NCBI GenBank assembly: GCA_029565415.1
Contig: JAKQOH010000191.1
Coordinates: 1 to 23,534 of the forward strand
Direction: 5' to 3'
Source of the DNA: Candidatus Rifleibacteriota bacterium
Lineage (GTDB): Bacteria; Riflebacteria; Ozemobacteria; Ozemobacterales; Ozemobacteraceae
Length of the DNA stretch: 23,534 bases
The notes beneath the pieces are model-generated. The model did not search any database. It saw nothing but the letters and a program-made list of their open reading frames with translations, and had not been told where the DNA came from. Position 1 is the first letter of the stretch. Each line of letters opens with the position of its first letter. A program made the position numbers and the translations under genes. Positions 1 through 23,534 of the stretch are shown in pieces.

Positions 1-431
1 AGGTCGATGCCGCCGGCCAGCAGGCCCTTGACCTGCTCGGTGAATGCCTCCTCGGCCTCTTCGACGGAGGTTTTGCCCCAGGGTTCGAGGCGGATGCCGA
101 GCGGCCCGATCGAGCCTGCGACGAACACCTTGTCGCCGGCCACCTGGCGGGCGATCTTCACGCCCTGGAAGTTGATCGCCTCGATCTTGTCGGCGAGGCC
201 GTGGGGGGCCAGTTTGAACCGGTTCGCGCCGAAGGTGTTGGTCTCGATGACCATCGCCCCGGCGTCGATATATTCGCGATGCACCTGCTGGACCAGGCTC
301 GGATTCGAGAGATTCAGCTCGTCGTAGACCTGGTTCAGGTAGATGCCCTTGGCATACAGCATCGTGCCCATGGCGCCGTCGAAGACGACGGGATGTTCCT
401 CGTAGAAGGTTCGGAAGTCGGGAAGAGCCAC
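1..431 (-). CDS. Homocysteine S-methyltransferase domain protein, N-terminal part (probably bifunctional HMT/MTHFR)
   Basis: The first 143 residues are present and the gene continues past the left edge. The family moves a methyl group to homocysteine to make methionine, using a zinc-bound thiol. The visible part shows the opening signature DGAMGTML (residues 18-25), then HREYIDAGA and the ETNTFGAN strand, which form the first strands of the homocysteine-binding TIM barrel. The later stretch VAGSIGPLGIRLEPWGKTS resembles bifunctional homocysteine S-methyltransferase/methylenetetrahydrofolate reductases more than cobalamin MetH, but the deciding C-terminal domain is outside the window. The start is GTG at 431: an in-frame TAA lies two codons upstream and a GGAGG ribosome site sits just ahead, so no longer start is possible. 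It is divergent from the M50 peptidase. The domain is certain; the choice between one-domain, bifunctional and MetH forms is inference. Confidence 0.85.
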   Translation of the reverse strand, partial: MALPDFRTFYEEHPVVFDGAMGTMLYAKGIYLNQVYDELNLSNPSLVQQVHREYIDAGAMVIETNTFGANRFKLAPHGLADKIEAINFQGVKIARQVAGDKVFVAGSIGPLGIRLEPWGKTSVEEAEEAFTEQVKGLLAGGID

Positions 432-491
432 GGCTTATCCTCCCTTTGCGGATATGATTCCTGTTCGACGGGTTGCCGAAGAAGGTGCCCC

Positions 492-521
492 ATATTGGGC
501 GAATACCCCCTCCCCTGTCAA
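492..521 (-). promoter_or_regulatory. Candidate promoter for the homocysteine methyltransferase
   Basis: Read on the minus strand, a perfect TTGACA lies at 521-516 and a weaker CAATAT (3 of 6) at 497-492, 18 bases apart. This would give a leader of about 55 bases before the GTG at 431. The -35 box is convincing and the -10 box is not. The rest of the 432-629 gap holds only a possible extended -10 (TGATAGACT, 593-601, plus strand) facing the M50 gene. No RNA gene is seen there. Confidence 0.4.
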
Positions 522-629
522 GACCGGGGCGCGGGCGCATCGGTTTTTCACGGTCGCCGGATAACCGGGGCTGCGGCTCCATCGACGCGATGTGATAGAC
601 TTGTCCATCCTCAGGAGGTTCATGACCGC

Positions 630-1340
630 ATGGCCTATACCCCCGACCCGCTGAGCGTCCTTTCGCTCGACTTGCCCGCTTTCGTCATCGGAATCGGGTT
701 TCACGAGTTCTGTCACGCGTTCGCGGCCGATCGTCTCGGCGATCCGACGCCCCGCGAGGAAGGCCGGGTGAGCCTGAATCCCATCGAACACCTCGACCCG
801 ATCGGAACGGCGCTTCCCATGTATCTGGCTCTGACCGGCGCCCCGCTCTCGTTCGGCTGGGGCAAGCCCGTCGTCGTCGATCCGTCGCGGTTCCGGAACC
901 CGGTTCAGGGATACGGCATCGTGTCGGTGGCAGGCCCGCTCGGGAACCTGCTGATCTGCATCCTGCTCGGGCTGGTGCTGCGTTTTTCGGGCGAGCTCAC
1001 GGCGGCGCTCCAGTTCATGACGACCCCGACGGGCAATTATATATATCGATTGATATTCAGAATCTTCGCGATGAACATGGGGCTGTTTCTCTTCAATCTT
1101 CTCCCCATTCCCCCGCTCGATGGTTCGAAAGTGGTGATGTGGCTCGGCGGGGAAAAGGCGCGCGAGGCCTACGACACCATCCGGCCCTACAGTCTGCTGC
1201 TGCTGCTGCTCGTCCTGGCCTCGGGAATCGACCGGTATGTCCTCATTCCCCTGTTCATCCGGCTGACCCAGCTTCTCGCGGGCGGCGGCATGGCCCAGTA
1301 TGTCTTTTTCCCGTCGGCATTCGTCGCGGATTTTCTCTGA
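630..1340 (+). CDS. M50 (site-2 protease-like) membrane metallopeptidase
   Basis: A 236-residue intramembrane zinc peptidase. The zinc motif HEFCH lies at residues 25-29 in the first membrane segment. It is followed by a GRVSLNP...HLDPIGT stretch (46-60) and FGWGKPV (75-81), all typical of the compact bacterial M50B group without a PDZ domain. The third ligand is D164 in NLLPIPPLDG (156-165). About five hydrophobic segments are visible. The substrate is unknown; the family cleaves membrane-embedded or membrane-adjacent proteins. The ATG at 630 was chosen because AGGAGG (613-618) precedes it and homologous sequence begins just before HEFCH. The open frame runs back to 201 but overlaps the divergent methyltransferase. 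Residues 136-145 are written in AT-rich codons (see findings). No terminator follows. Confidence 0.9.
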   Translation: MAYTPDPLSVLSLDLPAFVIGIGFHEFCHAFAADRLGDPTPREEGRVSLNPIEHLDPIGTALPMYLALTGAPLSFGWGKPVVVDPSRFRNPVQGYGIVSVAGPLGNLLICILLGLVLRFSGELTAALQFMTTPTGNYIYRLIFRIFAMNMGLFLFNLLPIPPLDGSKVVMWLGGEKAREAYDTIRPYSLLLLLLVLASGIDRYVLIPLFIRLTQLLAGGGMAQYVFFPSAFVADFL

Positions 1341-1395
1341 ATCCCTGCCCCAGGCTTCTTGACATGACATTCGCCCCAGATGCGGGTTTTGGCGT

Positions 1396-1401
1396 TATAC
1401 T
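1396..1401 (+). promoter_or_regulatory. Candidate -10 box for the small secreted protein gene
   Basis: TATACT (5 of 6) lies 30 bases before the ATG at 1432 and would give a short leader containing the AGGAGG site (1421-1426). No -35 is found at 16-18 bases. The same TATACT/TACACT/TAGACT word recurs at similar distances ahead of the genes starting at 630, 2139, 3454 and 16197, which supports it as the local -10 preference. Confidence 0.35.
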
Positions 1402-1431
1402 GGAGTCAGGAACGACAAGAAGGAGGCTTTC

Positions 1432-1968
1432 ATGAACAGGAACCGATTCGTTTTTCTCGCCGTGGTGCTGGTGCTCGCGGCCGCCGTCTGTGCTTCGGCC
1501 GAGACGCAGATTCCATCCGTGAAACAACAGGAAGCACCCTATTTCATCGGCCTCGGCTTCGCTTTGAAATCGGTCGAGGAGTTCGTCCCGGCAGAGCTTC
1601 GGGTGACGGTGATCCAGCTCAAGAATCTCGAGAACAACCAGCAGACCCCGGCCAGCTTCAAGGCTCTTTTCGAGCTGGGAGCCCAGAAATACCCGGTGAA
1701 GATCATCCAGCCCGATCTTTCCGCCTTCGAAGCCGACATTATGGATCCGCAAACGAAGGGCAAGGAGCTTTCGGCCCCGATCGGCCATATCACTCTCGGC
1801 CTGGTCAAGGTCACCGAGCACAAATCCGTCGCAACCGGCACGCTGCTCATCAGGACCGGTGACGAGAAAACCTCGGGCGAGTTCAAGCTGCTGCTGAACG
1901 AGCTTCCGATCGGCCTTCCGCAAGGCGGCGCCGATACCGCCCCCGGGAACAGCCCAGCAGCGCCCTGA
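1432..1968 (+). CDS. Small exported protein of unknown function
   Basis: A 178-residue protein I do not recognise. Residues 1-23 form a clear Sec signal peptide: Arg at 3 and 5, a hydrophobic core, and an ASA-E cleavage site after residue 23. The mature part of about 155 residues is a soluble mixed domain without cysteines, with alternating hydrophobic residues suggesting a beta sandwich, and a Pro/Ala/Gly-rich tail. It probably lives in the periplasm or outside the cell. The start is fixed by AGGAGG five bases upstream (1421-1426). It stands between the M50 peptidase and a strong terminator, so it is either transcribed from its own -10-like box at 1396 or is the last gene after the M50 peptidase. 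Confidence 0.75.
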   Translation: MNRNRFVFLAVVLVLAAAVCASAETQIPSVKQQEAPYFIGLGFALKSVEEFVPAELRVTVIQLKNLENNQQTPASFKALFELGAQKYPVKIIQPDLSAFEADIMDPQTKGKELSAPIGHITLGLVKVTEHKSVATGTLLIRTGDEKTSGEFKLLLNELPIGLPQGGADTAPGNSPAAP

Positions 1969-1985
1969 CACCTTCCGTTCATCCC

Positions 1986-2023
1986 GATTCCCTTCGGCGC
2001 AGGCAGCCGGAGGGAATCTTTTT
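1986..2023 (+). terminator. Rho-independent terminator after the small secreted protein gene
   Basis: A 13-bp stem pairs 1986-1998 with 2006-2018 with a single T-G wobble and a 7-base loop, followed directly by TTTTT (2019-2023). This ends the unit that includes the gene at 1432-1968. Confidence 0.88.
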
Positions 2024-2043
2024 ATCCGGCCCCCCGGGCCCGA

Positions 2044-2072
2044 TTGCCTCCCGGACGGGATCGGCCTATACT
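2044..2072 (+). promoter_or_regulatory. Candidate sigma-70-type promoter of the MFS transporter
   Basis: TTGCCT (2044-2049, 4 of 6) and TATACT (2067-2072, 5 of 6) are separated by exactly 17 bases and lie just after the preceding terminator. The expected leader is about 60 bases, with AGGA (2127-2130) eight bases before the ATG at 2139. Confidence 0.6.
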
Positions 2073-2138
2073 GGGCAGCCGTGCGGGGCCGTCGCCACTC
2101 CCCTTTTTCGTTGTCGCAGCAATCGCAGGATTCGCACC

Positions 2139-3392
2139 ATGAACTCGTATCTTCTCATCGCCCTGACGTTTTCACGCCCGATCCGGGACATGCTCGCCGC
2201 GCAATGCCTGGCGGCCCTCGGCACCGGCATGTTCAGCGTGCTGTTCAACCTGTATCTCAAATCGTCCGGGTATTCGGAAGACCTGATCGGGAAGCTTCTG
2301 GCCATGCAGGCCCTGAGTGCCGCGCTGGCATCCGTGCCCCTCGCCCGGCTGGCGGACAGGGTTTCCCGGCGTTCCTGCTACATCCTCAGCATCGTGCTGC
2401 TTGCCGCGGGCTATGTGCTCGCCAGCTCCACGACGGGATTCTGGCCGCTCGCCTTCGCCGCCTCCCTGGCGGGAATCGGCTCGGGAGGCCAGCTGGTGTC
2501 GGTGCAGCCGTATCTTCACGAGCACAGCCGGCGCCGGCAGCGCACGTATCTGTTCAGCCTGAACTTCACCCTCACCCTGACGATGTACATCGTCGCCGGG
2601 CTTCTTGCGGGCTGGCTTCCCAAGCTTGCCGAAGGGTTCGGCCTGCTGGAAGCCGTCTCCGAGACGGAACGATTGCGCCACTGTCTCCAGGTCGGAGCGG
2701 GATTTTCACTCCTCGCGGTATTGCTGGCCCGGCGCATCAGCGAACCTTCGCGGCCCCAGGCGGCGACCAGGGTCACGAAAACGGCCGGACAGGACATGGC
2801 CCCCGGACCGTCTCCGCGGCTTCTGATCGGCCGCTATGTGCTCACGACGGCCCTCACGGGGGCGGGCGCCGGGCTGATCGTCCCGTATTTCAATCTCTAC
2901 TTCAGAGACTGGGTCGGCAGCAGCGTGGCCGAGATCGGCACGGTGTTCGCCCTGTCGCAACTCACCACCGCGATCGGCGGGGCGCTTTCCCCGCTCATGA
3001 CGCGGCGGGTCGGTCTCGCGGCAGGGGTGACGCTGACCCAGCTCGCTTCCCTGCCGTTCATGCTGGTGATGGCGCACACGCACGATTTCTGGCTGTGCGC
3101 CGGCAGTTTCCTGTTCCGGGGCGCCTTCATGAACATGGGGATCCCGATCCGCGAGCAGCTGATGATGGCGACCGTCCCCCCTGCATTGCGGGCAAGCGCC
3201 GCCGCGGCCGAGAGCATCGCCTGGTTCCTGTCGTGGGGCCTGGTCATGTCGTTTTCCGGCACCCTGATCATGAGCTGGGGGTATCCCTCAAGCCTGTATA
3301 TCACGTTTGGCCTGTATCTCACCGCCAGCGTCCTGTTCTGGCTCTGGTTCCGGCCCCATGCATCCCCGCGGGCGGCAACATTCTCTTGTTGA
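2139..3392 (+). CDS. Major facilitator superfamily (MFS) transporter
   Basis: A 417-residue inner-membrane permease with about twelve hydrophobic helices in two halves, joined by a polar linker near residues 205-228. The loop between helices 2 and 3 carries the MFS motif-A pattern, seen as PLARLADRVSRRS. A similar GIG..G pattern follows in helix 4, and the second half begins after SPRLLIGRYVL. Its length is normal for a twelve-helix MFS. The substrate cannot be read from the sequence; the overall look is that of a drug or small-metabolite exporter. The start is the ATG with AGGA eight bases upstream. It appears to be transcribed from its own promoter at 2044-2072. No T-rich hairpin follows, so read-through into the peptidase at 3454 is possible. 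Confidence 0.88.
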   Translation: MNSYLLIALTFSRPIRDMLAAQCLAALGTGMFSVLFNLYLKSSGYSEDLIGKLLAMQALSAALASVPLARLADRVSRRSCYILSIVLLAAGYVLASSTTGFWPLAFAASLAGIGSGGQLVSVQPYLHEHSRRRQRTYLFSLNFTLTLTMYIVAGLLAGWLPKLAEGFGLLEAVSETERLRHCLQVGAGFSLLAVLLARRISEPSRPQAATRVTKTAGQDMAPGPSPRLLIGRYVLTTALTGAGAGLIVPYFNLYFRDWVGSSVAEIGTVFALSQLTTAIGGALSPLMTRRVGLAAGVTLTQLASLPFMLVMAHTHDFWLCAGSFLFRGAFMNMGIPIREQLMMATVPPALRASAAAAESIAWFLSWGLVMSFSGTLIMSWGYPSSLYITFGLYLTASVLFWLWFRPHASPRAATFSC

Positions 3393-3423
3393 AGGAGACA
3401 GTGTTTCCATAGTAAAAAAGGGG

Positions 3424-3429
3424 TACACT
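3424..3429 (+). promoter_or_regulatory. Weak candidate -10 box for the M3 peptidase
   Basis: TACACT lies 24 bases ahead of the ATG at 3454. The -35 is poor (TGTTTC at 3402-3407, 16-base spacer). The short A-run before it raises local AT content. It is reported because of its likeness to the TATACT boxes of neighbouring genes. Confidence 0.25.
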
Positions 3430-3453
3430 CTTCCCGCCAACGGAGGTACAAGC

Positions 3454-5250
3454 ATGAGTCACAGCATGACGTGGGATATGTCCCCGTTCTTTCCTGCATT
3501 CGGTGGACCGGAAATGCTCGCCTTCCGGAACCGGCTCGCAGGTGATATCGCGATGCTGACGGAACGGGCTGCCGCGACGGCAGGCCTGTCCCGCGAAACG
3601 GCGCCGGCATGGGAGGAGATGTTCTGCGCGCATGAGGATCTGTATGCGCGGTATACCCATTTTCTGTGCTATCTCGACTGTCTCGCCGCCACGGATGCCG
3701 CGAACGAGGCCATCCAGTCCGAACTCGGCCGTCTGGCCCTCGTCGATGCCGACCTCCAGAAGCTCGATGCCGAGCTAAAACGGGCGCTGAAAGACGTTTC
3801 GGATGCGGATTTCGTGGCATTCCTCAACCGGCCCCGCCTTGCCCCGATCGCCTATCATCTGGGCCGGCAGCGGGAAGAGGCGCGTCGGGCCATGCCCCGC
3901 GAGCTCGAATCGCTCGCCGCCGACCTGGGGGTCGACGGGTTCACTTCGTGGGGACGCCTGTACAACACGATTGCCGGCAAGCTCACGTTCGAACTCATCC
4001 ACCCGGACGGCCGGAGGGAAACCAAATCGTTGGCCCAGCGGACCGCCCTGATGGAGGATCCCGACCCGCGGATCCGACGGGCAGCCTTCGAAGGTGGAAA
4101 CGCCGCCTGGGAGCGGTACGCCGACGTTTGCGCGGCCGCCCTGAACCACATCTCGGGCACCCGGCTCACGCTGAACGCCCGCCGCAAAATCCCGCATTTC
4201 CTCGATGTCGCGTTGTTCCAGGGGCGGGTTTCCCGGGCGACGGTCGATGCGCTGATGCGGGCGGCGGCAAGCGGCCGGGATCTGTGCAGCAGGTTCGCCC
4301 GCGTGAAGGCGGAACGGCTCGGCCTTCCCGGCCTGGCCTGGTATGATATCGAGGCGCCGCTTCCCACGGCAGAGGAGCAAAAATACGCATGGGATGGCGG
4401 AATCGAGATGGTCGCCCAGGCCTTCTCCCGCACGTTCCCCGAGTTCGGTACGTTCCTGCGCGGGATTCTCGACAAACGGTGGGTCGATGCCCAGCCGCGG
4501 CCGGGCAGACGGCCCGGGGCTTTCTGCACGGGCTCGCCCGTGATCGAGGAGCAGCGCATTTTCATGACGTTCGAAGGCGGCTTCGGGGACTTGCAGACCC
4601 TGGCCCACGAGGCCGGCCACGCGTTCCATTCGCAGCTGATGGAGAAGATGCGGCCGTTCTCGCGCGCCTATCCGATGACGCTGGCCGAAACGGCTTCGAC
4701 ATTCGCCGAACTGATCCTGTCCGACAGCCTGCTGAACGACCCCGCGGTGCCGGATGCACAAAAAGCCTCGCTGCTGAACATCCAGCTCAGCAACGCCATC
4801 ATGTTCCTGCTGAACATCCCGCTGCGGTTCGAGTTCGAGAAGGCCTTCCACGAGGAGCGGCAGAAAGGCGAAGTCGGCGTTTCACGCCTGAAGGAGCTGA
4901 TGGTGTCGAGCCAGCGCCGCGTCTTCGGGGACGTATTGCTCGAGGGCGGCGAGGATCCGCTGTTCTGGGCATCGAAGCTGCATTTCTACCTGACCGACAT
5001 CACGTTTTATAATTTCCCTTATACATTCGGATTCCTTCTCAGCCGCGGCATGTATGCGATGCTGCGCCGGGAAGGGGCCGCCTTCCTGCCGAACTATCGG
5101 GAGTTTCTGCGCCGCTCGGGGAGCGACACCGCCGAAAACGTCGCGAAGAGCACGCTGGGGGTTGACCTCGAGTCCGAAGCGTTCTGGAAGGCCTCGGTCG
5201 TCAGCCTCGAAGAGGATCTGCGCCGGTTCGAAGCCCTGACAGGCAAGTGA
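3454..5250 (+). CDS. M3 family oligoendopeptidase (PepF-like)
   Basis: A 598-residue cytoplasmic zinc peptidase that degrades short peptides. The zinc motif is HEAGH at residues 385-389, inside LAHEAGHAFHSQLM. The third ligand is expected at E412 in the LAETASTFAE helix (410-419), the usual oligoendopeptidase F signature. The N-terminal helical region and the overall length match the pepF/M3 family of about 600 residues. No signal peptide is seen. The start at 3454 has GGAGG at 3442-3446, seven bases upstream; longer in-frame starts would run into the MFS gene. Residues near 517-527 (TFYNFPYTFGF) are written in AT-rich codons. After the stop, a small 5-bp hairpin around 5260-5272 lacks a T-run, so termination is uncertain. 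Confidence 0.93.
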   Translation: MSHSMTWDMSPFFPAFGGPEMLAFRNRLAGDIAMLTERAAATAGLSRETAPAWEEMFCAHEDLYARYTHFLCYLDCLAATDAANEAIQSELGRLALVDADLQKLDAELKRALKDVSDADFVAFLNRPRLAPIAYHLGRQREEARRAMPRELESLAADLGVDGFTSWGRLYNTIAGKLTFELIHPDGRRETKSLAQRTALMEDPDPRIRRAAFEGGNAAWERYADVCAAALNHISGTRLTLNARRKIPHFLDVALFQGRVSRATVDALMRAAASGRDLCSRFARVKAERLGLPGLAWYDIEAPLPTAEEQKYAWDGGIEMVAQAFSRTFPEFGTFLRGILDKRWVDAQPRPGRRPGAFCTGSPVIEEQRIFMTFEGGFGDLQTLAHEAGHAFHSQLMEKMRPFSRAYPMTLAETASTFAELILSDSLLNDPAVPDAQKASLLNIQLSNAIMFLLNIPLRFEFEKAFHEERQKGEVGVSRLKELMVSSQRRVFGDVLLEGGEDPLFWASKLHFYLTDITFYNFPYTFGFLLSRGMYAMLRREGAAFLPNYREFLRRSGSDTAENVAKSTLGVDLESEAFWKASVVSLEEDLRRFEALTGK

Positions 5251-5350
5251 CCCCGGCATCGGAATGATTCCGGCACAGGAGCCAGTCCTGATTCTATAGC
5301 ACACGAAATATCGGCCAGGCCAGGTGCCGGGGCCGCATGGGGGTGAGAGG

Positions 5351-8300
5351 ATGGAAGGGTTTCTCTTCCTGTTGGTGGTCGGCCTTCTGTTGTATATCAT
5401 CCGGAGCGGCCAGGCGCAATCCGGCGGGGACAAGCCGGATGCCCAGGAAGAGCTGAAGCTGCGCATCATCCGGCTCGAGCGCCGCCTGGAACGGGTCAAC
5501 GAGCGTCTGGACATCTTCTCGTCGGAGCTGTGGTCCCTCAAGAAGAATCTCTCCGCGCCGCCGGCGCAGGCGCCGGACCGACTACCAGCGGAGGAGCCCG
5601 ATCTCGAACCGCCTCCAACGCCCCGCGAGGCCGTCTCGGCAACTCCCCCTCGCGTCCCGGAGCCGGCCGCCGCGCCCGTCGTCGCCACCCCGTCCTGGAA
5701 GGACGCCCTCGTCGAACCGCTCTCCCCCCCGGGAGAGGTCATCCCGCTGGCTCCTCCCGAGCCGCTGCCCCTGACCCCGATCGAACAATCCTCCCCCATT
5801 CAGCCGCACGAGCCGCTTCCGCCTCTGCCGCCGCTCCCGGTCGAGCCTCCCCCCACGGCCGAGGAAGTCACGCACGAATCAACACGATCCACCATCGATC
5901 ACTCGCGCGCGGCGATGTTCCACTCCGATGAGCCGGCTCCCACGGATGCCGCCCCGCCCCGGCGGGATGAATCCCGGCCGGCAAGCGCCGAAAGCGGCTC
6001 GATCGACTGGGAAAACTTCCTCGGGAAAAAACTGTTCGCCTGGATCGGCAGCTTCGCCCTGTTTCTCTCGGCACTGTTTTTCGTACGGTATGCGATCGAA
6101 AACGACCTGGTCAGCCTTGGCATGCGGCTGGTTCTCGGCTTCCTCGTCGGCTCAGGCTCGATCGCGGGAGGGTTGTGGCTGAAGCGGTATGGATACCGGC
6201 AGACCGTCGACGGCCTGTGCGCCGCGGGCCTGGCCATTCTGTATGCAGTGTTCGTGGCCGCGCACCGGCTTCCCGCCGGCGATCCCTACCTCGGCACGGC
6301 TGCGACGTTCTCGCTGCTGACGGCCCTCACCGCCGGCGCCTTCACCCTGTCGGTGCGCCTCGATTCGCTGTTCGTGGCGATCCTGGCGATGGTCGGCGGC
6401 TTCCTGGTCCCCCCCTTCGTCTCGACGGGCCAGGACAATCCGCTCGGTCTGTTCGCCTACGTGACATTGCTCGATGCCGGCCTGCTCGCTGTCGCCCTTC
6501 GGAAGCGGTGGGGCGTGTTGATCACCCTGAGCGCGGTCGGCACGATGCTGATGCAGGCGGGCTGGGTGATGAAATTCTTCGGTGCGGCGAAGTTCCAGGC
6601 TGCCTGGCTGATCTTCGCCTGGTTCCCGCTGTTCTTCACGGTTGCCCGGCACCTGGCCGCAAAACGCGACTGGAGCGATCCGCACGTCGAAAACACCGCG
6701 CGCGTCGTTCCGCTGCTGTCGATGTGGATCGTCCCCCTGATGACCTCGACCGTCACTCCGGTTTCGATCGAAGACATCGCCGCGACCGGCAGTCTCCTGC
6801 GCACCCTCTCGGAGCCCGCACCTGCGCCAATTCCGCTCGCCGTCAGCCATGGCGGCATGATCATGGCCCTGCCCTACTGGCTTTCGGCCCTGGTCGGCTG
6901 GCAGGCCTACCGGGAAGCGGCGGCATCGATGTTCGCGAAGTATGCGCATATCCTGGTCTTCCTGCTCACCTGGGGCTGGACGGGCTCGGGCTTCCGGACC
7001 GACACGGCGGGAACCGGCTGGCTCCTGTTCGCCGCCTACCCGGCTTTCTTCTTCGCTCTCTGGCGGCTCACCCTGCGCACCCGCGACGACGCGGAACTGT
7101 CGGGAAGCGCCCGCTGGTCCGGCCTGCTCGGCTTCACGTTCAATGCATATCAACTGTTACATAACGATCTCGGCAACGATCCCGCGCACGTGTTTTCCCT
7201 CACGGCGCTGCTGGCGGTGGGGCTTGCCTGGCAGGCGATGAAGGACGAGTCCGCCAGCCCGTTCCATTTCGGCGGCGGGATCTCGGCGTTCACCGTGATC
7301 GCAATCTGGGCCAGTTCCTATGCCGTACGCGACCACACCACGGCCGCGTATCTCGCCTTCCTCGGCTTCCCCCTCTTCTTCGCCGGCACATCACGGCTGG
7401 CGGCGCTGCGCGGCCGGCTCGACGCGACCCTGAAAGCCGGAGGCCGCGTCTTCCCTCTCGCGGGAATGGTCTTCGCCTCGATGCTCGCAGGATGGGAGGC
7501 GTATGGCTCGAGTCCGGGCCTCGCCTTTTCCCTGGTGCTGGTGATCGATCTGCTGCTGGCCTGGGAGGCGCGCAGCGACCGCGAGGCGGCCCCGTATCAC
7601 ACGTACGGTTGCTGGGCCACGTTCGCGGTACTCTGGATCTGGGGCCATCAGTTCGGCTCGGCGGAAACCGCCATGACCGGGTCGGCAGCGTTCTTCGGCT
7701 TCACCGTCTTCTACGCCGCCGCCTGGCGGATCGTCCGGCGGCTGGACGGCGAGGCCGATCACCTGGCGTATCCGGCACGGCTCGCCCCGCTCGTTTCGAT
7801 GACCTGGGTCGCCTGGATGCTCACCGAGCCCGCTCTTGCGGCCCAGCCGGCGAAGGTTCTGGGCCTCCTCTTCCTCCTCGACCTCATCCTGACCTGGCAG
7901 ACGATCGAGGACGACGGCGCGCGGCCCTGGCACATGGGGGCCAGCATCGCCGGCTTCGCGCTCCTGATGACCTGGACGACGACGGCGCTGACCGAAGCGC
8001 TGCTGCCGGTCGCCCTCGGCTTCTATCTGCTGTTCGGCGCGCTCCACGCCCTGCTTCCGATCGTCCTCCAGCGGCTTCGGCCCTCGGGCGAGGCCTACAA
8101 CTGGATGCACCTGTATCCCGCGCTCATGCTCCTGGTCATGATCGCGCCGATCCTGAACCATACGGCCGCATGGCCGCTCATGATGCCGGTCATCTTCCTC
8201 CTCAACCTCGTCGGGCTGGTCGCCTCGTGGCTGTCGAGCGCGATGTGGATCGGCATCGTGATGCTGACCGTGACGACGGGCTGTTTCGGCGCCTGGATCT

Positions 8301-9793
8301 TCACGATGAAAGAGGTCACCGAACTGCCCGGCTTCCTCGGCGTGCAGGGCTTCTTCGCCGTCGCCTTCCATATCTGGGCGCATATTTCCTTCCCGAAGCA
8401 GGGTGAAAAATCGCTCTGTGCGGGAACCCCCGCGTGGCTGAAGCGGGTACGCGAGGTCGCGTTCGGCCCCCAGCCCGAAGGGGAAACGGAGGCCGGCACC
8501 TCGCTCGATATCGCGCTGCTGCCCTCGCTCTCGGCGTTTTTGCCGTTCATCCTGCTCACGATGGTCGTGCTCGTCATCAGAAGCATGCCCGACCCGTCGA
8601 TGGTGTTCGGCCTGATGCTCCTGCTCGCGGTGATGCTGCTGCGCCTGACGCACCTGCTCGCCGTCGACGGCCCGGCGATCGTGGCCCTGATGAGCACCGC
8701 AATGGTCCAGCTTTGCTGGCAGACCCAGCATTACCAGGGCGAGAACTGGCTGCTTCTCACCGCCTGGCACGCGGCCATCTTCGCGCTGTTCTTCGGCTTC
8801 CCCCTGCTGTACCGCGAACGCATGCAGAACCGCACCCTCCCCTGGATCGCCGCGGCGGCCGCGGGGCCAATCCAGTTCTTCCTGCTGTATCAGACGCTGA
8901 CGACGGTCCACGGCAAAGCCTGGATCGGTGCGCTGCCGGTTCTCTTCGCGGCCCCGTTCCTGTATGCGATGAAGGAGCTGGTCAGAAAGCTCCCCGAGGA
9001 GCTCCCCGGCCGGCTTTCGATTCTCGCGTGGTTCGGCGGCACGGCCCTCTTCTTCATCACGCTGGCCTTCCCCCTCCAGCTCGACCAGGAATGGCTGACG
9101 ATCGGCTGGGCGCTCGAGGGCGCAGCCCTGTGCTGGCTGTTCCTCCGGATCCCCCACCCCGGCCTTCGCCTGTGGGGCATCGCCCTGCTCGTGACGGCTT
9201 TCGCACGGCTCGCCCTCAACCCCGAGGTGCTCGAGTATCACTCCCGCTCCGGGATCCCGGTGCTGAACTGGTATCTGTATGCCTACGGCCTCGTCACGGC
9301 TTGCCTTATAGCGGGTGGAATATATCTCGCGCCGCCGCGGAACAGGCTGTTCGGGTATGACGTGCCGAAATGGCTCTTCTCGTTCGCGACGATCCTCGCC
9401 TTCCTGCTCGTGAACATCGAGGTGGCCGACGCGTTCAGCCAGGGCGCCCGCATCGACTTCCAGCTCAAGCTGAGCCGCGGCCAGGATCTCACGTATTCGC
9501 TCGCCTGGGCCGCCTTCTCGTTCGTCCTGCTGATCGTCGGCATCTGGACGAAGCGGCGGGGGGCGCGTATCGCGAGCATCGGCCTGATGGCCGTGACGAT
9601 CGTGAAAGTGTTCCTGTATGACCTGATCGATCTCGGCGGCCTGTACCGCGTGGTTTCTCTGCTCGGTCTGGCCGTCGCGCTGATGATGGTCTCGTTCCTG
9701 TACCAGAAATTCCTGTCGACCCCCGATGACGCCGGTCCCTCCGGGCGGGCGGGGGAGGCGGCAGACGACCCGAAGAAGGAGATGTCCGAATGA
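5351..9793 (+). CDS. DUF2339 family giant multi-pass membrane protein
   Basis: A 1,480-residue membrane protein of the DUF2339 (COG5373) family, whose function is unknown. In order: an N-terminal membrane anchor (residues 3-20); a charged heptad-like coiled coil (about 35-75); a Pro/Ala/Glu-rich linker (about 75-215); then the DUF2339 core, beginning IDWENFLGKKLF at 218 and continuing with WIGSFALFLSALFFVRY. It runs to the C-terminus as several dozen hydrophobic helices. The core with its FLG.KLFAWIG opening is diagnostic. Start choice: ATG 5351 follows GGTGAGAGG; an in-frame GTG at 5324 would add nine residues and cannot be excluded. The last codon overlaps the next gene as ATGA (9790-9793), so the two are translationally coupled. 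AT-rich codon islands lie at 7142-7165 and 9302-9328. Confidence 0.9.
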   Translation: MEGFLFLLVVGLLLYIIRSGQAQSGGDKPDAQEELKLRIIRLERRLERVNERLDIFSSELWSLKKNLSAPPAQAPDRLPAEEPDLEPPPTPREAVSATPPRVPEPAAAPVVATPSWKDALVEPLSPPGEVIPLAPPEPLPLTPIEQSSPIQPHEPLPPLPPLPVEPPPTAEEVTHESTRSTIDHSRAAMFHSDEPAPTDAAPPRRDESRPASAESGSIDWENFLGKKLFAWIGSFALFLSALFFVRYAIENDLVSLGMRLVLGFLVGSGSIAGGLWLKRYGYRQTVDGLCAAGLAILYAVFVAAHRLPAGDPYLGTAATFSLLTALTAGAFTLSVRLDSLFVAILAMVGGFLVPPFVSTGQDNPLGLFAYVTLLDAGLLAVALRKRWGVLITLSAVGTMLMQAGWVMKFFGAAKFQAAWLIFAWFPLFFTVARHLAAKRDWSDPHVENTARVVPLLSMWIVPLMTSTVTPVSIEDIAATGSLLRTLSEPAPAPIPLAVSHGGMIMALPYWLSALVGWQAYREAAASMFAKYAHILVFLLTWGWTGSGFRTDTAGTGWLLFAAYPAFFFALWRLTLRTRDDAELSGSARWSGLLGFTFNAYQLLHNDLGNDPAHVFSLTALLAVGLAWQAMKDESASPFHFGGGISAFTVIAIWASSYAVRDHTTAAYLAFLGFPLFFAGTSRLAALRGRLDATLKAGGRVFPLAGMVFASMLAGWEAYGSSPGLAFSLVLVIDLLLAWEARSDREAAPYHTYGCWATFAVLWIWGHQFGSAETAMTGSAAFFGFTVFYAAAWRIVRRLDGEADHLAYPARLAPLVSMTWVAWMLTEPALAAQPAKVLGLLFLLDLILTWQTIEDDGARPWHMGASIAGFALLMTWTTTALTEALLPVALGFYLLFGALHALLPIVLQRLRPSGEAYNWMHLYPALMLLVMIAPILNHTAAWPLMMPVIFLLNLVGLVASWLSSAMWIGIVMLTVTTGCFGAWIFTMKEVTELPGFLGVQGFFAVAFHIWAHISFPKQGEKSLCAGTPAWLKRVREVAFGPQPEGETEAGTSLDIALLPSLSAFLPFILLTMVVLVIRSMPDPSMVFGLMLLLAVMLLRLTHLLAVDGPAIVALMSTAMVQLCWQTQHYQGENWLLLTAWHAAIFALFFGFPLLYRERMQNRTLPWIAAAAAGPIQFFLLYQTLTTVHGKAWIGALPVLFAAPFLYAMKELVRKLPEELPGRLSILAWFGGTALFFITLAFPLQLDQEWLTIGWALEGAALCWLFLRIPHPGLRLWGIALLVTAFARLALNPEVLEYHSRSGIPVLNWYLYAYGLVTACLIAGGIYLAPPRNRLFGYDVPKWLFSFATILAFLLVNIEVADAFSQGARIDFQLKLSRGQDLTYSLAWAAFSFVLLIVGIWTKRRGARIASIGLMAVTIVKVFLYDLIDLGGLYRVVSLLGLAVALMMVSFLYQKFLSTPDDAGPSGRAGEAADDPKKEMSE

Positions 9794-11121
9794 ACCTGCT
9801 GATCCCCGTTCTCGCCCTTGCCCTGTGTTCGCCGGCGTTCGCCGCGGACGACACGATCCGGCCGCCGGCCGCCCGACGCGAGGTGTCGGAACGCTTCGCC
9901 CCGCCCGCCACCGGCCCGGTGAAGATCGCGTTCTTCGACGCCGACAGCACCCTGCGCGTGGCCCCCAGCGGCGCTCCCGCCGCCAACAGCGCGACCGACG
10001 TGGCCCTGCTTCCGCTGCTCGAGGAGCCGATGCAGCGGACCGAGCGGGACGGGTACCTGATCGCGATCGTCTCGAACCAGGGCGGCGTCCCGAAATACCT
10101 CACCCTCGAACAGGCGGAAGCGGCGATGCAGATGACGGTGTGCGGCCTGGCCTCGCGCGGCATCGCAATCCATTACTATGACTATGCGGAAACGTATGAC
10201 GAGAACCGCAAGCCCGAGATCGGCATGGCGAACCGTCTTGCTGAGGCGGTCCAGAAGAAATTCGGCCGCGGTATCGACTGGGCGAACACGATCATGGTCG
10301 GCGACTCGGCGTGGAAGAAGGGCGTCGACAACGAGCCCGACGGCAAACCGGGCGACGATCCGAGCAACAGCGACCGCCTGTTCGCCGAGAACCTCCGCAA
10401 GACATACGGCGGCGTCACGTTCCATCACGCCCGCGACTATTTCGGCTGGAAGAAGGCCGGCGTGAACAATTTTCATGACTATACATCTCTGAAGACCTGG
10501 CTCGAAAAGAGTCCCGGCAACGCGCCGGTCAACGTCCTTCCCGCATCACCGACCACCGCACCGGCAGCCGCTTCCCCGTCGGGCTCCGCGAAGCGCTGGA
10601 AAACCCCGCCGGCGATGGCGATCGACACGGCAAAGACCTACATCGCGACGCTGAAAACCAGCCTCGGCGACATCCGGGTCGAATTGCTGGCGAAGGAGTC
10701 GCCGAACACCGTCAACAACTTCGTCTTCCTGGCCCGCGAACGGTTCTACGACGGAACAATATTCCATCGTATTATAAAGGAGTTCATGATCCAGGGTGGC
10801 GACCCTCTCGGCACCGGCGAGGGTGACCCGGGCTACAGCTTCAACGACGAACTGCCCGCGAAGCACTCGTATGAACTGGGTATCATGGCGATGGCGAACG
10901 CCGGCCCCAACACCCAGGGCAGCCAGTTCTTCATCTGCAACGGCGATAAGGCGAAGAAGCTCGACAAACGGCCGAACTACACCCAGTTCGGCAAGGTCAT
11001 CGAGGGCATGGACGTCATTCTGAAAATCTCCGCCGTCGAGGTCGGCCCCAGCGCGAGCGGCGAAATGAGCAAGCCTCTGACCCCTCCCGTCCTGCTGACC
11101 GTCGTCATCGAGGAGCGCTGA
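9790..11121 (+). CDS. Exported HAD phosphatase-cyclophilin fusion protein
   Basis: A 443-residue two-domain protein. Residues 1-19 are a signal peptide (cleavage near FAADD), placing it in the periplasm or outside. Residues 44-240 form a HAD phosphatase of the HisB-N/GmhB/PNK3P type: motif I DADST (50-54, nucleophile D50, acid D52), motif II SNQ (95-97), a candidate motif III Lys (K141) and motif IV GDS (171-173). A Pro/Ala linker (about 244-275) leads to a cyclophilin-type peptidyl-prolyl isomerase (284-443). This keeps FHRII.EFMIQGGD (325-338) and MANAGPNTQGSQFF (368-381), which include the catalytic Arg and the Phe/Met/Gln wall. Frame and reading are continuous, so the fusion is real in this sequence. 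AAGGAG lies eight bases ahead, and the start overlaps the DUF2339 stop. Phosphatase substrate unknown. Confidence 0.88.
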   Translation: MNLLIPVLALALCSPAFAADDTIRPPAARREVSERFAPPATGPVKIAFFDADSTLRVAPSGAPAANSATDVALLPLLEEPMQRTERDGYLIAIVSNQGGVPKYLTLEQAEAAMQMTVCGLASRGIAIHYYDYAETYDENRKPEIGMANRLAEAVQKKFGRGIDWANTIMVGDSAWKKGVDNEPDGKPGDDPSNSDRLFAENLRKTYGGVTFHHARDYFGWKKAGVNNFHDYTSLKTWLEKSPGNAPVNVLPASPTTAPAAASPSGSAKRWKTPPAMAIDTAKTYIATLKTSLGDIRVELLAKESPNTVNNFVFLARERFYDGTIFHRIIKEFMIQGGDPLGTGEGDPGYSFNDELPAKHSYELGIMAMANAGPNTQGSQFFICNGDKAKKLDKRPNYTQFGKVIEGMDVILKISAVEVGPSASGEMSKPLTPPVLLTVVIEER

Positions 11122-11155
11122 GCCGCTTCACGGCGCGATCGCATCAAAAAAACAC

Positions 11156-11190
11156 ACCGGCCGGGCGAAGCTTCGCCCGGCCGGTTGTTT
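11156..11190. terminator. Bidirectional terminator: 30-bp perfect palindrome
   Basis: Positions 11156-11185 form a perfect inverted repeat centred on AAGCTT, flanked on the right by TTGTTTT and on the left by a run of seven A (a T-run for the minus strand). It lies between convergent genes ending at 11121 and 11209 and can serve both. Confidence 0.88.
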
Positions 11191-11208
11191 TACGGAAGAA
11201 TCTTCCGG

Positions 11209-11922
11209 TCAGTTGCCGGTCTTGTTTTCCTTCACGATGATCGTTCCGGCGGCGACCGGATCGCCGTAGGCAAATCCGAGTTCCCCCGAGCTGACGACGG
11301 ACTCGAACCGCTTCAGGATCGGATCCCACTTCTGCTCCGTCTCGCCCGCGCCGACCATGTATTTGTAGCCGACCGAGAGGGCGATGTAGAACTTCTGGCC
11401 CTGCTTGGAGGTCGTGAAGCACCGCCGCAGGTTCTCGTTGAACGCGTCGTCGTTGATGCCGACCGTATCCCAGGCTGCCGACTCCTCGTCGGAATCCGTG
11501 GAGAACCAGGCGACAGGCTCCCAGTCGGGAATCTGGCCCGTCGACTTCGGCCATGTTCCGGCGTGAAGCTTGCCGTTCTCGTCGCGATCCGACCAGAGGC
11601 GCCAGTAGAACACGTCGCTCTGCTTGTATTTCAGGTTGGCGCCCTGCTGCTTCTCGACAGCCTTGATGTACTCCCCGAACCGCTTGCCGGCCGGCAGAAT
11701 CGAGCGCAGGCAGATCGGGTTCCCGAAGGCGACGGTCACGTACGAAGCCCCGTCCTTCCAATCGAACGAGGAGGGATCGCAGCCGACGACGGGCGGGTAA
11801 TCACCGTTTTTGGCGATGACGAGGCCCGGACCGAAATGCTTGCGGTAGGCGGGATCGAGGTCGGCGGCAAAGCCGCATGTGGCGACAAGGGCGAACAGGA
11901 CACCCAGAACGATGGCTCTCAT
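11209..11922 (-). CDS. Exported protein of unknown function
   Basis: A 237-residue protein I do not recognise. Residues 1-19 are a signal peptide (MRAIVLGVLF..., cleavage after GFA). The mature part is soluble and rich in Trp, Tyr, Asp and Gly, with about three Cys (in VVGCDP, PICLR and RRCF). No catalytic motif is evident. Start choice: two in-frame ATGs lie six bases apart (11928 and 11922). The GGAGG site abuts the first and is seven bases from the second, so 11922 is preferred. It lies 76 bases downstream of nqrF on the same strand. That gap has no clear terminator or promoter, so it may be a tail gene of the Rnf/Nqr operon or an independent unit. The palindrome at 11156-11185 ends it. 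Confidence 0.75.
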   Translation of the reverse strand: MRAIVLGVLFALVATCGFAADLDPAYRKHFGPGLVIAKNGDYPPVVGCDPSSFDWKDGASYVTVAFGNPICLRSILPAGKRFGEYIKAVEKQQGANLKYKQSDVFYWRLWSDRDENGKLHAGTWPKSTGQIPDWEPVAWFSTDSDEESAAWDTVGINDDAFNENLRRCFTTSKQGQKFYIALSVGYKYMVGAGETEQKWDPILKRFESVVSSGELGFAYGDPVAAGTIIVKENKTGN

Positions 11923-11998
11923 GAACATCCTCCGAACAGCGCTTCAGTCTGCGGCTCACCCTCGATAAAAGGGGGCCGGCCGAGCGCAGCATACCATA

Positions 11999-13129
11999 TC
12001 AGAGGGTATCCGCGCGAATGTCTTTCGGATCGAGACCTTTTCCGGCAAGCACACTGCGGGCCGCCGCCACCATCCGTTCGGGGCCGCACAGGAGGGCGAC
12101 GGCCGGGGTTCCGGCGGGGAACCGGCGCTCGAGGGCTTCGGTGACGAGCCCGCGTTCGAATTCTCTCCCCTCGCCTCCGGAATCGTCCGCAGGCTCATCA
12201 GAACACCCCTGAACACAGGGCACATAGACGAGCCAGGGGTTGCGCGCCGCCATTGCGACGGCCCAGTCATGTTCATAGAGCCCCGTCCGGGAGGCCGCAC
12301 CGGCAAACAGCCACGTGGTCGGAGGCGCAGACCGCCCGGCCAGCGACAGGATCACGGACTTCATCGGGGCGAACCCGACGCCCCCGGCGACACAGACGAC
12401 CTGCCGCCCCGCATCCCCCTCACCCAGGGTCATTCCGCCATACGGCCCCGAGAACCAGAGTTCATCGCCCGGGGAGCGGCTGCACAGCCACGGCGTCATC
12501 TCACCGCCCGGAACATGTTGTATATGAAACTCTATTATTTCTGCGGCGGCCGGATCCGAAGCGATCGAGTAGGCTCGTGTCAGAGGCTCCCCGCCCTCTT
12601 CCGGCTGCCGCTGGAACATCTGCACATACTGGCCGGCAGCGAACTTCCAGCCCGGGGGCTCCTCGATGCGGACGAGGAGACGGTGAACGGCATGCGTCAG
12701 ATCCTCCCGGGATGAAACGACGGCCCGGACGAACGCCGCCGCCCGGGCATCCTCGGGCAGCTCGGCCTCGATTTCCTGTCTGACCCGGACCTGGCAGGCA
12801 AGGCGAAGTCCGGCACGGAGATCGGCAGGCGAGATCAGAACCTCCTCGGCAGGGGCCCTCTCCCCTCCCCCGCGCCGCACATGCATCCGGCAGACGCCGC
12901 AGGTGCCCCTGCCGCCGCAGGAGCCGGGCAGCAGGTAGCCCTCGCCCCGCACCGCCGCCAGGAGACTCTGTCCCCCCGCAACGTTCCGGGGTTCCGTCCC
13001 GTCGAGACGGAGAGGAACGTCCGGCCAGCGGCAGAGCACGCGCCGGACCGCGAGAATGGCCAGGCAAAGGCTTCCCACCAGTGCCTCGACGAGCAGGAGC
13101 GCCCGCAGGAGTTCCGGGAAAGCGCCCAT
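11999..13129 (-). CDS. nqrF: NqrF-type NADH dehydrogenase subunit (2Fe-2S, FAD)
   Basis: A 376-residue electron-input subunit that oxidises NADH and passes electrons through FAD to a 2Fe-2S centre. An N-terminal membrane anchor (about 7-28) is followed by a plant-type ferredoxin domain with ligands C71, C77, C80 and C112 (C-x5-C-x2-C...C). Next comes a ferredoxin-reductase module with RAYSIAS (185-191) for FAD, GGVGFAPM for NADH and a late CGPERM motif. Somewhat shorter than typical NqrF (about 400). The start ATG at 13129 overlaps the preceding stop as TGATG; longer upstream frames run into the NqrE gene and are rejected. NqrF belongs to Na+-NQR and is absent from Rnf complexes, which makes its place behind an RnfC-like ferredoxin unusual. 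The stretch EIIEFHIQHV is written in AT-rich codons, three of them ATA. Confidence 0.92.
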   Translation of the reverse strand: MGAFPELLRALLLVEALVGSLCLAILAVRRVLCRWPDVPLRLDGTEPRNVAGGQSLLAAVRGEGYLLPGSCGGRGTCGVCRMHVRRGGGERAPAEEVLISPADLRAGLRLACQVRVRQEIEAELPEDARAAAFVRAVVSSREDLTHAVHRLLVRIEEPPGWKFAAGQYVQMFQRQPEEGGEPLTRAYSIASDPAAAEIIEFHIQHVPGGEMTPWLCSRSPGDELWFSGPYGGMTLGEGDAGRQVVCVAGGVGFAPMKSVILSLAGRSAPPTTWLFAGAASRTGLYEHDWAVAMAARNPWLVYVPCVQGCSDEPADDSGGEGREFERGLVTEALERRFPAGTPAVALLCGPERMVAAARSVLAGKGLDPKDIRADTL

Positions 13130-13713
13130 CACCGGACCACCAGACCCGACAGGCAGCCGAACGCGAGGGCCATGAGGGAGGCCAGCGTCATCACCGTGCC
13201 GACGGGACCGAGCGCCTCGGGCGGCCGGCAGAACACCAGGTGCCGGCGGAGGCCGCTCATGATCAGGATCGCGACCGTCCACCCGATGCCGCTTCCCACG
13301 GCGTAGACGAGGGTTTCGAGGAAGCCGTAGTCTCGGAAGGAAGCGAACAGCGAGACGCCGAGGATGGCGCAGTTCACGGCCACGAGCGGCAGAAAAACGC
13401 CGAACGCGGCGTAGATGCGGGGGGAATACCGGTCGATGAGCGCCTCGAGGATCTGCGTCACCGCAGCGATGACGAGGATGAAGACGAGGAACTGGAGGTA
13501 TTCCATTCGATATGGAATGAGGAGGCGGCGCATCAGGAGCCAGTCCAGAACCGCCGTGACCGTCATGACGAGGGTGACGGAAAGCCCCATCGCCGCCGCG
13601 ACGGGAATCCGGCGGGAAAGCGAGAGGAAGGGGCAGAGGCCGAGAAACATCGATAGCGCGATATTATCGGTGAAGATCGCGGCGAGGAACAGCCCGGTGA
13701 GCCCCCCGGTCAT
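13129..13713 (-). CDS. NqrE/RnfA-type integral membrane subunit
   Basis: A 194-residue protein with six hydrophobic helices, of normal length for RnfA/NqrE. The N-terminal signature TDNIALSMFLGLCPFL (residues 15-30) and the mirrored VAVNCAILGV (111-120) contribute C27 and C115. In the known complexes the equivalent cysteines of RnfA/NqrE and RnfE/NqrD together hold a buried iron or 2Fe-2S centre that carries electrons across the membrane. The DN-IALS wording is nearer NqrE than the NNFVLS often seen in RnfA, but the two families cannot be separated safely by eye. The start overlaps the stop of the previous gene as ATGA, and its stop overlaps nqrF by one base. Confidence 0.9.
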   Translation of the reverse strand: MTGGLTGLFLAAIFTDNIALSMFLGLCPFLSLSRRIPVAAAMGLSVTLVMTVTAVLDWLLMRRLLIPYRMEYLQFLVFILVIAAVTQILEALIDRYSPRIYAAFGVFLPLVAVNCAILGVSLFASFRDYGFLETLVYAVGSGIGWTVAILIMSGLRRHLVFCRPPEALGPVGTVMTLASLMALAFGCLSGLVVR

Positions 13714-14366
13714 GACCGCCCCCCTTTCTCGGAACTCAAGGCACCCCGCAGCCAGCGGAAGCAGGCGATGGTCAGGGCCAGCACGAGAAATGCGCCGGCG
13801 GGCCGCTGCACGAAACCGCAGGACGGGTAGTCCTCGGGAAGGCAGGCCATGCCGAACAGGTGGCCCGTTCCGAGAAGCTCGCGTACCGCCGCGAGCGAAA
13901 TGATCAGGGTTCCGTAGCCGAGGGCGGCGCCGAAGGCATCGGCAAGGGCGATCGCGGGCGGCCGGAGAGCGGCGCAGGCCTCGATCCGGCCCATGATGAT
14001 GCAGTTCGTGATGACCAGGCCGACATAGGGTCCGAGGGAGGCGGCGATCTCGGGAGACCAGAGCTGGAGCAGCTTCTGAAGGAGGATGACGGGGGTCGAG
14101 ATGACGAGAAGATAGGTGATGATGCGGTAGGCGGGGGGGATCCGTTTTCGCAGAAGCGAGACGGTGAGGGCGCTGACGAGCAGGGTCGCCGTCATGATCG
14201 CCGCCATCACGGCGGCATACCGGACGGCGGTGGTCACGGCGAGGGTGGAACAGATGCCCAACACCGCGACGAAAACGGGATGCCGCTCTCCGATGCCGGC
14301 ACGGAATGCCTCCCAGGCCTCGCCGCGCCGCCCGGGTCCGGACGAGCTTTGCGTCTGCATCGTCAT
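13710..14366 (-). CDS. NqrD/RnfE-type integral membrane subunit
   Basis: A 218-residue, six-helix membrane protein paralogous to the NqrE/RnfA subunit downstream. The paired cysteines of the intramembrane iron centre are present: C39 in VLGICS and C122 in LVITNCIIMGRIEA. The latter loop, with the family-typical NC-I-x-GR-x-EA, is diagnostic. Loop cysteines at 175 and 183 (MACLPEDYPSC) are extra. An N-terminal polar extension of about 25 residues precedes the first helix. The start is ATG 14366, overlapping the NqrC/RnfG stop as ATGA; a second in-frame ATG two codons later (14360) is possible. It forms the membrane core with the next gene. Confidence 0.9.
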   Translation of the reverse strand: MTMQTQSSSGPGRRGEAWEAFRAGIGERHPVFVAVLGICSTLAVTTAVRYAAVMAAIMTATLLVSALTVSLLRKRIPPAYRIITYLLVISTPVILLQKLLQLWSPEIAASLGPYVGLVITNCIIMGRIEACAALRPPAIALADAFGAALGYGTLIISLAAVRELLGTGHLFGMACLPEDYPSCGFVQRPAGAFLVLALTIACFRWLRGALSSEKGGRS

Positions 14367-14932
14367 TTCCGGAGCCTCTTCAGAGCCTCGTCGGCGATCT
14401 TCACGACGGCGGCGCAGGAGATCGTGGCGCCGGTGATCGCCTGGACTTCGCCCGTGTCGGGGCGGGGGGTTCCGGTGGCAAGGCGAAGGCCGGCCGAAGC
14501 GGCGAGGCCGTCGAACCGGTTTTCGAACTCGGGCTCGGCGATACGGGTGCCCAGGCCAGGCGTCTCGCTCTGGGCGATGACGCCGAGATCCTCGAGACGA
14601 CCGGCTTCGGCATCGTAGGCGACGAAGAGACGGATCCGGCCCCACATGCCGTTTCCCTCCTGCTCGCACAGAAGCAGCCAGGGCCGCCGGCGGGCCCGAT
14701 ACACCCCGTCCGTGCGGCTGGGCACCGGGGCGAAGCTCGCCTGGAACGTTGCGGCCAATCTGTCGGAAGCCGAGGCCATATCCACGGAAACGCCGGCGAG
14801 GGCGAGCGCGCGCATCATGAACTCGGCCGAGACCCCGGGCGGGGGCCGGAGCATCACCTCACCGCCCGACATGACGAGCGTGCAGACCGCGGCCAGCACG
14901 AGCACGAACCCGATCTCCCGAAACGCTTTCAT
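14363..14932 (-). CDS. NqrC/RnfG-type subunit with covalent FMN site
   Basis: A 189-residue protein with one N-terminal membrane helix (about 7-23) and a soluble FMN-binding domain exposed outside the cytoplasm. The conserved SETPGLGTRI lies at 122-131 and the flavinylation motif ITGAT at 166-170. T170 is the expected site where ApbE would attach FMN by a phosphoester bond. The length is close to RnfG (about 200) and well short of NqrC (about 260), so the subunit looks Rnf-like. No apbE gene is visible in the window. The start ATG at 14932 overlaps the previous stop as ATGA; the open frame continues upstream to 15754 but only inside the RnfD/NqrB gene. Confidence 0.9.
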   Translation of the reverse strand: MKAFREIGFVLVLAAVCTLVMSGGEVMLRPPPGVSAEFMMRALALAGVSVDMASASDRLAATFQASFAPVPSRTDGVYRARRRPWLLLCEQEGNGMWGRIRLFVAYDAEAGRLEDLGVIAQSETPGLGTRIAEPEFENRFDGLAASAGLRLATGTPRPDTGEVQAITGATISCAAVVKIADEALKRLRK

Positions 14933-15861
14933 GTGATCCGACCGACGGCGACGATCCACTGGCGTGCCCGCCGGGCCACGACGCATGCGTCGGCAAGCGG
15001 AGTGACGAGATTCGTGAGCAGGAGCGCGGAGAAACCGGCCGGGACGGCCCCCTGCACCCGCACGAGCAGGGCAAAGAGGCCGCCGAACAGAAGCCCGCCC
15101 GGCAGCCGCACGGCCGGGGTGCGCGCCAGGGAGTATGGATCGAGACCGGCGGCGGCAAGCGCGATCAGAAAGCCGCCATCGGCCACAAGGGTGTCGATCG
15201 CGGGAATCGCCGTCGGCCGCCCCAGGAGGGATTGCACGGTCAACGTGAGAGCGAGGCCGGCCACGGCGCCGGCGGGAAAGGCGGCGTGGAAGGCGCGCCG
15301 CCGCCAGAGAAGCCCGAGCCCGGCCACGGCGAGGAGGGGCGACAGGCTCCCGGGTGTCACCGGGGCATCGAGCACGAGAAACCGCGAGGCGAGGGAGCAT
15401 TGCGGCAGAACCGGACAGGCCGCCCCATCCGAGGCCCAGCGCGTAAATCCGGCGGCAGGCTGGCTTCCGGGCATCGTCTCGGCGCCGGTGATGATGGCCG
15501 GGTAACTGACGCCGAGAAAGACGACGGCGACGGCAAGCGGATTCACGATGTTCCGGCCGTATCCGCCGAATAGCTGCCGAACGACGGTCTCGCCGAACAC
15601 GGCACCGGTGGCCAATGCCCAGAGCGGCGTCGCAGCAGGCAGGGCGAGGGGCAGTGCGGCCCAAAGCACCGCCCCGCGCCGGAAGGGTCTCTCGCCGCGC
15701 ATGCGGCTGGCAAGAACGGCCGTTGCATGGCCGACGACAGCCGTCACGGCGCACGCCGCGGCGACGCGCCAGCCGAACGCGGCCACCGCCACGGAGCAGA
15801 GGGCAACTATGTATACAATATAGTATTTTTCAAACTCAGGGTCGAAAACGGTCGTATTCAT
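14929..15861 (-). CDS. NqrB/RnfD-type membrane subunit, divergent at the flavin site
   Basis: A 310-residue polytopic subunit, shorter than RnfD (about 330-350) and much shorter than NqrB (about 410). Conserved landmarks are FGGYGRNIVNP (98-108; usual form FGG.GKN..NP) and, near the C-terminus, LDPYS (240-244; usual TDP.TS), then LLFGGLFALLVRVQG and LLTNLVTPLAD (281-291). These identify the family. Where relatives have a DG...ATPL motif whose Thr carries covalent FMN, this protein reads DGAACPVL (145-152) with no Thr; C149 occupies or neighbours that position in my hand alignment. The later GE motif is also missing, replaced by GSLSP. The start ATG overlaps the ferredoxin stop as ATGA. Family assignment is firm; flavin loss is inference. 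Confidence 0.85.
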   Translation of the reverse strand: MNTTVFDPEFEKYYIVYIVALCSVAVAAFGWRVAAACAVTAVVGHATAVLASRMRGERPFRRGAVLWAALPLALPAATPLWALATGAVFGETVVRQLFGGYGRNIVNPLAVAVVFLGVSYPAIITGAETMPGSQPAAGFTRWASDGAACPVLPQCSLASRFLVLDAPVTPGSLSPLLAVAGLGLLWRRRAFHAAFPAGAVAGLALTLTVQSLLGRPTAIPAIDTLVADGGFLIALAAAGLDPYSLARTPAVRLPGGLLFGGLFALLVRVQGAVPAGFSALLLTNLVTPLADACVVARRARQWIVAVGRIT

Positions 15862-16103
15862 GGCCTCGCCCCCCGTCCGGCGCGGGAATCCCGCGCGGCG
15901 GCGAAGACATCGGTCAGGGGAATCCCGACGGGGCAGGCGGACTGGCAGGTATGGCAGAGACAGCAGTGCATCAGTCCGGCCGCGTCGGCCTCATCGTCAT
16001 CCGTTCCGCGCAGAACCGCATGGAACAGCAGACTGGGAAACAGCCCGCGCGGACACGCCTCGGCGCAGGCGAGGCAGTTGACGCACCGGGCATGTTCGAC
16101 CAT
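15858..16103 (-). CDS. Stand-alone RnfC C-terminal-like two-[4Fe-4S] ferredoxin
   Basis: An 81-residue protein with two perfect C-x2-C-x2-C-x3-CP motifs: C7, C10, C13, C17 and C47, C50, C53, C57, plus an extra C48. The spacing and wording (ACPRGLFPSLL between the clusters, CPVGIPLTDVF after the second) match the C-terminal Fe-S segment of RnfC (ACP.GLLP..L, CP..IPL). The FMN/NADH-binding body of RnfC, about 300-350 residues, is absent. The gene is complete: ATG at 16103 follows a consensus promoter, the upstream sequence belongs to the divergent control region, and the stop overlaps the RnfD/NqrB start as ATGA. It probably docks on the membrane core in place of RnfC or NqrA and passes electrons between the complex and a soluble partner. 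That role is inference. Confidence 0.88.
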   Translation of the reverse strand: MVEHARCVNCLACAEACPRGLFPSLLFHAVLRGTDDDEADAAGLMHCCLCHTCQSACPVGIPLTDVFAAARDSRAGRGARP

Positions 16104-16111
16104 GACGGCCG

Positions 16112-16141
16112 ATTATAGCCGGATCGGCCATCGGCGATCAA
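16112..16141 (-). promoter_or_regulatory. Promoter of the Rnf/Nqr operon, positioned for a leaderless mRNA
   Basis: On the minus strand TTGATC (16141-16136) and a perfect TATAAT (16117-16112) are 18 bases apart. The -10 box ends only eight bases before the ATG at 16103, so transcription should begin at or next to the start codon. No Shine-Dalgarno sequence fits in between. Confidence 0.72.
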
Positions 16142-16156
16142 GACCGGCCGAAAGGA

Positions 16157-16165
16157 TGGTATACT
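16157..16165 (+). promoter_or_regulatory. Candidate extended -10 promoter for the DUF3124/antiporter pair
   Basis: TGG followed by TATACT matches the extended -10 form (TGn-TATAAT). No good -35 is found. It lies within the 93-bp divergent region, and its -35 zone overlaps the -35 of the opposite promoter, so the two may compete for polymerase. Confidence 0.5.
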
Positions 16166-16196
16166 TGCACGAGCACCTTCGAAGGAGACCCGCCCG

Positions 16197-16724
16197 ATGA
16201 ACGGACGAGCCGCGCGCTCCGGCCGCCTTTTCCTGTTTCTGTTCGCTGTGATCCTCCTGACTGCCGCAACACCGGGCAATGCCCATGCCCAGACGGCTTC
16301 GGGCACGTCCTGTCCGGCCCCCGCTCGCAGTCTCGGCCAGGAAATCTATATTCCCATTTATTCACACATTTTCTTCGGCGATGCCCCCGCCCCGTTCAAC
16401 CTCACGAGCACCCTCAGCATCCGCAATACCGACCGTCGCCACGCCATCCAGGTGATCTCGGCGAACTACCATGACACGGACGGCAGGCTCATCCGCGAGT
16501 ATCTTCCGAAACCCGTCCTGCTCGCACCGCTCGCCTCGACGAACTGCCTCGTTCCCGAAAGCGACACGGCGGGCGGGATCGGCGCCTCGTTCATCGTCCG
16601 GTGGCGGTCGGCGATCCCGGTCGATGCCCCCCTCGTCGAGGCCGTGATGATCGGCACCCGCGGCCAGCAGGGCATCTCCTTCATCTCGCGCGGTCAGGTT
16701 CTGTCGGCAGAATCAGACAAATGA
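16197..16724 (+). CDS. DUF3124 family exported protein
   Basis: A 175-residue protein. Residues 1-31 form a signal peptide (basic N-terminus, LFLFLFAVILL core, AHA-Q cleavage). The mature domain carries the DUF3124 wording: IYIPIYSHIFFGD near the start, then LTSTLSIRNTD, LASTNCLVPESD with GGIGASFIVRW, and a final APLVEAVMIGTRGQQGISFISRG. The function of DUF3124 is unknown; it looks like a small periplasmic beta domain. AAGGAG lies nine bases before the ATG. The stop overlaps the antiporter start as ATGA, so the two proteins are probably made in fixed ratio and may act together. The IYIPIYSHIF segment is AT-rich in codon choice. Confidence 0.88.
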   Translation: MNGRAARSGRLFLFLFAVILLTAATPGNAHAQTASGTSCPAPARSLGQEIYIPIYSHIFFGDAPAPFNLTSTLSIRNTDRRHAIQVISANYHDTDGRLIREYLPKPVLLAPLASTNCLVPESDTAGGIGASFIVRWRSAIPVDAPLVEAVMIGTRGQQGISFISRGQVLSAESDK

Positions 16725-18424
16725 TCAGCGACATCATCCTCATCCTGATCGTCGGTCTGATCAGCGGCATCATCGCCCGCATGCTCGGCCAGCCTCTGTT
16801 TCTCGGCTACATTTTCGCAGGAGTCGTGGTCGGCCCCCATACAGGCGGCGCAACGGTTTCCGACATTCCCCAGATCGAGCAGCTCGCGGATATCGGGGTC
16901 GCCCTGCTGCTGTTTTCTCTCGGGCTCGAATTCTCGATGAAAGATCTGCTGCCCATCAAAGGAGTGGCCATCTGGGGCAGCCTTCTCCAGGTCGCCCTGA
17001 CATTCCCTGCAGGCTGGCTTCTGGGCCTGGCGACCGGCTGGCCGAACACCGCCGCCCTCTGGTTCGGCGCCTCGATCGTCTCCTCGAGCACGGCCGTCAT
17101 TCTCAAGACCCTGACGGACCGCGGCCACCTCCGAGCCCTGTCCGGGCGGGTCATGTTATGCATGTCGATCGTGCAGGATCTGACGGTCATCCCGATCATG
17201 ATCCTCCTCGGCAACGTCCTGAAATCCGGCCTGAGCCTGGGAAGCGCCCTGGTGCCGATCGCCTCGACCGCCGGCTTCCTCCTGATGATGAAGCTCGTGG
17301 GCACCTACCTCACCCCCCGGTTGCTGCGGTTCGTGGCCCGGTGGAACTCGCGGGAACTGTTCATGCTGGCGATCATCTGCCTCGGCCTCGGCCTGGGATA
17401 CATCACCCACCTTGCCGGCCTCTCCCTCGCGTTCGGGGCGTTCATCACCGGCCTCGTGCTGAACGAGTCCGAGTATGGCCACAAAGCCCTGTGCGAAATG
17501 ATCCCGATCCGGGATCTCTTCAGCCTGCTCTTTTTCGTCTCCGTCGGGATGCTGCTCGACCCCGCCCTCCTCTGGCGTCACGCCGGCACGATCCTGTTTC
17601 TGATGCTGACGGCCTGCGGCGGACGAGGTCTTCTGCTCGCAGCCATCACGGCCCTTTTCGGCTACCGCCGGATCATTCCCGTCGCCGCCTTTTTCGGCAT
17701 GCTGCCCATTTCGGAAATCGCGTTCGTCGTGATCCGGACCGGCCTTGCCGCCGGAGCCATGACCGCAGATATATATTCAATTATATTGAACACCGTCATT
17801 CTTTCGATGCTGTTCGGCCCCTTCGCGGCGGGGCTCGCTTCGCCCTTTTACGCCAGGCTTCGGAAACTTTGGCCGGACAAGGGCGTGACGACGGTCAACC
17901 TGCCCGAGGAGCCGCTGCGCGATCACGCGATCATCGCCGGCGGCGGAAAGCTGGCCCGGTATGTGGCAGCCACGTTGAAAGAGAGCGGCACCCCGTTCGT
18001 CATCATCGAACCGCTGTACCAGGCCTTCGCCGAAGGGAAGTCGGCCGGCCTGCCGATGATCTATGGCGAGCCCGGTCAGGAAAGCGTTCTCGCCGTCGCC
18101 GGTCTTCCCCGGGCCCGGCTGGTCCTGTTCACCGAAGGGGATCTGCCTGCAATGAAGGAGCTCCTGGCTCTGCGACGGGCGGAAGGCCTCGGCTTCCGCG
18201 CCCTGGCGAAGGCCGACCGCATCGAGGAACGCACGGAACTGCTCGATGCAGGCTTCGACGCCGTCGTTTTGCCGGACCTCGAGGGAGGCCTCGAGATGGC
18301 CCACCAGAGCCTCCAGGCCATGGGCCACCCGATACCGCAGATCGAGCGCCACATCGACCGGATCCGCCGGGAAGCGACCAGGAGCCTCACGGAGGAGCCG
18401 GCTTCAGCCCTGCCGGCAGCCTGA
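16721..18424 (+). CDS. CPA2 family cation:proton antiporter with RCK (TrkA-N) domain
   Basis: A 567-residue Kef/YbaL-like membrane antiporter. About twelve hydrophobic helices fill residues 1-385. Family landmarks are LGYIFAGVVVGPHTGG near 30, GVALLLFSLGLEFS near 65, GASIVSSSTAVILKTL and SIVQDLTVIP. A regulatory nucleotide-binding domain begins at D401 with HAIIAGGGKLARYVA (GxGxxA, with Ala in place of the usual third Gly) and FVIIEP, and ends in a helical tail. Such proteins exchange K+ or Na+ for protons; which ion is used here cannot be read. Start ATG 16721 overlaps the DUF3124 stop. The pair is divergent from the Rnf/Nqr-like operon. Only 25 bases separate it from the convergent M48 gene and no T-tailed terminator is seen. 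Confidence 0.92.
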   Translation: MISDIILILIVGLISGIIARMLGQPLFLGYIFAGVVVGPHTGGATVSDIPQIEQLADIGVALLLFSLGLEFSMKDLLPIKGVAIWGSLLQVALTFPAGWLLGLATGWPNTAALWFGASIVSSSTAVILKTLTDRGHLRALSGRVMLCMSIVQDLTVIPIMILLGNVLKSGLSLGSALVPIASTAGFLLMMKLVGTYLTPRLLRFVARWNSRELFMLAIICLGLGLGYITHLAGLSLAFGAFITGLVLNESEYGHKALCEMIPIRDLFSLLFFVSVGMLLDPALLWRHAGTILFLMLTACGGRGLLLAAITALFGYRRIIPVAAFFGMLPISEIAFVVIRTGLAAGAMTADIYSIILNTVILSMLFGPFAAGLASPFYARLRKLWPDKGVTTVNLPEEPLRDHAIIAGGGKLARYVAATLKESGTPFVIIEPLYQAFAEGKSAGLPMIYGEPGQESVLAVAGLPRARLVLFTEGDLPAMKELLALRRAEGLGFRALAKADRIEERTELLDAGFDAVVLPDLEGGLEMAHQSLQAMGHPIPQIERHIDRIRREATRSLTEEPASALPAA

Positions 18425-18449
18425 ACGGCAGTCCTTCCCCCCGCAGCGT

Positions 18450-20345
18450 TCAGGCGGATTCCCGCTGGTAAATGCGCGCCTGCGCCACCTTTTTCACGCA
18501 GGCCAGCAGCGGCTCGTTCTCGTCATGAAGGTGGAGAATCAGGAACTGGCCCGGCAGGGGGAGTTCGGCCGCGATGCGTTCGCTCAGAACCCGCCCTTCC
18601 TCGGCCGCACCGCCCCACATGCGGTAGAACGGCACGGAAAGGCGCAGACCGAGAACGAACAGAGGGGCTTCCGGACACCAGGTCAGCTTCCGGCGCACGA
18701 GATAGGCCTCGCTGAGCAGCTCATACCCTCCCAACCGGCCGACGATGCCGGTGACCGTCTCTGCCGGAAGCCCGTGCGGCAGATAGACATCGGAAAACGG
18801 CAGGGACTCCCGCTCCTCCTGGTCGTTGGCCAGGAGCTGCTGCCGTGCCTTCAGTCGGGCGAGATAGGGCTCGGCCTCGGCACGCATGTTCCGCTCGTGG
18901 AAAAACTCGATGATGAGGCCGCACCCGTTCAGAACAGCTTCGGGGTCAGTATCCATCGCTTTCGATATATATTCGATCCCCGAACGGTCCCCGTGAAGCA
19001 GCAGCAGATGCCCGATCCCGTAGTTCGCCTGCGGATGGTCGGGCGCCCGCCGATGAAGCCGTTCGAGCAGGGGGGCGGCCGCCTCGACGCCGTGGAGTTC
19101 CGTGACGAGACGGATCTGCTCGAGAGCATCCTCGACCGGGATCTCTCCGGCCGCCGCAAGCGCCTCGAGTTCGGCAAGACGACCGGCTGCCGCAGCCCCC
19201 TGGGAGTGCGCCTGGGTCCAGGCATCCGAGACCTGTTCCTGCCATTTCGCCGACAGGGCCCGCTCGATCGCGTTCCGGAGGGGTTCCGGGAACATCGCAT
19301 CCACGGCACAGACGGCTGGCGCTTGCGGCGGACGGGCATCCGGGCAGCCCAGCGCGGCGAGACGATCCAACAGGGCGGGATGCGTATCCACCCCTTCCGT
19401 TCTCCGGCATCGCGCCCGGTTCACCCACCGATCCGTCTCTTCAGGGGAAACTGGCTCTGCCAACTCCCGTCGCATCAGGCGGAAGATCTCTCCGGGTGGC
19501 TGTTCCGACAGGGCCGCGCTGCGTTGGATGCCCGGCCAGAAGCGGCTGTCGAGCTGTGCCTCCCGAACGACCGTGGCGAGCAGGGCCTCCGCCATTGTCC
19601 GGGCTCCCGTCGCGAGGGCCGCCAGGCGATCGGCATGGTATTCGTGATGGCGGGCCAGAACGAACGAGGCGGCACCGAACGCCGGGGCATACCAGGAAAA
19701 AAACCACGAGAACAGGCCCGTTCCCCACTGGCCTCCCGTCTGGAGGGCGTGCATCAGGTTGAACCAGGTCTGGCGGATCCGGTAGATCCGAGCCGCGAAC
19801 CGCCCGTGCGCCGCGGAGAGATGCCCGAACTCGTGCGCGAGAACGGATTTGAACCCATCGGGAGACAAGGCCAGAAGCAGCGGCCAGCCCAGCACCAGAT
19901 AGTTGCGGTGCCAGCCGAACACGCCGATCCGCGGAATCTGAACGACCCCGGCGTTGAACTCCATGGTAATGATCAGGACGTCGATTCGGGGCGTCTGGAG
20001 GAGCAGTTGCAGCTCCCGGACGAGGGCATGCAGGTTCGGGGCGTCTTCCGCCCGTATCTCGAGGCCCTCGGGTGGAGGCAGGCTCACCCAGAGCGATCGG
20101 CAGATGACGTAGCCCAGTGGCAGAAGAACGCCGAGCAGCTTGACGGCGAGATAGCCGGAGCCGCGCATCGAGACGGCCATCAGGCAGACCGCCGCCACGG
20201 CCCCAAGGACCAGGGCAAGAATCCCGATGATGAAGCCGTATCCCAGCAGGGCCAGGCCGGCGAGTTTCACGCGATACCAGCGTGGCCGGCTGGCCGCTTC
20301 CCGTTCAAGTCGGGCAGCCAGGGCATTGAACGCAGCTTCATCCAT
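18450..20345 (-). CDS. Membrane-bound M48 family metallopeptidase with helical-repeat C-terminus
   Basis: A 631-residue protein. Two or three hydrophobic segments lie at about 28-80. The M48 peptidase core follows: HEFGH at 171-175 (zinc ligands H171 and H175, catalytic E172) and the third ligand E235 in HHEYHADRLAA. The C-terminal half (about 340-631) is helical with TPR-like patterns (YGIGHLLLLHGD, then an A.PYL.R stretch). It is longer than plain HtpX-type peptidases and may bind partners. Likely role: quality control of membrane or envelope proteins. Start choice: ATG 20345 is nine bases from AAGGGG (20360-20355). The upstream in-frame ATG at 20354 touches that site and is less likely. 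It is convergent with the antiporter and divergent from the EF-hand gene. Confidence 0.87.
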   Translation of the reverse strand: MDEAAFNALAARLEREAASRPRWYRVKLAGLALLGYGFIIGILALVLGAVAAVCLMAVSMRGSGYLAVKLLGVLLPLGYVICRSLWVSLPPPEGLEIRAEDAPNLHALVRELQLLLQTPRIDVLIITMEFNAGVVQIPRIGVFGWHRNYLVLGWPLLLALSPDGFKSVLAHEFGHLSAAHGRFAARIYRIRQTWFNLMHALQTGGQWGTGLFSWFFSWYAPAFGAASFVLARHHEYHADRLAALATGARTMAEALLATVVREAQLDSRFWPGIQRSAALSEQPPGEIFRLMRRELAEPVSPEETDRWVNRARCRRTEGVDTHPALLDRLAALGCPDARPPQAPAVCAVDAMFPEPLRNAIERALSAKWQEQVSDAWTQAHSQGAAAAGRLAELEALAAAGEIPVEDALEQIRLVTELHGVEAAAPLLERLHRRAPDHPQANYGIGHLLLLHGDRSGIEYISKAMDTDPEAVLNGCGLIIEFFHERNMRAEAEPYLARLKARQQLLANDQEERESLPFSDVYLPHGLPAETVTGIVGRLGGYELLSEAYLVRRKLTWCPEAPLFVLGLRLSVPFYRMWGGAAEEGRVLSERIAAELPLPGQFLILHLHDENEPLLACVKKVAQARIYQRESA

Positions 20346-20395
20346 GCATGCCATCCCCTTAGGCGCAAGGGTATCACCCGAAAGCTGACAAATTT

Positions 20396-20424
20396 TTGAA
20401 CATTTTGCTCGAAAGGCCTAAACT
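20396..20424 (+). promoter_or_regulatory. Candidate promoter of the EF-hand protein gene
   Basis: TTGAAC (20396-20401) and TAAACT (20419-20424), each 4 of 6, are separated by exactly 17 bases in an AT-rich patch. This gives a leader of about 75 bases to the ATG at 20505. The leader also contains a short AT stretch and a run of T at 20463-20468, but no hairpin I can support. Confidence 0.45.
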
Positions 20425-20504
20425 TTTCAGCCAGGGGATGCCGATAGATATAGGGGGACGTGTTTTTTCTTCACGGAAGACCAGAAGCACTCAAGGAGGA
20501 GTCT

Positions 20505-21620
20505 ATGGCAACCTCGGCAATCATGCGTTCTCTGGCCTTTTTCGAGGCGCGGCTGACGAGCGAGTCGGTCACGCTGCTGGGGGGCGGCCGGGAAGGCGAT
20601 GCGGCAAAGCAGACGGCATCTGCCACGGACGGGCTGAGCGTCTCGGCCTTCGCCGGGCTGCGCCAGACGATCGATACCTTCCGGCGCGGCACGGAGGGGG
20701 ACGGGCGACTCGACGTGACGTTCAACCTGCCCCAGGATCGGCTCTACAGCCAGGTCGGCGACCGGAAGACGGGGCGGGATTTCGATCTCATGCTTCGGCT
20801 GCTCGCCCGGGATGACGAGGATTACCGGCGGCTCCGGGAGCGGTTCGACAAGCTCATGGAGCTTGCTTCGGGATCGTTCGAAAGCCAAAGCACCGTTTCC
20901 TCGTCGGGATCGGGGGAAGCCGTGGTCGTCTCCGGTGAAGCGGAAACACCGGCGGAACCCGCCGTGGAGGCATCCGACCGGGACGAACGGTTTCGGCGCG
21001 ACCTCGAGATCGCCGAGGCGTTCGTTGCGCGGGTTGAGCGGCGCCAGGTCGAGGTCCGGGTGCAGGTCACCCGTGTGGACCAGCGGTTCGAGGTCCAGGG
21101 CATCGACATGCGGCAGGCCGATCCGCTCGTGCTCGATCTCGAGGGCGACGGGCTGGATCTGGCCAAGGCAGGCGAGGGAGCGGTGTTCGACGTGAATGCT
21201 GACGGGACCCTCGACCGCACCGGCTGGGTGCGCGGGGATGACGCCCTGCTCGTTTATGACCGGAACGGCAATGGACGGATCGATGACGGCCGCGAGCTGT
21301 TCGGCGATCAGAACGGGGCTGCGCACGGTTTCGCGGAGCTGGCTCGTCAGGACGAGAACCGGGACAACCGGATCGACGCGAAGGATTCGATCTTCAAAGC
21401 CCTGCAGTTGTACCGCGACCTGAACGGGAACGGGAAGATCGATGCCGGCGAGCTGTCGAAGCTGTCCCAGCACGGAATCGTCTCTCTGAACCTGCGTTTC
21501 ATGCGGGAAAGCGCGATGATCAACGGCAATACCCTGCTTATGAAAGGCAGTTTCCAGCGCGCCGACGGCACGACCGGCCGGATGGATGACGTGCTGTTCG
21601 GGTTCCGCGACAACCGCTGA
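20505..21620 (+). CDS. EF-hand calcium-binding protein resembling RTX C-terminal regions
   Basis: A 371-residue protein. Residues 1-200 are helical, polar and unrecognised, with no signal peptide. From residue 210 the sequence follows a pattern common at the C-terminus of RTX-type and other secreted calcium-binding proteins: LDLEGDGLDL (210-219), FDVNADG.LDRTGW, then a loop D252-R-N-G-N-G-R-I-D followed by ELFGD. Two exact twelve-residue EF-hand loops come after it, DENRDNRIDAKD and DLNGNGKIDAGE. At least four Asp/Asn-rich loops probably bind Ca2+. AAGGAGGA lies just ahead of the ATG. No RTX nonapeptides are visible. It stands alone between the M48 gene and a convergent flavoprotein. Export, if any, would need a non-Sec route. 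Confidence 0.8.
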   Translation: MATSAIMRSLAFFEARLTSESVTLLGGGREGDAAKQTASATDGLSVSAFAGLRQTIDTFRRGTEGDGRLDVTFNLPQDRLYSQVGDRKTGRDFDLMLRLLARDDEDYRRLRERFDKLMELASGSFESQSTVSSSGSGEAVVVSGEAETPAEPAVEASDRDERFRRDLEIAEAFVARVERRQVEVRVQVTRVDQRFEVQGIDMRQADPLVLDLEGDGLDLAKAGEGAVFDVNADGTLDRTGWVRGDDALLVYDRNGNGRIDDGRELFGDQNGAAHGFAELARQDENRDNRIDAKDSIFKALQLYRDLNGNGKIDAGELSKLSQHGIVSLNLRFMRESAMINGNTLLMKGSFQRADGTTGRMDDVLFGFRDNR

Positions 21621-21623
21621 GCC

Positions 21624-21639
21624 GGTCGGGGCCCCGGCC
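21624..21639. terminator. Possible shared hairpin between convergent genes
   Basis: GGTCGGGG (21624-21631) pairs with CCCCGGCC (21632-21639) with one G-T pair. It fills most of the 21-base gap between the EF-hand and flavoprotein genes. There is no T-run on either side, so termination is doubtful. Confidence 0.3.
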
Positions 21640-21641
21640 TG

Positions 21642-23081
21642 TCAGCCGCGTCCCCGCCGGGAGCTCTCCTGGTATTCCCCATCGGTGTTCAGAGACCAGA
21701 CATCGCCGCGCGGAGCCGTTCCGAGGAGGTTGCGCGCCGCAACGAGGCCGGTGGCGATCGAGTGGTCCATATTGTTGTATTTATAGAGGCCGGCGCGACC
21801 GATGCAGGTGAGATTCTCGATGCTGGCGGCGAAACGGCGTACCGTGTCGTAGGCGTCCTGGAACCCGATGAAATACGTCGGGTAGCTTTCGGTCTCGCGG
21901 GTCACGAAGCTGCCGAGAATGCGGTCGGGCGGAAGCAACTGCATTGCCTGGAGTTCCTGCATCGCGAGGGCGCACAGGTCGGCGTCGGTCTTGCGCCACA
22001 GTTCATCGCCCCGGAACACGAAGTATTCGAGGCTGATCAGGCTGGTGTCGGGCCGGGCCGCCATGTGGCGGCTGAAATTCGTGTAGTTCGCCATGCGGGC
22101 CATTTTCACATCGGGCGCATGCACGTAAATCCATTGATCGGGGAAGAGATCGGGGCCGTCAACTACTATATTTACCGTTATATGGTCACGATAATAGAGT
22201 TTTTTCACGGCCCGGCTCACTTCCTCCGGAACGGCGGGTTCGAGCATGCCGAGCATGACCGTGAGGGGGATGCTGCTGAAGACGTGACCGGGCTGGATCC
22301 GAGCCGTCCCGCCGTCGGGGGTCTGCACCTCGATTCCAGAGATGCGGAGGCCGTCGCGATGAAGCCGGACGACGTCGGTGCGGAGGGCGAGTTGCCGGCG
22401 CGAACCGGTGGTGCGTTCCCACATGCGTTCGTACATCATGCCGGCGCCATGGCGGGGATAATCGAACTCGTCGACGAGGGTTTTCGCCTTGACGCTCTGC
22501 TTGAAGATGGCATTTTTCACGACCGAGGCGAGGTCGATTCCCTTGATGCGCTGGGCCGCCCATTCGGCGCCGATCTCGCGGCAGGGGATGCCCCAGACCT
22601 TTTCGGTGTAGGTCTTGAAAAATGTCTCGTACAGCTTCTGTCCGAATCTGCCCGAGACCCACTCCTCGAAGCTTTCCGCTTCCCCCGGCGCAGCCGAGAA
22701 TCGGGCGGCGAGGTAGGAGAGCATCGAGGTCACGGATTCCCGCAGGCCGAGATTTCGCAGGGCATCGACCGCCTCGAGAGGATACCGGAACAGCTTTTTC
22801 TTGTAAAAGATGCGCGTCAGGCGCTGAACCGGCAGAAACTCGTCGCCGAGCAGCTCATGCCAGAGGGCATTGATTTCCGGGTCGGCCGTGAAGAACCGGT
22901 GCGGACCGACATCGAACCGGTTTCCGTCGAACAGCTCGGTTCGGGAAAGGCCGCCGGGGATCGGGTGCCGATCGATGACGAGCAGCTCGTCCCGGCCAGC
23001 CCGGGCGAGCTCCCAGGCGGCGGAAAGTCCGGCGGGGCCCGCACCGAGGATGGCAACCTCGGCAGATTGGGGAATGGTCAT
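21642..23081 (-). CDS. UDP-galactopyranose-mutase-like FAD-dependent oxidoreductase
   Basis: A 479-residue flavoprotein. The Rossmann motif GAGPAG (13-18) sits in VAILGAGPAGLSAAWEL, followed by GGLSRTELFDGNRFDVGPHRFF, which binds FAD and the substrate edge in UGM-like proteins. Later blocks TYTEKVWGIPC, EWAAQRIKG and VDEFDYPRHGAGMMYERMW are typical of this longer UGM-like group. A C-terminal FAD contact lies in GLYKYNNMDHSIATGLVAARNLLG. It is longer than classical Glf (about 370-390), so the reaction may be a sugar-nucleotide rearrangement or another oxidation; the group often lies near glycan synthesis genes. The start overlaps the upstream stop as ATGA. Codons around YYRDHITVNIVV are strikingly AT-rich. 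Confidence 0.85.
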   Translation of the reverse strand: MTIPQSAEVAILGAGPAGLSAAWELARAGRDELLVIDRHPIPGGLSRTELFDGNRFDVGPHRFFTADPEINALWHELLGDEFLPVQRLTRIFYKKKLFRYPLEAVDALRNLGLRESVTSMLSYLAARFSAAPGEAESFEEWVSGRFGQKLYETFFKTYTEKVWGIPCREIGAEWAAQRIKGIDLASVVKNAIFKQSVKAKTLVDEFDYPRHGAGMMYERMWERTTGSRRQLALRTDVVRLHRDGLRISGIEVQTPDGGTARIQPGHVFSSIPLTVMLGMLEPAVPEEVSRAVKKLYYRDHITVNIVVDGPDLFPDQWIYVHAPDVKMARMANYTNFSRHMAARPDTSLISLEYFVFRGDELWRKTDADLCALAMQELQAMQLLPPDRILGSFVTRETESYPTYFIGFQDAYDTVRRFAASIENLTCIGRAGLYKYNNMDHSIATGLVAARNLLGTAPRGDVWSLNTDGEYQESSRRGRG

Positions 23082-23534
23082 CGTGATTCGGCCATCCTCG
23101 TCCTGATGCGCTGCTCCATCTCGATGGCGTTGCCGCCGCCGAAGTCGAGCCGGGAGGCGGAAACGGCACGGGATTCCACGGGCGAGCCATCCGACAGCTT
23201 CACGACGACGGCGCCCTCGGATGAGCCGTGGATCTTGCCCGTCCCGGTCGCCTGGCCCGGCGCATTGTTGTAGGAGGAGGTGAAGGTGATCGAGGCGCGA
23301 TCGGCGCTTCGGTCGACGGTGGCAAGGGTGAAGGTCGCAAGCGCTTCACACAGGATCGCCTCGCTCTCGGGGTCGATGCACACCGGAATCGTGCTGCGGT
23401 TAGCCCAGGATTCTCCCACCCCGATCGGCCGCCCCGCGAACTCGAGCAGGGATGTTTTATAGTATTTAGAATATTTTTCAGGCACGCCGGCGACATCGAC
23501 CACTTTGCCCACCCCGTTCATGACGACCCGCACG
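23078..23534 (-). CDS. C-terminal part of an exported-looking protein of unknown function (partial)
   Basis: The last 151-152 residues of a gene that begins beyond the right edge. The visible part reads as a beta-rich domain: a short YSKYYKTS segment, then GVGESWANRSTIP, ATFTLATVDRSADRASITFTSS, and a run of alternating polar and hydrophobic strands ending in RTRMAESR. The GESW...TFTL...ITF layout recalls DUF6263-type periplasmic proteins, but I cannot confirm that. No cysteine pair, signal sequence or catalytic motif can be judged because the N-terminus is missing. Its stop overlaps the flavoprotein start as ATGA, so they form one operon. An internal GTG (23533) and ATG (23521) exist, but nothing supports either as the true start. 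Confidence 0.6.
   Translation of the reverse strand, partial: VRVVMNGVGKVVDVAGVPEKYSKYYKTSLLEFAGRPIGVGESWANRSTIPVCIDPESEAILCEALATFTLATVDRSADRASITFTSSYNNAPGQATGTGKIHGSSEGAVVVKLSDGSPVESRAVSASRLDFGGGNAIEMEQRIRTRMAESR

What the first reader, a model, noticed from the sequence alone, without database searches (positions are those of the whole stretch)
11999..16103. Hybrid Rnf/Nqr operon: RnfC-like ferredoxin + D/G/E/A core + NqrF, without NqrA, RnfC or RnfB
The six genes overlap head to tail (four ATGA junctions and one TGATG), so they are one transcription unit. Known Na+-NQR is NqrABCDEF; known Rnf is RnfABCDGE with RnfB and full RnfC and no NqrF. Here the NADH-oxidising NqrF sits with a lone two-[4Fe-4S] RnfC fragment. 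This could be a pump that moves electrons between NADH and ferredoxin, or another soluble carrier, using NqrF as the NADH site. It may equally be an intermediate between the two families. The gene content is seen; the reaction is inferred.
Basis: partly seen in the sequence, partly recalled or inferred. Interest (0 to 1): 0.82.

Follow-up and report, generated by a model that had tools for sequence, protein, structure and literature searches.

The report
Ferredoxin-tipped NADH-driven Rnf/Nqr pump variant
A little-known group of bacteria appears to carry an unusual version of a known membrane ion pump: it takes electrons from NADH like one relative, its usual output subunit has shrunk to a tiny iron-sulfur protein, and one usual flavin attachment site is gone, so where the electrons leave is an open and testable question.

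Summary
Window 16103-11999 (minus strand) encodes a 2x[4Fe-4S] ferredoxin, RnfD/NqrB, RnfG/NqrC, RnfE/NqrD, RnfA/NqrE and NqrF in one overlapping operon, without NqrA, RnfB or full RnfC. The nearest named relative is Ozemobacteraceae (Riflebacteria). NqrF-driven cores without NqrA are not new: NqrBCDEF is in print for Pseudothermotoga, Clostridium ultunense and Izimaplasma, and I found more. New as far as searched: (1) the ferredoxin matches the C-terminal cluster domain of RnfC, sits in the rnfC/nqrA slot and recurs in five further sequences; (2) window-type complexes of this phylum form one clade (support 100, RnfE+RnfA tree), have lost the covalent-FMN Thr of RnfD (Cys in 9 of 10 window-family rows) but keep the RnfG FMN motif and nearly all RnfA/E cluster cysteines; (3) in 14 of 21 such loci an octaheme cytochrome gene directly follows nqrF, though not in the window or its nearest genome. 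Best reading: a NADH-oxidising pump with exchangeable outlets, the ferredoxin in the window, perhaps a periplasmic cytochrome in sister lineages. NADH to low-potential ferredoxin is unfavourable in this polarity. The reaction is untested.

The parts
15861..16103 (-). 81-aa 2x[4Fe-4S] ferredoxin matching the C-terminal domain of RnfC, in the rnfC/nqrA slot
   Evidence: Best NCBIfam hits RsxC 3e-11 and rnfC 9e-11, profile positions 366-432 and 362-429; best PDB hit RnfC of 8ahx (1.9e-9); eight cluster Cys, all kept in the 80-aa relative P0142
14932..15861 (-). RnfD/NqrB-type membrane subunit (310 aa); Cys149 in the column of the covalent-FMN Thr
   Evidence: PF03116 9.5e-30; motif column
14366..14932 (-). 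RnfG/NqrC-type subunit, FMN attachment motif TGAT intact
   Evidence: PF04205 5.7e-14; ITGATIS
13713..14366 (-). RnfE/NqrD-type membrane subunit, conserved cysteines C39 and C122 present
   Evidence: PF02508 7.8e-44
13132..13713 (-). RnfA/NqrE-type membrane subunit, conserved cysteines C27 and C115 present
   Evidence: PF02508 5.7e-44
11999..13129 (-). NqrF (376 aa): N-terminal hydrophobic segment, [2Fe-2S], FAD and NAD domains
   Evidence: nqrF 1.4e-41; NqrF chain 8a1t_F 3.2e-35; C71, C77, C80, C112 and R185-S188 invariant and the GGxGxxP region invariant or nearly so in 17 aligned NqrF
16112..16141 (-). Promoter-like site TTGATC-18-TATAAT, 8 nt before the ferredoxin ATG
   Evidence: 10 of 12 consensus matches
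11209..11928 (-). Secreted-looking 239-aa protein downstream of nqrF on the same strand (70-nt gap); membership in the operon not shown
   Evidence: no Pfam match at E<=0.001
16721..18424 (+). Neighbour, not part of the complex: Na+/H+ exchanger with TrkA-N domain; homologue near the operon in L069
   Evidence: PF00999 4.5e-51

Best explanation
The operon encodes an ion-translocating NADH dehydrogenase of the RNF/NQR superfamily, of a kind found in one bacterial phylum (Riflebacteria, inferred). NADH gives electrons to FAD and then the [2Fe-2S] cluster of NqrF; the RnfA/RnfE cluster carries them across the membrane, coupled to Na+ or H+ export, to the covalent FMN of RnfG on the outer face. 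RnfD seems to have no covalent FMN of its own, so in the window lineage the RnfG flavin probably reaches RnfD directly. The electron returns through RnfD (riboflavin assumed) to the small RnfC-derived ferredoxin on the inner face, which hands it to a soluble or peripheral acceptor of higher potential than NADH. Shown by sequence: gene content, order, families, cofactor motifs, loss of the RnfD Thr, relation of the ferredoxin to RnfC. Inferred: assembly into one complex, direction, ion pumping, the RnfG-RnfD short cut, the acceptor. My judgement of the steps: NADH-driven membrane complex of this superfamily about 0.9; ion-pumping about 0.75; ferredoxin as the outlet about 0.55.
For: NqrF keeps its NADH, FAD and [2Fe-2S] motifs. 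The window keeps all four RnfA/E cluster Cys and the RnfG TGAT. All six ferredoxins compared (window, P0142, L118, L119, L140, L142) have RnfC or RsxC, C-terminal part, as best NCBIfam hit; the five whose place is known lie directly upstream of rnfD (of an RnfD-RnfG fusion in L142). RnfD keeps more of the conserved pattern where the ferredoxin is present: 6 to 9 of 24 conserved columns changed in 4 of 4 ferredoxin-bearing loci (window, L118, L119, L140) against 11 to 15 of 24 in 10 of 10 without it (the ten form one clade, so this is one comparison, not ten; L142, L116 and L127 were left out for fused or partial RnfD). An RnfD-like protein without flavinylation site, where the covalent flavin of its partner is proposed to sample the site, is in print for two-subunit Nqr/Rnf-like complexes (PMC11334425, passages). 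G442 shows no rnfB, nqrA or rnf-type rnfC at the thresholds used.
Against: No biochemistry. Within the window's own family the ferredoxin is seen only in the window and P0142: that search returned 2 proteins against 13 window-family NqrF in the same database, and in G442 the contig begins inside rnfD. In L118 the ferredoxin frame has no stop before rnfD and runs over its start, so that copy may be frameshifted. The window's RnfD is not beyond the background (0.25 deviant conserved columns against a maximum of 0.26 in 26 comparison loci), and its RnfE+RnfA are raised too (0.20). RnfA of L140 has Thr for the second cluster Cys. Sister lineages carry cytochromes, which argues for a periplasmic outlet at least there. 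Both AlphaFold models failed (mean pLDDT 58.2 and 43.2).
Confidence: 0.5

Rival explanations
1. Periplasmic outlet: electrons leave at the RnfG flavin into multihaem c-type cytochromes and RnfD is vestigial or structural; the complex is an NADH-driven electron exporter, possibly for nitrite or hydroxylamine reduction or extracellular acceptors.
For: An eight-CxxCH gene starts between 14 nt before and 59 nt after the nqrF stop in 14 of 21 window-type loci of the phylum; no such gene was seen after nqrF in 9 ordinary NqrBCDEF loci of the same phylum (in L143 only 357 nt and in L121 only 702 nt are visible downstream). The six octahemes scanned (L117, L118, L126, L130, L134, L136) all hit PF13447 and, far below its cut-off, hydrazine dehydrogenase. 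L118 and L119 also have a three-CxxCH gene upstream (L118's is a c7-type triheme). The RnfD FMN Thr is lost. Rnf to the cytochrome MmcA is proposed in Methanosarcina (PMC6703419, passages).
Against: No multihaem gene in the window: three ORFs with a single CxxCH each. G442 has no PF13447 match at E<=1e-6. L116, L119, L133, L135, L140 and L142 have no adjacent octaheme and L129 has one 5 kb away. The window keeps a ferredoxin without export signal (by eye).
Confidence: 0.27
2. NADH:quinone oxidoreductase: it works as an NQR without NqrA, RnfD reduces menaquinone, and the ferredoxin is accessory.
For: Gene order equals nqrBCDEF; NqrA carries no cofactor (PMC12174285, passages); many NqrA-less operons exist.
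Against: RnfD is 310 aa against 401 and 404 aa for the two NqrB here and lacks the covalent-FMN Thr. A conserved two-cluster ferredoxin has no role in this model. Quinone synthesis genes were not tested.
Confidence: 0.15
3. One reading: a pump coupling NADH and low-potential ferredoxin.
For: A ferredoxin is the only other soluble redox protein in the operon.
Against: In the known polarity electrons entering at NqrF and leaving at the RnfC slot export ions, so reducing a low-potential ferredoxin with NADH would be uphill twice, and the reverse would spend the gradient (inference from the mechanism in PMC12174285, passages).
Confidence: 0.06
4. Decayed or misassembled remnant with no function.
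For: RnfD and the ferredoxin are short and diverged; the core subunits and NqrF score below the NCBIfam cut-offs.
Against: All six frames are open with tight overlaps; the ferredoxin keeps all eight Cys in P0142; NqrF is 63-77% identical in 12 relatives; window-type loci occur in many genomes of the phylum.
Confidence: 0.02

Closest known systems
NqrA-less NqrBCDEF operons (Pseudothermotoga thermarum, P. lettingae, Clostridium ultunense, Izimaplasma ZiA1)
   Same: Order B-C-D-E-F with NqrF; for the first three the papers state that NqrA is missing and the acceptor is unknown (PMC4148951, PMC5924567; passages); PMC6256511 only names NqrBCDEF (passage)
   Different: The 19 ordinary loci of this type that I aligned keep the RnfD/NqrB FMN Thr; none of the 12 ordinary loci showed a match to the window ferredoxin upstream; in the RnfE+RnfA tree the window-type clade is separate from them. 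The published operons themselves were not aligned here
Na+-NQR (NqrABCDEF)
   Same: NqrF input module; B-C-D-E-F order; shared core
   Different: No NqrA; short RnfD-like B subunit; covalent-FMN Thr absent; ferredoxin in the NqrA slot
RNF (RnfCDGEAB)
   Same: DGEA core; ferredoxin homologous to the RnfC C-terminal domain
   Different: No RnfB and no N-terminal part of RnfC; NqrF instead
Two-subunit Nqr/Rnf-like flavinylation systems (PMC8238504, PMC11334425; passages)
   Same: An RnfD-type protein without a flavinylation site beside a flavinylated RnfG-type protein
   Different: Those have two subunits with an NqrF-type NAD domain fused to RnfD; the window has the RnfA/E core and a separate NqrF
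Rnf with cytochrome MmcA in Methanosarcina (PMC6703419, passages)
   Same: An Rnf-type core linked to a multihaem cytochrome, as in relatives of the window
   Different: Has RnfB and RnfC, no NqrF; no octaheme family link tested

Membership tests
Na+-NQR | NqrA subunit | tested here: not met
   None in the operon; none in G442 at E<=1e-10; 3 of 39 genomes of the phylum have one over the cut-off
Na+-NQR | NqrF with [2Fe-2S], FAD and NADH sites and N-terminal membrane segment | tested here: met
   the membrane segment was judged by eye
Na+-NQR | Scores over NCBIfam cut-offs | tested here: not met
   nqrF 142.8 of 295, nqrD 160.3 of 244.85, nqrE 174.3 of 247.55, nqrB 62.1 of 349.9, nqrC 49.8 of 144 bits
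Na+-NQR | Covalent FMN on the B subunit (Thr) | tested here: not met
   Cys149 in the Thr column; 34 of 34 comparison rows have T or S there; flavin itself not measured
Na+-NQR | Quinone reduction | not testable with these tools
   needs the enzyme
RNF | RnfB ferredoxin-oxidising subunit | tested here: not met
   None in the operon; none in G442 at E<=1e-20
RNF | Full-length RnfC | tested here: not met
   Only positions about 362-432 of 435 matched; stop codon just upstream
RNF | Scores over NCBIfam cut-offs | tested here: not met
   rnfA 171.7 of 229.3, rnfE 127.3 of 213.4, rnfD 73.8 of 207.05, rnfG 62.2 of 102 bits
NqrA-less NqrBCDEF class | Contiguous B-C-D-E-F without NqrA/RnfC | tested here: met
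NqrA-less NqrBCDEF class | RnfD/NqrB FMN-bearing Thr | tested here: not met
   19 of 19 ordinary loci have T, the window has C
RNF/NQR superfamily core | RnfA/E (NqrE/D) cluster cysteines and RnfG (NqrC) FMN motif | tested here: met
RNF/NQR superfamily core | Redox-driven Na+ or H+ export | not testable with these tools
   needs vesicle assays

The most novel reading that the evidence does not exclude
In this phylum the RNF/NQR pump has become a modular NADH-driven core whose output end is exchangeable: RnfC reduced to a detached ferredoxin serving a new cytosolic acceptor in the window lineage, and an octaheme cytochrome taking electrons directly from RnfG on the outer face in sister lineages. 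The RnfD flavin is dispensable, so redox-driven ion transport must run through RnfA/RnfE. The conserved Cys in place of the Thr may even hold a flavin in a different way.
Probability: 0.35. Interest if true: 0.82.

Novelty: new variant of a known kind. Interest (0 to 1): 0.6.

Why it matters
Where RNF/NQR complexes pump is not settled: the review PMC12174285 (passages) shows one scheme via RnfA-E for RNF and another via NqrB for Vibrio NQR. Here nature offers complexes that kept A/E and RnfG but seem to have lost the RnfD flavin site. If such a complex still pumps, the A/E scheme gains strongly. It also shows the output end of this respiratory family cut down or exchanged, and suggests an NADH-driven route into octaheme cytochromes in uncultured bacteria.

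Tried and rejected
Rejected: truncation or assembly error of rnfC (in-frame stop and promoter-like site upstream). Rejected: G442 C179 as a hidden rnfC; it lies beside aldehyde-dehydrogenase- and Pdu-like genes and looks like PduS (recognised by eye). Rejected: a cytochrome in the window; the CxxCH in the ferredoxin is part of its iron-sulfur motif.

Led nowhere: the genome-contig scan gave only 8 distant RNF/NQR loci; plasmids none; viral contigs none; no tRNA or Rfam hit in the window; AlphaFold of RnfD (mean pLDDT 58.2) and of the ferredoxin (43.2) too poor, so no fold search was made.

Against a tidy picture: the NqrF tree does not recover the window-type clade cleanly; L075, L132 and P0048 fall among its members with support 48, the wider group having 89. 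The conserved-column measure does not single out the window's RnfD. In one search seven near-duplicate loci (L061, L008, L120, L121, L123, L125, L143) were dropped from the background; L131 and L063 were left out as fragments.

Print searches: the ferredoxin-tipped version and the link of an NqrF operon to an octaheme did not turn up in searches (open-access library only; listings and passages seen, no whole paper read).
Full report
What is there. Six minus-strand genes from 16103 to 11999 encode an 81-aa ferredoxin, RnfD/NqrB, RnfG/NqrC, RnfE/NqrD, RnfA/NqrE and NqrF. Four junctions are ATGA and one TGATG. A promoter-like site (10/12, the best of three found in the region, 0.5 expected) ends 8 nt before the ferredoxin ATG, and a stop codon lies four codons upstream in frame, so the ferredoxin looks complete and first in the operon.

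Organism. No own genome is held. The closest ferredoxin, P0142, is named 'Candidatus Ozemobacteraceae bacterium'; Ozemobacteraceae are placed in Riflebacteria by PMC11879220 (passage). The closest genome reached, G442, has an NqrF 66% identical to the window's and next to P0028 in the NqrF tree. It belongs to 39 genomes returned as 'phylum of G165'. The tool names no phylum; that it is Riflebacteria is my inference. Homologues of window neighbours lie near the operon in some of these loci: the Na+/H+ exchanger in 1, the MFS protein in 4 and the EF-hand protein in 7 of the 32 loci scanned.

Relatives. RnfD has 9 close relatives at 44-53% identity, NqrF 12 at 63-77%. Five contig lengths besides the window's (15899, 14578, 26861, 136106, 58350) occur in both lists, which suggests linkage but does not prove it. 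The ferredoxin search returned only the window and P0142, so its presence in the other relatives is unknown.

A wider class. The RnfD alignment found only 8 distant loci in genome contigs. From one of their genomes, 60 relatives gave one full-length NqrF-like match, in G048; of 386 relatives of G048, 22 had a match at E<=1e-50. Of 20 regions fetched, one was a true NQR (L079); four had an RnfC/NqrA-like gene with DGEA and NqrF (L062, L065, L076, L077), and L033 of G048 is a fifth; 13 had the RnfD-to-NqrF set without such a gene in the stretch seen (L075 with its genes spaced apart; L069 is one of the 13 and proved to be window-type); L063 and L074 were cut by contig ends. I gave 19 of the 22 genomes to an rnfC search: 18 of 19 have an rnfC over the cut-off besides the operon in question, the nineteenth being the true NQR genome. 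NqrA-less NqrBCDEF is in print: PMC4148951 says the other participant besides NADH is unknown, PMC5924567 likewise notes the missing NqrA, PMC6256511 names the set (passages). So the headline of the finding is partly known.

The phylum's own version. Of the 39 genomes, 22 have an NqrF-like match at E<=1e-60, at 30 places. I examined all 30 (28 regions, plus L064 and L069). Nine are ordinary NqrBCDEF type (L064, L120-L125, L132, L143). Twenty-one are window-type by core or NqrF similarity; seven of these lack a complete recognised core in the stretch (L116 and L127 with partial RnfD; L117, L129, L131, L133, L139). In a tree of RnfE+RnfA (52 loci, 396 columns) the window-type loci included form one clade with support 100, RNF is separate (98), and true NQR (L079) lies among the other NqrF-bearing cores. 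The NqrF tree is less clean.

The lost flavin site. In the RnfD alignment the column of the FMN-bearing Thr is T or S in 34 of 34 RNF, NQR and other NqrF-bearing rows (two RNF rows, L002 and L007, lack the usual motif around it). In the window family it is Cys in 9 of 10 rows and deleted in one. In the other window-type loci it is R, K, A, E, I or deleted in 13 of 15 and Ser in an unusual context in 2 (L119, L140). A pairwise alignment to a PDB chain put Ala, not Cys, opposite that Thr: which residue replaces it depends on the alignment, the loss of Thr in the window does not. The RnfG motif is present in the window and in all 16 other window-type RnfG read. The RnfE cysteines are kept in 18 of 18 and the RnfA cysteines in 20 of 20 and 19 of 20 other window-type rows (Thr in L140), and all four are present in the window. 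At otherwise conserved RnfD columns the window deviates at 6 of 24, within the background (maximum 0.26 over 26 loci), the other window-type loci at 7 to 15 of 24.

The ferredoxin. Window, P0142, L118, L119, L140 and L142 each have RnfC or RsxC, C-terminal part, as best NCBIfam hit (L142 matches mainly over its first half). I read it as the excised cluster domain of RnfC. Among 14 window-type loci of the phylum with a full RnfD (L142 as an RnfD-RnfG fusion), 4 have the ferredoxin directly upstream; in L118 its frame runs past the rnfD start without a stop. Loci with it have the less degenerate RnfD, which suggests the two work together; the loci without it form one clade, so this is a single comparison.

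The cytochrome link. In 14 of the 21 window-type loci an eight-CxxCH gene starts from 14 nt before to 59 nt after the nqrF stop (L117 and L118 have two such genes); L129 has one 5 kb away; L116, L119, L133, L135, L140 and L142 show none within what was fetched. None of the nine ordinary loci of the phylum shows one, though in L143 only 357 nt downstream are visible. Six scanned octahemes match PF13447; all six also match hydrazine dehydrogenase far below its cut-off. That this is the HAO family of octahemes is my recollection, and the substrate is open. Nine of 10 ferredoxin-less loci with full RnfD have the octaheme, 1 of 4 ferredoxin-bearing ones does. The window and G442 show none.

Proxy for the genome test. 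G442: no nqrA, no rnfB at E<=1e-20, no rnfC except a PduS-like gene, an ApbE fragment at a contig edge. In the phylum, rnfC over the cut-off is in 24 of 39 genomes, ApbE in 34 of 39, nqrA in 3 of 39. Completeness is not told, so absences are weak.

Mechanism. See best explanation. The argument on direction rests on the RNF/NQR polarity in PMC12174285 (passages): input at RnfB/NqrF, output at RnfC or quinone, ion export in that direction. With NADH at the input, the output must have a higher potential. The acceptor is unknown; anaerobic sulfite reduction by asrABC is reported for Ozemobacteraceae (PMC10811913, passage), which I mention only as a lead.

Verdict. Observation confirmed, interpretation partly supported, new variant of a known kind.

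Noticed in passing
window 9790-11121 (+): One protein joins a polynucleotide 3'-phosphatase-like domain (PF08645) to a cyclophilin domain (PF00160), an unusual-looking fusion.
   Followed up: no
window 16721-18424 (+) and L069 9460-11055: A Na+/H+ exchanger with TrkA-N domain sits beside the operon in the window and near it in L069, perhaps linked to ion cycling.
   Followed up: partly
L033, L062, L065, L076, L077: Operons with an RnfC/NqrA-like gene, DGEA core and NqrF: better candidates for intermediates between RNF and NQR than the window.
   Followed up: partly
L118 4530-16999: A cytochrome island around the operon: a c7-type triheme, two octahemes, a 12-CxxCH protein close to DmsE-type decahaem cytochromes and a 6-CxxCH ORF.
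   Followed up: partly
L142 8973-10256 (-): RnfD and RnfG appear fused into one 428-aa protein in which the flavin loop of RnfD is missing.
   Followed up: no
L001 10818-12254 (+): The Methylobacter luteus NQR operon seems to go from nqrC straight to nqrE; no nqrD-like ORF was seen in the locus.
   Followed up: no
L036 and L033 (same contig of G048): A complete RNF operon and an operon with RnfC plus NqrF lie on one contig, so both kinds coexist.
   Followed up: partly
window 11209-11928 (-): Secreted-looking 239-aa protein without Pfam match just downstream of nqrF, where 14 window-type loci of the phylum carry the octaheme gene.
   Followed up: partly
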